Below the pieces are notes generated by a model. That model was given only the letters and a program-made list of their open reading frames with translations. It made no database searches and had not been told where the DNA came from. From positions 1 through 64,000 of the forward strand of contig JAPPGF010000036.1 in the NCBI GenBank assembly GCA_028875075.1: a DNA stretch of 64,000 nucleotides, in the 5' to 3' direction. This document shows, one piece after another, positions 1 to 64,000 of the stretch (position 1 is its first letter; every line of letters begins with the position of its first letter). This DNA is from Gemmatimonadota bacterium. Its GTDB lineage: Bacteria; Gemmatimonadota; Gemmatimonadetes; Longimicrobiales; Gaopeijiaceae. A program made the translations under genes and the position numbers.

Positions 1-199
1 CCTGCCACGTCGCTGCGCCCGAAGCCCAGTCGTCCAGGTCGAGGACCCAGTGGTGGGCGGCCCGCGCCGGCCCGGCCGCCGCCCACCCCCCCAAGAAGTT
101 GAGATTTAGGCCCCCCACGGCCACTACCCCCCCCGCGCCCGGCGCGGGCCCCCCCCCCCCCCGCGCCCCCCGCCCCGCCCCCCGCCCCGCCCCCCCCAC
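1..199. other. C-rich low-complexity contig end
   Basis: The stretch from about 120 to 199 is almost only C and G, with runs of up to 13 or more C. The transglycosylase frame downstream has an in-frame stop near base 107, although the protein should continue upstream. This looks like a sequencing or assembly artefact at a contig edge rather than biology. No gene can be supported here. Confidence 0.6.
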
Positions 200-994
200 G
201 ACCCGCTTTCGTACTACACGGTTCTGGCTGCGGACCTGATGGGAGAAGACTTCCGGTTGAATCTGGCGGCGGATGAAGCATCGTCCCCCGCTCCGCCCTG
301 GCTGTTGGAAGGCATCGAGCACGTGGATCTGCTGCGCGCCGCAGGGCTAGACGAGGGGGAAATGGCCGAGATCGATCGGCTCACGGCACGTGCCCGTACG
401 GACGAGGCCGCGATGTACAGTTTGGCCGAGGCTCTGATCGAACGTGACCATACGATTCTGGCCATCAACATGGGGTACCAGCTTCGTCGGGACGGGGTGC
501 CCTGGACGCTCCGCCTGGCCCGGATCATCTACCCCTGGCGGTATCGCGAAGTGTTCGAACGAGAAGCGCACGAGAACGGCCTTGAGCCCTACCTGATCGC
601 TGCGCTTGCCCGTCAGGAATCGGCGTTCGATCCGGATATCCGCTCCGTCGCCAACGCGGTAGGGCTCATGCAGCTGCTCCCGTCGACTGCGACCGAAGTG
701 GCGCGCCGTAACGGGCCCGAGGACCTTCGCGAGGAGCTGCTTGAGGTGCCTGACGTAAACGTGCACCTCGGTACTCGCTACCTTGCGGACTTGTTGCGGC
801 GAAACCAGGGCGATATCGCCCGCTTCTTGGCGGGCTACAACGCGGGCCAGCGTCGCGTGCTGCGATGGCGGGAATTTGCAGAGGCCGCGGACCCACTGAC
901 CTTCACCGAACGCATTCCGTTCGCCGAGACCCGCAACTACGTGAAGGCCGTACGCCGCAACGTGGCGATCTACCGTGCGCTGTACGGTAACTGA
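200..994 (+). CDS. Soluble lytic murein transglycosylase, C-terminal part (5' truncated)
   Basis: This is the C-terminal part of a periplasmic Slt70-type enzyme that cleaves the MurNAc-GlcNAc bond of peptidoglycan and leaves a 1,6-anhydro end. The catalytic domain shows ARQESAF (the E is the general acid), GLMQLLP and the late AGYNAG motif, as in GH23 enzymes. The ORF track starts at an internal ATG (239), but the frame is open further upstream and reads DPLSYYTVLAADL, matching the linker that precedes the SLT domain in the family. The true start therefore lies before the low-complexity edge, and the helical N-terminal superhelix is missing. About 264 residues remain of a usual 600 to 700. 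Confidence 0.88.
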   Translation, partial: DPLSYYTVLAADLMGEDFRLNLAADEASSPAPPWLLEGIEHVDLLRAAGLDEGEMAEIDRLTARARTDEAAMYSLAEALIERDHTILAINMGYQLRRDGVPWTLRLARIIYPWRYREVFEREAHENGLEPYLIAALARQESAFDPDIRSVANAVGLMQLLPSTATEVARRNGPEDLREELLEVPDVNVHLGTRYLADLLRRNQGDIARFLAGYNAGQRRVLRWREFAEAADPLTFTERIPFAETRNYVKAVRRNVAIYRALYGN

Positions 995-1131
995 CGAGCG
1001 ATAACCGTTACTTACTTGCTCGCCTGCGGGGAAGCCCTCTAACCTGTTCTGGTCCACCTAGGTTCCGGGCGTCGCGGGGCCGTCCACGGTCCTCCTCTGC
1101 CCGCCGGTCCACCTGATTGGAGGGTGCAGGA

Positions 1132-1329
1132 ATGAAGGGTACCGTGAAGTGGTTCAACGACGCCAAGGGCTATGGTTTCATCACTCAGCCGGGCGGAGAT
1201 GACGTCTTCGTGCATTTTTCCGCGATTGTTGGCGACGGTTTCCGAACCCTTACGGAAGGCGAAGAGGTGGAATTCGAGCTCCAGCAGACCGACCGTGGCC
1301 TGCAGGCCTCGAAGGTGATTCGCGCCTGA
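1132..1329 (+). CDS. Cold-shock domain protein (CspA family)
   Basis: A 65-residue single OB-fold protein that binds single-stranded RNA and DNA and melts RNA secondary structure. The RNP1-like KGYGFI and RNP2-like VFVHF motifs are intact, and the length is normal for CspA proteins. The ORF track begins at a TTG (1117), but that codon overlaps a good GGAGG ribosome-binding site; the ATG at 1132 (MKGTVKWF) is the standard family start. The gene stands alone, with about 135 bases of leader after the transglycosylase and a strong hairpin just downstream, so it is probably transcribed as a short single-gene mRNA. Confidence 0.95.
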
Positions 1330-1351
1330 TCCATCTCCTTCTTGGCTCTTT

Positions 1352-1384
1352 CGGGCGTCCCGTGGTTCGACCGCGGGGCGCCCG
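1352..1384 (+). terminator. Hairpin terminator after cold-shock gene
   Basis: A 14-bp stem (CGGGCGTCCCGTGG with CCGCGGGGCGCCCG, two G-U pairs) closes a 5-base loop TTCGA, 22 bases after the cold-shock stop codon. There is no long U-tract, only ATTCTT after the stem. A stem this long is unlikely by chance. The remaining bases up to polA (1385-1686) hold nothing I recognise. Confidence 0.7.
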
Positions 1385-1686
1385 GATTCTTCCGAACGAT
1401 GAAGGAATGCGGGAAAGTCCTACCTCGAACGTCTGGACACCGGCGGATTGATTGCCCGGCGCGTCACTACGTGGGCAACCCGCCTGCCGAATCTGCTGGG
1501 CCACACGACTCGGCGTCAGACCTGCCAAGTGAATAGTGAGTCGACTGCACATATCGTGGTATCGTAGTGCTGCCATGACAGGCGCTCGGGTAGCTTCCGA
1601 AGCTGTTGGTGAACTCGTTCTTAGTTCATTCTCTCGGGAACAGCACCCACGAAGACGGTGACGCAGCCGTGACCAGAGACCGCTGA

Positions 1687-4467
1687 GTGAAAGTCCCCTC
1701 CAAGACCGTCCCTCGCCTCTTCCTGATCGACGCCTACGCACTCATCTACCGAGCGTTCTTCGCGTTCGTCCAACGTCCGCTCATCAATTCTAGGGGAGAG
1801 AACACGTCCGCGCCCTTCGGCTTCACGAACTTCTTGCTCGAAGTGCTAGAAGAATGCAAACCCGACTACTTGGCGGTTGTGTTCGACGCGGGCACAAGCG
1901 GACGCAACGAGATCTACCCCGGCTACAAGGCTACGCGGGACGCGATGCCGGACGAGCTCAAGTGGAGCTTGCCTCGCATCAGTGAGGTAATCGATGCGTT
2001 GGGCGTCCGGCGCATCGTACTGGACGGGTGGGAGGCGGACGACGTGATCGGGACGTTGGCGCAGCGCGCGGTGGAGGCCGGGGTGGAGGCGGTCATCGTC
2101 TCGGCGGACAAGGACTACTATCAGCTTGTGGGCTCTCACGTCGTACTCATGAATCCAGGTCGCGGCGGCGCGACTGGGGTCGGAGCGGAATGGGTGGACG
2201 AGACCTCCGCGCCTAGGAAGTTTGGCGTGCCTCCTGCCCGGGTAGTGGATTACTTGGCACTCGTTGGCGACGCTTCTGACAACGTGCCTGGGGCCCCCGG
2301 CATAGGACCGAAGACGGCGCTCAAGCTTATCGAGGAGTACGGCGCCGTCGAGGACATCCTCGCACACGCGACCGACGTGAGCGGTCGGCGTACACGCGAC
2401 AGTCTACTCATGCACGCGGACACGGTGAGGCTCTCCAAACAGCTCGTGACGATCCAGACCGATGTCCCACTCGGTGGGCTGGAAGTGGAACACCTCCGCG
2501 TGGGTGAGCCAGACTATGCGCGTCTGCGTGAGCTGTTTGTGGCGTTGGAGTTCCGCGCGCTCGCGAACCAGTTCACTCGACCTGCGGCCTTGGCAGGCGC
2601 CGTCGAGCCCGAGGTGTCCACTGGTCGCACGAGATACCTGGCAATCACCGAACCCGACCGGGTCGGTAAGCTAGTCGCAGGGATCCGGGAACGGGGCTGG
2701 GTGGCGATCGAGTGTGAAACCAGCGCGCCGGACGCTATGCGCGCGGGGTTGGTCGGGATTGCGCTCGCGGTGGACGCTGGGAAGGCCTACTACCTGCCAT
2801 TTGGGCATTGCTCGCCCGGCGAATTCGAGCTGGGCGCCGGTGCCCAGGGGGTCGCCAACCTCCCCATGTTTGATGACCCGAGGATCGCGCCGCTCAGGGA
2901 CCTGCTTGAGGACCCGGACATCCGGAAGATCGGCCAAGATCTGAAGCGCGACTTGATCGTACTGTGGCGGTGCGGCGTAGAGCTGGCCGGTCTTTCGTTC
3001 GACACGATGGTCGCTTCGTACGTGCTCGACCCCGGTCGGCGGACCCATTCGCTCGAGGCGCTAGCACTGGATGTCCTCGCGCACAAGACGACCTCCTACG
3101 CCGATGTGGCCGGCCGCGGCCAGAAACAGATCTCGTTTGCGCAGGTCACGCTCGATGCCGCACGGGACTACGTGTGCCAAGGTGCGGACTATTCGCTGCG
3201 CCTCCACAAGCGTTTCCGTCCGGAGCTCGAGGAGCAGGGGATGGACGTACTCTTCCACGAGCTTGAGATGCCGCTCGTTCCGGTCCTTGCGCGCATGCAG
3301 CGACACGGCGTGCGCATCAATGAGGGCTTCTTCCGCGCGATGAGCCGGAAGCTCAATGAGGAGCTGAAGCTCTTGCAGCAGGAGATATGGAAGGAATCGG
3401 GTACCGAGTTCAACCTCAATTCCACGCTCCAGCTGCGGGAGGTGCTGTTCGAGAGACTCGCGCTACCGGTGATCAAACGCACCAAGACAGGACCCTCGAC
3501 AGACGCCAGCGTTCTGGCGGAACTGGCTGGCCAGGGCCATCGTGTACCGTTGGCGCTGCTTGAGTACCGAGAAATGGAGAAGCTTCGAGGGACCTACGTG
3601 GACGCACTCCCGGCGCTTGTCAGCCCTGAGACCGGCCGAATCCACACTTCGTTCAACCAGACCGTCGCGGCGACCGGTCGGCTCTCCTCGTCGGACCCCA
3701 ACCTCCAGAACATACCGGTCCGCACCGCCCTAGGTCGAGAGATCCGCAAGGGGTTCGTAGCCGAGGAGGGCTATCAACTGCTCGCGGTCGACTATTCGCA
3801 GATTGAGCTCCGCATCCTCGCCCACTTTTCGGGCGACGCGCCCCTCGTGAACGCTTTCCGCCAGGGGATCGACGTACACCGGCAAACCGCAGCCGTCGTT
3901 TTCGACGTGCCGATCAACAAAGTGAACGCGGAGCAGCGCGCGCAAGCAAAGACCATCAACTTTGCCACACTCTACGGGCAGGGCCCGTTCGCGCTTGCGC
4001 AGCAGCTAGGCACTTCACAGACGGACGCTAAGGCGTTCATCGATGCCTATTTTGAGCGATTTAGCGGCGTGAGGCGCTACTTGGACGAGATGGTGGAGAT
4101 GGCGCGCGAGAAGGGCTATGTCGAGACCCTCCTCGGGCGCCGCCGTTTCATCCCCGAGCTGGGGAGCCGAAACTGGAACATCCGGCAGTTCGGCGAGCGC
4201 GTGGCGCAGAACACGCCGATCCAAGGCACGGCCGCCGATCTAATCAAGACGGCGATGATCAATCTGGACCGGGCGCTCGAAGCGTCTGGTTGGGGCGCCC
4301 GCCTGCTGCTCACCGTACACGACGAGCTGCTGCTCGAAGTACCCGAAGATCATGTCGACGACGTTGGTTCTATCGTGGTCGAGCTGATGAAGAACGCGAT
4401 CACGCTCGACGTGCCGGTCGACGTCGACTACGGCATCGGCGACACTTGGTACGCGGCGAAGCGTTGA
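1687..4467 (+). CDS. polA: DNA polymerase I
   Basis: A 926-residue family A polymerase for Okazaki fragment processing and repair synthesis. The N-terminal third is a 5'-3' exonuclease (LFLIDAYALIYRAFFAF, helix-3-turn GAPGIGPKTALKLIEEYG). The polymerase domain is intact: motif A VDYSQIELRILAH, motif B RAQAKTINFATLYG with the Phe and Tyr of the O-helix, and motif C TVHDELLLEVPE. The middle 3'-5' exonuclease domain is altered: the first acidic motif reads AIECETSA where E. coli has AFDTETDS, and the last reads VCQGADYS where E. coli has AAEDADVT. Two of four metal-ligand aspartates are therefore replaced (one by Glu, one by Gly), so proofreading is probably weak. It starts with GTG and has no strong Shine-Dalgarno site. 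Confidence 0.96.
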   Translation: MKVPSKTVPRLFLIDAYALIYRAFFAFVQRPLINSRGENTSAPFGFTNFLLEVLEECKPDYLAVVFDAGTSGRNEIYPGYKATRDAMPDELKWSLPRISEVIDALGVRRIVLDGWEADDVIGTLAQRAVEAGVEAVIVSADKDYYQLVGSHVVLMNPGRGGATGVGAEWVDETSAPRKFGVPPARVVDYLALVGDASDNVPGAPGIGPKTALKLIEEYGAVEDILAHATDVSGRRTRDSLLMHADTVRLSKQLVTIQTDVPLGGLEVEHLRVGEPDYARLRELFVALEFRALANQFTRPAALAGAVEPEVSTGRTRYLAITEPDRVGKLVAGIRERGWVAIECETSAPDAMRAGLVGIALAVDAGKAYYLPFGHCSPGEFELGAGAQGVANLPMFDDPRIAPLRDLLEDPDIRKIGQDLKRDLIVLWRCGVELAGLSFDTMVASYVLDPGRRTHSLEALALDVLAHKTTSYADVAGRGQKQISFAQVTLDAARDYVCQGADYSLRLHKRFRPELEEQGMDVLFHELEMPLVPVLARMQRHGVRINEGFFRAMSRKLNEELKLLQQEIWKESGTEFNLNSTLQLREVLFERLALPVIKRTKTGPSTDASVLAELAGQGHRVPLALLEYREMEKLRGTYVDALPALVSPETGRIHTSFNQTVAATGRLSSSDPNLQNIPVRTALGREIRKGFVAEEGYQLLAVDYSQIELRILAHFSGDAPLVNAFRQGIDVHRQTAAVVFDVPINKVNAEQRAQAKTINFATLYGQGPFALAQQLGTSQTDAKAFIDAYFERFSGVRRYLDEMVEMAREKGYVETLLGRRRFIPELGSRNWNIRQFGERVAQNTPIQGTAADLIKTAMINLDRALEASGWGARLLLTVHDELLLEVPEDHVDDVGSIVVELMKNAITLDVPVDVDYGIGDTWYAAKR

Positions 4468-4486
4468 GCGTCGACCCGACCGCGCT

Positions 4487-5149
4487 TCAGTCGGCGGCGA
4501 AGCAGTAGAACAAACCAGCGCCACCAGATCCGGCGAGATTCTCCTGTGAGCAGCCTCGGCTCGGATGCGCTTGGTTCCACGGTGAGCCGGGAGTCTGGAA
4601 GGTGAAGCGGTCGTGGTGACCGACCATCGCGCTTCCCTCGGCGCTACTCGTCCAGTTGTTACAGGTCCGGTCATCTCCGGTTGGGAAGGCAGTTCCGTCG
4701 AGCTGCGTCCCCGTCAAGATGTCATGCATGTTCGGGGAGTCGCCGTTGGCACCCGAGTTCACCGGTTGGCCGTTCTCGTTGAGAGCGTTCTCGTAGTTGA
4801 TCGCCGCATTGTTGTAGTGTAGGTCGTCCACACCGGCCGCTATCCGGAGGCCTGCAGCGTTGAACCACGGCCCCTCGCCGATACGGTCTCGAGCGTTGAC
4901 AGCGGGTTGTTCCCCTGTGGCCTGTGTGCTCAGGTAGGCCCGCCAAGTGCGGTCGCGCTCTCCCGCTGCCTGAGCCAACGCTTCACAGTGGGTGTCGGCC
5001 CCGTCGAGACCACCGAGGTCAGCGCCGTTTCCCAATCCGACACTCGTGATGAAGAATCCAAGCGGCTCTTCCTGCGCGAAGCCACGGCTCGGAAGCGCAA
5101 TCGCGCAGGTCAGCACCACGGCCGTTAGGATCCACTTTGTGCTCATCAT
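4487..5149 (-). CDS. Secreted lectin-like protein
   Basis: A 220-residue exported protein. The N-terminus is a clear signal peptide (MMSTKWILTAVVLTCAIALP, cleavage near GFAQ). The mature part has the layout ADTHCEALA, WRAYLST, ARDRIGEGPWFNAAG, TCNNWTSS and a C-terminal FYCFAAD, as in proteins annotated as lectin (C-type-lectin or endostatin-like fold); four Cys could form two disulfides. The ORF track extends much further upstream, but GAGGAG lies 5 bases before the ATG at 5149 and the signal peptide begins there. It ends 20 bases from polA, tail to tail. Function is unknown; ligand binding is inferred from the fold only. Confidence 0.75.
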   Translation of the reverse strand: MMSTKWILTAVVLTCAIALPSRGFAQEEPLGFFITSVGLGNGADLGGLDGADTHCEALAQAAGERDRTWRAYLSTQATGEQPAVNARDRIGEGPWFNAAGLRIAAGVDDLHYNNAAINYENALNENGQPVNSGANGDSPNMHDILTGTQLDGTAFPTGDDRTCNNWTSSAEGSAMVGHHDRFTFQTPGSPWNQAHPSRGCSQENLAGSGGAGLFYCFAAD

Positions 5150-5298
5150 CGTCGCTCCTCGCACGGGGGCAAGCACTCGTTCGGGGACCAAGCGCAAAAT
5201 GGCATCCGCGAACGCGGTGGACCAGGGCGAGGTCCTAACCTGGCTTCGTCTGCCTAGATCACTGCGCAGGAACTGACCATACGGGAGCCCTCTGGCTG

Positions 5299-7323
5299 TC
5301 ACAGCCATCTTCGGAACCGACGATCCACCGAGACGACCCACTCCCAGTGTCCGTTGTTCAGCCCGCGGCCTAGGTCGAAGTGCACGACGTTCCAACCGAG
5401 TCCGAGGCCGGGCCCGGCCGACGCTAGGACGGAACCGTCCCTCACCGCTCCCGCAGCGGCGAACATGCGCAGGGCCACCCAAGGATCAAAGAGCGCAAAG
5501 GTCGCTTCGGCGCTTGCTAGCCAGAAGCCGTTCCCCGACTGCGCACGGAACGGATGACCGGGGAGGGTTCCCCGTCCGCCGAGGTAGTACAGCTGTTGGG
5601 GCGGTACGTCACCGAACGCGAAGCCGGCATGCACGCTTGCTCTTAGGTCGACGTCCGTCCCTAACCCGACACGTTCCCACTGCAGAACACCGTGAGTTTG
5701 ACCCACAGCGTTGACGTCTTCGTAGCCGTCCGGGTCGAACCAGCCGAGCTGACCGACAACGTCGAGCGCAAGGGCGTCAGTGAGCGCCTTTGAGTGCGAA
5801 AGCTCGATTGTGCCCAACCATCCTTTGGCGACGCCGGGCAGCGGTCGGTACCGACGTGCGTCATGGGGATCGAGCGCGGTGCGCGACGGGTCGTGCCGCT
5901 CCCACGTCAGCGACAGCCGGGTGGAAGCGTCGCTTGGTGCACTGCCCAGGAAGATCGAGAAACCCGAGCTGACCCAAGGGTCAATCCAGTCGCCTTCCCC
6001 AGTTAGCGCCAGAAACGTATTGAGGCCGTGGGACAAGCTGGCCAGTGGACCTAGATCGCGAAGCTCTCTCCAAAACGCTCGTATCCCCGTGCGCCCGCTT
6101 GCGTTCTCGATCGCTACGGTCGCCGAGGGGCGGCCAGCCCCGAACCCCCAGCCTCCGTGTGCCTTCACAACCCGGTCGCCACTGGGGCGCCAAGCGAGTC
6201 CAAGGCCTACGAAGGCTTGCTCGCCCCTGTTCCAACGGAAGACGTGGGAGACAGAGGGCACATACAGCCGGAGGGGCGCGAGCCCGCTCAAATAGCGTCC
6301 GGCGGTGAGCTCCAGCGCGCGCGCACGAATCTCCCGCAGGGATGGGGTTTGAGCAAGCTCCGATGCCTCCGCCTCGGGAATGAGCGATTCACCGAACGGG
6401 TAGCGTTCACGCTCCGCTTGAGGAGCGGCGGTGACCGTTGATCCCAAGAACAAGTGGTCGGGCAGCTCAACGTTGAACTCGTAGTCGCTAATCTCGAACC
6501 GACCACGAATCACACTTCCAGCCAGGAAGTCGAACAATGGCATCTCACGCCGAATCTCAACTTCCTGCCGATACGGAAGCCACCAGCGTCGTCTCCAAAG
6601 CGAATTGTCGAGCGAGATCCGTATGTAGTCCAAGTACCGGTCCACATACGAGGCCGGAGTGAAGGTGAACGTCATACGTACGATCGCTGCGGTTGCCCGA
6701 TCCAAGAACACGCTGCCGACAAAGCCGGGCTCTGCCAGACGCTTGGGCCGAACCTGCACTTCGTTCACCCGGACCATGAACTCCGTGCCCGGGGAAGCGA
6801 TCGCGAGGGAGTCGCCCAACCGGTAATCGTATACCGTTTCGGCTCCAGGTGCGGCAGGGTGGAGCACGGCTTCCACCTCGTCGCCGTCACCTAACCGGAT
6901 CCGATCGGCGAAGTCATCCTGTACGACAGTAAGGTGGTCGAGGTGGTAGCGAATATTGGTAGGAAGCAGCTTCTCGTCGCGCAGGCCAACAATGCGTTGT
7001 CGGGTGCCACGCGGGGCACGCCAGTAGACCTCGAGCGCGATCTGGTCAGCCTTCACCAGCATGCGTCGATCCGTATCAGGACGATCGATCAGGAAGAAGA
7101 TCCGGCCCGTTGCATTCGACCGATAGGTGCGCAGACCGGGGTCACTGGCCAGACCTTGGCGTACGTCACGCGCCCGCCGGATAAGTTCTAGGGCCGTGTC
7201 CGTGTTCCATCCGTCCCGTTCCGTGTCCTGCGATTGTGCCGTCGCGGGCCGTAACGCAAACAGGAACATGAGCCCCATGGTTTGCCGCCAGCGGGGTCGC
7301 AGCCTTCGGAAGCCAGTAGACAT
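5299..7323 (-). CDS. Outer-membrane beta-barrel protein with periplasmic N-domain
   Basis: A 674-residue exported protein. A basic start and hydrophobic stretch (GLMFLFALRPATAQ) form a signal peptide. Residues from about 60 to 280 look like a beta-rich periplasmic domain (FVGSVFLDRATAAIVRM, RWWLPYRQEVEIRRE) typical of DUF5686-like or surface-antigen proteins. The C-terminal half has amphipathic strands ending in YYLGGRGTLPGHPFRAQSG and SAEATFALFDPWVALRMFAAAG, which resembles the BamA/Omp85 barrel end. No POTRA domain is obvious. It lies between the sigma factor and the lectin-like gene, all leftward. The cargo or function is not known. Confidence 0.7.
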   Translation of the reverse strand: MSTGFRRLRPRWRQTMGLMFLFALRPATAQSQDTERDGWNTDTALELIRRARDVRQGLASDPGLRTYRSNATGRIFFLIDRPDTDRRMLVKADQIALEVYWRAPRGTRQRIVGLRDEKLLPTNIRYHLDHLTVVQDDFADRIRLGDGDEVEAVLHPAAPGAETVYDYRLGDSLAIASPGTEFMVRVNEVQVRPKRLAEPGFVGSVFLDRATAAIVRMTFTFTPASYVDRYLDYIRISLDNSLWRRRWWLPYRQEVEIRREMPLFDFLAGSVIRGRFEISDYEFNVELPDHLFLGSTVTAAPQAERERYPFGESLIPEAEASELAQTPSLREIRARALELTAGRYLSGLAPLRLYVPSVSHVFRWNRGEQAFVGLGLAWRPSGDRVVKAHGGWGFGAGRPSATVAIENASGRTGIRAFWRELRDLGPLASLSHGLNTFLALTGEGDWIDPWVSSGFSIFLGSAPSDASTRLSLTWERHDPSRTALDPHDARRYRPLPGVAKGWLGTIELSHSKALTDALALDVVGQLGWFDPDGYEDVNAVGQTHGVLQWERVGLGTDVDLRASVHAGFAFGDVPPQQLYYLGGRGTLPGHPFRAQSGNGFWLASAEATFALFDPWVALRMFAAAGAVRDGSVLASAGPGLGLGWNVVHFDLGRGLNNGHWEWVVSVDRRFRRWL

Positions 7324-7421
7324 TCGATGTCGTACCGGGGCCCTAGGAAGCAGTTCCTGAAATGTGAAGGCCCTGTCTGGCGTAACTGGACGGGGCCTTG
7401 ACCTAGTGCAGGAGGCGACTG

Positions 7422-8282
7422 TTAGTTGGAGACCCAGAATCCTGAGAGCGATTCTCCGTGCGGACTCTCCCGCAGCTTCTCGAACGCGCGATTACGGATT
7501 TGTCGAATGCGCTCGCGGGTAACACCCAGCAGCGATCCGATCTCCTCGAGCGTACGCTCCTCGCCGTCGTCTAGGCCGTAGTAGAGGTAGAGGATCTTGC
7601 GTTCCCGCTCGGTCAAATAGGACTCGAACATTGATTCCAGAAAATCGCGGCGCGCGATTGCCTCGACATCCTCTTCAATGTCGGCTCCATCCACGCCGCC
7701 GAATCTCTCGCCGAAGCTCGCGCTGTCTCGATCGCTCCGGTCGATGGGAGCGTCCAGGGAGAGCTCGCTGGCTGCCACCCGTCGCAGGGCGCGAATCGTT
7801 TCGACAGGTTCGCACATTTCCTCGGCGATCTCTTGGTCGGTTGGCGAACGCCCGAGCTGCTGTGTAAGCAGGGTGTCGGTGCGGGCCAGCTTGGCGAGGT
7901 TGGAGTTCTGGTTGAGCGGGATTCGGACTGAGCGGGTCTGCTCGGCGAGGGCTTGAAGAACAGTCTGGCGGATCCACCAAACAGCGTACGAGATGAACTT
8001 CACGCCCTTATCGGGATCAAACTTCTTGACTGCTTTGAGCAGCCCCTCGTTGCCGATACAGACTAGTTCGGCCAGACCGAGCCCGCGGCCCTGGTACTTC
8101 TTCACATAGGAGATCACGAAGCGGAGGTTGGCCGTTACGAGGCGCTCAGCGGCTTCCTTGTCACCAGTGCGTGCTCGTCGAGCCAGCGCTCGCTCTTCGG
8201 CGGGGTCTTGAATAAGAGGATATTTTTCGACGTCTTGCAGGTATTGATCGAACGAGTCTAGACCGCGGGAGGGGGAGAACAT
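7422..8282 (-). CDS. RNA polymerase sigma factor, RpoD/RpoS-like (group 2)
   Basis: A 286-residue sigma-70 family protein without region 1.1. Region 1.2 starts at DSFDQYLQDVEKYPLI, region 2 has ANLRFVISYVKKYQGRG and VKFISYAVWWIRQ (core and -10 recognition), region 3 follows, and region 4 has YYGLDDGEERTLEEIGSLLGVTRERIRQI with the -35 helix-turn-helix. Length and layout match group 2 factors used for stationary-phase or stress promoters. A close paralogue lies at 25214. The start is ATG with only a weak GAGG upstream. The leader (8283-8530) contains a possible folded element described separately. Confidence 0.93.
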   Translation of the reverse strand: MFSPSRGLDSFDQYLQDVEKYPLIQDPAEERALARRARTGDKEAAERLVTANLRFVISYVKKYQGRGLGLAELVCIGNEGLLKAVKKFDPDKGVKFISYAVWWIRQTVLQALAEQTRSVRIPLNQNSNLAKLARTDTLLTQQLGRSPTDQEIAEEMCEPVETIRALRRVAASELSLDAPIDRSDRDSASFGERFGGVDGADIEEDVEAIARRDFLESMFESYLTERERKILYLYYGLDDGEERTLEEIGSLLGVTRERIRQIRNRAFEKLRESPHGESLSGFWVSN

Positions 8283-8447
8283 CCGTGTAATCTGCCTCGC
8301 ACCAATAGGGTCAGACGGAGCTTGCTACCGTTCTCAGTCCAGAAACCGCGTGTCCCAACTGTCGATCGGCGGGTCGCGTACACGAAGACAACTTGGCCGC
8401 GAGCGTGCGAAGGGCTCGCAAAGCTATAAACCTCTGTTTCCAGAGTA

Positions 8448-8517
8448 AAGGTTCACGTTCCGTGCGATTGAACGGTTGCGAAGCTTTGGTTCGCGGGACT
8501 GAAACAGGGTGAACCTT
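8448..8517. other. Possible folded RNA element upstream of sigma gene
   Basis: A 9-bp perfect inverted repeat (AAGGTTCAC and GTGAACCTT) encloses two smaller hairpins, GTTC/GAAC and TGCGAA/TTCGCG with a 7-base loop, giving a three-way-junction shape about 166 bases upstream of the sigma ATG. A 9-bp repeat with this spacing can arise by chance several times in 64 kb, so this is only a candidate. The rest of the 8283-9005 gap holds no supportable gene. Confidence 0.2.
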
Positions 8518-9005
8518 GATCTGCTAAGTCCGGGTCAGACGGCGAATACCACTTCTAGATTGTCGATTCCTGGGGTCGCTCCCAGGGAAAGCAGAGCACG
8601 TAGGTACGCCCCTGTACGTTGTCGAGTTCCATCCACTTGTGAATGAGTCGATCGAGAGCCGTTCGGCGTGCGCGGCACGGGAGTGTACTGCGCGGGCGGG
8701 GAAGTGCCTGCGGTAGAGGGAACGGGAGCGAAGCGTTGCAGGCGGGATCCGACCGCAACGGGGAAGCGTCCTGGGTGCGACCGAGCGCGGGACTCAACCC
8801 GCCCGGGACTCAGATCATCTAGAGTTCCGCCGCGGCCAACGTAAGCGTGACCCGGTGCGCCGAGGCCGATGGGCGCGAGGTCGTCGACGTACGCCGTGAT
8901 CGCAATGCAAGAGGGGGGAGATAGGGGTGACGGGCGCGACGGAGAGTCTCGTGGAATCGTCCAGCGCCGATGCCGAGCGGGCGATCACATCTGCCCTGCT
9001 TCCGG

Positions 9006-9485
9006 TCATCGACAGCGGTGTCTGCGTTCAGCTTCCAGTGCGACGCCGACGAGGGTCCGCTTCGCGATCGCTCGCACGAAAACGGGACCGATCACCCAGT
9101 CCGCTGCCAAGCGACCGATGAGCGGCCAGGCTGGGCCACACCACTCGTACAAGACGCGGATGCGTGAGGTGTCCGCGCCGATTGGCGTCATCTCCCACAG
9201 TACGTTCATGCCGCTCGTGATCCCGTAGACATGCTGGAATATGACCCTGTGTTGTTCGACATCATGGTGCATCTCGGAGAGCCACCACACGGGCCATCCG
9301 ATCGGTATCGGACCTAGGGGACGCCACGCCGCCATTTCCAACAGCCCCGTCGCGAAGCCATCCCTGCGAAGGAATCGGGCTCTCCGATAGTGGCGGAGGA
9401 TGTCGGGCCAGCACTCGACGTTCGCAGCCACCCGGAAGCAAAGGCCGGTCGGAGCAGCCGCTTCGTATTCGTAGACTGTCCTCAC
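9006..9485 (-). CDS. SRPBCC (START-like) family protein
   Basis: About 159 residues with the polyketide-cyclase/START layout: a first strand VYEYEAAAPTGLCFRV, then AANVECWPDILRHYRRARFL (the 'wP...p' helix motif), central strands ending WEMTPIGADTSRIRVLYEW, and a long C-terminal helix from GRLAADWVIGPVFVRA. These proteins bind hydrophobic ligands; the ligand here cannot be read. The ORF track extends into the upstream cation transporter; a GTG at 9485 (MRTVYEYEA), 22 bases after that gene's stop, gives a normal family length. It is probably the last gene of the leftward BamA-like, transporter, SRPBCC unit. Confidence 0.7.
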   Translation of the reverse strand: MRTVYEYEAAAPTGLCFRVAANVECWPDILRHYRRARFLRRDGFATGLLEMAAWRPLGPIPIGWPVWWLSEMHHDVEQHRVIFQHVYGITSGMNVLWEMTPIGADTSRIRVLYEWCGPAWPLIGRLAADWVIGPVFVRAIAKRTLVGVALEAERRHRCR

Positions 9486-9507
9486 GGCTCGGCAGTCTAT
9501 GCCATTC

Positions 9508-10398
9508 CTATGCAGGCTCCACGTGCACAACCACCTCGCGTGCACCCAACTCGTCGCTGACTTGTCGTTCGACCTCGTCAGCGACCTCGTGAGAACGTGT
9601 GACGTCAAGCTCGGGTGCCACCGCGATCGTCAATTCAGCAAACATCTGACCAGGACGTCCACGTGACCGGATCTGGTAAACCGCGTCGACCTGCGCTACC
9701 GCCTCAGCTAATCGCTGGATGCGTATGGGATCCACGGCCCGCTCGTCCACGAGCACCGGTACTGTCTCTCGGACGATGACTAGCCCCGTGCGGGCGATGA
9801 TGATCGCGACTGCGATGGTGATCCAAGGGTCGACAGCACTGTAACCGGCGTGCACCGCGATCAGGCCACCTAGCACGGCAGCGGTTGTCAGCACGTCGGA
9901 GCGAGTGTGGGCAGCATCGGCAAGCAGGATATCGGAGCGGAGCTGCCGGCCACGGCGCGCTTCCCAGACGGCGACACCGAAACCCACCAACACTGAAACA
10001 GCCATGACCCCCATCGCGAGCGGTGTGCCTCGAACTTCGGGCGGTTGGTCGGAGAGGAGGCGGAGGATGGCGCGTTGCATGAGTTCGAACACGGTGATCG
10101 AGAGGAAGCCGACAAGCACCAGGGCTCCAAGCGTCTCGAATTTTGCGTGTCCGTAGGGGTGATCATCGTCCGGTCCGCGCACGGCCACGCGAGCGATCCA
10201 GAGGGCGAACACGTTGTTGGACGCGTCCAACGCAGAATGGACGGTCTCAGCGACCACCGAGAGCGCATTGGACGACACGTACGCGACTAGCTTCAGCGCT
10301 ACCACACCGAGGTTGATCCACAAGACCCCGCGGAGTACACGCGTGACTTCGGCGCCGCGGGCACGCTCCTGATCCGTTGGCGTGCCTTGAGCCTTCAC
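9508..10398 (-). CDS. Cation diffusion facilitator (Zn-type) transporter
   Basis: A 296-residue CDF-family antiporter that exports divalent metal in exchange for protons. Six membrane segments are visible. The two metal-site motifs read HSALD in segment 2 and HTRSD in segment 5, an HD-HD quartet that in the family goes with Zn(II) preference. The cytoplasmic C-terminal domain ends EVADEVERQVSDELGAREVVVHVEPA, the usual ferredoxin-like dimer domain. The start is GTG and its first base pairs overlap the stop of the BamA-like gene (GTGA), so translation is probably coupled. Confidence 0.9.
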   Translation of the reverse strand: MKAQGTPTDQERARGAEVTRVLRGVLWINLGVVALKLVAYVSSNALSVVAETVHSALDASNNVFALWIARVAVRGPDDDHPYGHAKFETLGALVLVGFLSITVFELMQRAILRLLSDQPPEVRGTPLAMGVMAVSVLVGFGVAVWEARRGRQLRSDILLADAAHTRSDVLTTAAVLGGLIAVHAGYSAVDPWITIAVAIIIARTGLVIVRETVPVLVDERAVDPIRIQRLAEAVAQVDAVYQIRSRGRPGQMFAELTIAVAPELDVTRSHEVADEVERQVSDELGAREVVVHVEPA

Positions 10399-12254
10399 GG
10401 TTGCTGCACTTGGAACAGGTCAGGACCAATCGGCAGGCGGCGGCTACGCGCCAGCTGGTTGTCGACGAGCCCCCGCGTTAGCCCGATCGGATCGCCGAAC
10501 GTGATCCGAAAATGCGGGTTGCCGAGTCCCTCTGCTCGCACGGGCCAAGCGAGGTCAACGCGAGCCACACTCCGCGAGCCGGCGGGAAAACCCACGCGAA
10601 GTCCGGTGCCGAGTGTTCCTCGCCACCCCGTATCTTCGCCGAATGGCACACCTCCTGCCCATCCAGCGCCAATGTCGGAAAAAATGGTAACGCCGAGATC
10701 AAGGAGATCGGGCCAAGGCCAACCGAGGTACATTCGATCCTCAATACTGAAAACGATGCGGCGTCCCACGGGCAAGGCGCTCCGGTCGTAGCCGCGCACG
10801 CCGCTGGCTCCCCCCAGGGTTAGCTGGAATGGCTGGGTCGCGTTCCATCCGCCGACCCCCGTCGCCCGCGCGAAGAAGGTGTGTCGAGACGAGTCGGCGG
10901 GCTGCCAGTAGAACATCAGCGCCAGCTCCGAGAGCAAGTCCTTCCATCCGTGACTGGTTGCATCCCCGGACGAGATCCGGTGGCCCTCGATTCCCCCGGC
11001 GAGCAGGATCAAAAAGGCGCCAGGAGCCACACCGGCACCCGCCCGAAAGCGAAAGTAGAAATTCGCGGGAGCCTCCCGGCCGCTCAGCGCTGACGTTGAC
11101 CCGAAACTGCGGCCCAAGGTGAACGCCAAATCGGTCCCGAGCGCGACGTCCTGTGTACCGCGTAGGGCATCCAGCCCCAGAAACCGCTCGAAGCGCACGT
11201 TGCGTTGTCCGATCAGCAAGTTGACGCGCATGCCGGGCGAGTGCAGCGTCTGATGGCGCACACTCTCGATGGCCATCGAATCACCAGGCTGGGGATCGTC
11301 AAAGTCCTCGTCCAGCGCGATCTCGACGGCCTCAGGGAAACCGGGAAATACGAGCGACTCGTTCGAGAAGCCGAGCCCGAAGATCGTGAGGTTGCCGGGC
11401 CGCCCTAACCGACCGGCCACCGTAAGCTCGAAACGCTGTTCGTCCATCGGGAGCAGTACATGGGTGGGAGTCTCCGGCGTGCGGTTTGGGCTCGATCCTA
11501 GCGAATACGGGAATGAAGTCTGACGCCGAACGAACTGCTGACGCCCTGCCACGCGGCCGATCTCCCCAATGAATGGATACTGGAAACCCTGCTCAAAGAA
11601 CTCTCCCGTGCGTGTGCGACCCCAACTGAGCCTGGTGTCCGTTCGTGAGCCGCCTATGCGTGGCAGCTCAAGGCTCAACCCGAGCTCGCGCTCCCGGTCG
11701 CGTTCACGAATGAAACCACCCAGTAGGATTCCGCGGCCAAGGAAGTTCTCCTCGGTCAGTGCCAGCTTTTCGAACCGGACCGATCCACCATCCCAGCGCA
11801 GACCCAGTGTTAACTTGGTCGTCCATTCGTCTTGGGTTTCCACAACGACGCGCCATGTCCTGTCTGTTTGGAGCAGTCCGAAGACGTTGGCCTGAGCGAT
11901 GAAGGGATAGCCTCTGAGCAGGCGCTCGGACTCCGCTAGCAGGAGCGGGTCGTAACAGCTGTTTGGCCCGAAGAGAAGCTCCCGGCGAATGAACCGGGGT
12001 CGAGTCCGGACGTGGAGCGCGTTGACGAGCCGGTACGCCCAGTCGAAGCGCCCCGAGATCTCTGCGGGGTCGAAGATCGAGTGGTTGTCGATGAGCACTT
12101 GTGAGATGCGGCCATCCGGGCACGGCTTGGGATCGGCTGCTGACTGGCCCGGGGAGGGCGGGGGCAGTGTGTCTGGCAGGCTCTGTGCCCGAACCTCTCT
12201 CGGCTGGACGGAGGCTGCAGCGAGGAACAGGACGAACCATAATCGGCGGAACAT
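10395..12254 (-). CDS. BamA/TamA-like outer-membrane surface antigen
   Basis: A 619-residue Omp85-type protein. It has a signal peptide (FRRLWFVLFLAAASVQPREVRAQ), a single visible POTRA-like unit (GRISQVLIDNHSIFDP to YPFIAQANVFG), then a 16-strand-type barrel with LTLGGASGVRGYDRSALPVGRR, which resembles the conserved VRGY/F motif of loop 6, and a strand-rich end. The ORF track begins at 12542, but that extension is uncharged low-content sequence; the ATG at 12254 starts the signal peptide. BamA itself usually has several POTRA units, so this is more likely a TamA-like or specialised member. Its stop overlaps the cation transporter start by four bases. Confidence 0.8.
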   Translation of the reverse strand: MFRRLWFVLFLAAASVQPREVRAQSLPDTLPPPSPGQSAADPKPCPDGRISQVLIDNHSIFDPAEISGRFDWAYRLVNALHVRTRPRFIRRELLFGPNSCYDPLLLAESERLLRGYPFIAQANVFGLLQTDRTWRVVVETQDEWTTKLTLGLRWDGGSVRFEKLALTEENFLGRGILLGGFIRERDRERELGLSLELPRIGGSRTDTRLSWGRTRTGEFFEQGFQYPFIGEIGRVAGRQQFVRRQTSFPYSLGSSPNRTPETPTHVLLPMDEQRFELTVAGRLGRPGNLTIFGLGFSNESLVFPGFPEAVEIALDEDFDDPQPGDSMAIESVRHQTLHSPGMRVNLLIGQRNVRFERFLGLDALRGTQDVALGTDLAFTLGRSFGSTSALSGREAPANFYFRFRAGAGVAPGAFLILLAGGIEGHRISSGDATSHGWKDLLSELALMFYWQPADSSRHTFFARATGVGGWNATQPFQLTLGGASGVRGYDRSALPVGRRIVFSIEDRMYLGWPWPDLLDLGVTIFSDIGAGWAGGVPFGEDTGWRGTLGTGLRVGFPAGSRSVARVDLAWPVRAEGLGNPHFRITFGDPIGLTRGLVDNQLARSRRLPIGPDLFQVQQP

Positions 12255-12453
12255 ATTGCAAAACAGTAGCTTAAACACTCTCGCGCCTCGGGTCGAGCCA
12301 GAACGGATCCGTTCCGCTAGATTGCGCGGCTCCGGAACTGGCCAGCACGGGTCCTTCGCGGGCCATCGGCTCCAGTCCCAGCAATGGTGGATTCCTACAC
12401 CGGACCCGGTCATGATTGCTGCGACAGTATCGGGCACGAGAGCTCGAAAGTAG

Positions 12454-14721
12454 ATGGACGCAAACACAAGAGCTGCCCTCGAGTACCATTCCGAGGGGCG
12501 GCCGGGCAAGGTCGAGGTGGTGCCCACGAAGCCAGTGGCCACTGCCCGGGAGCTCGCGCTCGCCTACAGCCCCGGCGTAGCAGAACCATGCCGGGAGATC
12601 CACGAGGATCCGGCCAACGCGTTCAAATACACGGCGCGGGGGAATCTGGTCGCTGTGGTGTCGAATGGCACTGCCGTACTGGGCCTCGGTGACATCGGCC
12701 CGCTCGCGGCCAAACCCGTCATGGAAGGCAAGGGCATCCTCTTCAAGCGTTTCGCAGGGATCGACGTGTTCGACATCGAAGTGAACACCAAAGATCCCGA
12801 GGAGGTCATTCGCTTCTGCCAACTGCTCGAGCCCACCGTAGGTGGTATCAACCTAGAGGACATCAGTGCTCCAGCTTGCTTCCGCGTCGAGGCCGAACTC
12901 AAGCGGTCGCTCAACATCCCCGTATTCCACGACGACCAACACGGTACTGCGATCATCGGCGGCGCTGCGTTGCTCAACGCGTGTGAAATCGCGGGCAAGA
13001 AGCTTGATCATATCCGTGTGGTCTTCAACGGGGCCGGGGCGAGCGCGATCTCGACCGCAGCGCACTTTGTGCGACTCGGGGTTAAACGCGAGCATATGAT
13101 CATGTGCGACTCTAAGGGAGTGATCTACGAGGGCCGCACTGTGGCCATAAACGAATACAAGGCAGCATTTGCAACCGACACCGATCTGCGGACACTCGAC
13201 CAAGCGATGGAGGGTGCCGATGTGTTCGTGGGCCTTTCGGTCGCCGGTCAGGTCACACCCGACATGGTTACCACGATGGCGGAGAACCCGATCGTGTTCG
13301 CACTTGCCAATCCAGATCCGGAGATTCTCCCCGAAGCCGTTCTCGCGGTGCGTAACGACGCAATTTGCGCTACTGGGCGATCTGACTATCCCAATCAGGT
13401 CAACAATGTGTTGGGATTTCCGTTCATCTTCCGCGGCGCACTCGACGTGCGATCGAAAGCGGTGAATGAAGAGATGATGCTTGCGGCCACACGTGCGCTG
13501 GCTGAATTGGCGCGAGAGGACGTGCCAGACTCGGTGCGCACTGCGTACGCGGGCGAACACATTCGTTACGGCCGCAACTATCTGATCCCCAAGCCGTTCG
13601 ACCCGCGCGTCCTCTACCATGTGGCGCCCGCGGTCGCCCGTGCAGCCATCGAGAGCGGCGTCGCCCGAGTGACGCTCGACATGGAAGAGTACCGGGATCG
13701 GTTGCGCGCCAGCTTGGGGCCCGCACGTGAAGTGATGCGCTGGATGATGCACCGTGCGCGCCAGCAGCCGGCCCGTGTGGTCATCCCGGAGGGCCACAAC
13801 GATCGTGTGATTCGGGCAGCCGCCGAAATGGTAGAGGAAGGCGTGGCGAAGCCGATCCTGATGGGACGGCCGGACACGGTGCGGGACAAAGCGAAGGCGA
13901 TGGGGGTGAACCTTGAGGGCATTCGGGTGACCTTCGCAGTGGAGGAGGAGGAAGCGCGCGAGCGTTACGCTCAGGATCTCTACAGCCGGCGTGCCCGCAA
14001 GGGTCTCACCTTGAACGAGGCTAGGCAGGACATGCTAAAGCCTCTGTTCTTCGCGCTCCAAATGGTTCGTTCGGGCGAAGCGGATGCCGTGCTTGCCGGG
14101 ATCGAGTCGAATTATCCCGAGGTCATACGACCGGCGCTTCAGGGGATCGGAGTCGCGTCCGGAGTCGACCACGTGGCCGGTCTCCATATGCTTGCCTTCC
14201 CGAATCGTGAGTTGCTCTTCTTCGCAGACACCACGGTCAATATAGATCCCGACGCATCCACCTTGGCGGATGTCGCGCTCTTGTGTTCGCGGTTCGTGCG
14301 CGATCTCGGTATCGAGCCGCGTGTCGCGATGATTTCCTTCTCCAACTTCGGATCGTCGCATCACTCCGAGGCCGAAAAGACTGCACGCGCCGTACACTTG
14401 TTGCGGCGGCGTGACCCGCACTTGACAGTGGACGGAGAGATGCAGGCCGACACTGCTGTCGATATGCACAAGCTCAAGGAAGTCTACGACTTTAGCTCCC
14501 TGAAGGAACCTGCCAATGTATTGGTTTTCTCGAACCTGAGCGCGGCCAATGCGGCTTACAAGCTGCTCGATCGCTTGGGGGGTGCCGAGCTGATCGGCCC
14601 CGTCCTCCTCGGGATGGCCAAGCCGATCCACATCTTGCAGAGAGGGAGCACCGGACAGGACATGCTCAACTTAGCGACCATCGCTTCGGTGGACGCCCAG
14701 AGTAGAGACGTCCAAGATTAG
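12454..14721 (+). CDS. maeB: NADP-dependent malic enzyme, MaeB type
   Basis: A 755-residue fusion of a malic enzyme (residues 1 to about 430) and a phosphotransacetylase-like domain (about 430 to 755). The first half oxidatively decarboxylates malate to pyruvate; visible motifs are [33 protein letters not shown] (metal and substrate site) and [13 protein letters not shown] (dinucleotide-binding loop). The second half ([26 protein letters not shown]) is regulatory in characterised MaeB proteins and binds acetyl-CoA. It is transcribed divergently from the BamA-like gene and is followed after 72 bases by pckA, which links pyruvate/PEP and malate/oxaloacetate supply. Confidence 0.95.
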
Positions 14722-14793
14722 ATCTCTCGACGAGGAGATGTGCGGACTTGGACACGCCGCAACCTCATCTTCGCACAGGACACGGAATTATAG

Positions 14794-16416
14794 ATGGCGA
14801 CCAAGGTGAGTGATCGGGCGGGCACGAGAGGCAAGAGCCGCCACGGCCTTGAGCAGCAGGGCCTTGATCCGCGAGGGGACACGCACCTGAATCTTTCCCC
14901 GGCGGCTCTGTATGAACACGCCCTCGCCCAGGGTGAGGGGTGTATCGCCGCCGGAGGAGGCTTCGCCGCCGTGACGGCACCACATACTGGCCGCTCTCCA
15001 GACGACAAGTACACTGTGCGAGACGAGGCCACCGAGGCCACGGTAGATTGGGGAAAGGTCAACGCGAGCATCAGTGCGGAAAAGTTTCGGCTCCTCAAGG
15101 CGGACGTGATTACACACCTAAATGAACAGGACACACTATTCGTTCGCGACGCGCGTGCTGGTGCAGACGAGACTTATGGGATCAGCGTGCGCGTGATTAC
15201 ACCGAACGCGTGGCAGAGCCTGTTCGCGTACAACATGTTCATCCGACCGCAAGCACACGAGTTGACCCGCCAGCCTGACTTCGTAGTGCTACACGCTCCG
15301 GAGATGCAGGCTTGCCCAGATCGCCACGGTACGCGGTCCGCTACGGCGATTGTGCTTAGCTTTGCGCAACGTATTGTTCTAATCTGCGGGACTCGCTACG
15401 CAGGTGAGATCAAGAAGTCAATTTTCACAGTCCTCAACTTTATTCTCCCCGAACGTGGTGTTTTCCCGATGCACTGCTCGGCCAACGTCGGTCGTGATGG
15501 CGATGTGGCTTTGTTTTTCGGATTGTCCGGGACGGGCAAGACAACACTGTCGGTCGACCAGGACCGCGGCCTGATTGGCGATGATGAGCACGGTTGGAGC
15601 GACCACGGCGTGTTCAACTTCGAGGGTGGCTGCTACGCCAAGACCATCGCTCTCTCACCCGAAGGTGAGCCTGAAATCTACGCGGCCACCCAGCGGTTCG
15701 GAACGATCTTGGAGAACGTCGTTCTGCGTGAGGATACTCGAGAGATCGACTTCACCGACTCCTCGATCACCGAGAACACGCGTGCTAGCTACCCGATCCA
15801 CTACATCCCCAACGCGGTGCTATCGGGTGTCGGTGGACATCCACACCAGGTCGTGTTCCTGACCGCCGACGCGTTCGGCGTGCTACCGCCGATCGCACGG
15901 CTCACGCCGGAGCAGGCGATGTACCACTTTCTGTCCGGATACACGGCCAAAGTGGCTGGCACGGAGCGCGGAATAACGGAGCCAAAGGCGACGTTCAGCA
16001 CCTGCTTTGGGGCGCCGTTCCTTCCGCGCCATCCATCGGTCTACGCGGAGATGCTAGGAGAGAAGCTTCGCAAACACCGAGCACAGGTCTGGCTAGTGAA
16101 CACGGGCTGGACCGGCGGTCCCTATGGAGAAGGGACCCGCATGAGGCTGAGTCACACGCGTTCGATTGTGCGGCATGCAGTCGCCGGCGACCTCGATGAT
16201 GCCGAAATGGTTGCCGATCCTGTGTTCGGCGTGGAAGTGCCCGTGGAGGTCTCCGACGTGCCGTCCGAACTCTTGCGACCGCGCAACACGTGGAACGATC
16301 CAACTGCCTACGACGCACGTGCAGCCCGGCTCGCGCGCATGTTCGAAGACAACTTCGACAAGTACAGATCCCACGTCCCGAAGACGGTGGCCGCGGCCGG
16401 ACCCAAGCTGGGCTAG
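14794..16416 (+). CDS. pckA: Phosphoenolpyruvate carboxykinase (ATP)
   Basis: A 540-residue cytosolic enzyme that converts oxaloacetate and ATP to PEP, CO2 and ADP, the entry step of gluconeogenesis. It shows FFGLSGTGKTTLS (P-loop, kinase-1a), GDDEHGW (kinase-2/metal) and NFEGGCYAKTI, together the signature of the ATP-dependent family rather than the GTP one. The length is normal. The gene follows maeB in the same direction and may share its transcript. The 300 bases after the stop (16417-16717) hold no gene I can support. Confidence 0.96.
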   Translation: MATKVSDRAGTRGKSRHGLEQQGLDPRGDTHLNLSPAALYEHALAQGEGCIAAGGGFAAVTAPHTGRSPDDKYTVRDEATEATVDWGKVNASISAEKFRLLKADVITHLNEQDTLFVRDARAGADETYGISVRVITPNAWQSLFAYNMFIRPQAHELTRQPDFVVLHAPEMQACPDRHGTRSATAIVLSFAQRIVLICGTRYAGEIKKSIFTVLNFILPERGVFPMHCSANVGRDGDVALFFGLSGTGKTTLSVDQDRGLIGDDEHGWSDHGVFNFEGGCYAKTIALSPEGEPEIYAATQRFGTILENVVLREDTREIDFTDSSITENTRASYPIHYIPNAVLSGVGGHPHQVVFLTADAFGVLPPIARLTPEQAMYHFLSGYTAKVAGTERGITEPKATFSTCFGAPFLPRHPSVYAEMLGEKLRKHRAQVWLVNTGWTGGPYGEGTRMRLSHTRSIVRHAVAGDLDDAEMVADPVFGVEVPVEVSDVPSELLRPRNTWNDPTAYDARAARLARMFEDNFDKYRSHVPKTVAAAGPKLG

Positions 16417-16717
16417 TCGTTCGGGTCTCGACGGCTGCGAAGAGGATGTGCACGGCCGGTTTTGCAACGGCGGCCCTCGCTAGGCGCGCACCAGGTGCCC
16501 GTGCCGGGCGAGGTGGCTGGACTCCGGCGCTGAATCACGGAGAGCACCTACGCTACTGCGCGGTCGAGCGGTTGTGGTTGACAGCCCAGCCTGTGCTCGC
16601 GGTGCGCGTCCAGCAGGCCAGGCACGCCGCTGGCGTGGACGTGCTTGCGGGCTGATCTTCCTGGGGCTCGTCAAGACAGCGGCATTGAACCTTCCAATCC
16701 CAGCACGAGCGTGACAC

Positions 16718-17194
16718 GTGGCCCACCACTATTGGCTCATGAAGAGCGAGCCGAGCGTTTACTCGATCGACGACCTGTATCGTGACCAGCGCACGGCGTG
16801 GGACGGCGTACGAAACTATCAAGCCCGCAACCACATGCGTGCAATGGCGAAGGGTGACCTAGTGCTCTTCTATCATTCGAGCTCGAACCCGACCGGAGTA
16901 GCGGGCGTCGCCGAAGTGCTCACGGCAGCCTATCCGGACCCGACTCAGTTCGACCGCGGGAGCAAGTACTTCGACGCGAAATCTCCGAAGGACGAGCCCC
17001 GCTGGTGGCTTGTGGATGTGGGGTTCGTGGACCGCTTCAATGAGCCGGTCTTGCTTTCCACCATCAAGACCGATAAACGCTTGGCCGAGATGGTACTCGT
17101 CAACAACTCGCGCCTTTCCGTGCAACCGGTGACCGAGCGTGAGTTCGAGCGCGTCATGGAACTGGCGGGATCCAACTCGAGGGATGAGCCCTGA
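16718..17194 (+). CDS. EVE domain protein
   Basis: A 158-residue PUA-like EVE domain protein. The family signature starts HYWLMKSEPSVYSIDDL, followed by WDGVRNYQARNHMRAMAKGDLVLFYHSS and the late WWLVDVGFVDRF. EVE domains bind modified bases such as 5-methylcytosine derivatives in DNA or modified RNA, and stand-alone bacterial members are widespread housekeeping-type genes. It starts at GTG. No restriction system sits next to it, so a defence role is not suggested by context. Confidence 0.9.
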   Translation: MAHHYWLMKSEPSVYSIDDLYRDQRTAWDGVRNYQARNHMRAMAKGDLVLFYHSSSNPTGVAGVAEVLTAAYPDPTQFDRGSKYFDAKSPKDEPRWWLVDVGFVDRFNEPVLLSTIKTDKRLAEMVLVNNSRLSVQPVTEREFERVMELAGSNSRDEP

Positions 17195-17414
17195 AGAATA
17201 TTCCGCGTGGAACCGAGCCTTCTCATCGCCGTCGTAGAGGTCGACGAGCTACTCCGGCGTCTCAGCTTAGGTGGCGTGGAGGTAAGTCGACCGTCCCCTT
17301 CAAGCGATGTTCGGGCTTGCGCGCGTGTCTGTGTCAGCAGCAGCGAGTGCGGGACACACCCGTCACGAACAAGATCTCCGTGGCGGCATTGCGTTTGAGG
17401 CGTGTTCGGATCTG

Positions 17415-17457
17415 AGGGTGCTCGCAGGTCACCCTGCGTGACCCCCGCTCGCACCCT
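17415..17457. terminator. Two-tier hairpin between EVE and HD genes
   Basis: An outer 7-bp stem (AGGGTGC with GCACCCT) encloses a short GC/GC step and an inner 6-bp stem (GGTCAC with GTGACC) around a 5-base loop. It lies 220 bases after the EVE stop and 93 bases before the HD gene start. It may be a terminator without a U-tract or a leader structure. The rest of the 17195-17550 gap shows nothing else. Confidence 0.4.
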
Positions 17458-17550
17458 ACCATGCGTTGCACCCGCCCGTGCGTGGTCGGTATGCCCGGGC
17501 GTGAGCTGCGTCGGACTTCTCGGCTGGCATGACTTCGGCACCTGCCTCAA

Positions 17551-18837
17551 GTGACGGAGGCCGGCGCGCGGATCGTCCGCGACCTCGTCTGGAACACGAT
17601 CCGCCTCGATCCCGCCGCCGCGCGGATCGTCGACACGTCAGCATTTCAGCGCTTGCGCTACATCCGACAGCTGGGCCTCACGCATCTGGTCTATCCGGGT
17701 GCATCGCACACGCGTTTCGACCACGCCCTCGGTGTCTATCACCTGGCAATGACGGCGCTTCGTCTCCTCCGCGAGCGTGGATCCGCTCCACCTGAAGCCT
17801 TTGAAGGAGAGGAGGTCGTACCGTACGCCGCACTACTCCACGACATCGGGCACTACGCTTTCTCGCACGCACTTGAGGAGCTGGAGCCGGAACGCATTCC
17901 CGCCCATCACGAGGTCGCGGCGGAGCGCTTCTTCCAATCCCCTGAATTGCGCGAAGCACTGGCACCGCTGGGTATCGGTGTAGAACATCGGATCTATGCC
18001 CTGATTCGGGGCGAGGGTGAGGAGCCGCTCCGCGGTCTAGTGAGCGGGTCGCTCGACTTGGACAAGATGGAGTACCTGCGGCGCGACGCGCACTTCTGCG
18101 GAGTCCCCTACGGCGAGGTGGATGTGGATCGACTCCTGCAGGGACTCGTCCTGCTGCAGTCGCCGATGACGGGCCAGTGGGAGGTGGGTCTCCACGAGAA
18201 GGCGGTCGCGGCACTCGAATCGCTGCTGTTCGCAAAATACCAGATGTTCCGGAACGTATACTGGCACCACGCAGTGCGCTCAGCGACGGCGCTCTACAAG
18301 CGGATCGTAGAGGAAGCAATGAGCGGAGGGCTGCTTGACCCGGAGGAGTTAGTTGGCCCGACCGACGAACAACTACTATATGAGATCGAGCGGCGCGCGC
18401 TCGAGGACGACGGAGAGGTTGCCGAACGACTTGCGTCGCGTTGGATTCCGGCTCTCCGTCATCGCAGGCTTCCTAAGCGTTCTCTTGAACTTACTGCCGC
18501 CGACCTGCAGGGGCAGCACGTGCCAGAGTGGGCAGTAAACGACACTTCGCGAAAGCGTGCTGTCGAGGACCAGCTTGCCTTCGAACTCGAACTCGAGAGC
18601 GGGGAGGTGATGATCGACTTTCCTCGCAAGCGCACGATGTTCCAGCTCGACTTGTTGATCGAGCGCCGTAGCGGAAGAGTGGAGCGCCTGGGCCCAACCG
18701 GTCTGCCCGGATTGCTCGACTTACCCAAAGTGGCCGAGGAGCTCTACCGCGCGGCGCGTGTGCTTCGAGTGTTTACCTTCCAGAGGCGCGAAGTGGCGGC
18801 TGAACGGATTCTCGAGATGATTACCCGGGCTGCCTAA
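17551..18837 (+). CDS. HD-domain phosphohydrolase (dNTPase-like)
   Basis: A 428-residue soluble HD-superfamily protein of the YpgQ/SAMHD1-like branch. The metal site is readable: HTRFDHALGVYHL (first His), then LLHDIGHYAFSHALE (HD pair) and LVSGSLDLDKMEYLRRDA (final Asp). Members hydrolyse dNTPs to nucleosides and triphosphate or act on other nucleotides; substrate cannot be decided here. The GTG start leads directly into VRDLVWNTIRLDPAAARIVDT, the normal N-terminus of the family. It ends 12 bases before the opposing PP2C pseudogene. Confidence 0.9.
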   Translation: MTEAGARIVRDLVWNTIRLDPAAARIVDTSAFQRLRYIRQLGLTHLVYPGASHTRFDHALGVYHLAMTALRLLRERGSAPPEAFEGEEVVPYAALLHDIGHYAFSHALEELEPERIPAHHEVAAERFFQSPELREALAPLGIGVEHRIYALIRGEGEEPLRGLVSGSLDLDKMEYLRRDAHFCGVPYGEVDVDRLLQGLVLLQSPMTGQWEVGLHEKAVAALESLLFAKYQMFRNVYWHHAVRSATALYKRIVEEAMSGGLLDPEELVGPTDEQLLYEIERRALEDDGEVAERLASRWIPALRHRRLPKRSLELTAADLQGQHVPEWAVNDTSRKRAVEDQLAFELELESGEVMIDFPRKRTMFQLDLLIERRSGRVERLGPTGLPGLLDLPKVAEELYRAARVLRVFTFQRREVAAERILEMITRAA

Positions 18838-18849
18838 GCCCAGGAGCTT

Positions 18850-19487
18850 CTACCCGTCCGGCAACACGTCGGTGAGTGTGCACTCCAGTTCCAGATCGGC
18901 GAGCATGTTGGTGAGCCCATCTGTGCAAAGCAGGTACACCTGTCTGGTGTCGACGACACACTCAACCAACGTAGGCCCCGATCTGCTCCCCACGCCCGCC
19001 GCGTGCGTGAGAAAATGCGGAAAACGATGTTGACGCGCCTGCTCCGGAGTGAGTCGGCCGGCGGCTAGCTGTTGGGCCGCCCAAGTGTGGTCGCGTGTCA
19101 ACCGGCGGCAGCGTCCGTGTTCGTGTGCGTATGCCCGGCCGTCTCCCAAGTGTGCGATCATGACCACACTATCACTTGGTCTCGCGATCAGCGCAGTGAG
19201 CGTGGTTCCCGTGCCCTGCCGCGATGGGTTCACAGCGGCCAACTCGCGGACGCGAACGTCGACCCTCTGTACTGCCTCGAGCCTCCGCTTGCCAATCCGA
19301 GGGGACTCCTCCCCGTCCCTGGAGTTCAGCGTGCCAACAAGTCCTGCCCGGTCGAGGTGGTACGCCACTTCCTCGACGGTGCGTGCGCTCGCGACGTCCC
19401 CTGCAGGATGCCCTCATGCCGTTCGCGAACACGAGCAGACCCAACCGGCTGTCCACTAGGCGGAGTACTTGAGGCGCGAATCACCGC
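18850..19487 (-). pseudogene. PP2C-family Ser/Thr phosphatase, broken
   Basis: A leftward PP2C phosphatase remnant. One frame reads VLRLVDSRLGLLVFANGM, and the next frame continues GHPAGDVASARTVEEVAYHLD then GTGTTLTAL, LGDGRAY, TRDHT and YLLCTDGLT. Together they match the family order, but the frame changes exactly inside the DGMGGH metal motif (near 19410), as if two bases were lost, and the metal-ligand Asp is now Asn. The N-terminal RxxNED segment is absent: homology stops near 19485, where the compositionally foreign block begins. The C-terminal DNxT motif is also missing. The ORF-track call 18850..19368 covers only the middle. Gene decay is the simplest reading; a sequencing indel could explain the frameshift but not the two missing ends. 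Confidence 0.75.
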
Positions 19488-20124
19488 AAGGAACCACGTA
19501 AGTTAAATCAGGACTGCACGATCTGCGCTGAACAGGTGCCCGATGGCCACGGGCAGACGCAACACCCCGTAGCACTGGCCGCGCGGGAAGCGCGGATCCA
19601 CGCGGGGAAGGCATGGTCTGCGGGGCCGATCGGAGAGGTGCGCCGGCCTGCCGGTTCCGCCCTCACCGGCGGTGGTGCCGGTGGCCTCTTCATCTGGCCC
19701 TCTGCGAACAGCCGGCGGCCGGTGCGCCGGATGGCGGACGCCGGAGAGTATCCGCGGCCAGGCGGCCGACAGCCTGCAGCCCCGGGGTCCGCCGTACCGT
19801 CCGTCCGCTCTAGGGGCTCTTCACGGCCGGGACCTTCCCCGGCAGGGCATGGCGGAGCGGAACGCAACCTTGGGGGGGCAGTGCCCGTCCCGTACGCAGG
19901 CAGCCAGAGTGTGTGGGGCTGATTCGAAGGGGGATCCCCTGCCGCGTCGCACGCGGGAACCGGGGCGCCGCCGGGGCCGCGCGACACTTCGGGGCTGAGA
20001 GTCGGCCGGGTGGACGGGTAGCGGCGCCTTTCCGGGGCATTGTAAGATGCGCACCCGGTAGCGGGACCCGGGTCCGGCCCGGTCCGGCAAAGAATCGTTG
20101 GACTGTCCTGTCAGGGAGGATCCC
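19488..20124. other. Left flank of foreign block, no recognisable gene
   Basis: About 640 bases of very GC-rich sequence. Overlapping ORFs exist on both strands (for example 19508..19987 minus and 19536..19922 plus) but none has a recognisable motif or a ribosome-binding site; the shared Arg/Pro/Gly-rich content is what GC-rich noncoding DNA gives. A plus-strand stretch reading DCTICAEQVPDGHGQ may be the tail of something truncated, but I cannot name it. The last 12 bases carry the GGGAGG site of the next gene. Confidence 0.4.
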
Positions 20125-21654
20125 GTGTCCGAGGCAGATACCGTACTCGCGCTCCTGGCCGGGGGCGCCGACGCATCAACGGCCGTTGCTGCTCCCGGGC
20201 GGGAGCCCCTCGACTATGCGGGGTTCCGCGACCACATAGGGCGGACCATCGGTCGGCTGAACGAGCTGGGGATAGGGAGGGGCGACCGTGTCACCATCGT
20301 CCTCCCGAACGGCCCGGAGATGGCGTCGGCGTTCGTCTCGGTCGCCGCCGCCGCGACGACCGCCCCCCTCAATCCGAACTACCGCCGGAAGGAGTACGAC
20401 TTCTACCTCGAGGATCTCGGCGCGAAGGCGCTCCTCGTCGAGGCCGGAAGCGAGTCGGAATCGGTCGAGAGTGCGCGGAGTCTCGGGATCACGGTGCTCG
20501 AGCTCCACGTCCCCGCGGACGCGCGGGCGGGTGAGTTCGAGCTCGCGGCGGACCTTGACGGCCCGCCCGCCCCGGTGGCCTCGCCGGGTGCGGCCGGGTC
20601 CGGCGACATCGCCCTCATGCTCCACACCTCGGGGACCACCTCGCGACCGAAGCTCGTCCCCCTCCTTCAAAGCAACCTCGCGGCCTCGGCGGGCAACATC
20701 CGACGGACGCTCCGGCTCACACCGGAGGACGTCTGCCTCAACGTCATGCCGCTCTTTCACATCCACGGGCTCATAGCGCCCGTCCTCGCCTCGCTCTCGG
20801 CGGGAGCGGCGGTCTCATGCACCCCGGGCTTCAACGCGCTCCGCTTCTTCGGGTGGCTCGACGACGTCGCCCCGAGCTGGTACTCCGCGGTGCCGACGAT
20901 GCACCAGGCCGTCATCGCTCGCTCCTCGCGGAACCGCGAGTCGGTCGAACGCGCCAAGCTCCGTTTCATCCGTTCCTCCTCCGCCTCGCTTCCCCCGCAA
21001 GTGCTCCACGAGCTCGAGGACACATTCGGCGCGCCGGTGGTCGAGGCGTACGCGATGACCGAGGCCGCCCACCAGATGACCAGCAACCCCCTCCCTCCGG
21101 ATGAGCGGAAGCCCGGCTCGGTCGGACCGGCCGCCGGCCCCGAGGTCTCCGTCATGGACGAGGCCGGGACGCTCCTCGATGCCGGCGAAGTCGGCGAGGT
21201 CGTCATCCGGGGGCCGAATGTGACGCCGGGCTATGAGAACAACCCCACGGCGAACGCCGAGGCGTTCACGCACGGGTGGTTCCGGACCGGCGACCAGGGG
21301 GTCATGGACGCCGACGGCTACCTGACGCTCACCGGGCGGCTGAAGGAGATCATCAACCGCGGGGGGGAGAAGATCTCGCCGAAGGAGGTCGACGAGGCGC
21401 TGATGGACCACCCCGCCGTCGGGCAGGTCGTGACCTTCGCCGTCCCGCACGCGAAGCTCGGCGAGGAGGTCGCAGCCGCCGTCGTCCTCCGCGAGGGGGT
21501 CGAGGCGGCGCCCGCGGAGATCCGCGCCTTCGCCTCCGAGCGTCTCGCCGACTTCAAGGTCCCGCGGAGGGTCCTCGTCCTCGACGAGATCCCGAAGGGA
21601 CCGACGGGGAAGCTCCGCCGGATCGGGCTTGCCGAGCAGCTCGGCATCGCCTGA
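20125..21654 (+). CDS. Acyl-CoA synthetase, oxalate--CoA ligase-like
   Basis: A 509-residue AMP-binding (ANL) enzyme that activates a carboxylate with ATP and joins it to CoA. The P-loop reads LHTSGTTSRPKLVPL, and MPLFHIHGL, AYAMTEAAHQM and GWFRTGDQG with LKEIINRGGEKISP follow; the C-terminal Lys is present (PKGPTGKLRR). The TSRPK form and the HIHGL region resemble the Pcs60/AAE3 oxalyl-CoA synthetase branch more than fatty-acid ligases; that is a judgement by eye. GTG at 20125 is preferred to the tracked TTG because GGGAGGA lies 4 bases upstream. Third codon positions are almost all G or C, unlike flanking genes. It is followed after 12 bases by a ketopantoate-reductase-like gene. Confidence 0.85.
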   Translation: MSEADTVLALLAGGADASTAVAAPGREPLDYAGFRDHIGRTIGRLNELGIGRGDRVTIVLPNGPEMASAFVSVAAAATTAPLNPNYRRKEYDFYLEDLGAKALLVEAGSESESVESARSLGITVLELHVPADARAGEFELAADLDGPPAPVASPGAAGSGDIALMLHTSGTTSRPKLVPLLQSNLAASAGNIRRTLRLTPEDVCLNVMPLFHIHGLIAPVLASLSAGAAVSCTPGFNALRFFGWLDDVAPSWYSAVPTMHQAVIARSSRNRESVERAKLRFIRSSSASLPPQVLHELEDTFGAPVVEAYAMTEAAHQMTSNPLPPDERKPGSVGPAAGPEVSVMDEAGTLLDAGEVGEVVIRGPNVTPGYENNPTANAEAFTHGWFRTGDQGVMDADGYLTLTGRLKEIINRGGEKISPKEVDEALMDHPAVGQVVTFAVPHAKLGEEVAAAVVLREGVEAAPAEIRAFASERLADFKVPRRVLVLDEIPKGPTGKLRRIGLAEQLGIA

Positions 21655-21666
21655 GCGGGGGCGGCC

Positions 21667-22671
21667 GTGCGGATCTGCATCTACGGGGCTGGCGCAGTCG
21701 GCGGCTACTTCGGGGTCAAGCTCGCGCTCGCCGGCGAGGAGGTGAGCCTCGTCGCCCGGGGCGCCCACCTGGAGGCGATCCGCCGGGACGGGCTCCGGCT
21801 CCGGATCGGGGGCGAGGAGTTCGTCGCCCGCCCGCCCGCGAGCGACGATCCTGCCGAGCTCGGCCCGCAGGACTATGTGATCGTCGCCGTGAAGGCCCAC
21901 TCGGCACCCCGGATCGTGGCTCCGATGCAGCCGCTACTCGGACCCGAGACGGCCGTCGTCACCGCGATGAACGGGGTGCCGTGGTGGTATTTCTACGGGC
22001 TTGAGGGCCCGTGGCGCGACCGCCGGCTCGCGAGCGTGGATCCCGGGGACGCGCAGTGGGAGGGAATCGGGCCCGGCCGGGCGATCGGCTGCGTCGTCTA
22101 CCCGGCGACCGAGATCGCCGAGCCCGGCGTGATCCGCCACCTTAGCGGGAACCGCTTCACCCTGGGCGAGCCCTCGGGGGAGAAGACCCCCCGGGTCAGG
22201 GCGCTCGCCCGCGCCCTCATCGGGGCGGGGTTCAGGGCCCCGGTCCGCTCGATCCGGAACGAGATCTGGGTGAAGCTCTGGGGGAACCTCTGCTTCAACC
22301 CGATCAGCGCGCTCACCGGGGAGACGCTCGACGTGGTCGCGAGCGATCCCGGTACCGTGGACGTCGCCCGCGGCATGATGGAGGAGGCGCGCCGGATCGG
22401 GGAGCGGCTCGGGATCCGCTTCGCCGTGGCGGTCGACCGGCGGATCGCCGGCGCGGCCGCCGTGGGGGCCCACCGCACTTCGATGCTCCAGGACCTCGAG
22501 CGCGGCCGCTCCCTCGAGATCGATGCCCTCGTCACGGCGGTCCAGGAGATGGGCCGGCTCGTCGGCGTCGAGACGCCGACGATCGACGTTGTCCTCTCCC
22601 TCGTCCGCCAGCGCGCCCGCCGCGAGGGGCTCTACGCCTACCCGAAGACCGGCACCCAGACCGTCCAGTAG
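21667..22671 (+). CDS. 2-dehydropantoate 2-reductase-like (ApbA/PanE family)
   Basis: A 334-residue NADPH-dependent 2-oxoacid reductase. The N-terminus is a Rossmann motif IYGAGAVGGYFGVKLALAG, followed by LVARGAHLEAIRRDGL (NADP-phosphate site) and VAVKAHSAP; the C-terminal helical domain has the conserved Lys/Asn region IWVKLWGNLCFNPISALTG and HRTSMLQDLERGR. PanE makes pantoate for CoA synthesis, but many family members sit in catabolic clusters and reduce other 2-oxoacids; the adjacent CoA ligase 12 bases upstream suggests such a role. Its 3' end overlaps the opposing transporter gene by 34 bases. Confidence 0.87.
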   Translation: MRICIYGAGAVGGYFGVKLALAGEEVSLVARGAHLEAIRRDGLRLRIGGEEFVARPPASDDPAELGPQDYVIVAVKAHSAPRIVAPMQPLLGPETAVVTAMNGVPWWYFYGLEGPWRDRRLASVDPGDAQWEGIGPGRAIGCVVYPATEIAEPGVIRHLSGNRFTLGEPSGEKTPRVRALARALIGAGFRAPVRSIRNEIWVKLWGNLCFNPISALTGETLDVVASDPGTVDVARGMMEEARRIGERLGIRFAVAVDRRIAGAAAVGAHRTSMLQDLERGRSLEIDALVTAVQEMGRLVGVETPTIDVVLSLVRQRARREGLYAYPKTGTQTVQ

Positions 22672-24149
22672 ATCGAGACGAGCGTCATCCCTGTGAAGAC
22701 GATGATGCTCGTCGTCGCGAAGAAGCGCGCGAACGGCGAGGGGTAGAAGTGCGGATCATCCTTCGGGATGACGAGGAGACAGTAGCGGAAGTTCAGGTAG
22801 AAGATCACCGGGGCGACGAACGCGGCGAGCGCGGAGGCGACCAGTACGAGGAAGACCGGGCGTTCGAGCCCCGCGATGATGAGTACCGAGGCGACGAGCG
22901 AGTATAGCATCGTCGCGCGGTAGATGTTGTACTCCGAATACCAGCGGCTCCGGTGTTCGGGGGTGAGCGCGTCCGGGTCGAGCCCGCTCAGCCGCGCCGT
23001 CCTCGGAAAGAGATTCCGGCAGCAGGCTCCGACGATCCTCGGCCACCCGTCGAAGTAGTTGAACGCCGTCGAGAACGTCGCAGCGAAGGCCCCGAGCATG
23101 AAGATGGTCATCATCCCCGGGCCCAGGCTCTCGGTGAAGATCCCGGCGATCTCGCCCATGACCGCCTGCCCCTCGACGGCGCTCGGATAGAGCCATACGG
23201 CGGCGAGAAGGACGAAGATCGCCGCGAGGATGAAGGAGATCAGGTGTCCCTGGCGGAAGTCCAGCGTCCCGATCCTGAACCAGCTCCGGCAGTACTCCGA
23301 CGCGTTCTCCGGGAGCCGGCTCGTGTCGACGGCGAGTTTCCCCCGGTCGGGCGCGAAGGGATCGAACGGCTCGGCGATCCCGAGCCCCTCGAGTTGCTCG
23401 CGGATCCGGCTCATCCCCTTCTTCTTCGCCTTGCCCCACTCGGATGCCTGGAGCGAGACATCGATCCCCGTGGGAAGGAGCCCGAGGAAGGCGGCGATGA
23501 TGAGCCAGGAGCCGTCCGGGATCTCGACGAGGAAGAAGCGGCCCATCTCGGCGAGCGGGGCCGGCTCGGCCAGATATACGGCGAGCGTCGAGACCACGAG
23601 GATCGCGGCGAGGATCTTCGCCGAGACCTCGACCGCCTTGTAGCGCCCCCGCAGTATGATGGCCACCGAGACCACGGCGAGGATGAGCCCGTAGACGGTG
23701 AGCGAGATGGGAAGGCCCATCGCCTCGGTTCCCACGTAGTAGAGGACGGCGGCTGCGGCGATGAGGCGGCCTGCTTGGCCCAGCGCGCACTGGATGATCG
23801 TGGTCACGAGCACGTACCAGAGCGGCCATTTCCGCCACGCGGTGCTGTAGGCCTCGATCATGCTCTTGCCGGTCGCGTTCGTGAAGCGGAAGGCCATCTC
23901 GAACCCGTAGTACTTGAAGATGTAGGCCAGCGGGAGGCACCAGAGGAGCGCGTACCCGAAGCGCCCGCCGGCGGTGGGCGCGGTGACGAGGTGGCTCGTG
24001 CCGATCCCGGTCATCATCAGGATGACCCCCGGGCCGAAGTGGCCGAGGAGCCCCCGGAGCGACATGTCCGGCATCTCGAGGTCGGTGAATGTGCTCTGGT
24101 TCGGGGCGTCCGGAGCGCGTCGGCTCTTCGGCTCGGTGCTCATGGGCAT
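22638..24149 (-). CDS. Nramp-family transporter with non-canonical metal site
   Basis: About 503 residues with 11 or more hydrophobic segments and an Nramp/LeuT-type layout. The first helix reads GPGVILMMTGIGTSHLV, so the family's DPGN metal motif is replaced by GTSHL, and helix 6 reads FLGLLPTGIDVSLQASEW in place of the MPH motif. The canonical Mn/Fe-binding Asp, Asn and Met are therefore absent. It carries a long hydrophilic insertion between about residues 230 and 290 (KKKGMSRIREQLEGLGI onward). The start is uncertain: the ORF runs to 24329, but MPMSTEPKSRRAP (24149) is a reasonable first Met without a clear Shine-Dalgarno site. Substrate unknown. Two long shadow ORFs oppose it because of extreme GC3. 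Confidence 0.8.
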   Translation of the reverse strand: MPMSTEPKSRRAPDAPNQSTFTDLEMPDMSLRGLLGHFGPGVILMMTGIGTSHLVTAPTAGGRFGYALLWCLPLAYIFKYYGFEMAFRFTNATGKSMIEAYSTAWRKWPLWYVLVTTIIQCALGQAGRLIAAAAVLYYVGTEAMGLPISLTVYGLILAVVSVAIILRGRYKAVEVSAKILAAILVVSTLAVYLAEPAPLAEMGRFFLVEIPDGSWLIIAAFLGLLPTGIDVSLQASEWGKAKKKGMSRIREQLEGLGIAEPFDPFAPDRGKLAVDTSRLPENASEYCRSWFRIGTLDFRQGHLISFILAAIFVLLAAVWLYPSAVEGQAVMGEIAGIFTESLGPGMMTIFMLGAFAATFSTAFNYFDGWPRIVGACCRNLFPRTARLSGLDPDALTPEHRSRWYSEYNIYRATMLYSLVASVLIIAGLERPVFLVLVASALAAFVAPVIFYLNFRYCLLVIPKDDPHFYPSPFARFFATTSIIVFTGMTLVSIYWTVWVPVFG

Positions 24150-24366
24150 CTTCGGGTGCGGCGTCGCTCTCGTCTTGGCCCCCTCGGGGGCGGAACGGAC
24201 CATATTGCGGGCGGGCCCCGGGGGTGGGCAATGGACGGGCGAGGGGGCGATGCACACTTCAGTGCCCCGACGATGCGCACCGGTGGGGCTCCGGAAGCTA
24301 CCGCACGCGAACGTCTTACGCCTCCGCACCTCGACCGGCCGGTGCCGATCGGGGTGCTCAGGCGGT
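24150..24366. other. Intergenic, upstream of the transporter
   Basis: Presumed promoter and leader region of the leftward transporter, still within the GC-rich block. I see no gene and no clear promoter; the next recognisable structure is the inverted repeat starting at 24367. Confidence 0.3.
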
Positions 24367-24460
24367 GCTGGGAGCGACCCGGCAGTCCGGGGGCCTGCTG
24401 CGGGTTGGGGGCCGGGTGTGTTTGCGCACTCCTGTCCCTCCCCCTCGGGTCGCTCCCAGC
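24367..24460. repeat. 15-bp perfect inverted repeat around 64 bases
   Basis: GCTGGGAGCGACCCG (24367-24381) and its exact reverse complement CGGGTCGCTCCCAGC (24446-24460) enclose 64 bases. A 15-bp perfect match at this distance is far beyond chance in 64 kb. It lies in the noncoding strip between the foreign transporter gene and the IS110 fragment, so it may be the ends of a small non-autonomous element, a REP-like unit or a strong transcription stop. There is no second copy of the arms that I noticed in the window. Confidence 0.65.
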
Positions 24461-24509
24461 CAGCAATCCCTTGCGGGAAGGCCTCCAGGCGCCGCTTCGA
24501 GGCGGTGGA

Positions 24510-24701
24510 TCACCGGCCCCAGTAGTGGGCGCTGGCGCACGCCTCCATCGCCACCGTGCAGGGCGGCTGCGAGGCGAGAAAGCCCAGCAGCTTCTCACGG
24601 CTCAGCTTTCTACGGTACGCAACCGATCCGTCCGCTCTCGCCCCGTGCATCTGAAAGCTGCGCTTTGCCAGATCGATCCCGATGAGGCCAACCTCGTCCA
24701 T
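24510..24701 (-). mobile_element. IS110-family transposase, N-terminal fragment
   Basis: Sixty-three residues of the DEDD-type IS110 transposase/recombinase N-terminus: MDEVGLIGIDLAKRSFQMHG (the first catalytic Asp in GIDLAK) and VAMEACASAHYWGR (the Glu-containing MEAC motif). The frame then stops; the rest of the roughly 330-residue protein, including the remaining acidic residues and the Tnp20 serine domain, is missing. It is a dead remnant. ATG 24701 follows a GGGAGGAGG sequence at a good distance. IS110 elements carry their bridge-RNA region in the noncoding end before the gene, which here would be 24702-24826. Confidence 0.85.
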
Positions 24702-24719
24702 GTGGATGCCTCCTCCCTC

Positions 24720-24751
24720 AGATGGTCGACTAAATCGCTTCAGTACCATCT
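24720..24751 (-). ncRNA. Hairpin upstream of IS110 fragment, possible bridge-RNA remnant
   Basis: AGATGGT and ACCATCT form a 7-bp stem with an 18-base loop, 19 bases upstream of the transposase ATG. IS110-type elements encode a structured bridge RNA in this position. Whether the rest of the RNA survives cannot be decided by eye, and the element is truncated anyway. Confidence 0.25.
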
Positions 24752-24826
24752 TGGCACATCGCGATGCCGTCGGGAGGGGGCGTCCACTCCATCGGGAATC
24801 CGACCCCGTGAATCCCCTAAATTCAA

Positions 24827-24881
24827 TGGGTGCTGCAGGATTCGGACCCACGCCCTCCTGCCCACTAGACAGGCAGGACCC
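24827..24881 (-). other. tRNA-like 3' remnant (T-arm and acceptor)
   Basis: The minus strand reads GTGGGTCCGAATCCTGC, a T-arm shape with a degenerate loop (TCCGAAT for TTCGAAT), followed by AGCACCCA, an acceptor-like 3' strand. Upstream is a CCTGCC/GGCAGG hairpin with TGTCTAGTG in the loop. A complete cloverleaf cannot be built because the D-arm or anticodon arm is missing. It sits at the right edge of the foreign block, where integrating elements often leave tRNA fragments. It may also be chance resemblance. Confidence 0.3.
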
Positions 24882-25213
24882 AGGACGGGGGCCATGTGGC
24901 AGTTTCATCTCTCGAAGTCGGCTTGACAACGGCGGCCAAGACTCGGCTACCCAGAGGAACACGTCTTGTTGGCCGGGTTAGGACAGCGCGGCGTCACCAC
25001 GTTGCGAGCCCATCTACATCGACAGACCACGCCGCGGCCGTCGGCTGTTGCCGGAACCTGTGAGTCGGGAGAGTGTTGTACCAAGTACCAACGGCCCTTG
25101 ACGGCTATGTGTTCCAACCCAATCTTTAAGGGCTATTGAATTCTCATAAGTTCATCTTCACGCCGGTTTTCCTAGTGGTTTCTGGCCGGTGCTCTGGAGT
25201 CAAACCCGAGACC

Positions 25214-26152
25214 ATGGTCACTGCCACCAAGTCGAGAAACAAGACGGGCGCCACGGCTACGTCCCGAGGACGCAAGGGAAAGAGCGGAGGGCGCAATCTG
25301 CTCTCTGGCTTCGACGCGACTCTCGATGAGCAGACTGTCCTAGACCAGTATCTGCACGACGTGAGCCGTCACGAGCTAATCACGCCGGAAATGGAGAAGG
25401 TTCTCGGGGCTCGCGCGCAGAACGGGGACGAACGGGCAGTCCAGGAACTCGCCAAGGCAAACCTGCGCTTCGTCATCAGCGTAGCCAAGAAGTATCAAAA
25501 CCGTGGGGTGTCCCTCACCGACCTGATCCAAGAGGGCAACGTCGGCTTGGTAACGGCGGCCCGCAAGTTCGATCCGGAACAGGGCGTGAAGTTCATCTCC
25601 TACGCGGTTTGGTGGATTCGTCAGGCCATTCTCGCGTCGCTCGCCAATCACGGCCGAGCGGTACGGGTGCCGCTTAACCGGGCGAGCGATCTCGCGCGCA
25701 TCTTCCGTGAGAAGGAACGGCTCAAGCAGGATCTGGGGCGCGATCCCACGCCGGACGAGCTTTCCAATGCTACCGACCTGACGCCGGAGCTAATCGAGTC
25801 GCTGCAGACGCTTAATGCCGCCGAGATTCGACTCGACGCGCCGATCGGCGACAGTGAGGACTCGCAACTTGTGGAGCGGTTCATCACCGAAGAGGCCGCG
25901 GAGCCAGAGTTCGAAGTCGAGAACCGACTACTTTCCGAGTCCGTGAGCGAGGCGCTCGAGTCGCTTGAGCCCCGTGATGCGAAGGTGCTGAGGCTCTACT
26001 TTGGCCTCGAAGGCGAGCGCGAACACACGCTTGAAGAAATCGGCAATCTGCTCGGTGTGACGCGCGAGCGAATCCGCCAGCTCCGGGACCGCGCACTGCG
26101 ACGGTTGCGTGATGGAAACAAGGGTGCCGCCCTAGAGTCCTTCGCGGCGTGA
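25214..26152 (+). CDS. RNA polymerase sigma factor, RpoD/RpoS-like (second paralogue)
   Basis: A 312-residue sigma-70 factor. After a basic N-terminal tail (KSRNKTGATATSRGRKGKSGG) come region 1.2 (TVLDQYLHDVSRHELITPEME), region 2 (ANLRFVISVAKKYQNRGVSL, VKFISYAVWWIRQAI), region 3 and region 4 (LRLYFGLEGEREHTLEEIGN, TRERIRQLRDRALRRL). It lacks region 1.1, like the first paralogue at 7422, and the two differ throughout region 3 and the linker. The tracked start at 25136 (TTG) adds an unconserved hydrophobic stretch; ATG 25214 is chosen. A TTGACG with a poor -10 lies near 25098 and might be its promoter. Confidence 0.93.
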   Translation: MVTATKSRNKTGATATSRGRKGKSGGRNLLSGFDATLDEQTVLDQYLHDVSRHELITPEMEKVLGARAQNGDERAVQELAKANLRFVISVAKKYQNRGVSLTDLIQEGNVGLVTAARKFDPEQGVKFISYAVWWIRQAILASLANHGRAVRVPLNRASDLARIFREKERLKQDLGRDPTPDELSNATDLTPELIESLQTLNAAEIRLDAPIGDSEDSQLVERFITEEAAEPEFEVENRLLSESVSEALESLEPRDAKVLRLYFGLEGEREHTLEEIGNLLGVTRERIRQLRDRALRRLRDGNKGAALESFAA

Positions 26153-26319
26153 CTTGGGACTCGTGAACCGAGCATGATGTCGAGCCACCCATTGGTGGCC
26201 ACTTCGAAACTGATCGCCGCCTCTCCGTCTTCCCAGCTGTGGATGTGGAGGGGCGGCATGGTTTCGTCCGCCCAAGTGCTCTGGGCCGAGCCCGTCGGGG
26301 GATTAGCCGACAGTCTTTG

Positions 26320-27231
26320 ATGCGGGGCCAAGTGATCGCGGTGGCCGGCGGCACCTACACGCTTCGGCTTGAGAGCGGGCGTGAGGTCTCCGCGAAGCTC
26401 CGTGGGCGTCTCAAGCTGGGTGCGCGTGTGCGTGCCGAGGCGCGCGTCGTGATCGGCGATCATGTCGAGGTTTCGGAGCGACTTGACGGGATCGTGACGA
26501 TCGAGGCCCTGCGCACCCGTTCCAGCGTCGTCGTTCGGAAGGTACGGGGTGGTAGGCCCAAGCTGCTTGCAGCCAACCTCGATCGGGTTTGCGCGGTAGT
26601 CGCAGCCCAGCCTCCACCCCCGCCGCAACTAATCGACCGACTCCTAGTTATGGCTGAGGCCAACCGTATTCCATCTTTACTCGTGCTCAACAAGATCGAC
26701 CTCCCAGGAACAGCCGAGATAAAGACTAGACTGAGGGCGCGCTACTTGGGGATAGGCTATCCGGTGTTTGCCGTGAGTGCCCTCGAAGGGACCGGTATAG
26801 AAGCGCTCAGGGAGCTCCTCTGCCAGGGCATCTCGGCGCTGATGGGGCCGAGCGGGGTCGGAAAGTCCGCGCTGCTGAATGCGATGGAGCCGGAGGCCAG
26901 ACTGCGCACGGGCCCACTGTCGACCAAGACGGGATCAGGACGTCACACTACCGTATCGTCGCGGCTGATCTCGCTGTCGTGCGGCGGGTGGGTCGCCGAC
27001 ACTCCGGGCTTCAGCGATGTCGGCATCTGGCAGTTGCATCCCACCGAGCTCGGCCGCTGCTTCCCAGAGCTGGGCAGGCTGGAGTGCGGTTGCCGCTTCG
27101 CGGGTTGTACGCATCTGAAGGAGCCGGACTGCGCCGTCCGAAAGGCAGTCGAGGAAGGGCAAATCGCGCCCCAGCGATACGACAGCTACGCTGCACTACG
27201 TGCCGAAGCTGAGACGACGCGCGCTCGCTGA
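26320..27231 (+). CDS. rsgA: Ribosome small-subunit GTPase RsgA
   Basis: A 303-residue circularly permuted GTPase that checks late 30S subunit assembly. Order seen: OB-fold N-domain (GQVIAVAGGTYTLRLESG), G4 NKIDLPG, G5 VSALEG, G1 GPSGVGKSALLN, G2 T in SGRHTTVSSR, G3 DTPGF, then a zinc finger CRFAGCTHLKEPDC. All nucleotide and zinc ligands are present. The ORF track begins at a GTG 81 bases earlier; ATG 26320 gives the usual family N-terminus. The gene ends 4 bases from the opposing ABC ATPase; the palindrome GCCTCCCGGGAGGC at 27245-27258 may end transcription from both sides. Confidence 0.93.
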   Translation: MRGQVIAVAGGTYTLRLESGREVSAKLRGRLKLGARVRAEARVVIGDHVEVSERLDGIVTIEALRTRSSVVVRKVRGGRPKLLAANLDRVCAVVAAQPPPPPQLIDRLLVMAEANRIPSLLVLNKIDLPGTAEIKTRLRARYLGIGYPVFAVSALEGTGIEALRELLCQGISALMGPSGVGKSALLNAMEPEARLRTGPLSTKTGSGRHTTVSSRLISLSCGGWVADTPGFSDVGIWQLHPTELGRCFPELGRLECGCRFAGCTHLKEPDCAVRKAVEEGQIAPQRYDSYAALRAEAETTRAR

Positions 27232-27235
27232 GACC

Positions 27236-28033
27236 TCAGCCGGGCCTCCCGGGAGGCGGGTCGAGCGGCACCACTCTCGGGGCGCCCACCACGGGGTCGC
27301 AATCCACGTGCAGTGGCCACCGATACACGCTCTCCATTACTTCTTCGCGCAGGACCTTCCGCGGAGGGCCCTGTGCGGCCACACGACCGCGATGCAGGAG
27401 CACGACACGGTCGGCGAATCGCGCAGCGAGATTGAGTTGGTGAGTAATCAGTAGCACGGTCATACCGCGGTCGGCCCACCGGCGGAGCAGGCCGACAATC
27501 GTCATCTTGTGACTGATGTCGAGGCTCGCGGTTGGCTCGTCTAGCGCGAGCACGCGCGGTTCCTGGGCGAGCGCCCGCGCAATACGCACGCGCTGCAACT
27601 CACCGCCTGACAGCGTCGTTACACGGCGTGCCGCGAGCTCCGTGACGTCGCAACGCTTGAGCGCACGCTGGATTACCCTGCGATCGTGGGGGCGCTCGGC
27701 GCGGAGCGGCCCTTGGTGCGGATAGCGGCCCATCGCCACGAGCTCCCGCGCGGTGACCGGGAACGCGGTCGCCTCGTTTTGCGAAACGACGCCAACGAGG
27801 CGTGCTAGCTCGCGACGGTTCCAGGCCCGCGCGTCGGTGCCGTCCACGGTTGCCCTCCCTGCGCTAGGCGCCATGACGCCCAGCAGTGCGCGCAACAGAG
27901 TAGACTTGCCCGACCCGTTCGGTCCGAGCACAGCCGTGAACGACCCAGTGGGTACTTCAAGCGTCACCCGGTCCAGGGCCGGCCTCCGTCTGCCCGGGTA
28001 ACCGGCGGAAAGGTTCTCGGCGGCCAGCTTCAC
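27236..28033 (-). CDS. ABC transporter ATP-binding protein (BtuD/HmuV-like)
   Basis: A 265-residue cytoplasmic ATPase of a FecCD-type importer. Motifs in order: Walker A LGPNGSGKSTLLRA, Q-loop VVSQNEATAF, signature LSGGELQRVRIARALAQ, Walker B VLALDEPTASLD, H-loop LITHQLN. The ORF-track start (28201) runs back into the permease end; GTG 28033 (MKLAAENLSAGYPG) is a normal start 64 bases after the permease stop. It is the last gene of the binding protein, permease, ATPase order on the minus strand. Substrates of this group are cobalamin, heme or ferric siderophores. Confidence 0.92.
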   Translation of the reverse strand: MKLAAENLSAGYPGRRRPALDRVTLEVPTGSFTAVLGPNGSGKSTLLRALLGVMAPSAGRATVDGTDARAWNRRELARLVGVVSQNEATAFPVTARELVAMGRYPHQGPLRAERPHDRRVIQRALKRCDVTELAARRVTTLSGGELQRVRIARALAQEPRVLALDEPTASLDISHKMTIVGLLRRWADRGMTVLLITHQLNLAARFADRVVLLHRGRVAAQGPPRKVLREEVMESVYRWPLHVDCDPVVGAPRVVPLDPPPGRPG

Positions 28034-28097
28034 GGCTGTCCACCAACGAGGTCGGGTAGAAGCCGGATAGGGTGGTGTGAGCCGAAATCGAACCAGA

Positions 28098-29099
28098 TCA
28101 CTGGTGGCTACGTCGCAGTAGGAGCAAGAACAGCGGTACGCCGACGAACGCCGTGACCACTCCGATCGGAATCTCTGTCGGTGCAAGCGCGACTCGGGCA
28201 ATCAAATCGGCCAACACGAGGAAAACGGCGCCGGCGAGAAAGCTCAACGGAAGAAGCTTGCGGTGAGCGGAGCCGACAGAGAGACGCACAGCGTGCGGCA
28301 CGATCAGCCCGACGAAACCAATCACACCGGCCATGCCGACGCCGGCTGCGGTAACGAGCGACGCGACGCCGAGAGCCGTACGCTTCACGCGCTCGACGTC
28401 TGTGCCCAAGAAGCTCGCGGTTTCCTCACCGATCGCCATGAGATCAAGCGAGCGCGCGAGTGCAATCAGCACTAGCCCTGCCGGAAGCGTGTAGGTCGCG
28501 CCGACGAGGACGGTCCGCCACTGGGCGCCTCCTAGACTTCCCATCATCCAGAGCATGGCTCCACGTACTGCGGGGGCATCCGATAGGGCAAGTACGAGTG
28601 CGATCACGCCGGTGAAGAACGTGCCCACGACGACCCCGGCCAGCAGCAGCACACGGACATCGAGCGAGTGATCCACGGCAGTTGCGACTCCGAACACGAG
28701 CGCGATCGCTACAAGAGCGCCTACGAACGCAGCTGCTGGGAGCACCCACGAGCCCGCCGCGACCAACCCCAACCCGAGCGTCAGCACGGCCGCAGCCGCG
28801 GCGCCGCCGCTGATACCCAGGATGTACGGTTCCGCCAGCGGATTACGTAGCAGCGCCTGTAAGGTCGCACCGGCCAGAGCGAGACCACCGCCGACTACCA
28901 CAGCAAGGAGTGCTCGCGGCAGGCGGAGCTGTACTACGATCTCACGGTGGATGGGGTCACCCGTACCGCTCAGGGCACCGAGCACCTGCGCGCTCGACAG
29001 GGGCACCGAACCGAATCGAACTGCCGTCAGCACGGAGGCCACGACAGCGACTCCGAGTAGCAATACGGCAGTCCACTGGCGACCGCCGGCCGGACTCAC
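28098..29099 (-). CDS. FecCD-family ABC transporter permease (BtuC-like)
   Basis: A 333-residue inner-membrane permease with about ten helices. The family motif region reads LRLPRALLAVVVGGGLALAGATLQALLRNPLAEPYILGISGGAA near residues 55 to 100, and the ATPase-coupling loop is GMAGVIGFVGLIVPHAVRL. The length is typical. The GTG start overlaps the stop of the upstream binding-protein gene (GTGA), so the two are translationally coupled. Confidence 0.93.
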   Translation of the reverse strand: MSPAGGRQWTAVLLLGVAVVASVLTAVRFGSVPLSSAQVLGALSGTGDPIHREIVVQLRLPRALLAVVVGGGLALAGATLQALLRNPLAEPYILGISGGAAAAAVLTLGLGLVAAGSWVLPAAAFVGALVAIALVFGVATAVDHSLDVRVLLLAGVVVGTFFTGVIALVLALSDAPAVRGAMLWMMGSLGGAQWRTVLVGATYTLPAGLVLIALARSLDLMAIGEETASFLGTDVERVKRTALGVASLVTAAGVGMAGVIGFVGLIVPHAVRLSVGSAHRKLLPLSFLAGAVFLVLADLIARVALAPTEIPIGVVTAFVGVPLFLLLLRRSHQ

Positions 29100-29974
29100 G
29101 GTAATGCCCCAGGGTGGAGTGCACGAGCGAGCTCACGTGCGGATGTCCCCAGCGTGAGCCCGGGTGTTTCGATACCTCGCGAGACCTGGTACACCGGGGC
29201 GTGTGCGCGGAACCGCTCGTCCACTGCTGTCCCCTCGGCGACTACAAATGCGTCTGGAGCGCGCATTAGGATGCCTTCGATGCTAACGGGAGCGTAGGGA
29301 CGACCTAAGTCGCCGAACACGTTCTCGGCGCCGGCGATCTCAAGAATTTCCCCGAGGTACGTATCGGACCCAACCACCCACGGCGGGTCTCCGGGAAGGA
29401 GGTAAGCGGCACGCACAGCGGGCCGCTTCGCCACGCGCTGGCGCACCTCCTCCAGCTCGACTTCGAATCGCTCGACAAGTTCCCCTGCTTGTGCTTCGCG
29501 CCCCATGATCCGGCCGAGCTGGACGAGGATCGCAGCCACGTCCTCGATCCGGTCGGTGCGCACACCCATGTGTGGGATGTCGCGAGCGTCCAGTGCTGGT
29601 CCGGTCGACGGGTCCTGCGGTCCCTCGTAGCGAATGACTAGGTCGGGCTCGAGTATCAGCAGATGTTCCAGGCTCGGCCGGAGTCCGTCGCCGACCGAGG
29701 GTAGCGCGAGTACAGCTGAAATTGTGTCGAAGTCGGTCCGACCGGCCAGATCGTTACCGGCACCCAGTGACACGAGCATGCTGGTGACTGCGGGAACGAG
29801 TGACACTACCCGCTTCGGTGGCTCTGTGAACCGGAGCGTGCTGCCCGACCAATCGGCTACTGTGACACCCGAGTCGGGGAATACATCGATCACTTCGCCG
29901 GGGGTGCCCGCCTGCGCGCATGAGGCCAGCACGACGGCTGCCACGCTGCCGAGCAGGGAGAGGGGCAAACCCAT
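29096..29974 (-). CDS. Periplasmic substrate-binding lipoprotein (BtuF/TroA-like)
   Basis: A 292-residue binding protein of the helical-backbone class. The N-terminus is a lipoprotein signal (SLLGSVAAVVLASC, lipobox LASC), then FTEPPKRVVSLVPAVTSMLVSLGAGNDLAGRTDF, which is the BtuF-type first domain, and GTDTYLGEIL-like second-domain motif (WVVGSDTYLGEILEIAGAENVF). ATG 29974 is chosen over the long tracked extension because it begins the lipoprotein signal. It captures the substrate for the downstream permease and ATPase. I looked for a cobalamin riboswitch upstream and did not find a convincing one, so B12 is only one option next to heme and siderophores. Confidence 0.87.
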   Translation of the reverse strand: MGLPLSLLGSVAAVVLASCAQAGTPGEVIDVFPDSGVTVADWSGSTLRFTEPPKRVVSLVPAVTSMLVSLGAGNDLAGRTDFDTISAVLALPSVGDGLRPSLEHLLILEPDLVIRYEGPQDPSTGPALDARDIPHMGVRTDRIEDVAAILVQLGRIMGREAQAGELVERFEVELEEVRQRVAKRPAVRAAYLLPGDPPWVVGSDTYLGEILEIAGAENVFGDLGRPYAPVSIEGILMRAPDAFVVAEGTAVDERFRAHAPVYQVSRGIETPGLTLGTSARELARALHPGALP

Positions 29975-30560
29975 CAACGGCCATCTGTTCAGCGCAGTGA
30001 ACGAGCCTTGCGTGTAGCTCAAGCAACTCTGGTCAAGACATCGATGTCGATCAGATACGCGGACTAGATCGAAACGCGACGATGCCCGTGCCGATGCCGT
30101 GGCCGGGGTGGTGCCAGCGCACCCACTTGGGAAACCAGGGTGCCCAACAGCGCTCTGCAGGTTGGGCCTAACCCGCTCCTCCAATGGTCATGCCTCGTCG
30201 ACGGGCAACCCCCCGCCAGCCGTCCACGCCCCTGATAACTGTCAAGGACAGGAAAGAATTGCAGTCAGACCTCAACACCACCCCGCTCCACGTTGTCGCG
30301 CACCGAAGCAGAGATTAGTATGCCGAAGCCTCGTCAATACGCAAAGCGCCTGTCCTGACACGAGATGCAGGGATCCCACGAGGGCGTTCTGGTGGCCTAG
30401 GGCCGCCTTCTATCCACAACCGAATAAGCTATTCCTGCTTACCGGCGGGCGCAAAGGAAGATGCCGGGCGCGTACTACTTCCGTTACGCATGACACGCCT
30501 CGCCGCGGCAGTGAGGGTTGGCACTTGGTCTGTCCCCGGACGATCGACCTAGTGGCCTCA
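29975..30560. other. Intergenic, no gene supported
   Basis: About 590 bases between the leftward binding-protein gene and a rightward pseudogene. A TTGACA exists on the minus strand at about 30239-30244 without a matching -10. The long plus-strand ORF 30099..30734 is meaningful only in its last 58 codons. No B12-box or other riboswitch consensus is convincing. Confidence 0.4.
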
Positions 30561-30734
30561 GGGACGGGCGGAAGCCTCGTGCTCAAGGGTATGCTCGCGT
30601 GGTGCGACTCCCGCGAGCAGGACGTCCGTCGAGCGGGCGAGCACTCCATCGTAGTCGGTGAGGGCGTAGCCTGTGACGTGTGCAACGACGACCCGCTCGA
30701 ATTCCGCAGTGAGTACGGAGGGATCACTACGTGA
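30561..30734 (+). pseudogene. Flavin reductase-like protein, C-terminal remnant
   Basis: The last 58 codons of the tracked ORF 30099..30734 read like the C-terminus of the FMN-binding flavin reductase family: MLAWCDSREQDVRRAGEHSI then VVGEGVACDVCNDDPLEFRS and a final YGG. The pattern 'D/E-H-x-hhhG-E-V ... PL-hh-x-x-x-Y' is that family's last strands. The preceding codons show no homology in any frame, so the N-terminal two thirds, including the FMN site, are gone. Its stop still overlaps the next gene's start (GTGA), as expected if it once headed that operon. Confidence 0.5.
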
Positions 30735-31348
30735 GGAAATGGTCCTCTAGGATCGCTTGGATTCCAGCGCTCTTGGTCGGGGCGGCGGCGGCCGCGACTG
30801 CGGAGATGGCGCTCGGCCTTCTATTGTACATGCGTGCCGGGGTGCTGACTGCGCTGACCCTCGTCCTATGTATCCAGGCGTCAGCCCTGGGATGCGGGCT
30901 CTGGTTGGCACCACGTGACTCGGCACCTCCCTGGGCGGGCGTGCGCCGGGCGTGGATCTTCCTGGTGCTTGCGTACGTCGGAGGCACGGTGCTTGCAATC
31001 AGCTGGGAAGCCCTAGGCGGGCTCGCGTCAACATGGGTGCAACGCGGGCTCGGACTCGCGATGCTCACCGCGTTGCCGCTCTACGCAACAGGTCTCGTGC
31101 TCGGTGCGCCGGCGTTGAGCCAGAGAACGGGAGTCACGGGACCGGTCGCCGCGTTAGGAGCTGCTATCGGATTTGCAGGTATAGGACTAGGGGGTATTGA
31201 TCTCCATGTGGCCGCGTCGGCCTACGTAATGGGCATCACCCTGGCTTCCGCTGCCGCACTCATTCACGGCTCCGTGCTCGAAGCTCGTGCACGTCGCTGG
31301 CAGGAGTGGGCGGAGCCGCCGCTCCCTCCGTCGAGTCCTGTTCCTTGA
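30731..31348 (+). CDS. Predicted multi-pass membrane protein, unknown function
   Basis: A 205-residue protein with about six hydrophobic segments (for example IPALLVGAAAAATAEMALGLL, AWIFLVLAYVGGTVLAISW, GPVAALGAAIGFAGIGLGGI) and a polar proline-rich C-terminus. I recognise no family motif. It is tied to its neighbours by four-base overlaps on both sides: GTGA with the flavin-reductase remnant and TTGA with the Mre11-like gene. This places it as the first intact gene of a three-gene unit with the Mre11/Rad50-like pair, but a functional link is only inferred from that. Confidence 0.7.
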   Translation: MRKWSSRIAWIPALLVGAAAAATAEMALGLLLYMRAGVLTALTLVLCIQASALGCGLWLAPRDSAPPWAGVRRAWIFLVLAYVGGTVLAISWEALGGLASTWVQRGLGLAMLTALPLYATGLVLGAPALSQRTGVTGPVAALGAAIGFAGIGLGGIDLHVAASAYVMGITLASAAALIHGSVLEARARRWQEWAEPPLPPSSPVP

Positions 31349-32520
31349 TACTCGCCCATCTAGCCGACCTGCATCTCGGTTTTCGGGCATACCCACGCGC
31401 GGCACGGGGTCACAACGTGCGAGAGGGAGACGTGTGCGATGCGTTTCTGCGGGCGGTCGACGAGCTCACTCGATTGGCTCCGGACGCGGTGCTGATCGCG
31501 GGCGACGTGTTTGACCAACCCGACCCTCCTCCCCGAGCGTTGGTTACGCTCACGCAAGGGATCCGGAACCTCCGTGACGCGCTTCCGAGCACGCCGGTGC
31601 TGATCGCAGCCGGACCGCGGGACATGCCCGTTCAGTTCGGCGACCGTTGTGTGCTGAGCGCGCTCGACGCGATCCCGGGCGTGACCACGGCTGTGGAGAC
31701 GCCGCGCGCAGTGCGCGTGGGCGATGCCAACGCGGTGCTGTTGCCGCACCGTGCCAGTAGCGCTGCTGCCACTGGAACCGCGGGTGGTAGTGAGCCTGAC
31801 GCCAGTGCCCGCTGGAACGTGCTCGTAACGCACGCGCTGGCGGCGTCGGCAGCGTCACCCGCACGCAAACATGCATCTAGTTGGCCTCGGTCCGCGAGGG
31901 GCCGAGCCGACGATCCAGCCTCGCCTGATCGAGCACCGCTACGTACTGAGATCGACCCCGGAGTATGGGACTATGTTGCCTTGGGGGGAGAGCATGTGCA
32001 GAGAACCCTTCTCTCGCACGTGCGCTGGGCGGGCTCGCTCGAGCGCGTCGGTTGGCGACCCTGGAACGAAGCGCTAGAGGAAAAGGGGTTCCTCACCTAC
32101 GACTTAACGCGCAAGCGCGCGCGCTTCCATCCCGTGCATGTTCGGGCCGTGGTTTCGCTTGCGCCGATTCGTGTACTCCCTGGTCAGTCGGATCGCCTGC
32201 GTCTTCGCATGCGCGAGGTTATCGACGAGGTGCCGGGAGGGATCGACCAGAAGATTGTGCTTGTGCGAGTACGGGGTGCCGAGCCGCCCGATCTCGCTGG
32301 AATCGTCGAACCCCTCGTGTCGGCCCTGCGCCAGCGGGCCTTGCACCTCTCCGTCGTCCTGGAGGATGTCGATGTCCGAGCCCCTGTGGCACTGCCCGGG
32401 GGTCCGCTGTACCCGCGTTTGGCTGAACTGCTTGTTGAAGAGGGTGTCCCGAGCGATAAGGCACCTGGTCTTGCGGGTGCGCTATTGGGCGAGATGCCCA
32501 GCGAAGCGGAGACGCCATGA
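31345..32520 (+). CDS. Mre11/SbcD-like protein with degenerate nuclease motifs
   Basis: A 391-residue calcineurin-like phosphoesterase related to SbcD/YhaO. Motif I (LAHLADLHLG) and motif II (IAGDVFDQPD) are intact. Motif III, normally GNHD, reads GPRD, so the metal-ligand Asn and catalytic His are lost. Motif IV keeps a His (LVTHA). Motif V, normally GHxH, reads GGEH, so one metal His is lost. Three of about eight active-site residues are missing, and the nuclease is probably dead or much altered. The start is the TTG inside TTGA overlapping the previous stop; the ORF-track start at 31306 lies within that gene. It overlaps the Rad50-like gene by ATGA. The frame is intact over its whole length. 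Confidence 0.8.
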   Translation: MILAHLADLHLGFRAYPRAARGHNVREGDVCDAFLRAVDELTRLAPDAVLIAGDVFDQPDPPPRALVTLTQGIRNLRDALPSTPVLIAAGPRDMPVQFGDRCVLSALDAIPGVTTAVETPRAVRVGDANAVLLPHRASSAAATGTAGGSEPDASARWNVLVTHALAASAASPARKHASSWPRSARGRADDPASPDRAPLRTEIDPGVWDYVALGGEHVQRTLLSHVRWAGSLERVGWRPWNEALEEKGFLTYDLTRKRARFHPVHVRAVVSLAPIRVLPGQSDRLRLRMREVIDEVPGGIDQKIVLVRVRGAEPPDLAGIVEPLVSALRQRALHLSVVLEDVDVRAPVALPGGPLYPRLAELLVEEGVPSDKAPGLAGALLGEMPSEAETP

Positions 32521-33872
32521 AAATCATGGCGCTCACGGGCCTGCGGGCCGCGGATCTGCCACCCCTTGAGGCGGAGTTGGGTGACGGCATGGTGGCGCTG
32601 ATAGGGACGTCGGAGGATGCGTCTGAAGCACGGCGCGCGTTGCTCTGCGCGGTCACCATGGAAGAGCCGGGAGTGCGCGTGTCGGGACGAGTGTCCGGCG
32701 CGGGAGCCGAGCTGCTGTGGGGGGGCTCGGGCGGAGTCACGGAGGCGGTCGAAGCAGCGGCAGCTTGGATCGCCGGGCCTGCGCTCGAGCGGGTCCACGC
32801 CGCGCGCACTGCCCTCGACTCACTTCCGCCCGTTGGTGGGCCCAGCGATTCCGGAGACAAGAAGCACGACAAGGCCATGCGTCGGCTAGAAGGCGCTTCG
32901 GAGGAGCTGCGTGCCGACGAACTGGCCGCGCGTGAGCTGCGCGCCGAATGGGCCGTGGTCACGGGCGACACCGAACAGGCCACCATGGAGTGGCTGCGCG
33001 AAAGGCAGGACGCCGAGACCACCCTACAAGCGTACAGAGATCACGCGCGTGAGCTCAGAGCGCGGCTCGGACAGCTCGATACAGGCGGTGCGGAAGCACC
33101 GTGTCCGACATGTGGGAGACCCCTGGCGGATCACCTGAGCGACGTACGCATTCGGCTTCGGGAGGAGTGGGAGTCCATCGTGCAGGACGGCAGCTGGTGG
33201 AAGCGCCGGCGCGAACAACTAGAGGACAAGCCCGAGCAGTTGCGGACGCTTGAGGAGCGCACGCTTCGGCTGCATGCCGCGATGCAGGAGGCCACGGAGC
33301 GTCTTGAGATTGCTCGGAGGCGTCTGCGCGAGGGGGAAGCGCTCCACAAGTCCGCTCAGCCTGAGCCCCACTGTCCGGAGGGACGGGCACTCGCACGTTT
33401 GGCTGCTGAGCTTCGCCACCGGGCGCTCGCGACCGTGCTCTGTGAGGCCGGACGGCTCGCCGAGCGGATCACAGCCAGTCGCGTACTTTGGATCCGATTG
33501 GGCGAGGAAGGGCCCATTGGTGAGGGTACCTCCCACGCGGGCGCGCCGGCCGCGCACGACCGAGCCGCAGTCGATCTCGCCTGTCGGGTAGCGGCAGCGA
33601 CGCTTGCCAGGGGTGCGGGGGCACCGCTGGCTGGAATGATCGTCGGAGAGGCGCTGGAGGCGCTGGATCCCCAGGATCGGCTGCGTGCTGTTGACGTGCT
33701 CGGCGAAGCAGCTGATGTGCTGGGCCAGGTTGTGATCGTCACGGGGACCGATCTCGTGCACAGCCGGCCGGAGGCCTTCGCGGTCGCCTATTCGTTACGA
33801 GGGGACGCCCGGGAAACGGAAGCGCTCCAACCTCTCGCCGTCGGCGCGGCGACGCTTGAGCTAATCGCCTAG
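32517..33872 (+). CDS. Rad50/SbcC-like mini-protein with zinc hook, no Walker A
   Basis: A 451-residue partner of the Mre11-like protein. The centre carries a zinc hook, APCPTCGRPLADH, flanked by charged helical segments that can form a short coiled coil. The N-terminal position of the P-loop reads VALIGTSEDASEARRALL instead of GxNGxGKS/T, so ATP binding as in Rad50 is not expected. The C-terminal lobe keeps the family shape (DRAAVDLACRVAAATLARG for the signature helix, GMIVGEALEALDPQDRLRAVDVL for Walker B) but the Walker B acid pair is altered to G-E. The protein is about half the length of SbcC. It starts at ATG within the ATGA overlap and ends 13 bases from an opposing gene. Confidence 0.75.
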   Translation: MKIMALTGLRAADLPPLEAELGDGMVALIGTSEDASEARRALLCAVTMEEPGVRVSGRVSGAGAELLWGGSGGVTEAVEAAAAWIAGPALERVHAARTALDSLPPVGGPSDSGDKKHDKAMRRLEGASEELRADELAARELRAEWAVVTGDTEQATMEWLRERQDAETTLQAYRDHARELRARLGQLDTGGAEAPCPTCGRPLADHLSDVRIRLREEWESIVQDGSWWKRRREQLEDKPEQLRTLEERTLRLHAAMQEATERLEIARRRLREGEALHKSAQPEPHCPEGRALARLAAELRHRALATVLCEAGRLAERITASRVLWIRLGEEGPIGEGTSHAGAPAAHDRAAVDLACRVAAATLARGAGAPLAGMIVGEALEALDPQDRLRAVDVLGEAADVLGQVVIVTGTDLVHSRPEAFAVAYSLRGDARETEALQPLAVGAATLELIA

Positions 33873-33885
33873 CACCGGGGCACGT

Positions 33886-34275
33886 CTAGTTCTTGGCGGC
33901 CACCACCTGCATGGTCGCCGCCTCCCGTCCCACGAAGTATCCCCGGATGAAGACCGGGAGCACGTCGCTAGCAGCTGAGAAGCGGGCGAGTCCCACGAAG
34001 ACCTCGTCCCAGAGGATCCCACCTTCCGTCCCCGGAGCTACCAGTTGGAAACGGATCCCGTCCGACTCGCTGTCCGTCCAGCGGACGGACCAGGTGAGAT
34101 CAAACGCGTGTCCCGAGTGCGTCATCTCGAGGGCGATCTCCCATGTGTGGCGTCCTTCCTCGCTGTGCGGTGGGAGCACCCGGCATTGAACCCCATCTTC
34201 GTAATTGAGAGTGTACGCCCGTTGGGCGACAGCCTCTTTGACCTCGTCGACCCAGGCATTGATCGCTTCGCTCAT
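33886..34275 (-). CDS. Conserved-looking hypothetical protein
   Basis: A 129-residue soluble protein starting MSEAINAWVDEVKEAVAQRA. It has alternating strands with many aromatic and acidic residues (HTWEIALEMTHSGHAFDLTW, IRFQLVAPGTEGGILWDEVF) and no signal peptide. I recognise no family. The reading frame is clean and codon use is like its neighbours. It lies tail to tail with the Rad50-like gene. Confidence 0.65.
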   Translation of the reverse strand: MSEAINAWVDEVKEAVAQRAYTLNYEDGVQCRVLPPHSEEGRHTWEIALEMTHSGHAFDLTWSVRWTDSESDGIRFQLVAPGTEGGILWDEVFVGLARFSAASDVLPVFIRGYFVGREAATMQVVAAKN

Positions 34276-34437
34276 GGTCTTCGTCAGTACTCGGGTGGAA
34301 CCATGACCCCGGACCGGGCCGAAACTAGTATACCGACTCGTGTTGGCTCGTGTTTCGCCGTCTCATTGCGCGTTCTTGCGTCCCCGTGTGATTGTTAGCG
34401 CCGCCGCACCTAAGTCGCTTCCCTGGCCGAGACTGCG

Positions 34438-35349
34438 ATGTCCGGCAGACCATTCAGGATTGGGCTGATCCAGCTCTCGGCGGGCTACGACAAGGATACC
34501 GTCGTCGCCACGCACGAGCACAAGGTGCGCGAGGCGGCGGGCCGCGGAGCGCAGGTCGTATGTCTCCAAGAGCTCTTCGACTTGCCCTACTTCTGCAAGG
34601 TGAATGACACGGACCACTTCGACCTCGCCGAACCGATCCCAGGCCCGACAGTCGAGCGTATGCAGGCGTTGGCCGAGGAGCTGGGCATAGCGATGGTTGT
34701 TCCGATCTTCGAACGGCGCGCGTCTGGAGTCTACCACAATTCCGCCGTTGTGGTGGACGCCGATGGCTCCGTGCTAGGCGTCTATCGCAAGATGCACATT
34801 CCGGACGATCCGTTCTACTACGAGAAGTACTACTTTACGCCCGGCGAGATCTATCGACGCGGGACGGGTGCGGCGGAGACTGGGTTCCGCGCGTTCGACA
34901 CGCGCTTCGGGCGGATCGGAGTGCTAATCTGCTGGGATCAATGGTACCCTGAAGGAGCTCGTATCACGGCTCTGATGGGCGCGCAGGCGCTCTTCTATCC
35001 CACGGCAATCGGTTGGCATCCAAGTGAGAAGGAGGAGCTGGGTGCCCAGCAGGTCGATGCATGGCGTACCGTTCAACGGGGCCATGCGATCGCCAACGGT
35101 GTGTATGTGGCAGCGGTTAACCGGGTGGGCTTCGAGGCCGAATCGGGCACCGACGGGATCGAGTTCTTCGGCCACTCCTTCGTGTGCGATCCATTCGGCC
35201 GGGTGATCGCCGAAGCAGGCACGGGCCCGACTGTGTTAACCGCCGACGTAGACCCGGCCCGGATTGAAGACACGCGCCGCAACTGGCCCTTCCTGCGCGA
35301 CCGCCGAATTGACGCTTACGGCCCGATCCTTAGTCGTTGGCTGGCGTGA
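34438..35349 (+). CDS. aguB: N-carbamoylputrescine amidase
   Basis: A 303-residue carbon-nitrogen hydrolase that releases putrescine, CO2 and NH3 from N-carbamoylputrescine. The catalytic triad is visible: Glu in VVCLQELFDLPYFC, Lys in YRKMHIPDDP, and Cys in VLICWDQWYPEG. The FDLPYFC and MHIPDDPFYYEKYYFTPG stretches are characteristic of the AguB branch. It starts at ATG and its stop overlaps aguA (GTGA). Confidence 0.94.
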   Translation: MSGRPFRIGLIQLSAGYDKDTVVATHEHKVREAAGRGAQVVCLQELFDLPYFCKVNDTDHFDLAEPIPGPTVERMQALAEELGIAMVVPIFERRASGVYHNSAVVVDADGSVLGVYRKMHIPDDPFYYEKYYFTPGEIYRRGTGAAETGFRAFDTRFGRIGVLICWDQWYPEGARITALMGAQALFYPTAIGWHPSEKEELGAQQVDAWRTVQRGHAIANGVYVAAVNRVGFEAESGTDGIEFFGHSFVCDPFGRVIAEAGTGPTVLTADVDPARIEDTRRNWPFLRDRRIDAYGPILSRWLA

Positions 35350-36404
35350 GCAGGCGGTGGCCTGCGGAATGGGAGCCGCACGCAGCTACGTGGCTCGCGT
35401 GGCCTCACCAACACCACGATTGGCCCGGCAAGTTCGAAGCGATCCCGTGGATGCTCACCGAGCTAGTACGGCAACTGCATCGCTACGAGCGCGTAGAAAT
35501 CCTCTGCGATTCCGAGCAAGCCCGTGCCGAGGCCTGCCGCAGGTTGGCCTCTCACGGTGTGGACACCGCAGCCTGTGGCTTCCACATAGTACCGACCGAC
35601 CGCGCCTGGCTGCGCGATTCAGGGCCGACCGGTGTCCTAGGAGCGAACGGCTTGGAGTGGATCTGCTGGGCCTTCAACGGTTGGGCGAGATACGAAGACT
35701 ACGCGAAGGACCAGTGTGTTGCGGCTGCGCTCGCCGAGCTCTCCGTGCGCCCCGCCGTGGAGGCGGTTCGGCCCGACGGAGCGGGACCGCTGGTCCTGGA
35801 GGGGGGAGGGATCGAGGGGAACGGGGTTGGAACACTGTTGGTCACCGAAGAGTGGCTGCTCTCGGACGTCCAAGTACGGAATCCCGGGATGACAGCTGCA
35901 GACTATGAGCGAGCTTTCGCCATATACCTAGGAGCTTCGAGAACCATCTGGCTGGGAGAGGGTGCCCTAGGCGACGATACACACGGACATGTCGACGATG
36001 TCGCGCGGTTCGTGGACCCGAACACTGTAGTGCTGGCCTGGGAGCCTGACCCAACCGAAGAAAACCATCGCCGGATGGTCGACAACCTACGTCGCCTCCA
36101 GCTCGCGTCCCGCTCGCATCCGAGCAGCCTTCGCGTGGTGAAGCTTCCGTTCCCGCAACCGTTGGTAATGGACGGTGAGCGCTTGCCCGCGAGCTATGCC
36201 AACTTCTACATCGCGAACGGACTGGTGGCAGTGCCGACGTTTAACGACCCTGGCGACCGTATCGCGTTGAACACGCTAGCGAAGCTATTCCCCACACGCG
36301 CTGTGGTAGGAATCCATTCGGTCGACCTAGTCTGGGGCCTCGGGGCACTGCACTGTCTGGCCCAACAGCAGCCTATCGAGCTTGTAAAGGGTTGGGCGGA
36401 TTGA
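35346..36404 (+). CDS. aguA: Agmatine deiminase
   Basis: A 352-residue guanidino-group hydrolase converting agmatine to N-carbamoylputrescine and NH3. It starts RRWPAEWEPHAATWLAWPH and shows the family residues GGGIEGNG, GDDTHGHVDDVARF (catalytic His and Asp) and GLGALHCLAQQQP (nucleophile Cys). GTG 35346, which overlaps the aguB stop, is the likely start; the ORF-track TTG nine bases earlier is less likely. With aguB it completes a two-step route from agmatine to putrescine; arginine decarboxylase is not in the window. Confidence 0.95.
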   Translation: MSRRWPAEWEPHAATWLAWPHQHHDWPGKFEAIPWMLTELVRQLHRYERVEILCDSEQARAEACRRLASHGVDTAACGFHIVPTDRAWLRDSGPTGVLGANGLEWICWAFNGWARYEDYAKDQCVAAALAELSVRPAVEAVRPDGAGPLVLEGGGIEGNGVGTLLVTEEWLLSDVQVRNPGMTAADYERAFAIYLGASRTIWLGEGALGDDTHGHVDDVARFVDPNTVVLAWEPDPTEENHRRMVDNLRRLQLASRSHPSSLRVVKLPFPQPLVMDGERLPASYANFYIANGLVAVPTFNDPGDRIALNTLAKLFPTRAVVGIHSVDLVWGLGALHCLAQQQPIELVKGWAD

Positions 36405-36453
36405 AGCGGCGCGTTTGCCGCGACGTAGTAGCTGTCTCCGACTCTCCGCTTCA
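36402..36453. terminator. Inverted repeat between convergent aguA and ACT genes
   Basis: TGAAGCGG (36402-36409) and CCGCTTCA (36446-36453) form an 8-bp inverted repeat that includes the stop codons of both converging genes. Inside, GCGGC/GCCGC can form a smaller hairpin. This may be a two-way terminator; there is no U-tract. Confidence 0.35.
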
Positions 36454-37104
36454 GAACACGCGCCTATTGAGTTGACCGATGCTGAATTTGGCTGTGCTGG
36501 CCACCGCCATCACGGTCATGACACCGGCCTGGACCGGATCCGTCACTACCAGATCGGCGGCCTCGGGCACGTTCCCCGCCATGTTCAAGGACACAACGAT
36601 CAGCCCCTGCTCGCGCACCTCGCGCACAGCGCGCTCAATGTCGCCGCCCATGATCACCCCGGCTAGCACGAGTGCGCGGGCTCTGGACAGGCGAGCCACG
36701 CCCCGCACGGCGTCGGCGATCGGCGCCTCACCCACCAACGGGATCGTGTCCACCGAAATGCGCTCACCGCGGATGTTGTGGCGATCCGCTTCGGAAATGG
36801 CGCCGAGGGCGACCTGACCGACCTGAGCACCTCCGCCTGCGATAATGATGCGCGTGCCATAGATGGCCTGGAGCGTCTTGACCAACGCGGCTTCGCGCAC
36901 AATCGGCAGCGTGGCTAACTCGTCCACCAACTCTTGGGGGTTCGCAGTCATTTCGATCTCGAAGAACGTGCGGGCCTCGCCCGCTACCTCTCCCTGGATA
37001 TCGACGGAGACGATGTTTCCGCCCCTTCGCGCGATGACACCGGTCAGCTCGTGCAGGATACCGATGCCCTCGGCGGTGGCCACCATCAGCCCGAACGTCT
37101 GCAT
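36451..37104 (-). CDS. ACT-domain protein, DUF5612-like
   Basis: A 217-residue protein in two parts. Residues 1 to about 80 are an ACT domain (GLMVATAEGIGILHELTGVI, GGNIVSVDIQG) of the kind that senses small metabolites. Residues about 85 to 217 form a domain with GGGAQVGQVALGAISEADRH, TIPLVGEAPIADAV, LVLAGVIMGGDIERAV and a final SLNMAGNVPEAADLVVTDPV. I know this second part from archaeal ACT proteins (DUF5612); it may be a small sensor or enzyme, function unknown. ATG 37104 sits just after GGAGGAGG, which fixes the start. The gap 37105-37529 upstream holds nothing I recognise. Confidence 0.75.
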   Translation of the reverse strand: MQTFGLMVATAEGIGILHELTGVIARRGGNIVSVDIQGEVAGEARTFFEIEMTANPQELVDELATLPIVREAALVKTLQAIYGTRIIIAGGGAQVGQVALGAISEADRHNIRGERISVDTIPLVGEAPIADAVRGVARLSRARALVLAGVIMGGDIERAVREVREQGLIVVSLNMAGNVPEAADLVVTDPVQAGVMTVMAVASTAKFSIGQLNRRVF

Positions 37105-37529
37105 CTGCACCTCCTCCCCGAGTGTCGGCCGCTCCGGTGGGCGTCGAGGCTTTACGACGTGGCAACACGCCAAGTCGTGGTGAGCCCGCCGGCCGCGCGA
37201 GTAGCCGCACGCACGTGCCGGATCCGATCAGCCTGTGAGGCTATGCGGGCTTTCCGGGTCGGGCAAGCTCCCTCCCGTAGAGCACGACGGCGTCGAGAAC
37301 GAGGATCACTTGCCTATGCCGGCCGCAGACTTTCGCCACACGCCGCTTGGAACACTACGGAGTCGCTCAAGTCTCACGCACATAGCGCAGTGGACTCTGG
37401 CGGTGGGTGGAAGCGATTAGGTTAACTCGGCGAGATAACGTGCACGAGACCTCCGGCAGCCCGAGCAAGGGGAGGCACTGCGGCATCGGTGATTCGCTGC
37501 ACGGACCACCTTCTGGACGGATTCGAGCT

Positions 37530-38504
37530 TCAGCTGGTAGTGCACGCTAGCACTAGCTTACCCGCGGTGGCCCGGCCCTCGAGGAGGCGGTGCGCTTCGG
37601 CGGCGGCTTCCAGCGGCAGTTCCCGATCGATTCGTAACGACAGCTGGCCAGCGGCGAGCCAGGCGAACAGGTCCCGGGCACGGCCCAGGAGTTCGGCACG
37701 ATCGGCCGCATAGTGTGCGAGGGACGTGCGCGTAAGAAACAGCGATCCGAACTCGGACAGTCGGTTAGGGTCGAACGCGGGGACGGGACCGCTCGACTGG
37801 CCGAACAGCACGAGCGTGCCGCGGGCTCGGAGGCAATCCAGGCTGGCCGTGAATGTGGTCTTGCCCACGGAGTCGTACACGACGTCCACACCCTGTCTGT
37901 CCGTCAAGCGCCGCACAGCTTCGCGGAAGTCTTCCTTCGTGTAGAGGATCACGTCGTCTGCGCCGGCCGCGTGCGCGAGCGCGGCCTTCTCCTCGGTCGA
38001 CACTGTGCCGATGATCCGGGCGCCTGCTTGCCGGGCGATCTGGCACATGAGCAATCCGACGCCCCCCGCGGCAGCGTGCACTAGCGCGACGTGGCCCTGG
38101 TGGAGAGGGAACGCGCTGTGAGTCAGATAGTGCGCGGTCATGCCCTGCAGGAGCACTGACGCGGCGGCAGCAAGCTCTAGCCCGTCGGGCACGGGGACCA
38201 GTCGCCACCCGTCTACCACGGCGTGCTGGGTATAGCTGCCAGTTTGCATGGCCCAGGCGACGCGCTCACCGGGGCGCAGGTTCACGCCGTCGCCGACGGC
38301 CTCAACTACACCAGCTCCCTCCGAGCCGGGGATGAAGGGAACCGGCTTGGGATATGTGCCGGTTCGGTGATAGATGTCGATGTAGTTTACGCCAGAGTAG
38401 GCGACCCGCACGCGTGCTTGGCCTGGCCCGGGCTCCGGGGTGGGAAGTTCTTCAAGCTTCATCTGTTCGGGACCGCCGGTCCGATAAACGCGGATCGCGC
38501 GCAT
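37530..38504 (-). CDS. NADPH:quinone oxidoreductase (zinc-less MDR family)
   Basis: A 324-residue soluble medium-chain reductase. The N-terminus RVYRTGGPEQMKLEELPTPEPG, the quinone-reductase motif GVNYIDIYHRTGTYP and the Rossmann segment VHAAAGGVGLLMCQIARQAGA match the Qor group; the zinc ligands of alcohol dehydrogenases are absent. It reduces quinones or related enones with NADPH. The gene stands alone, leftward, and its ATG is well placed. Confidence 0.92.
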   Translation of the reverse strand: MRAIRVYRTGGPEQMKLEELPTPEPGPGQARVRVAYSGVNYIDIYHRTGTYPKPVPFIPGSEGAGVVEAVGDGVNLRPGERVAWAMQTGSYTQHAVVDGWRLVPVPDGLELAAAASVLLQGMTAHYLTHSAFPLHQGHVALVHAAAGGVGLLMCQIARQAGARIIGTVSTEEKAALAHAAGADDVILYTKEDFREAVRRLTDRQGVDVVYDSVGKTTFTASLDCLRARGTLVLFGQSSGPVPAFDPNRLSEFGSLFLTRTSLAHYAADRAELLGRARDLFAWLAAGQLSLRIDRELPLEAAAEAHRLLEGRATAGKLVLACTTS

Positions 38505-38654
38505 GCAGCCAGTATCTGCTAGAGGATGGTCACGACGTAACCGGCACCATCGCGGGCAAGCGTCGCGGGGTCAAGCTGCAGCCGGAGATCCTTCCGGTCA
38601 GCATTCTCTCGTTCCACCTTGACGGCACCACTCCGTTTCCGGCAGCATGTGCGC

Positions 38655-39500
38655 ATGGAAGTCACAACTTGGCCCAATTCGAGCCGTCCGGGCGTAGGGC
38701 GGAGGCCACACCGGGAGAGCTTGCGTCCGCTCCTGCCGCAACACGCCCGCCACTGTCCAGTCCTTGAAGCGGGCAGCAGCCTCGGCCTGCTCGTGTATCC
38801 ACCGCTGGAGTCCAGCGAATCATTTCTAGTGGAGTATCAAGGCGATGGTCGCTACAAGTTCATGTATTTTATCGCGGATGCTGCGGCAAAATGGACTACG
38901 CTCTTTCAGGTCATCATCAGTCTTCCGGTTGGCAGCGTCGGTTTAGTGAAAGAAGAGGCCACGTTATTGGTACCTGATCCTCCGATTGATGAAGCGGGTG
39001 CAAAGCGCATCATGCGAACCTTCATCGTCGCGGAAGACATTCATACGCCTCCCGGAGCGGTCACCCTCCGGGGTGCTACGAACTTCAAGACGCCCGCAGG
39101 ATGGGACAGCGTGTACGTCCCGGTGCTTAACCAGATCGACCGGCCCATCGCACCGATGCTTGTGGTACGCGTGGAAACCGACTGGTACGCGCATGAGAGC
39201 GAGTTCCGGTATGTGCTGCAACCGGGCCAGGTGATTCCTGGTGCGCATAACATGCCTATCGGGCAGGTCTTCTTCGTGCCTCAGGAAGACGTGTCCCTTC
39301 GCGATGCGACGGAAGATGAGATCGATGGCCTCAAGCGGAACCGGGAAGAGTTCGTGCAGCACAAGAGTGAGACCAAGCTCACTACGCGTTATGGTCTCCA
39401 GTATAGTCCGCAGTACGTACGCCAGAGCCGTGCGGTCAAGGCTGTCGCCGCAAAGACGATGCAGGGCGGCAGCAGTAGCGAACGGGCCGGGAACAGCTAG
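38655..39500 (+). CDS. Hypothetical protein, possibly DUF6065-type
   Basis: About 281 residues, no signal peptide. After a poorly structured N-terminus comes SLGLLVYPPLESSESFLVEY, then a beta-rich core with PAGWDSVYVPVLNQIDRP, VETDWYAHESEFRYVLQPGQ and GAHNMPIGQVFFVPQED, and a basic C-terminus. The 'lhiYPP ... W' pattern reminds me of the DUF6065 group, a weak recollection. The ATG at 38655 is the second Met of the tracked ORF; the exact start is uncertain. Neighbours give no functional clue. Confidence 0.6.
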   Translation: MEVTTWPNSSRPGVGRRPHRESLRPLLPQHARHCPVLEAGSSLGLLVYPPLESSESFLVEYQGDGRYKFMYFIADAAAKWTTLFQVIISLPVGSVGLVKEEATLLVPDPPIDEAGAKRIMRTFIVAEDIHTPPGAVTLRGATNFKTPAGWDSVYVPVLNQIDRPIAPMLVVRVETDWYAHESEFRYVLQPGQVIPGAHNMPIGQVFFVPQEDVSLRDATEDEIDGLKRNREEFVQHKSETKLTTRYGLQYSPQYVRQSRAVKAVAAKTMQGGSSSERAGNS

Positions 39501-39675
39501 TTTCCGTAGGTTCGTTGGCTTGTGTTCGGCGGTTCACGACACCGGCGCTGTTCCCGCTTCAGTGGGGCCGCTTGTCACCGGGAAAGCCCCTGGGAACGAT
39601 CGCGCTTCTTCGGAGGCTACGACAAGGCAACCGCGGCACGGTTGGCTGCTACGGCCTCCCGCGTGGAGCGGAGTG

Positions 39676-41046
39676 TTATAGCACGGCCGATGTTGTGGGC
39701 ATACCATCGAGGAGGTCGAAGATGCCCTCCTCTCTCAACACGCGCATGCCAAGGCGCTGCGACGATATTCCGTCGCGCAAGACGTACTCGAAATGCAGGC
39801 GCTCATCGTCCTCACTTGCCTCGAACAGCCGACAGTCGACGTTTCCAGTCGTGGCCATGTGCTCACCTAGCTCGATCAGGTGTGATGCCACCATGAACAG
39901 GTTGTCTGGCCTCTCAGCGAGTCGCTCGAGGATTTCCCGGGACGCGTCGAGCGCGTCCTTGAGGTTGGTGCCCTTGAACGGTTCATCGAGAAGTGCGACG
40001 ACCCGAGCTCCCTCGGCCACCGCCTTTGCGACGGCCTTCATGCGCAACGCCTCGGCCCGGAAGAAGCTCACACCCGTGCGGATGTCGTCAGTGATCGTGA
40101 TGGATGTGAAGAGCCGCTGGCAGGGGGCGAAGCAAAACGAGCGGGCCGGCACTCCCATTCCCAGGTGGGCGAGGTACATCGCCATGCCGGTGGCGCGAAG
40201 GTACGTCGTCTTCCCGGCCATGTTCGGGCCGGTCAGAAAGAGCATTCGTTTGCCCTGATCGAGCTCGACGGGGTTCGCAATCGCGTGCTCGATGAACGGA
40301 TGGAAGACGCCCTCAGCCACGACGTGGAGTGACCCTTCCCGAATCTCGGGCATGACGAATCCATGTTTTGCCACCGTATCGGCCATGGCCACCAGCGCGT
40401 CCAGCTCGTGGACGAGGCGGAGGAGGCGCTCCACCGTTTCACGTCCGTGTCCCCGGAAGGCCTGGTCGTAGGAGAGCAGGCGCCAGGGCGAGATGTCGTA
40501 ACGCTCCTCAGCGGGCACGTTCGCAACATCGGGGTTGGTGAGCAGGCTGCGGGTGTCGGCCATCAGTTCACGTATCTCTCCACGGCCATCGGTTGACCCA
40601 AGCGCCTCGAGCACCGAGCGCAGGTGCCGAATCATCGAGAACGTACTAAGCACGCCACGCATGACACGCCCATAGTTCCGCGCGTCGCTGAACCGCAACT
40701 CGAGGGCTGCGATAAGAAGACCAAGCCCCCTGGCGTCCCGCGCTACCGGCCCGCCACGTCTGAGATAACGCTCCACCACGCCGGTGACTGTGTCCCATGG
40801 CAGCCGGTCGAAGGCGCTCCGATGCTCATTCACGAACCTGATCGAGTCCTGGACTCCGCGTATACGTTCGGGTGTGGCCCATGGTTTCTTCATGCGACCA
40901 CGCAGTCGCTTCGCACCCCCTTCGGTACGCGTCTGGTTGCACAAATCGTAGACGCAAGGTCCGGTGGTAGCCTTGAAGATCTCCAGGTCGCCGAATGTTT
41001 GTGGGTCCATCTGCATCTGGTCGGGATGGATCGGAGGTGGCGCCAT
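39676..41046 (-). CDS. Short MutS-family ATPase (domains III and V)
   Basis: A 456-residue MutS-related protein. It begins MDPQTFGDLEIFKATTGPCV and LCNQTRTEGGAKRLRGRM (start of the lever/core domain), continues as a helical core, and ends with the ABC-type ATPase: Walker A FLTGPNMAGKTTYLRATG, ITITDDIRTGVSFFRAEALR, and Walker B VVALLDEPFKGTN followed by SHLIELG. The mismatch-recognition domain I and connector domain II of MutS1 are absent, and no Smr nuclease is present. It is therefore a MutS-like protein of unknown task, not the mismatch-repair MutS. ATG 41046 is the first sensible start; the extra N-terminal track is basic junk. Confidence 0.85.
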   Translation of the reverse strand: MAPPPIHPDQMQMDPQTFGDLEIFKATTGPCVYDLCNQTRTEGGAKRLRGRMKKPWATPERIRGVQDSIRFVNEHRSAFDRLPWDTVTGVVERYLRRGGPVARDARGLGLLIAALELRFSDARNYGRVMRGVLSTFSMIRHLRSVLEALGSTDGRGEIRELMADTRSLLTNPDVANVPAEERYDISPWRLLSYDQAFRGHGRETVERLLRLVHELDALVAMADTVAKHGFVMPEIREGSLHVVAEGVFHPFIEHAIANPVELDQGKRMLFLTGPNMAGKTTYLRATGMAMYLAHLGMGVPARSFCFAPCQRLFTSITITDDIRTGVSFFRAEALRMKAVAKAVAEGARVVALLDEPFKGTNLKDALDASREILERLAERPDNLFMVASHLIELGEHMATTGNVDCRLFEASEDDERLHFEYVLRDGISSQRLGMRVLREEGIFDLLDGMPTTSAVL

Positions 41047-41544
41047 CGGCTCATTGGAGAGGTAGTCACTGCGTATGCGGAGCCGGAGCACGGGGATCTC
41101 CCGGAAGTCAGGTTTGAGCACGAAAACAAGAAATCGTAGGGGGACCAGGAACCGTACGCCATGCCGAGCTTCCGGCCTTCCCCAATCGTGTGCAGGGGGC
41201 AAGGCGCAGCCGGGCTCAGGTCTGCCGGGGTGGCGGGCGCGGTCTCGACGGCCACCGGGTCAAGGGTAGGGCGCCCTTGGTGGCCGGCTGGCACCATGGC
41301 TGTCTCATCAGCCAAAGCGTAACTGACGAGTTCTACTCGTCTATGAAAGTCTCCCGAGCGCAGCTTCGCCTCGTGTTGCACGAGCGTACTGTGTTGGCGA
41401 GGCCGGCCAGCACGTTGTTCGGTCGGTCGCGCGCCTCAGGCTTGAGCGTGATGGCGAACTAGAGGCCCGGCACCGGCAGCGTGCCCGCAGCCCCGCACCG
41501 CAATAGCCCGGCGATGTTTCGGCGGTCGGCCAGCCGAGACTTCT
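41047..41544. other. Intergenic, no gene supported
   Basis: About 500 bases upstream of the MutS-like gene. Short ORFs on both strands have no recognisable content. No repeat or hairpin stands out. Confidence 0.4.
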
Positions 41545-41799
41545 TTATCCGGACCGGTAGACATCACCTGTGATCGCCAGCTTTTGATCCTCATACGGTC
41601 CCGCAAGCCGACGATAGAGTTCGAGCTTCGCACACTCCAGCGCGCCGATCACTTCATTGAGATGACTATACCGGATTCCCCCACGATACGACAGAAAGTC
41701 GTCGATCAGGCGGGTGAACGCATAGTTGAGTTCGCCCGTCGTCTCCGGCGCACCTCCGCTGTCGATCCGCTTCCTGGCATTCACATCGATGTACGGCAT
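41545..41799 (-). CDS. Small conserved protein, DUF6899-like
   Basis: An 84-residue protein: MPYIDVNARKRIDSG, then GELNYAFTRLIDDFLSYRGG, SHLNEVIGALECAKLELYRR and a C-terminal AGPYEDQKLAITGDVY. I recognise this pattern (GELNY, IGALE-x-AKLE, PYED-x-K) from a small family of unknown function found in many bacteria and phages. A GGAG lies 5 bases before the ATG; the tracked GTG three bases upstream is less likely. It is isolated, with gaps of about 300 to 500 bases on both sides; 41800-42089 contains nothing else. Confidence 0.75.
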   Translation of the reverse strand: MPYIDVNARKRIDSGGAPETTGELNYAFTRLIDDFLSYRGGIRYSHLNEVIGALECAKLELYRRLAGPYEDQKLAITGDVYRSG

Positions 41800-42089
41800 C
41801 ACGTCTCCATTCCGGGTTTCTTTGATAGCGCTAGGCAGGGAGTATGAGGGTCAAGGTCCACAGCTGACCGACGTCTCAGCCCTGCACGGGTGGGTACCAG
41901 ATCATGAGTAAGGGTTCTTGGTCAAACCTGTCCGCCATCTGGCCTGGTTCTTCAAGCAAACCCGACAGAGGTGCTATGAAGAACTACGTTCGGTTCACGA
42001 CGGGGCGGTCCAATTAACCTATCGTAGACCTTCAGCGTCATCCGTACCTCATGCTGTATCCGGCTCATTTGGTTTCAGCCCGGTGTGCC

Positions 42090-43139
42090 TTAGCCTTCCG
42101 GCGGATTCGTGCACGCCGCCGGGCGATTACCAGGCCGTGCCCGGAATCCGGACGGGACTACACGCTCTCCGAGCCAGTCCTCCAAAATTGCCGACGTTAT
42201 CGGTGACAGCGTGTGCTGAACACGGCCGGGAAGCAAACACACTGTCACGTCTTCTGTTGATGCCTCCGCGAGACCAAGCTCGATGGCCGGAAGGTGGGCC
42301 TCGTAGGGCAGGAGCGGGTCGTCCATTCCCAGGATAACGATTATCGGGGAGCGCATCCGCGCCAGAGCGTCGGTTGGCGTGAACAGGAAAAAATCACGCC
42401 ACCAAGTGCTCGCGAAGAACCGGATCTGGTCTTCCGGATTGGGGGGAAACGCCGCGTTGACGGGCAGTACGACGTCGGATTCCGCCATCAGCGCCCTAGT
42501 CCGGAAGGCCCGAATGCCGGGGGAGGGCTCTGACATCATGATCTCGCTCAACCGCAGCACGTAGTCGTCCAGCGCTGCTAGCGCGTCGGCGTCGTAGCTG
42601 CGCGCCTCGGCGATCCTGCGTTGTTCTATCCGGAACGCTTCGTCTCCGGGCAGGCCGGTGGTGGAGAGCAGGGCAACGAAGGCCGGGGTTGGCGATTCGA
42701 TCGCCGCAAGCACGCCGGCCATCGTTTCGCCACCCTGCGCCACCAGACCCACGGTCATCGCGTCTATCTCCGGACGCGAGCGGAGATAACGAAGGGCCGC
42801 GCGCACGTCGTTCGCCATGTCATCGAAGCTCGCGCGGAGTAGGTGCTCGATCGTGGCGATCCCTCGGCGCTCGGGAAGGAGCACCGCCCAGCCAAGCCCC
42901 GTAAGGCGGCCGATCATCTCTTCTACGCCGGCCAGGGAGAGAAGAACCATACCCGGGAACGGTCCCTCGCCGGCCGGCAGCGCGAGTCGGGCGGCGAGAG
43001 GCATCCCGTCAACCGTGTTCAAGAACGTCACGGCCTCGTAGTCGGCGTACGACGGGTAAGATTGGCCGACTACCCCGGCCGGTCGCAGCACAAGCAGGGC
43101 GCATACGAGGGCGGCCGTAGCGGCTGCAGTCATGCGCAT
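42090..43139 (-). CDS. Secreted alpha/beta-hydrolase-like protein, nucleophile missing
   Basis: A 349-residue exported protein with signal peptide MTAAATAALVCALLVLRPAG and the fold of prolyl-oligopeptidase or dienelactone-hydrolase-like enzymes: first strands VTFLNTVDGMPLAARLALPAG, FPGMVLLSLAG, GWAVLLPERRG, later VILGMDDPLLPYE (acid loop) and PGRVQHTLSP (His loop). At the nucleophile elbow, where GxSxG is expected after DAMTVGLV, the sequence reads AQGGETM, so the Ser is replaced. The protein may be a non-catalytic relative. The start at 43139 follows GGAG. The gap 43140-43598 holds no gene I can support. Confidence 0.75.
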   Translation of the reverse strand: MRMTAAATAALVCALLVLRPAGVVGQSYPSYADYEAVTFLNTVDGMPLAARLALPAGEGPFPGMVLLSLAGVEEMIGRLTGLGWAVLLPERRGIATIEHLLRASFDDMANDVRAALRYLRSRPEIDAMTVGLVAQGGETMAGVLAAIESPTPAFVALLSTTGLPGDEAFRIEQRRIAEARSYDADALAALDDYVLRLSEIMMSEPSPGIRAFRTRALMAESDVVLPVNAAFPPNPEDQIRFFASTWWRDFFLFTPTDALARMRSPIIVILGMDDPLLPYEAHLPAIELGLAEASTEDVTVCLLPGRVQHTLSPITSAILEDWLGERVVPSGFRARPGNRPAACTNPPEG

Positions 43140-43598
43140 TAGGCTCCGTCCTCCCGTTATTTCGCTGTACCACTTGTCGAGGATGGCCCGGCGGCGCCGA
43201 TCCCGCGCTCTGTCGCCGAAGACCTGCCTTTGGAAGGCGACGGCGGTGGCAGGGTCGCGGCACGCAAGTCTCGAAGTGCAGACGATTGGGTCTTCGAGTG
43301 TCATCCCGCTGGAGTTATCTATTCTACTCCGGTGCCGCCACTCTGCCTTGTCCGTACCGCCAGCGGATCCTGATCACAGGATCCGAGCAGTACCGGCCGA
43401 TTGAGGCTACTGTCCGGAGTGGTTCCTCGTTGTCAGCCTCTTCGCAATCATGTCTCCATTGGTCTCGGGGCTGGCTGGCCGCTGCTGCGGGGCGGGCGCG
43501 GTAGCTCTACGGGCAGCGACATTGGACGCTAGATCGTTGCACTGTAGATGACGAACTAAGACCGCGGCTTTTCGCTCGATTCTTGCGGAAAGTGGGTG

Positions 43599-44021
43599 CT
43601 ACAGGTATTGGCCCGCTCTGCACGGGGGACGATAGGGCCGGCAGTTTCCGTCTGGACAGTCCGGCTCGGGAACGAGCAGGAAATCGTAGCGCAAGGGCTC
43701 CACACCCACTTCGAGTGTGATGGAATCGCCGGCGAACCCGTTGTTGCCAACGGTCAGCGCATACGACTCGCCGGTTCGGACCCGCAAGCGATATCGTCCG
43801 GAGTTGTTCGTGACCGCTGGCTCGGCTTCGCCCTCGATACGGACGACGGCGCCCGCGAGTCCGCACGAATACAGGTCCGTGACATATCCATAGATAGCTG
43901 TCTGTCCAGCTGAGTATGTATCGAACGGGACGAAGTTCGGGCGCGGGCCGCATCCGGCGGCAAGCAGGCAGATTGCTAGTGCCGCAACTTTCGGCTCGTT
44001 GCTACCGAACGAGATAGGCAT
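43599..44021 (-). CDS. Lipoprotein with carboxypeptidase-regulatory-like domain
   Basis: A 140-residue lipoprotein: signal VAALAICLLAAGC with a lipobox, then a single beta-sandwich domain of the CarboxypepD_reg type (IYGYVTDLYSCGLAGAVVRI, TNNSGRYRLRVRTGESYAL). The C-terminal tail CPDGNCRPYRPPCR has three Cys. Such domains usually mediate protein contacts at the cell envelope; no partner is evident. Confidence 0.78.
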   Translation of the reverse strand: MPISFGSNEPKVAALAICLLAAGCGPRPNFVPFDTYSAGQTAIYGYVTDLYSCGLAGAVVRIEGEAEPAVTNNSGRYRLRVRTGESYALTVGNNGFAGDSITLEVGVEPLRYDFLLVPEPDCPDGNCRPYRPPCRAGQYL

Positions 44022-44091
44022 CTCCTTGACTCCTGTATGGGCGTGGCTGCGGCTGCAAGTTCGACCGCGAACACGTCATTTCTAGGCCTCG

Positions 44092-44745
44092 TCAAGGCGG
44101 GGTCGCGAGGGAGCGAGCGACTGCGGCTCGCGCGTCGCTCAGAGTGACGCCCAGACCGCGGAGCGCCTCGCCCGCTGGTCCTCCCTCAGCGATCAGGCCC
44201 AGCAGGACGTGCACCGGGTCAATCTGTCGATCGCCTCGCACGTTCGCCTCCTGAATGGCCCGATCAAGCACGCTCCGCGTCGAGGCAGCATCGCCGAAGC
44301 TATCCGTGTGAGTGTGGGGTTCGGCCGAAGCCAGGAACTCCAGCACTCGCCGCCTGAGCTCATCGAGACCCACGTCAAACCCGGCCAACACTTCTGTGGT
44401 CCTGCGGTCCCTTTCGAGGGCAAGTGCCAGGAGGAAATGCTCCGGTCGGACATATGCATGCCCCAGGCGAGTCGCTTCCGAATCTGCCCGTCCCAGCAAT
44501 CCTTGAGCCGCCTCGCTGAAGTAGTCCCCGGCTACGGGCAGTAGCGCCCTCGTGACTCCCGGTTGGGAGACTCTGCGTCCGGTTACTGATAGCACGACGT
44601 CGCGGGCACTCTCGCCCAGGCGTCGTCCGAGTGCGGGGAGCATCCTTCCGCCCATGAGGAGCAGCACGACGACAACAAACAGGATGAGCTCGGTCGTGCC
44701 GATTCCACCGAACGGAAGCACCGCCGCTTCGCTCACTGTTTGCAC
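44092..44745 (-). CDS. TatA-like membrane anchor fused to a ClpN (Clp repeat) domain
   Basis: One uninterrupted frame encodes two domains that normally belong to different proteins. Residues about 10 to 50 read FGGIGTTELILFVVVVLLLM, then GGRMLPALGRRLGESARDVV: a TatA/TatE N-terminal helix, the short hinge and the amphipathic helix. Residues about 70 to 217 contain two Clp repeats: FSEAAQGLLGRADSEATRLG, AYVRPEHFLLALAL, and SVLDRAIQEANVRGDRQIDP, VHVLLGLIAEGG, as in the N-domain of ClpC/ClpA. No AAA+ domain follows. It would place a Clp-type substrate or adaptor-binding domain at the inner membrane. The start is uncertain; GTG 44745 is chosen after a GGTGAG, and GTG 44733 would give MSEAAVLPFGG. 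Confidence 0.85.
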   Translation of the reverse strand: MQTVSEAAVLPFGGIGTTELILFVVVVLLLMGGRMLPALGRRLGESARDVVLSVTGRRVSQPGVTRALLPVAGDYFSEAAQGLLGRADSEATRLGHAYVRPEHFLLALALERDRRTTEVLAGFDVGLDELRRRVLEFLASAEPHTHTDSFGDAASTRSVLDRAIQEANVRGDRQIDPVHVLLGLIAEGGPAGEALRGLGVTLSDARAAVARSLATPP

Positions 44746-45021
44746 GTTGACACACTCACCCCCCGCCCGCACGAGCCCACGTACTCTCATGATTGACCGT
44801 TCCCTCGAAAGCCAGTGTGAAGCGACAGGTCACCAACTGGTCCGGTGGAATGGATGCTCTTCCAGCGCTACCGACGCTCTCATCCGGCGCGGATCCCGCC
44901 CAGCGCGTCCTGCAGTTGCACCCCGAATTCCTTGTCATGAGCCGTAAGGTGAGTGTCTCCCTCTGGGCCGACTCGCTCAGCAGAGGATGTCCGGGCTAGT
45001 CCCGGTGAAGATCAGTGGCGC

Positions 45022-45659
45022 TCACATGCCCGCGGGCAGCCGGACGGAGTGCAAGATATCGTGTACCATGCGGGGATCGAAGGTCGAGCGGCTCAGGGAA
45101 ACGGCGAGCGTGAGCAGGAGTCCTCGGGAGGGAAGCATGGCTACTGTACGCACGATGTCGATGGCAGAACCAGGCACGAGCGCTTCCTGCTCCAGCACGA
45201 GGACATCGCGATCTTCGATGAACTTCGTTTCGTGCCAAACGCACTCGCCCATCCCGCCGTACGTTCCGCCTGGTCGGCGAAGTCCTCGCAGACGTGGGTG
45301 ACGACTGCCTGGACATCTTCCGGGTTCACGAACGCGTCGATCGTCATGGCCGGAGCGACCGAGGCGTTCATCTGAGTCGAATTGCTGCGAACGCCTGGGT
45401 CATTAGCGCGGAACAGGAAGGCATCGTCACCGTTCGCGGCCATTTCGCGGAACGCTTCGAGGGTTGGTTTGCGAACTGCCATCGGAGCACGTTCGAGGAT
45501 CGTGATCAGCTCTTCAGCGTTGGTAAGAACCCAGGAGGCCGGCACGCCGACCCGAATGTCCAAACCGACGTCGTACATGACCAGATCGGTCTGAGCCGAG
45601 GCTTCGATGGCTAGGCAACCCAGAGTGCCGAGCGCAAGAAGTGCCGGTCTTGGAGACAT
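45022..45659 (-). pseudogene. Secreted protein of unknown function, frameshifted
   Basis: The first part (start 45659, AGGAGG four bases upstream) has a signal peptide (LLALGTLGCLAIEASAQ) and runs VMYDVGLDIRVGVPASWVLT to VCEDFADQAERT. At about 45255 the frame shifts: the tracked frame turns into SSSKIAMSSCWSRKRS, while the next frame continues YGGMGECVWHETKFIEDRDV, LEQEALVPGSAIDIVRTVAM and ends RMVHDILHSVRLPAGM. The second reading is clearly protein-like and completes the domain. Either one base is lost in nature or it is a sequencing indel. I do not recognise the family; PsbP-like or similar small secreted domains are possible. Confidence 0.65.
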
Positions 45660-45759
45660 CAAGCCTCCTTCGTCCGGGTGGGCTCGGTGTTCGGTGGAGT
45701 TACCCCCGTCATGTGTTCTGGTCGAGGGCTCCTAGGGAGCAACAAACCTTCAGACGGCC

Positions 45760-46008
45760 CTACTGGGCATCGGTGCTTCTTGTGCCTTCCGAATTGCCCG
45801 CCTCTCCTAACAGCGTTCGAGCGTACTCCGCGTCGTCGCCGTGGACAAGAATCCGGATTGGCCCGGACAACGAAAGACCTGCATACGCTCCACCTGCGTC
45901 ATCTGCCAGGAGCATCGCACGGATCCCGGCGGTGCGGAGTGTCTCGAGCGCGAACTCCGCCTCGTGACGGTAGGAGAAGGTTGCTACGACTACCACATCA
46001 TCAGCCAT
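45760..46008 (-). CDS. DUF2007-type small protein
   Basis: An 82-residue protein reading MADDVVVVATFSYRHEAEFA, LETLRTAGIRAMLLADDAGG then IRILVHGDDAEYARTLL. The 'v-x-x-f-x-x-x-x-e-A-e-x-x-x-x-L-e-x-x-G-I' pattern and the C-terminal V/DA-x-x-A-x-x-h-L are the DUF2007 (putative signal-transducing protein) domain. It has no membrane segment. The tracked TTG start six codons earlier is less likely than the ATG. Confidence 0.82.
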   Translation of the reverse strand: MADDVVVVATFSYRHEAEFALETLRTAGIRAMLLADDAGGAYAGLSLSGPIRILVHGDDAEYARTLLGEAGNSEGTRSTDAQ

Positions 46009-46510
46009 CTGTCCGGAGATGTTCAATAGGCATGTTCATCTCGGTTTACGGTCAACCTACCAAGGGCAGAGCCAAGCAAGTCTGCCCTAACACGTCACGC
46101 TGGCTCACCTGAACGGCCAACTGCCACACTGGGGCCGCCTTGAGCGTTGCCTGTCCCGGTTGTGTCCGTGATGCTCCATTCAGCACGAGTTCAGCTTAGT
46201 CTGCACGCTACTATAGCCCCAACCCAGGGATACTTCCCTGAGACCCATTGACGCAACGTCAATTGTTCGAGTCAGCATCAGCCTGGTTCGGCACTCTGGC
46301 CATCGAGTCACTGGAGTCGCCAAGCCTCAAGTGACAGGCCTCTCCTCTGCTCGCCGGATACAACAGCCGCCACACGACGATCGGTCCCCACCGCGAGGGC
46401 AGGGTGTGGCCAGGATATCCGGAACCCTAGCCGGGGGAGCTGTCAGGCCCCAATGTGCCACCGGTCGGATTTCCACAATTGACCCCCGACGAAGAGGGAC
46501 AGGAGGCATC
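46009..46510. promoter_or_regulatory. Divergent intergenic region with a 17-bp palindrome
   Basis: About 500 bases between a leftward DUF2007 gene and a rightward NHL lipoprotein. ATTGACG CAA CGTCAAT (46247-46263) is a perfect 7-3-7 dyad that could be an operator; a few such dyads are expected by chance in 64 kb. No clear -35/-10 pair is visible. The AGGAGG at 46501 belongs to the next gene. Confidence 0.25.
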
Positions 46511-47734
46511 ATGGGAGTTCTGCGCACAGGGCTTGCGCTTGTGCTCACGGCCGGGCTCTCCGGCTGCGTCGCCGAGAACCCTCAACCGGCAGGCGAGATG
46601 GTAAAGGGCGGATCGGATGAAACCGGCGAGTATACTGTGGCTCTGGACTGGTGGAAACCGGCGCCGGACCATACTGACCGGGCCGCCTGCCCGAGTCCGG
46701 GCCCCGGTGGTGGCAACGGTGAGGCCAGTGCAGGCCCTTGCTGGGTGTGGGGAGAGGTCTCTGGCATGGCGGCTGACAGCCCGAACCGGATCATCGTTGC
46801 GGCGTGGGGCGATCGGGATGAGGTGTCCGGTCAGCCGCGGCCCGGCGGAAGCAACTACGTACTTGAGGTGGACGGCGACGGTAACCTTATCCGCAACTGG
46901 GCCCAGTGGGATACGCTCTTCAACACGCCTCACCAAGTCTACATCAACCCCTACGATTCCGACCGTGCTATCTACATCGTCGAGCGTGGGGGCAGGCAAC
47001 CCGGCCCCGACGGTGTCGACGTGCACGAGGCCGTCTACAAGTTCAGCAATGACGGCGAGACACTGCTCTGGGCACTTCAGGATCCGGTATCGAAGATGAG
47101 TCGGGACGAGCAGCGGGCGATGGCCGAACTCCGGCCGACCGACTTCGGTGACCCTTCGGTGCTGACTTTCCTGCCCGATGGTCAGCACTTCCTTCTCGCT
47201 GACGGTTACCAAAACGGTCGCGTCCAGACGTGGACGACGGACGGAGAATGGGTGAGTGAGTTCGGCGAGGTTGATTACGATCCGAACGTCGAGGTCGCTC
47301 CCCCCGGAGCGTTCGATCTCATGCACGGCATCGCGGTAGACGACGTCGGCCGCATCTACGTAGGCGACCGCCGCAACAGTCGTATCCAGGTCTTCACTTC
47401 TGCGGGCGAATTCATTGAGGAGTGGCCCGGCGTGATCGATCCGGTGGGCATCTACATCGACCAAAGCCAATCCGTCTGGGTTGTTTCGGCGGCCCTCAAC
47501 CGTTTGATCAAGTACAATACCGAAGGCCAGCTACAGTACCACTGGGGCGCCCACGGACGGACGTCCAGCGGTTTCCCAGGCGGCTTGGCTCGACCGCACC
47601 AAGTCGACGTCGATCCGGAGGGCAACGTGTACATCGCCAGCTGGGATTGGCCGGGCCATATTAGCAAATTCACACCGAGTCCGAACGCGGATCCGGCCAA
47701 GCTTATCGGTCGAAAGCAGGGCGACGGCACCTGA
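46511..47734 (+). CDS. NHL-repeat (beta-propeller) lipoprotein
   Basis: A 407-residue exported protein. The ATG is 4 bases after a perfect AGGAGG and opens a lipoprotein signal (LRTGLALVLTAGLSGC). Six-bladed propeller repeats follow, with typical NHL motifs NTPHQVYINPYDSDRAIYIV, DLMHGIAVDDVGRIYVGDRR, SRIQVFTSAGEF and PHQVDVDPEGNVYIASW. The fold resembles peptidyl-alpha-hydroxyglycine lyase; I cannot see its zinc site well enough to claim the activity. The ORF track starts 60 codons too early. A 12-bp hairpin terminator lies 30 bases after the stop. Confidence 0.85.
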   Translation: MGVLRTGLALVLTAGLSGCVAENPQPAGEMVKGGSDETGEYTVALDWWKPAPDHTDRAACPSPGPGGGNGEASAGPCWVWGEVSGMAADSPNRIIVAAWGDRDEVSGQPRPGGSNYVLEVDGDGNLIRNWAQWDTLFNTPHQVYINPYDSDRAIYIVERGGRQPGPDGVDVHEAVYKFSNDGETLLWALQDPVSKMSRDEQRAMAELRPTDFGDPSVLTFLPDGQHFLLADGYQNGRVQTWTTDGEWVSEFGEVDYDPNVEVAPPGAFDLMHGIAVDDVGRIYVGDRRNSRIQVFTSAGEFIEEWPGVIDPVGIYIDQSQSVWVVSAALNRLIKYNTEGQLQYHWGAHGRTSSGFPGGLARPHQVDVDPEGNVYIASWDWPGHISKFTPSPNADPAKLIGRKQGDGT

Positions 47735-47764
47735 TTGTTGCGACTCGTGGTATTGTCCGGACTT

Positions 47765-47801
47765 GATGGAGCCCGCGGCGGGAGGCGCTGCGGGCTCCAT
47801 C
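47765..47801 (+). terminator. Strong hairpin terminator
   Basis: GATGGAGCCCGC and GCGGGCTCCATC form a perfect 12-bp stem around a 13-base loop, 30 bases after the NHL lipoprotein stop and followed by TTGAG. The perfect stem directly after a gene makes termination the likely role. Confidence 0.75.
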
Positions 47802-48027
47802 TTGAGTCCGGCGAGTGCTTCCCCGTATCGAGCAGGCTAGTTGTTCGAGATCGGTTCATTCTGCGACGAGAGACGTCCGCCGGACGCGTGCCTGGTAGTT
47901 AGAAGTGCGCGCTCGGCCAACGCTTGCTCTCGTGGCGTGCGGACCGCGTATCTGAGCACTTGGTGTTCGCGTGACGATCGCGAACGGACAGGGTCCAGGG
48001 CGTTCTGTTCGCCAACTAGGAGGGGAG

Positions 48028-48714
48028 ATGACCAGGAAGATCCTGGTGGAGGGGCTAGGGACGTTCTTCCTCATGCTGACCGTCGGCCAGGTCGTGCTCA
48101 GTCCTGGAGCGGGAGCGTTCGGCCCGCTCGCGGTGGGCGGCGTGCTGACGGCTATGGTCTACACCGCGTACCACATCTCGGGCGCCCACTATAACCCCGC
48201 CATCACGATCGCCGTTTTCGTCCGGGGCAAAGCCACGGTCCACGAACTGATCGGATACATCATCTGCCAGCTCGTGGCGGCGTCGGTCGCCGCGCTGATT
48301 GTTCTGTGGATGAAGCAAGGAGGGCCGCTCACGCTACCGGATCTCGACCTCCCGCGCGCACTCGCAGCTGAATTCATCTTCACGTTCGCACTTGCGTTGG
48401 TCGTGCTGAACGTGGCGTTTGCGCGTGGGATCGAGAGCAACACGTACTACGGACTCGCGATCGGCGTCACCGTGATGGCCGGGATGTATGCAGTGAGTTC
48501 GATCAGCGGTGCGGCTTTCAACCCAGCGGTCACTGTGGGATCGTACATCCTCGGAGGGCTCGGCGGAATGGACGCCGTGCTGTACGGAATCGTGCAGCTC
48601 GCAGCCGGTGTGGCTGCGGCGGCCGTGTTTGGCATACTCGACATGGTGGACGACGAGCCGACCGCTAGAGGCGTGTCCGAACAGCCGGGATTCGAACCGC
48701 CAGCAAAGCCGTAG
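48028..48714 (+). CDS. MIP-family channel (aquaporin)
   Basis: A 228-residue membrane channel with six helices and the two half-helix NPA boxes, HYNPAIT and AFNPAVT. The N-terminal Glu motif is present in KILVEGLGTFFLM. A His-rich or Arg selectivity residue after the second NPA is not clear by eye (NPAVTVG has no Arg at the aquaporin position), so water versus small-solute selectivity is open. ATG 48028 follows AGGAGGGGAG; the tracked start 57 bases earlier is not needed. It is a single gene. Confidence 0.92.
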   Translation: MTRKILVEGLGTFFLMLTVGQVVLSPGAGAFGPLAVGGVLTAMVYTAYHISGAHYNPAITIAVFVRGKATVHELIGYIICQLVAASVAALIVLWMKQGGPLTLPDLDLPRALAAEFIFTFALALVVLNVAFARGIESNTYYGLAIGVTVMAGMYAVSSISGAAFNPAVTVGSYILGGLGGMDAVLYGIVQLAAGVAAAAVFGILDMVDDEPTARGVSEQPGFEPPAKP

Positions 48715-48908
48715 CAGCAGGGGGGGCGTCGAGACAGTGCACTCGCGCCGTCAGCCGTGGCCTCACGCTCGCGACGGCGACGGCTCTAACGGAGACTAAT
48801 CCCAAGACAGAGAAAGATACTTTGCCCCCGCTGGAATCGTGCCGTCGGTTCGGCCAGGCATGGCAACAGGTTTCGAAGCGCAGGTCCCGCTCGGCGACGC
48901 TGCGGTGT

Positions 48909-49958
48909 CTACACCATCTCCCCATCGAAGCCCTTGCTGGCAAAGCGCATACCATCTTTCGAGACGACGATCCCCCGAATGTCGTCCAACTTGTCAAGAA
49001 AGGTCACCCCTGCTTCAGGTCCCAGGACAAACGCAGCAGTCGAGGCAGCGTCTGCATCGAGCGCGCTTGGCGCCAGCACAGTGGTCCCGCTCGATCGCTC
49101 CGGCGAGCGGCCGGTGCGGGGGTCAATGATGTGGTTCAGGCGCCGGTCGGGGGTGAACGCCTGCATGTAGTCTCCCGAGCTTGCGACCGAGCCGTGTAGA
49201 TCGACGATTCCGAGCACGCCCTCAGGGTCGTGCGGGTCCTGGATCGCAATCCGCCATGGCTCGTCGGTCGTATCCGCAGTCGAGGCGTCGCCGCCCGCCT
49301 GCACGATCACGCGGTCCGCTCCGCGCTCGACTAGCGTGCTCACGGCTCTGTCCACCACGTAGCCCTTAGCAATGCCGTCGAGCGTGATCGCCATGCCACG
49401 CCGAGCGAGCGCGACAGATTTGTCATCGACAGTGAGGTCGCGCCAGTTGACGAGCGCATGGGCCCGGGCCACTTCGGCCTCGCTCGGTTCGGGCAGTCCG
49501 TCGCGGAAGCGTTGCGTGTAGAGGTTGAGCAAGGGCGCGACAGTTATGTCGAATGCACCATCGGACAACCGCGCATACTCGTGGGCCCGCGAGACTACGT
49601 GCACGAGCTCGGGCGGTGCAGGCCGTAGGACCCCGTCCCGATTGAGGCGCGCGACCGCGCTCTGTTTGCGGTAGCGGCTGAGTAGGCGCTCCAGATGCTC
49701 GATCTCGGCAAACGCACTGTCCACCAAAGTGCGCCCCTCAGCAGGATCAGCGTCCAACACGGTCACTGTAACGGCAGTGCCGAGCTGCGTTCGGGTGACG
49801 CTCACGCGATGGAGCGTGGCGCGCTCAATAAGTTCCCGGAGTGCGGCTGCGCCCACTGCCACACCGAGCCCAGCCACGGCTGTGATGCGCAGTGCGTCAC
49901 GCCGCGAGGGCGACGCATGGCGGGTGGAAGAGGGATCGTACGTCGATTGGTCAGTCAC
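48909..49958 (-). CDS. apbE: FAD:protein FMN transferase
   Basis: A 349-residue periplasmic enzyme that attaches FMN from FAD to Thr or Ser of target proteins. It has a twin-arginine type signal (SPSRRDALRITAVAGLGVAVG) and the ApbE core: LGTAVTVTV, LSRYRKQSAVARLN, SDGAFDITVAPL, LDGIAKGYVVDRAV, DRVIVQAGGD and HIIDPRTGRSP. The GTG at 49958 overlaps the last codons of the NosR-like gene by 8 bases, so the two are one transcript. The NosR-like protein is the obvious substrate. Confidence 0.95.
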   Translation of the reverse strand: MTDQSTYDPSSTRHASPSRRDALRITAVAGLGVAVGAAALRELIERATLHRVSVTRTQLGTAVTVTVLDADPAEGRTLVDSAFAEIEHLERLLSRYRKQSAVARLNRDGVLRPAPPELVHVVSRAHEYARLSDGAFDITVAPLLNLYTQRFRDGLPEPSEAEVARAHALVNWRDLTVDDKSVALARRGMAITLDGIAKGYVVDRAVSTLVERGADRVIVQAGGDASTADTTDEPWRIAIQDPHDPEGVLGIVDLHGSVASSGDYMQAFTPDRRLNHIIDPRTGRSPERSSGTTVLAPSALDADAASTAAFVLGPEAGVTFLDKLDDIRGIVVSKDGMRFASKGFDGEMV

Positions 49959-52146
49959 CGAGCGGCTCCGGGGTCGCGCCGCGTTGGGGCTCAAGATGCC
50001 GGCCCCGCCTGATCTGTACGAGTCGGTAAACTCTGTCGAAGTCGTGCCGGCAAACGCCCGCTCTCCGTTGGAGCCTCACCTCGCACACGTTGCAGCGTAC
50101 GCACTCGTGGAAATCAATGCTCTGGCGCCGGATGGCCCCGGTGGGACAGGTGTGCTCGCAAACCGTGCAAAGCGTACAGTGCGGCACACGTCTGATGCGG
50201 AGTGGCGAGAGCACGGATGCGATCGCGAGCGCGGCGCCCAACGGGCACATGTACCGACAGTAGAACCGGGGGATGATAACGCTCGCGACCAGAATCGTGC
50301 CCGTGATGACCCAGAGCAGCGTTGACCGACTCCAGAAAAACACCGTGCCAAACGGCTCGAAGTACTGGAAGATGCTGACATCGCTGCCGGCCATCGCTGG
50401 GACCAGTATCACGCCCAGCACCCCGTACTTGACGTACTGTCCGCTCTCGTGCACGGGACGGGGGAGCCGCCGGCGCAGCTTCTTCGGGATCAGGTGCTCC
50501 ATGAAGTCTTGGAGAGCACCGAACGGGCAGAGGTATCCGCAAAAAACGCGTCCCCAGCAGAGCGTGGTTACGACCGTGAAGACGACAAGCAAGAGCAGTG
50601 GGATGTCCTCTAGGAAGATGCTCGGCCCCACCTTGATGGCTGCCGTGATGTGCGAGACCGACAGAAAGTCGCCGCCCCAGAAGCCCAGTAGGACAAGAGT
50701 GAACCCGAGCGCGACCCAGCGGAACCAGACGATCTTGGCAAAAAAGGCGATGCTCGCGAGCGCTAGCATGCCCGCCATCAAACCGACCAGCAGCCACGAC
50801 GTTGTTTCGAACGTACGAGCGAGTACGCTCTGACGCTCCTCCTCGAAGTCGAACAGCATCGGGTCTAGAGCGGGAGTGAGCGCAGTCTCGGAGCCCACGG
50901 CACTGCCCGTGTCGATCGAGGGCGCGGGCGGCCCCGCAGAGGTCGGGCTAGATGGGGGGCTGTCCGGTGCTGTGCCCGGTGTCGCTCCTTGCTTTGCTCC
51001 CTCGTCGATCGCCGCGACTGCCGCGGAGGAATCCGATGTGGCAGCTGCAATGGTATCGGCTACCGCGGTGCCGGCCTGCTGCTGGGCGGACAGCTCCGGG
51101 TTCCCGACATGTCTGGTCTGGTAGACGGGGAAGCCGGTGCCGAGGTTGATCTCCCACACGAAGTTGTCGTCCGGATCGAGTGCCGGATCCGTCAACAGGA
51201 GCCCCACGCTCCGATAGCGCCCGGCCACCTTGCCGTCCCTCGGGTCGCCGACGAGCGCGAAGTCGCGCATCTCGAAGTTGAGCGTGTCGCGGTCGCGGAG
51301 TACGTAGAGTTGTGGTCCTCGGAAGAACATCATGAGCGAGCCGTCGACTCCCACTAGCCACTGTCGCATCTCGCGGGCTCGCTGCCGTCCCACCCGGCCC
51401 AACGCACGGCGATAGGAGCTGCCCATGAACATTGCCCCCATCGCAGAGTCCGCGATGGGGGCAATGTTCAGACGGATCTTGAGGTCACCGTCTTCAAGGC
51501 CAACGAGCTGGTCCGTGAATCCCCGCATCTCCAGCATAGGCCAGGGAAGGTCCTCGATCTCTTCACGCGTGATGTCGGCGTCCGGTTCGACCAAATATGC
51601 GGCGAAGACTCTAAGGGCCGCGTTCCGGATGCCGCGGGCAGCGGCCGCCGCTGAGATGGTCGCGCCCGACACTGTCTCGATGTCGCGGCGGACCAAAAAC
51701 CGGTCGGTCATCCGCTTGCCCGCGAACTGCTCCTGGTAGAATCCGCGGAGAAAGTCGCCCCGGCTGCTCCGCAGAGACTCGAAGTATTTTGTGATACGAG
51801 TGCCCGTGATCTTCCCCTGAAGGTCCATTCCGACCAACACCTCGATCGGGGCCGTGTAGCCGTTCTCTTCGGGTGGAAGGTCAGAGGTTAGGAAAATGAA
51901 CCCGGCGAGTCGCTCCTCGCCTGTCTCGGCGTCAGGCGTGTAGGCGCGCCATACCGGCGGAGCACCGGACCGCGTGCCTACTCGTGTCGCTGCGGGGAAG
52001 ACGTCGGGGAACAGCTCTTCCAGCTCTTCGAGAGCCATGCCCGGATCGGCGTACGGCTTGTCCTCGACTTGGGCGGAGGCGGGGGGCGCTAGGCTGATGA
52101 GCAGGCCGAGAGCCAGGACCGCACGATGAAAGACGTACTCCCGCAT
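49951..52146 (-). CDS. NosR-like FMN-binding membrane iron-sulfur protein
   Basis: A 731-residue inner-membrane redox protein. Order: signal peptide (LALGLLISLAPPASAQ); periplasmic FMN-binding domain with TVSGATIS, where the Thr is the expected covalent FMN site; a Pro/Ala/Ser-rich linker; five or so membrane helices with CWGRVFCGYLCPFGALQDFM and CRYMCPLGAAL (polyferredoxin-type motifs); and a C-terminal Fe-S part CTLCTVCEHTCPTGA and CVRCNVCEV. NosR moves electrons to nitrous-oxide reductase, but no nosZ is here; related proteins serve other extracytoplasmic electron routes. The adjacent apbE supports flavinylation. The tracked N-terminus before 52146 is not signal-like and is dropped. Confidence 0.87.
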   Translation of the reverse strand: MREYVFHRAVLALGLLISLAPPASAQVEDKPYADPGMALEELEELFPDVFPAATRVGTRSGAPPVWRAYTPDAETGEERLAGFIFLTSDLPPEENGYTAPIEVLVGMDLQGKITGTRITKYFESLRSSRGDFLRGFYQEQFAGKRMTDRFLVRRDIETVSGATISAAAAARGIRNAALRVFAAYLVEPDADITREEIEDLPWPMLEMRGFTDQLVGLEDGDLKIRLNIAPIADSAMGAMFMGSSYRRALGRVGRQRAREMRQWLVGVDGSLMMFFRGPQLYVLRDRDTLNFEMRDFALVGDPRDGKVAGRYRSVGLLLTDPALDPDDNFVWEINLGTGFPVYQTRHVGNPELSAQQQAGTAVADTIAAATSDSSAAVAAIDEGAKQGATPGTAPDSPPSSPTSAGPPAPSIDTGSAVGSETALTPALDPMLFDFEEERQSVLARTFETTSWLLVGLMAGMLALASIAFFAKIVWFRWVALGFTLVLLGFWGGDFLSVSHITAAIKVGPSIFLEDIPLLLLVVFTVVTTLCWGRVFCGYLCPFGALQDFMEHLIPKKLRRRLPRPVHESGQYVKYGVLGVILVPAMAGSDVSIFQYFEPFGTVFFWSRSTLLWVITGTILVASVIIPRFYCRYMCPLGAALAIASVLSPLRIRRVPHCTLCTVCEHTCPTGAIRRQSIDFHECVRCNVCEVRLQRRAGVCRHDFDRVYRLVQIRRGRHLEPQRGATPEPLGD

Positions 52147-52347
52147 GGCCTCTCGGGGTAAAGGCAAAGCTTGGACCCCTCGTCGAGATTCCTCGAATGG
52201 GGAGGCTAGCAATATTGGTCTAGAGGTCTGGCCCGCAACTGCTTGCCCGGATACGGACGACTTCCACATTCCCTGCGGCAACGGAGAGATAGCGCCCTAG
52301 GGGCGGGTATGTTTGTGACGACCCGTCGCAGAGGACACGCTAGGTCC

Positions 52348-53110
52348 TTAGGGATTCAGCCAGTAGCTCAGCTTAACCAGGAAGATGTTGTTCGCGTCCA
52401 GACCAAAGAGGCCTCCAGCATCTCGACCGAAGTCGAAGTTGCCTGCCCGGTTATAGCCAGAGTCCGGAACAGACGCCACGAGACGGTCCGAGCGCGTCTG
52501 CTGCCAGACTAGGAACAGCGTCGAGCCTGGTCGCCACTCCCACCGGAATACTGCGTTAGAGCGTAGCGAGCGCACGTTGAAGTCGCGGTTGCTCACGGTG
52601 AACATGCCTGCGGGGCCGATACCGTCCGGATCGATGTCGTAGCTGGTGCCTCCTTCCAGCGGAGTGATAGTCCCCACATCGGTCCCGAACCGGTTGAATT
52701 GGAAGGCGAGTGACGATTTGCCCGTCGCCATCGTAGAGCCACGCACCGACGTAGATGGCGTCATCGTCGTAGAGAAAACGTACTTCGGTCGGGTCTGAGA
52801 CGGGTGCTCTTTCGTCGGGCTGGACCTGCCATAAGTCGGTTACCGGCGGGGCGGTCATCCAGACAGGCTCGTCCAGCTTGCCGTCCACCTCGATCTCAGA
52901 TTCGGTGCGCACCGCACGGGCCGTCGGCTCTTCGTCGTGAGTGGAAGCGATCGACGCGCGAGCCTGGGAAGTCGTCATCGGCCCCTCAGCCTGGACGGGA
53001 CCGGACTGGCCCGGCCCTTGCAGGCCCACAGCGTCAGAAGTCGGCACCAGTAGGGCAATCGACAGCCTGAGCACCCGGCTGGTCGCACGAAGAAGCCGAG
53101 GGTTGATCAT
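52348..53110 (-). pseudogene. CBM9/DUF5916 outer-membrane protein, internally deleted
   Basis: Two frames each match one end of the same large protein type. The first (53110 to about 52760) has a signal-like start and a CBM9-like domain: VDGKLDEPVWMTAPPVTDLW, VRFLYDDDAIYVGAWLYDGD. The second (about 52735 to 52348) is the last part of a DUF5916 barrel: FQFNRFGTDVGTITPLEGG, FNVRSLRSNAVFRWEWRPGS, TLFLVWQQ and NIFLVKLSYWLNP. The roughly 500 to 600 residues in between are missing and the frame changes at the junction. A large internal deletion explains this better than a sequencing error. Confidence 0.75.
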
Positions 53111-53504
53111 GGAGGAACTAGCGGAGCGGGATGACGACTATCTGGAGGGTCGACCAATGATAGTGGCTTTGCCTTGGTCTCGCCTTCTCGTTTCCGGGGG
53201 GTGCGTCCAGTGCGGGAAGGCTCGCGAGGACACAGGCGGGCGGTACATAGCCCTCGGCTCGCCCTGGTTGGTGTCGTCGACGCGTATGCGACCGGGCTCA
53301 CCATCGGGCGGGGGCTCGCGGCGCGCACGGATAGAGATCCGCTCCAGTGCCACGCGATGAGGGTGCAGACCCCGCGGTAGGTCGAGGTGGATCTCGACCA
53401 CGATCATGCCCCACGATCACTACAGTCCGCCCTTCGGTTTCATTCTTCGCTTGAGGCCGACTCGCTCTTCAGTCTCATTTGTAAATGTGGACAAGCCTGT
53501 TCTC

Positions 53505-53533
53505 TTGACGCCCTCCGAAGGCATCCTTACCCT
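53505..53533 (+). promoter_or_regulatory. Candidate promoter for the HU gene
   Basis: TTGACG, a 17-base spacer and TACCCT, about 160 bases upstream of the HU start. The -35 is good, the -10 keeps only the strong T, A and final T. The remaining gap 53111-53690 holds no gene. Confidence 0.3.
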
Positions 53534-53690
53534 AGTTCGGTTTTTCGCCCCGCGGCGCCCAACACCCTGATTTTCAAGTGGTGTTTCCGTGGTTGTGCCA
53601 GCTGCCGTCGGTGCCCGACGCGCACTCTGCTGGCCATGGCGGCTGAAGTAGTGCCTCGCCCCCCCGACCTTTCAGATGAGGAGCTAGCAG

Positions 53691-53975
53691 ATGAACAAGT
53701 CCGATCTCACGGACTCGCTCGCGGACGCAACAGGGATTACAAAGGCCCACGCGTCTCGGGCTGTGGAGGCACTCTTCGGCGCTGACGACGGGATCATCTC
53801 GCGTGCGCTAAGGAGGGGCGAGCGTGTGCAGATTACCGGTTTTGGAACGTTCGAAGCCCGGAAACGGAAGGCTCGCATCGGCCGCAATCCGCGCACCGGG
53901 GAGACTATCAGGATCGCCGCGTCGAAATCTCCCAGCTTCCGTGCCGGCAAGGGCCTCAAGGACGGCATCCGCTAG
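53691..53975 (+). CDS. HU-family DNA-binding protein
   Basis: A 94-residue histone-like protein. It shows MNKSDLTDSLADATGITKAH, VQITGFGTFEARKRKARIGR, NPRTGETIRIAASKSPSFRA and ends with KGLKDGIR: the family signature GF-x-x-F-x-x-x-x-R-x-x-R-x-G-x-N-P-x-T-G is complete. It binds and bends DNA as a dimer. GAGGAG precedes the ATG by 8 bases. Residues 30 to 40 carry a small insertion-like stretch (GADDGIISRALRRG) but the length is normal. Confidence 0.95.
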   Translation: MNKSDLTDSLADATGITKAHASRAVEALFGADDGIISRALRRGERVQITGFGTFEARKRKARIGRNPRTGETIRIAASKSPSFRAGKGLKDGIR

Positions 53976-54052
53976 GCCGGTACAGCCACCAGCCAAGTGT
54001 AGAGTACTTGCCGACGTGCGGTGACGAGATCCTCGGAAGACCTTGTCAGTGA

Positions 54053-54355
54053 CTAGGTCGGCTCGCCCGATCCCGGTCCGCCGCGATCGAAGGGCTCGTA
54101 TGGAAGGTGGTTCAGGAACCTCTGAATCTCGTAGTCCACGCGAGACGTGCGGAGTCCGTCAGTGTTCGCCACGACCTCGGTGTAGGCCCCATGCCGATGC
54201 ACGTTGAGGACGACTGTACCTTCGGCTCCCGCATACGTCGCACCTCGACCCGAACTCTTGGCCCGGCTGAGACCGATCCTCTCTGGCAGCATATCCTCAG
54301 CTACCGAAAGCACCTCTGCTGGGCTGAGTGCAGTCTTGCGTTGATATCCGGCCAC
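54053..54355 (-). CDS. Hypothetical protein
   Basis: A 100-residue soluble protein: KTALSPAEVLSVAEDMLPER, then a beta stretch ATYAGAEGTVVLNVHRHGAYT with EVVANTDGLRTSRVDYEIQR. Codon use and the clean amphipathic pattern suggest a real gene. I recognise no family. It lies tail to tail with HU and is followed leftward by nothing. Confidence 0.6.
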   Translation of the reverse strand: MAGYQRKTALSPAEVLSVAEDMLPERIGLSRAKSSGRGATYAGAEGTVVLNVHRHGAYTEVVANTDGLRTSRVDYEIQRFLNHLPYEPFDRGGPGSGEPT

Positions 54356-54394
54356 TCTGGTCGTCCCGTTCGTCGAACTGTCTCAGATGACAGG

Positions 54395-54988
54395 CTATCC
54401 CTGCGTCTGATCGCGTAGGAACGCGAGGAGCGTATCACTGTCCTGGAGGCCGACCAGCCACCGATGACCCGCCAAGAGCGCAGGAACCCCGGGAATACCG
54501 AGGCGTTCCGCTTCCGCGCGGGTTTGCTCAACGGCGTGTGCAAAGCGATCTGCGTCTAGCACTACCTTGGTGCGCGTGAGATCCATTCCGTGGTGCACGG
54601 CGATCTGAAGCAGGACATCGACACGTCCGAGATCCCGCCCTTCCAGATGAAAAGCCTCGAAAAGCGCACGGTGCACGGAATCAAAGCGTTGCTGTTCGCG
54701 CGCTAGCAGGGCAAACTCGTGGGCCTTGCGAGTCCAAGGCACGAACCGGGGCATGGCGAGCGAAATGCCCGCCGATTCCACCTCGGTACCCGCTTGTTGC
54801 CAGCGCGAACGCCAGGGCGCAGTTGCCGGATCAATTAGGTCCTTCGGCGGCGGGCACAGTTCGAACGGAACACGGTCCACTCCGACCGGCACTTCGTCGT
54901 CGAGCGCCGTTAGGTGCCGCTCGATCAAGAACGACCCCGGATCGACGTAGTCAAAATAGAAGCGGGGGGGCGATGCCGTCGGCGACAT
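54395..54988 (-). CDS. DsbA-family thioredoxin-like protein (HCCA isomerase type)
   Basis: A 197-residue thioredoxin-fold protein with a helical insertion. It starts RFYFDYVDPGSFLIERHLTA, where DsbA would have CPxC; the Cys pair is absent, as in 2-hydroxychromene-2-carboxylate isomerases and related glutathione enzymes. The late GIPGVPALLAGHRWLVGLQD is the cis-Pro loop and last strands. Catalysis of disulfide exchange is not expected. The substrate is unknown. Confidence 0.8.
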   Translation of the reverse strand: MSPTASPPRFYFDYVDPGSFLIERHLTALDDEVPVGVDRVPFELCPPPKDLIDPATAPWRSRWQQAGTEVESAGISLAMPRFVPWTRKAHEFALLAREQQRFDSVHRALFEAFHLEGRDLGRVDVLLQIAVHHGMDLTRTKVVLDADRFAHAVEQTRAEAERLGIPGVPALLAGHRWLVGLQDSDTLLAFLRDQTQG

Positions 54989-55177
54989 GACGGGTGAAGC
55001 TCCTGTCTAACTCGCCGGGTAGCAAGCCGGGTGGCTTCCCCGAACCCGCATGCCATAGCCCGGAGGTCAGCGCTTTCAAGCGCCGCCGGTCACCGATGCC
55101 TCCAGCTTCCGGACGTCCCGCCTATATTGGTGCACCCGGTTCCATAGTCCTCTCGAGCGCACCTGGAGGTGAGTGCC

Positions 55178-56374
55178 ATGTCGTTCAGCATCAACGTGGA
55201 GAAGATCAAGCCTTCCGCAACCATGGCTGTGAGTGCGCTGGCGAAGCGCCTCAAAGCGGAAGGACGTGATGTGATCGACATGAGCGCTGGCGAACCAGAC
55301 TATGACACGCCGGCGCATATCGCGGAGGCCGGCATCGAAGGGATCCGAGCTGGGAAGACCCGATACACTCCGGCACCCGGCATGCCCGAGCTCCGACAGG
55401 CCATCGCGCGTGCCCTTTCGGATCGTACGGGGCACGAACTCGATCCAGCTGGGATCGTCGTTACCTCGGGTGCTAAGCAGGCTCTGTTCAACTCGTGCTT
55501 CTGTCTGTTCGGACCGGGTGACGACGTGCTCATCAGCTCACCCTACTGGACCAGCTATCCCGAGATCGTGTCGCTGGCGCGCGCCAATCCGGTGCCCGTC
55601 GCCGGCGCCGAGGAACGGGACTTTCGACTGACACCCGACGACCTGGACAGGGTGGCCGGGCCCAGCGCTCGGGGGCTCATCTATTCATCCCCCTCCAATC
55701 CGACGGGTACGGTCTATCCGCGCGAAGAACTTAGGCGTCTCGTCGAATGGGCTCGCCACCGCCGGATCTGGTTGATTGCGGACGAGATCTACCGCGCGAT
55801 CAACTTCACGGGTGTGGAAGGGCAACCGGCGCCGGGCCTCCTCGATCTGCCCGTAGACTCCCTTGGGAACTACGTCCTGATCGATGGAGCCTCGAAAGCA
55901 TTTGCCATGACGGGCTGGCGGCTCGGCTTCTCGTACTGTGAGACTAGGGTGGCCAAGGAGCTGGCGGCGGTGCAGAGCCATGTGTCGTCCAACGCCGCCA
56001 CGCCCTCACAAATGGCCGCGCTCGCCGCGTATACCGATCGCATCCGTACGGACCGAGCGGTCAAAGAGATGGTGGCCGCGTTTCGCCGCCGCCGCGACCT
56101 CATCGTGCGACTAGTGGACGAGCTGCTCCCGGACTTGACGTATGTGAAGCCTCACGGTGCGTTCTACCTCTTCTGCCGGGTGGACTCGACGTTTGACGAC
56201 GGTGTCCCGGACTCCACCGCCTTCTGCAACTGGGTACTTGAGGAGACTGGCGTGGCGCTAGTACCGGGCGTGGCGTTCGGCGATGACCGTTATGTGCGGA
56301 TGAGCTATGCTCTGTCAGACGCGCTTATCGAGGACGCGATCAAGCGGCTGGCCGACGCATTGGCGCGCCGTTGA
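55178..56374 (+). CDS. Aspartate aminotransferase family protein
   Basis: A 398-residue class I PLP-dependent aminotransferase of the Ib subgroup. Visible are MSAGEPDYDTPAHI, VTSGAKQALFN, YSSPSNPTGTVY (Asn contacting PLP), IADEIYRAINF (Asp and Tyr) and IDGASKAFAMTGWRLGF with the Schiff-base Lys. The likely reaction is aspartate plus 2-oxoglutarate to oxaloacetate plus glutamate. ATG 55178 is 8 bases after GGAGG; the tracked GTG nine bases earlier is too close to it. Confidence 0.93.
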   Translation: MSFSINVEKIKPSATMAVSALAKRLKAEGRDVIDMSAGEPDYDTPAHIAEAGIEGIRAGKTRYTPAPGMPELRQAIARALSDRTGHELDPAGIVVTSGAKQALFNSCFCLFGPGDDVLISSPYWTSYPEIVSLARANPVPVAGAEERDFRLTPDDLDRVAGPSARGLIYSSPSNPTGTVYPREELRRLVEWARHRRIWLIADEIYRAINFTGVEGQPAPGLLDLPVDSLGNYVLIDGASKAFAMTGWRLGFSYCETRVAKELAAVQSHVSSNAATPSQMAALAAYTDRIRTDRAVKEMVAAFRRRRDLIVRLVDELLPDLTYVKPHGAFYLFCRVDSTFDDGVPDSTAFCNWVLEETGVALVPGVAFGDDRYVRMSYALSDALIEDAIKRLADALARR

Positions 56375-56482
56375 AGAACCGACTCACCCGAGACTAGGCG
56401 TGCCGAGAACTCAGCAAGACAGCTCGCTTTGGAGGGATCCGAACAGGTTGACGTGGACGAGCGGGTCGTAGAGCGGGTAGAA

Positions 56483-56683
56483 CTACACGTCGAAGTGCTT
56501 GGTAGCCGGAAGGAGTCCACGCTCCCTGCTGGCAGCGCGGTCGGCCACGGGAAATCCTAGGGACTCGGTCAGTACCAGGTCTGCCCTGCGATAGCTATGA
56601 TAGACCGCTGGATCGATATGCATCAACTCGCCGCCTTTGCGTAGCTGCTGCTCCAAAATGGCCGTGCGGGAGCCCAGTGCCAT
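56483..56683 (-). pseudogene. Fructosamine kinase-like C-terminal remnant
   Basis: A 66-residue frame reads LRKGGELMHIDPAVYHSYRR then ADLVLTESLGFPV. The HIDPAVYHSYRRADL stretch matches the IDPAVYxGxREVDL motif of fructosamine-3-kinase family proteins, in the correct place near the C-terminus. Nothing upstream in this strand matches the ATP-binding or catalytic loop of the kinase, and the frame breaks after the motif. In other bacteria this kinase often sits next to a LMW phosphatase gene, as here, which supports the call. Confidence 0.5.
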
Positions 56684-56740
56684 CCGCGACGACGTGGGCC
56701 TGCAGCGCTGCCGTGCAGAGCTTGCCTAGTAACCAGCCAT

Positions 56741-57244
56741 TCACGCCCTATCGATGGTTCCAGTCCGCTTCTTCTCCAGGTACGTCAGCAGCGCGGAGCA
56801 AGAGCGAAGCACCATATCATAGACGCGGTCGAATCCGTCAGCATCACCGAAGTAGGGATCGGGCACCTGCGTGTCGCCCGGATTGGGGTCGAATTCGCGC
56901 AGCAAGTGAAAGCGGGGGGGACCGTTGTGGGAGTGCGACAGGGCAAGGAGATCGGCGAGGTTCTGCCGGTCCATCGCGATAATATAGTCGAAGTTGACGA
57001 GGTCGAGCGCCTCGACTTGCCGTGCGCGCCCGGTAAGTCGAACTCCGTTGCGCCGTCCTACCTCGACGGAGCGGCAGTCTGGGCGCTGTCCGGCGTGCCA
57101 TGCGCCTGTGCCTGCGGAATCTACCTTGTAGTGCAGGCCTAAGCCGCGCGCTTGGACAAGACGCCGGAACACAGCTTCAGCGAGCGGCGAACGGCAAATG
57201 TTGCCCAGACAGACGAACAAGACGCGTATCGCAGACTGTTCCAC
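56741..57244 (-). CDS. Low-molecular-weight protein-tyrosine phosphatase
   Basis: A 167-residue cytosolic phosphatase. The active-site loop is VLFVCLGNICRSP (nucleophile Cys and Arg of CxxxxxR), and the general acid is in QVPDPYFGDADGF. Members dephosphorylate tyrosine kinases or small sugar phosphates; the fructosamine-kinase remnant just downstream suggests the latter pairing was once present. Start ATG 57244 is standard for the family. Confidence 0.93.
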   Translation of the reverse strand: MEQSAIRVLFVCLGNICRSPLAEAVFRRLVQARGLGLHYKVDSAGTGAWHAGQRPDCRSVEVGRRNGVRLTGRARQVEALDLVNFDYIIAMDRQNLADLLALSHSHNGPPRFHLLREFDPNPGDTQVPDPYFGDADGFDRVYDMVLRSCSALLTYLEKKRTGTIDRA

Positions 57245-57465
57245 GGCGGCCTCTGCCTACACCCGCCCTCCGACAGGGTGCCCGGCTCAAGTTCGGGAGC
57301 TTCGATGCGGTAGCCGAGCCGTCGCTGTGCGAACCAACAGTCCACGCTTACGTTTCGCGGCGTCGCGAGGATCTCGGACGGATGCCTTCGGCGGTCTACG
57401 AACAAATAGAGCAGGAGCAGAATGACGACGGAGGTGCCAGGAGATGCTACGGCAGGGGAGGATCC

Positions 57466-58716
57466 ATGACCGAAGGCAGGACGTTCGAGGGGCTCGGGCT
57501 TTCGGAGTCGTTACTCGCTGCGGTCGAAGCGCTCGGGTGGGAGCGGCCTACGCCAATACAATGGCAGGCGATACCAGCGGCGCTCGATGGCAGCGACGTC
57601 GTTGGGATCGCGCAGACCGGCACCGGTAAGACGGGGGGGTTCATGATCCCCGCGCTGGAGCGAGCGCGTTCAGGGGTCGGGCTCCAAGTGCTGGTCCTTT
57701 GTCCCACGCGTGAACTAGCTCAACAGGTGGCCGACGATACGCGCACGTTGGCCACTGGCACCCGAATCCGTTGCGCCGCTGTTTACGGAGGGGTGGGATA
57801 CGGACGCCAGATCGAAGCGCTCGAGCACCACTGGGAGGTCATCATCGCCACTCCGGGACGTTTCCTCGACCATATCGGTCGCGGACGTGTGGATTTGAGT
57901 TGCGTGCGTTCCCTGGTCCTCGACGAGGCAGACCGGATGCTGGACATGGGTTTTCGGCCGGATATCGAGAAAATCTTCAAATCGCTGCCCGCAAAGCGGC
58001 AGACCATGCTTTTTTCGGCTACTATGCCCAGCGGCGTTCACGACCTCGCGCTGCGCGTCACTCGGAAGGCGCGCTGGATAGAGGCGGCGCGCTCGGGAAC
58101 GACTGCCAGTGGCATCACGGAGGTCGTGTACTCGGTCAAGCCGGACAAGAAGCCGGAACTGCTCGTACATCTCCTACGTAGGGAAAGCTGGGATCATGTG
58201 CTGGTGTTCAGCCGCACCAAGGTTGGGGCCGACGTTCTCGTGGGTCGGCTGGGTCGGGAAGGAGTCAAGAGCGACGTGCTGCATTCGGATCGTCAGATGC
58301 GGGACCGCACGCGGGCGCTCGACGGTTTCGCCAGTCGAAGGGTTCACGTTCTCGTGGCGACGGACATCGCGCAACGGGGCCTCGACGTGCAGGGGATCTC
58401 GCATGTCGTCAACTATGACGTCCCGCTGGATCCCGAAGACTACGTCCACCGTGTTGGACGAACCGCACGCGCGGGCGCTTCGGGTCACGCCGTGACGTTC
58501 GTCACCGCTGGAGACCTGGCTGCACTGCGCACGTTGGAGCACCACCTCGGCAGATCTCTGCGACGGGAGCGCGTGGAAGGCTTCGACTACTCGGGCACGT
58601 TGCCCGGAGACGACGGGAGTGAGCGCAAGCATGCGCGCTCGGTGCGTGGCGTGGGGTCGAAGAGCCCCAACAACCTCTCTCCCGAGGAGCTCGGGAAGCT
58701 GCTCCGCCACGGTTGA
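57466..58716 (+). CDS. DEAD-box RNA helicase (RhlE-like)
   Basis: A 416-residue ATP-dependent RNA helicase. Motifs: Q-motif FEGLGLSESLLAAVEALGWE and PTPIQ, I AQTGTGKTGG, Ia PTRELAQQ, II DEADRMLDMGF, III SATMP, IV VLVFSRTK, V ATDIAQRGLDV and VI HRVGRTARAG. A short basic C-tail follows. GGGGAGG lies 5 bases before ATG 57466, so the 120-codon upstream extension in the track is not used. It is divergent from the LMW phosphatase gene. Confidence 0.95.
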   Translation: MTEGRTFEGLGLSESLLAAVEALGWERPTPIQWQAIPAALDGSDVVGIAQTGTGKTGGFMIPALERARSGVGLQVLVLCPTRELAQQVADDTRTLATGTRIRCAAVYGGVGYGRQIEALEHHWEVIIATPGRFLDHIGRGRVDLSCVRSLVLDEADRMLDMGFRPDIEKIFKSLPAKRQTMLFSATMPSGVHDLALRVTRKARWIEAARSGTTASGITEVVYSVKPDKKPELLVHLLRRESWDHVLVFSRTKVGADVLVGRLGREGVKSDVLHSDRQMRDRTRALDGFASRRVHVLVATDIAQRGLDVQGISHVVNYDVPLDPEDYVHRVGRTARAGASGHAVTFVTAGDLAALRTLEHHLGRSLRRERVEGFDYSGTLPGDDGSERKHARSVRGVGSKSPNNLSPEELGKLLRHG

Positions 58717-58841
58717 AGGGTGTCCGGGCACCTTGACGCCTCGGCCGCGGCTCCTCTCGTTACTCTCTATCCGTGTGCGCTGCGAGCCCGATTCGGATCG
58801 ATCGCTGCTGTTGCCGCCGCAACCGGGCTCCCTTTCCGCTC

Positions 58842-59255
58842 ATGATCCTTCGGCGTTACGGAACCTCGGTGCAAAGTGTCGATCTCAACTTCGACTCGAG
58901 GGCCCTGACCGAGATTGGTTTCCGAAGGAACAAGGAACACTCCGAGCCAGTTGACGCATTCATGATCAGGTGCGAGCGCGTCGGCGGCCACGACTTCTCT
59001 GGCCAGGCAGACGGGAGTGTTCAGAGCGACGTGGAGCGGCGGCTCCTCAAGGATATGGAGTCCGAAATATGGCGGATCCACGGCGGACTGGGGCTTGACG
59101 AGGTTCTGTTGATCGAGAGTGAGCAGGGCATTGACTATCCGAAGACACGTACACGTACCGTCATAGTCGACGGCGAGAATCAGCTTCGGTTCACCGCCAG
59201 GGTGCACCCCCCGCTCCGGGTCGGGGTCTACCGGAAGCGGAGCGCGTCGGGATGA
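58842..59255 (+). CDS. Hypothetical protein
   Basis: About 137 residues starting MILRRYGTSVQSVDLNFDSR with a repeated strand-helix pattern (ALTEIGFRRNKEHSEPVDAF, ENQLRFTARVHPPLRVGVYR). There is no signal peptide. I recognise no family. Its stop overlaps the next gene by ATGA, so it belongs to the unit running to threonine deaminase. The upstream Met in the track is Cys-rich and not protein-like. Confidence 0.6.
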   Translation: MILRRYGTSVQSVDLNFDSRALTEIGFRRNKEHSEPVDAFMIRCERVGGHDFSGQADGSVQSDVERRLLKDMESEIWRIHGGLGLDEVLLIESEQGIDYPKTRTRTVIVDGENQLRFTARVHPPLRVGVYRKRSASG

Positions 59256-59773
59256 GGGGCTGCGCTTGGGCGACGGCACTGTGCCTGTTCCTTGGAACGA
59301 CATCCGCTTGCCAGTTCGAACGGCGCCCCGATCTCGCCGGGGAACTCGTCACCGAAACCCCGTTAGCGTTGCCTTCGACATCGCTAGAAGATTCTGTGCG
59401 CATGACGGTTGAAGCCATGATCGACGCGTTCGCGGCCAGCGACAGCGCGTTGGTAGTCGCGCTCACCACGCCGGATGCAGTACTGATCGACCACGCTGGG
59501 GGGCTGCGCTGGACGCGCGCGGCGGGAGGCCTCCTTCCCGGTCCGCTGCGCGACCCCGGCAACGGGCTCACGTGGAGCGTCGAGGATCTCGCAGTCGCCG
59601 CGCTTACGGACGGCTTTGCACTCTTATCCAGTCGATTCACGGTTCCCGACGCGGCAGAGGATGTCCCCCCATCTGCGGTCGAGACTTGGCTGGTGATCCG
59701 GACTGACAGCGGTTGGCGAGTACATTACTTGCATCGGAGTCAAGGAGCGGGACGGCACGGGCCAGCGCCGTGA
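59252..59773 (+). CDS. Lipoprotein with SnoaL/DUF4440-like domain
   Basis: A 173-residue lipoprotein: signal CAWATALCLFLGTTSAC, then SVRMTVEAMIDAFAASDSAL, VALTTPDAVLIDHAGG and WLVIRTDSGWRVHYLHRSQG. This is the cone-shaped NTF2-like layout of SnoaL/DUF4440 domains. The ligand is unknown. It is joined to both neighbours by four-base overlaps (ATGA upstream, GTGA downstream). Confidence 0.72.
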   Translation: MRGCAWATALCLFLGTTSACQFERRPDLAGELVTETPLALPSTSLEDSVRMTVEAMIDAFAASDSALVVALTTPDAVLIDHAGGLRWTRAAGGLLPGPLRDPGNGLTWSVEDLAVAALTDGFALLSSRFTVPDAAEDVPPSAVETWLVIRTDSGWRVHYLHRSQGAGRHGPAP

Positions 59774-60993
59774 GCGAGGAGGTTCTGAGCCTCGCCGACG
59801 TCCGCGCCGCTGCCTCGCGCATCGCGGACGGCGTGGTGCACACCCCCTGTCCGCTCTCCCTCGTCTTCGGCGATCTCGTGCCCGGTCGCTTGTACGCTAA
59901 GCTGGAAAACCTCCAATACACCGGTTCGTTCAAGGGGCGGGGTGCCCTCAACAAGCTCCGGCAGCTTGATGCGGCTGCCCGCCGCCGCGGTGTGATCGCC
60001 GCCAGCGCCGGCAATCACGCCCAGGCTCTCGCCTATCACGCGGGTCAACTGGGTGTTGCCACTACGGTGGTGATGCCGGAGAACACGCCGTTGATCAAGG
60101 TGGGCAACACTGAACGGCACGGTGCGCGGGTGGTCCAGAAGGGCCATGTGTACGAGGAGGCCGCGGCAGAGGCTGAGCGACTGTGCGCCGAGGCGGATCT
60201 CGCCATGATCCATCCCTTCAATGACCTGCAGGTGATGGCGGGTCAGGGGACCGTCGGGCTCGAAATCGTCGAGCAGGTTCCGGATGTCGACCTCGTGGTT
60301 GTTCCCGTAGGTGGCGGTGGCCTTTGCTCGGGCATTGCGGTGGCGGTGAAGTCCCTGAGGCCCCAGGCGCGCATCGTAGGCGTGGAGAGCGCCGCCGCGC
60401 CCTCGGCCAGCGCATCCCGAGCTGCGGGCCGGGTAGTATCGATCGATGTTGCCGACACTATCGCCGAAGGGATCGCGACTAAGCAGGTAGGCGACCTCAC
60501 GTTCGCCCACATAGAGCGCTGGGTAGACGAACTAGTAGTGGTGAGCGAGGAGGACATCGCCGCGGCTATCCTTTTCCTTCTGGAACGGGAGAAGACCGTA
60601 ACGGAGGGAGCCGGTGCAGCCGCATGTGCCGCACTGCTTACCGGCCGAGTCCCAGTGGCCGATGCGCAGACGACTGTCATGGTTCTCTCGGGCGGCAATA
60701 TCGATGTCAACGTTGTGGCCCGAGTGATTGAGCGCGGGCTAGTGGCCGACGGCAGGCTACTCCACTTGCGCGTGATCGTGCATGACCGGCCAGGCTCGCT
60801 TGCAGCGCTCACTCGGACCGTAGCAGAGCTGCGGGCGAACGTGCTCGAGATCAGCCACCGTCGCGCGTTTGCGGAGATTTCTGTTGGTGACGTTGAAATA
60901 CAGGTGGCGCTCGAAACGAGGGGCCGGGCGCACGCCGAACAGATTATCGCGGCGCTGTTGGCCCAGGGACTCGTGGTCGAGGAGGAGCGCTAG
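59770..60993 (+). CDS. Threonine ammonia-lyase (threonine deaminase) with ACT domain
   Basis: A 407-residue PLP enzyme converting threonine to 2-oxobutyrate and ammonia. The PLP Lys is in YTGSFKGRGALNKL; AGNHAQALAYHAG, VVPVGGGGLCSGIAVA (phosphate loop) and VLSGGNIDVNV follow, and the C-terminus is one ACT domain (VIVHDRPGSLAALTRTVAEL). A single ACT domain is as in the TdcB/IlvA short type, so feedback control by amino acids is possible. GTG 59770 overlaps the previous stop. Confidence 0.93.
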   Translation: MSEEVLSLADVRAAASRIADGVVHTPCPLSLVFGDLVPGRLYAKLENLQYTGSFKGRGALNKLRQLDAAARRRGVIAASAGNHAQALAYHAGQLGVATTVVMPENTPLIKVGNTERHGARVVQKGHVYEEAAAEAERLCAEADLAMIHPFNDLQVMAGQGTVGLEIVEQVPDVDLVVVPVGGGGLCSGIAVAVKSLRPQARIVGVESAAAPSASASRAAGRVVSIDVADTIAEGIATKQVGDLTFAHIERWVDELVVVSEEDIAAAILFLLEREKTVTEGAGAAACAALLTGRVPVADAQTTVMVLSGGNIDVNVVARVIERGLVADGRLLHLRVIVHDRPGSLAALTRTVAELRANVLEISHRRAFAEISVGDVEIQVALETRGRAHAEQIIAALLAQGLVVEEER

Positions 60994-61164
60994 GTCCCTG
61001 GGAGCTATTCCGAGCCTCGGTACGGACTTGCGCCGCGAGTCGCAGGATTGCCCCCTGCGGCGGCAGCAATTCCCGAACGGCGGTAATCCTGCCAAGGAAG
61101 GCCTCGCCCCCGCCGAAAGGAGGTACTTGGACTTCCAGCCGTAGCGTAGTAAGCTTTCGTTGCG

Positions 61165-61815
61165 ATGCGTACCCGTCCGAGTGCACCAAGATCGCCGCTT
61201 CCTCGACCCCCAGTGGCGCTGGTGGCCGTGCTGGCTGTCATGGCGTCCGAGCTAGCTGGCCAAGAGAGAATCCGGCCCCGCACGTCGTTGGCCGACTCGC
61301 TCGCTTACAGGATCGCCACGTTCTCTCCGTCCAGTGGTCCTCCGGGTACCACGGTCAACGTGCGGTGGGAGCGCCTGCCAGCAATCACACCGATGAGGAT
61401 CGGCGTCGGCGCGCAGCGCGTGGGGTTCGAAGTTCTCAAGGAAGTGTTGTCGGATAGGAGGGGTGAGTTCACCGAGACGATCACGATTCCTGAGTGGGCC
61501 GGTATCACACGCCCGGTGGTGCTCATCGTGTTCGACTTCTACTTTAATCCACTCGCGATCTCTTCGCAGTTCCAAGTGACCGACACCGCTGGTAACCTCG
61601 TGCGCACGGGCCGGCTCCAGGAGTCGACGGGGCGTTGCGCCGAGCTGGTAAGCGACGAGAACCAGCGTTACTGGCTGACCGGCGACATTGGCTCCTTCCA
61701 GCCCGGCGATCGGGTTGTCGTACAGGCCAAGCTTGCGACGCCGTCGGACTGCGGGCTCGGCGAGCGCGACGTAGTGCTCAGAGCTACCGGCGTACGCCGC
61801 GCGATCGGAAGCTGA
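61165..61815 (+). CDS. Secreted protein, IPT-like with DUF5818-like C-terminus
   Basis: A 216-residue exported protein (signal VALVAVLAVMASELAGQ). The first half, TFSPSSGPPGTTVNVRWERL to EFTETITIPEW, has the IPT/TIG pattern. The second half, TGRLQESTGRCAELVSDENQRY, LTGDIGSFQPGDRVVVQAKL, ends with a Cys pair and resembles DUF5818-type small domains. Function unknown; it ends 6 bases from the opposing LigD gene. Confidence 0.65.
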   Translation: MRTRPSAPRSPLPRPPVALVAVLAVMASELAGQERIRPRTSLADSLAYRIATFSPSSGPPGTTVNVRWERLPAITPMRIGVGAQRVGFEVLKEVLSDRRGEFTETITIPEWAGITRPVVLIVFDFYFNPLAISSQFQVTDTAGNLVRTGRLQESTGRCAELVSDENQRYWLTGDIGSFQPGDRVVVQAKLATPSDCGLGERDVVLRATGVRRAIGS

Positions 61816-61847
61816 GCAGCCCTAGCTCACTTTCTCCGTCAGCTTCC
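61807..61847. terminator. Inverted repeat between convergent genes
   Basis: GGAAGCTGA (61807-61815) and TCAGCTTCC (61839-61847) form a 9-bp repeat with a 23-base loop at the tail-to-tail junction of the secreted-protein gene and ligD. It could stop transcription from both sides; there is no U-tract and one repeat of this size could be chance. Confidence 0.35.
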
Positions 61848-64000
61848 CCAGAGCGCCGACCAAGTCGGGAGTCTCGGAGAGCAGCCGAACCATCGGGTCA
61901 CCGCCCTTCATTTTCGCCATCCGTTCCGCAACGGTGTCGATCGTGTAGTCTACGAGCGAGAGGCCCCCGTGCACTTCGCTCCAGTCCAACGGCGTGGACA
62001 CAGTCGCGTCCGCCTTCTCGCGCACGCTGAAGGGCGCCGCCATCAACTGGCCGTAGCGATTCTGCAGGTAGTCGACGTACACTTTGCCAGCGCGCTTTCG
62101 CACCGTTCGCTCAACCGTGGCCAAATCCGGCAGATCGCGCACCGTCATGCGAGCGATCAGCTGTCCCAGAGTTACAGACTGCTCGTAGCTTACCCTGCGG
62201 CCGAGTGCAATCAGCACATGAAGTCCCGACGAACCCGACGTCTTGACATAATGCGGCAGGCCAAGCTCCTCGCAGAGGGTGTGCAGGAAGAGCGCGATCT
62301 CGATCACGTGTGTGAATGGTGCGCCCTTTGGGTCGAGGTCTAGCAGGCACCAATCCGGCTGCCCTAGGGTGGCTGTGCGGCTGTGCCAGACATGCAGAGG
62401 GATAGTGCCGACGTTGGCGAGGTAGACGAGAGTGTCGACGTCCTCCGCCACGAAGTACTTCAGCTCGCGGCCCGAGCTCTCGCTCCACACCTTCACCGTG
62501 CGGATCCAGTCCGGTACCCAGTCGGGTGCGTGCTTTTGGTAGAACGACTTACCCGCGATCCCGTCGGGATAGCGGGTAAGAACGAGGGGGCGATCGGCGA
62601 GGTAGGGTAGCAGCCACGGCGCAATGGCGCGGTAGAACTTTATGAGGTCGCCCTTGGTATGGCCCGAGTCAGGCCAGAACACCTTGTCCAGATTGGCGAG
62701 TTTGGGGACGCCAGTGGATACCCCAACGGTCTGGGGTCTGCTCACAGTCTGAGCGTCAGCGGGGTCTAACTCCTCGGCTTCGGCATGGCACTCCTCCGGT
62801 CGCTTGTCGTCACGAAGGCGCAAGAACGAACCGTGTCGGATCATGCCGTCGGCGGTGATCTCCTTGAAGGACACTTCTGCCACGAGCTCCGGCCGGACCC
62901 AGTGGTTCGTCCGCGCCGAGGGTGCTCCGGCGACCTGCTCTCCCACGCTGGACTCCTCCAGCGTATCCAGAATCTTCCGGAGTTCGTTGAGCTGGGCCTC
63001 CGAATATCCGGTGCCGACGCTGCCTGACCACGTTAGAGTCTGGCCGACGTACCGCGCCATGTGAAGAGCGCCGAAACCCGGCCGGCCGGCGGCTGGATCA
63101 GTGAAGCCGATCACGACGAAATCTTCTGTATTGCGCACTGAGATCTTGTACCAGGCGCGGGACCGGCCGGCTCGATAGGACGAGTCACAGCGTTTGGCTA
63201 CGATGCCCTCGGACCCCAACGCCTCGACCTGAGCCATCATGTCTTCGCCCCGCTCCGCTATGTGGTCGGAGTAACGAATGGGGCCAACCGTCGGCAACAC
63301 GTCCCGCAGCAACGCTTTTCGTTCCAGAAGCGGTAACCTGCGGAGGTCCGCGCCGCCGATCGCCAGTAGATCAAAGGCGTAATACGTGGCGGGCAGCCCG
63401 AGCACCGCATTTGCGATGTCCTCGCGGTTCCTGAAACGCCCGCGTTGCTGGAGTCGCCCGAACGAGGGCAGGCCCCGCTCGTCGTTCACCACGACCTCGC
63501 CGTCCAGCACCAGCCCGTTGTAGGGTAGCCCGCGCACGGCGCGTGCGATTTCGGGGAAGGTCGATGTCAGGTCCATCCTGTTCCGGCTGATCACCACGGC
63601 GTCACCCCCCTCCGTGCCTGCGATCAGTCGATAGCCGTCGTACTTGATCTCAAACACCCAACGAGGGTGCGAGAACGCCGTCCTGCGCCTAGTCGCCTGC
63701 ATGACGTTGACGTCTCCGGCCCGCAACTCGCGCTCCGTGGCCCCCAGCTCAAGCGCACGGTCGCGCAGTTCGGCCTCGATCTCGCCGGCGAGGGGCAGCT
63801 CGTCGACCTCGAGGCCCGAGTAAATCGAGTCGTCCGGATAGACGGCAGTTCCACCTGAGTCGACGTGCGCGTCCCGCTCTTTGATGAGGAGCCAGTAGTC
63901 AGAGCCAGCCTTGGGTGTACGGATCAGCGTCCAGCGCCCTCTGACTTTGTAACCCCACAGTTCGAACAGGAGCTTCCCCTTGTCGAAGCCCTCTCTGACG
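61822..64000 (-). CDS. ligD: DNA ligase D (5' end beyond the window)
   Basis: The NHEJ protein LigD, at least 725 residues, cut by the window edge. Order from the N-terminal side: end of the 3'-phosphoesterase domain (FDKGKLLFELWGYKVRGRWT, DYWLLIKERD), a linker, the ATP-dependent ligase (FEIKYDGYR with the adenylated Lys, DGEVVV, EGIVAKR, WYKI), then the primase-polymerase (LDKVFWPDSGHTKGDLIKFY, CLLDLDPKG metal Asp pair, SGSSGLHV). The ORF track begins at an internal Met (63726); the frame stays open to 64000. No Ku gene lies in the window, but it could be just outside. Confidence 0.95.
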   Translation of the reverse strand, partial: VREGFDKGKLLFELWGYKVRGRWTLIRTPKAGSDYWLLIKERDAHVDSGGTAVYPDDSIYSGLEVDELPLAGEIEAELRDRALELGATERELRAGDVNVMQATRRRTAFSHPRWVFEIKYDGYRLIAGTEGGDAVVISRNRMDLTSTFPEIARAVRGLPYNGLVLDGEVVVNDERGLPSFGRLQQRGRFRNREDIANAVLGLPATYYAFDLLAIGGADLRRLPLLERKALLRDVLPTVGPIRYSDHIAERGEDMMAQVEALGSEGIVAKRCDSSYRAGRSRAWYKISVRNTEDFVVIGFTDPAAGRPGFGALHMARYVGQTLTWSGSVGTGYSEAQLNELRKILDTLEESSVGEQVAGAPSARTNHWVRPELVAEVSFKEITADGMIRHGSFLRLRDDKRPEECHAEAEELDPADAQTVSRPQTVGVSTGVPKLANLDKVFWPDSGHTKGDLIKFYRAIAPWLLPYLADRPLVLTRYPDGIAGKSFYQKHAPDWVPDWIRTVKVWSESSGRELKYFVAEDVDTLVYLANVGTIPLHVWHSRTATLGQPDWCLLDLDPKGAPFTHVIEIALFLHTLCEELGLPHYVKTSGSSGLHVLIALGRRVSYEQSVTLGQLIARMTVRDLPDLATVERTVRKRAGKVYVDYLQNRYGQLMAAPFSVREKADATVSTPLDWSEVHGGLSLVDYTIDTVAERMAKMKGGDPMVRLLSETPDLVGALGKLTEKVS

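Follow-up and report, generated by a model that had tools for sequence, protein, structure and literature searches.

Results

A TatA-like helix and a Clp N-domain in one reading frame

The window analyzed here is a stretch of 64,000 nucleotides (positions 1 to 64,000 of contig JAPPGF010000036.1) from the draft assembly GCA_028875075.1 of a Gemmatimonadota bacterium. On its minus strand, an open reading frame at 44092–44745 encodes a protein of 217 amino acids. The frame opens with a GTG codon at 44745, preceded about 9 nt upstream by GGTGAG, and ends with a stop codon at 44092–44094; an in-frame ATG at 44790 is an alternative start that adds 15 residues. Pfam matched the TatA_B_E family to residues 15–47 (24.1 bits, cut-off 21) and Clp_N to two stretches of the protein (84.8 bits, cut-off 20.7; E = 4.6e-24), while no Pfam match to an AAA+ domain was obtained within the frame. 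In NCBIfam, the best matches were Hsp100 N-domains and TatA models, each scoring under its own cut-off. The first 62 residues were scored against a profile of 26 other TatA sequences, from which the fusion protein was excluded, and reached 55.3 bits, compared with a maximum of 31.8 bits among 5000 shuffles that preserved the composition of each block (tail, helix and amphipathic part). This result and the E value of the Clp_N match rule out chance as the source of either half.

The two halves have similar GC content at codon positions 1/2/3 (0.74/0.49/0.70 and 0.78/0.51/0.68). The remaining two frames are interrupted by stops, and neither shows an evident tail of Tat or Clp type. We therefore rejected a frameshift or artefact as the origin of the junction; the fusion is real in the assembly. 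The earlier note had read the frame as a TatA-like membrane helix followed by two Clp repeats with no AAA+ domain, a description borne out by the Pfam matches, the shuffle test and an AlphaFold2 model.

The TatA-like half lacks the Phe-Lys motif of TatA

The TatA-like part (residues 12–54, 44584–44712, minus strand) was delimited by Pfam, the shuffle test, alignment, and hydropathy and helical moment. It consists of an FGG tail, Glu19, a short hydrophobic helix, an MGG hinge and an amphipathic helix, and thus resembles TatA/TatE in having a short N-terminal helix with a polar residue, a glycine hinge and an amphipathic helix. Conserved features include the FGG-IG-TTE stretch, the glutamate at the start of the membrane helix, the hinge glycine and the proline after the hinge. 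The amphipathic moment of the second helix is also retained, at 0.59 compared to 0.56 in the genome's own TatA. Unlike TatA/TatE, however, the protein carries Clp_N in place of the tail, its gene is not near tatC, and it has lost both the hinge phenylalanine and the Phe-Lys motif. In particular, the hinge reads Met-Gly in contrast to Phe-Gly in the other aligned TatAs, and the amphipathic helix has Val-Val at the site of the Phe-Lys motif; both the hinge phenylalanine and the Phe-Lys pair are nearly invariant in the 26 aligned TatAs. In E. coli TatA, Phe39 and the FK motif have been reported to be essential (PMC4148689; PMC13186574). TatA can do without its C-terminal tail (PMC13186574). The earlier note had called the TatA part complete; functionally it is not, given the replaced hinge phenylalanine and Phe-Lys motif.

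With the NCBIfam tatAE model the fusion scores 21.2 bits, under the cut-off of 53.9; the genome's main TatA (contig C39) scores 67.8 bits and a second TatA (contig C31) 41.5 bits, likewise under the cut-off. Both of these TatAs are canonical with intact motifs, and the genome also encodes TatC, so the fusion is not needed as a Tat subunit and an anchor role is likelier for it than a translocase role. Given the two motif replacements as well, the TatA half is more likely an anchor taken over from TatA than a functioning subunit of the Tat system.

The C-terminal half is predicted to fold as a ClpC-type N-domain

A linker (residues 55–73, 44527–44583, minus strand), placed by AlphaFold2 with low confidence in its first part, leads into a ClpC-type N-domain with two Clp_N repeats (residues 74–213, 44107–44526, minus strand), assigned from Pfam, PDB sequence matches, AlphaFold2 and Foldseek. 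The input alignment for AlphaFold2 contained 24 sequences, the fusion protein and 23 Clp_N domains, and the model has a mean pLDDT of 78.6. Most of residues 71–213 exceed 85, while residues 17–55 form a single long helix of mixed confidence and residues 2–13 and 45–61 fall below 50; confidence in the membrane helix and hinge is only low to moderate. In a Foldseek search of the PDB, the top-ranked structures were ClpC N-domains (4p15, 2k77, 2y1q and 6pbs), at a TM by target of about 0.8; N-domains of ClpB and ClpA came lower in the list, and the phosphoarginine-bound ClpC N-domain 5hbn was also matched. In the model, the two Clp_N repeats together are one ordinary ClpC-type N-domain. The structure prediction that the earlier note proposed thus returned a confident domain of this type behind the membrane helix.

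The fold, the two repeats, the core residues and the E32-type glutamate are shared with the N-domains of B. subtilis and S. aureus ClpC and M. tuberculosis ClpC1. E32 and E106 are binding determinants of the two phosphoarginine pockets of ClpC, and adaptors bind the same domain (PMC12583610). Site mapping onto B. subtilis ClpC showed that E102 of the fusion corresponds to E32, while V178 occupies the position of E106, so that the second pocket glutamate is lost. At other ClpC sites, T7 is replaced by Ser, T81 by Ala, Y80 by Asp and K85 by Arg. The fusion further differs from ClpC in having neither an AAA+ domain nor an M-domain and in the membrane helix in front. The core residues and fold are maintained at about 30% identity to any relative. 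A tree of Clp_N domains puts the fusion outside the ClpC cluster and among accessory Clp_N proteins, where it does not settle the exact place; the branch leading to the fusion measures 2.24 changes per site. A recent duplicate or piece of the genome's clpC was rejected as the source of the Clp half because of this long branch.

Genome content and gene neighborhood

The genome encodes an mcsA-mcsB-clpC cluster on contig C21 (L109:835-4983), in which the genes upstream of clpC match McsA and McsB, and ClpB is encoded on contig C2. From this cluster, protein arginine phosphorylation is likely present in the lineage of the fusion. An ATP-guanido phosphotransferase was found in 27 of the 29 genomes searched; it stands beside clpC in the fusion genome and, judging from coordinates, also in many of the other genomes. 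The earlier note had proposed looking for separate tatA, tatC, clpC and clpP genes: two TatAs, TatC and ClpC are encoded, but a search of the draft, which is 91.6% complete, gave no ClpP. Since ClpP occurs in 58 of the 59 genomes of the relatives search, the fusion genome being the exception, and the draft is incomplete, its absence is probably an assembly gap. The missing ClpP was accordingly dropped as an argument against a Clp role.

The fusion gene is flanked by genes for a CarboxypepD_reg protein, a frameshifted secreted-type protein, a DUF2007 protein, a MutS-like protein and an aquaporin, with no tat or clp gene near it. The next gene downstream (43599–44021, minus strand), which encodes the small secreted or lipoprotein-like CarboxypepD_reg protein, lies across a 70 nt gap and has no evident link to the fusion. 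A frameshift near 45245 apparently splits the secreted-type gene at 45022–45662 (minus strand): the protein encoded by the frame at 45141–45662 seems to carry on in another frame to 45022. We found neither a promoter-like site for the fusion gene nor an operon partner supporting a role, and a search for RNA families near it gave no match.

The fusion is known from a single genome

Apart from the fusion genome itself, none of the 59 genomes in the close-relative search (E up to 0.001) has both halves, and the matches listed for the order (154 genomes), the class (394) and the phylum (395) include no further case. The thresholds of these wider searches lay between 1e-15 and 1e-17; the samples of class and phylum share genomes, and in most of the rows listed for them scoring covered 7 candidates from each genome. 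Among the matches listed from genome_contigs, plasmids and viral contigs there were likewise no further fusions. The earlier note's suggestion that the same two-domain order be sought elsewhere was thus followed across order, class and phylum, and the matches listed contain no further example. Two congeners yielded ClpC-type, ClpB-type and TatA matches only; the region is not syntenic with theirs, and the flanking genes are scattered there. No orthologue of the locus, split or fused, was found in the relatives, which have ordinary TatA and ClpC elsewhere. The literature searches found no published description of a TatA-Clp_N protein, in line with the earlier note, which knew of none. The fusion protein is therefore known from one genome.

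Accessory Clp_N proteins in related genomes

Five proteins from relatives G055, G011, G023, G056 and G043 (L041:5688-6551, L042, L043, L047 and L048) consist of two Clp_N repeats followed by a winged helix, which we take from reading the sequences to be of GntR type. Two others (L044:1746-2261, 172 aa, and L049:4909-5373, 155 aa) are Clp_N-only proteins without an AAA+ domain or membrane helix, from which the E106-type glutamate is also absent. Like these seven proteins of the same order, the fusion has an accessory pair of Clp_N repeats without AAA+, some of them also lacking E106; unlike the fusion, they have no membrane anchor as far as their sequences show, or are fused to a DNA-binding domain.

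The Clp_N repeats on a transcription factor recall the DNA-binding ClpC2. ClpC2 of mycobacteria is a partial homologue of ClpC1 that sequesters cyclomarin from ClpC1, and its authors proposed that it competes for substrates or adaptors (PMC10030653). The fusion is similarly a Clp N-domain without the AAA+ motor in a genome that has a full ClpC, with weak sequence similarity to ClpC2 (PDB matches 8ad9 and 8b9o), whereas ClpC2 has not been described as carrying a TatA-like membrane helix. Given this helix, DNA binding such as that of ClpC2 to its own promoter is less likely for the fusion.

Discussion

Our tentative proposal, which we hold at slightly less than even confidence, is that in this protein a helix hairpin derived from TatA anchors a ClpC N-domain without its motor to the inner face of the cytoplasmic membrane. 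Sequence and model directly supply the two-part build, the N-domain fold, the absence of AAA+, the loss of Phe-Lys and the McsA-McsB-ClpC set on which this proposal draws. The TatA part would be a short membrane anchor with its N-terminus out and its C-terminus in, and the Clp_N part would bind a subset of the ligands of ClpC N-domains, namely hydrophobic peptides, adaptors or arginine-phosphorylated proteins, the last of these through the remaining E32-type pocket. Such ligands could be concentrated at the membrane or, by analogy with soluble ClpC2, withheld from ClpC. The protein would then probably serve ClpC ligands as a docking site, or as a decoy, at the membrane. The earlier note's idea that Clp substrates or adaptors are brought to the membrane is plausible and is backed by the mcsA-mcsB-clpC cluster in the same genome, the role itself being one that we infer. 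Against a membrane tether stand the occurrence in a single genome, the want of a promoter-like site or operon partner, the failure to find ClpP in the draft, and the low to moderate confidence with which the membrane helix and hinge are modelled. A more specific version, in which the protein is a membrane receptor for arginine-phosphorylated or unfolded proteins that uses the TatA copy as its anchor and so connects degradation by McsAB-ClpC with the membrane or with the Tat translocase, appears distinctly unlikely.

The main rival to the membrane tether, which we regard as somewhat unlikely, is a chance fusion or relict, in which a decayed tatA copy and an old accessory Clp_N gene were joined in one lineage and have no selected function. 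The lack of a second genome with both halves, even in the two congeners, the scattering of the flanking genes there, the loss of conserved residues from the TatA half and the frameshifted look of a neighboring gene all agree with decay. However, an open frame of 217 codons with a coding GC pattern in both halves, a Clp_N fold and core kept at such low identity to any relative, and a second helix with its amphipathic moment preserved speak against a relict.

A specialized Tat component, i.e. a TatA/TatE-like subunit whose Clp_N tail couples transport to the recognition of misfolded or arginine-phosphorylated cargo, would fit the TatA_B_E score above the Pfam cut-off, the retained membrane-helix glutamate and hinge glycine and proline, the dispensable C-terminal tail of TatA (PMC13186574) and the TatC encoded in the genome. 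We consider it unlikely, as the hinge phenylalanine has become Met and Phe-Lys has become Val-Val where Phe39 is required in E. coli TatA, the tatAE score falls short and the gene lies far from the tat genes. The related suggestion of quality control of Tat cargo is weakened by the loss of the Phe-Lys motif needed for TatA function and by the lack of a tat gene nearby. That the assembly falsely joined a tatA fragment to a Clp_N gene is very unlikely: the draft has 42 contigs, the fusion occurs once and a frameshift lies nearby, but the halves are at best 34% and 44% identical to other genes of the genome, both have strongly diverged from relatives, and the frame is unbroken with even codon composition.

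The N-domains of ClpC help determine what the Clp protease destroys. To our knowledge, the motor-less Clp N-domains described so far, such as ClpC2, have not been reported as membrane-anchored. The Clp_N repeats on GntR-type regulators in the same order suggest that Clp N-domains detached from the motor form a broader class of modules for ligand binding, one that has received little study. If the protein described here is membrane-anchored, it would show that the membrane can be a site of Clp recognition and that a TatA helix can take on a new use as a simple anchor.
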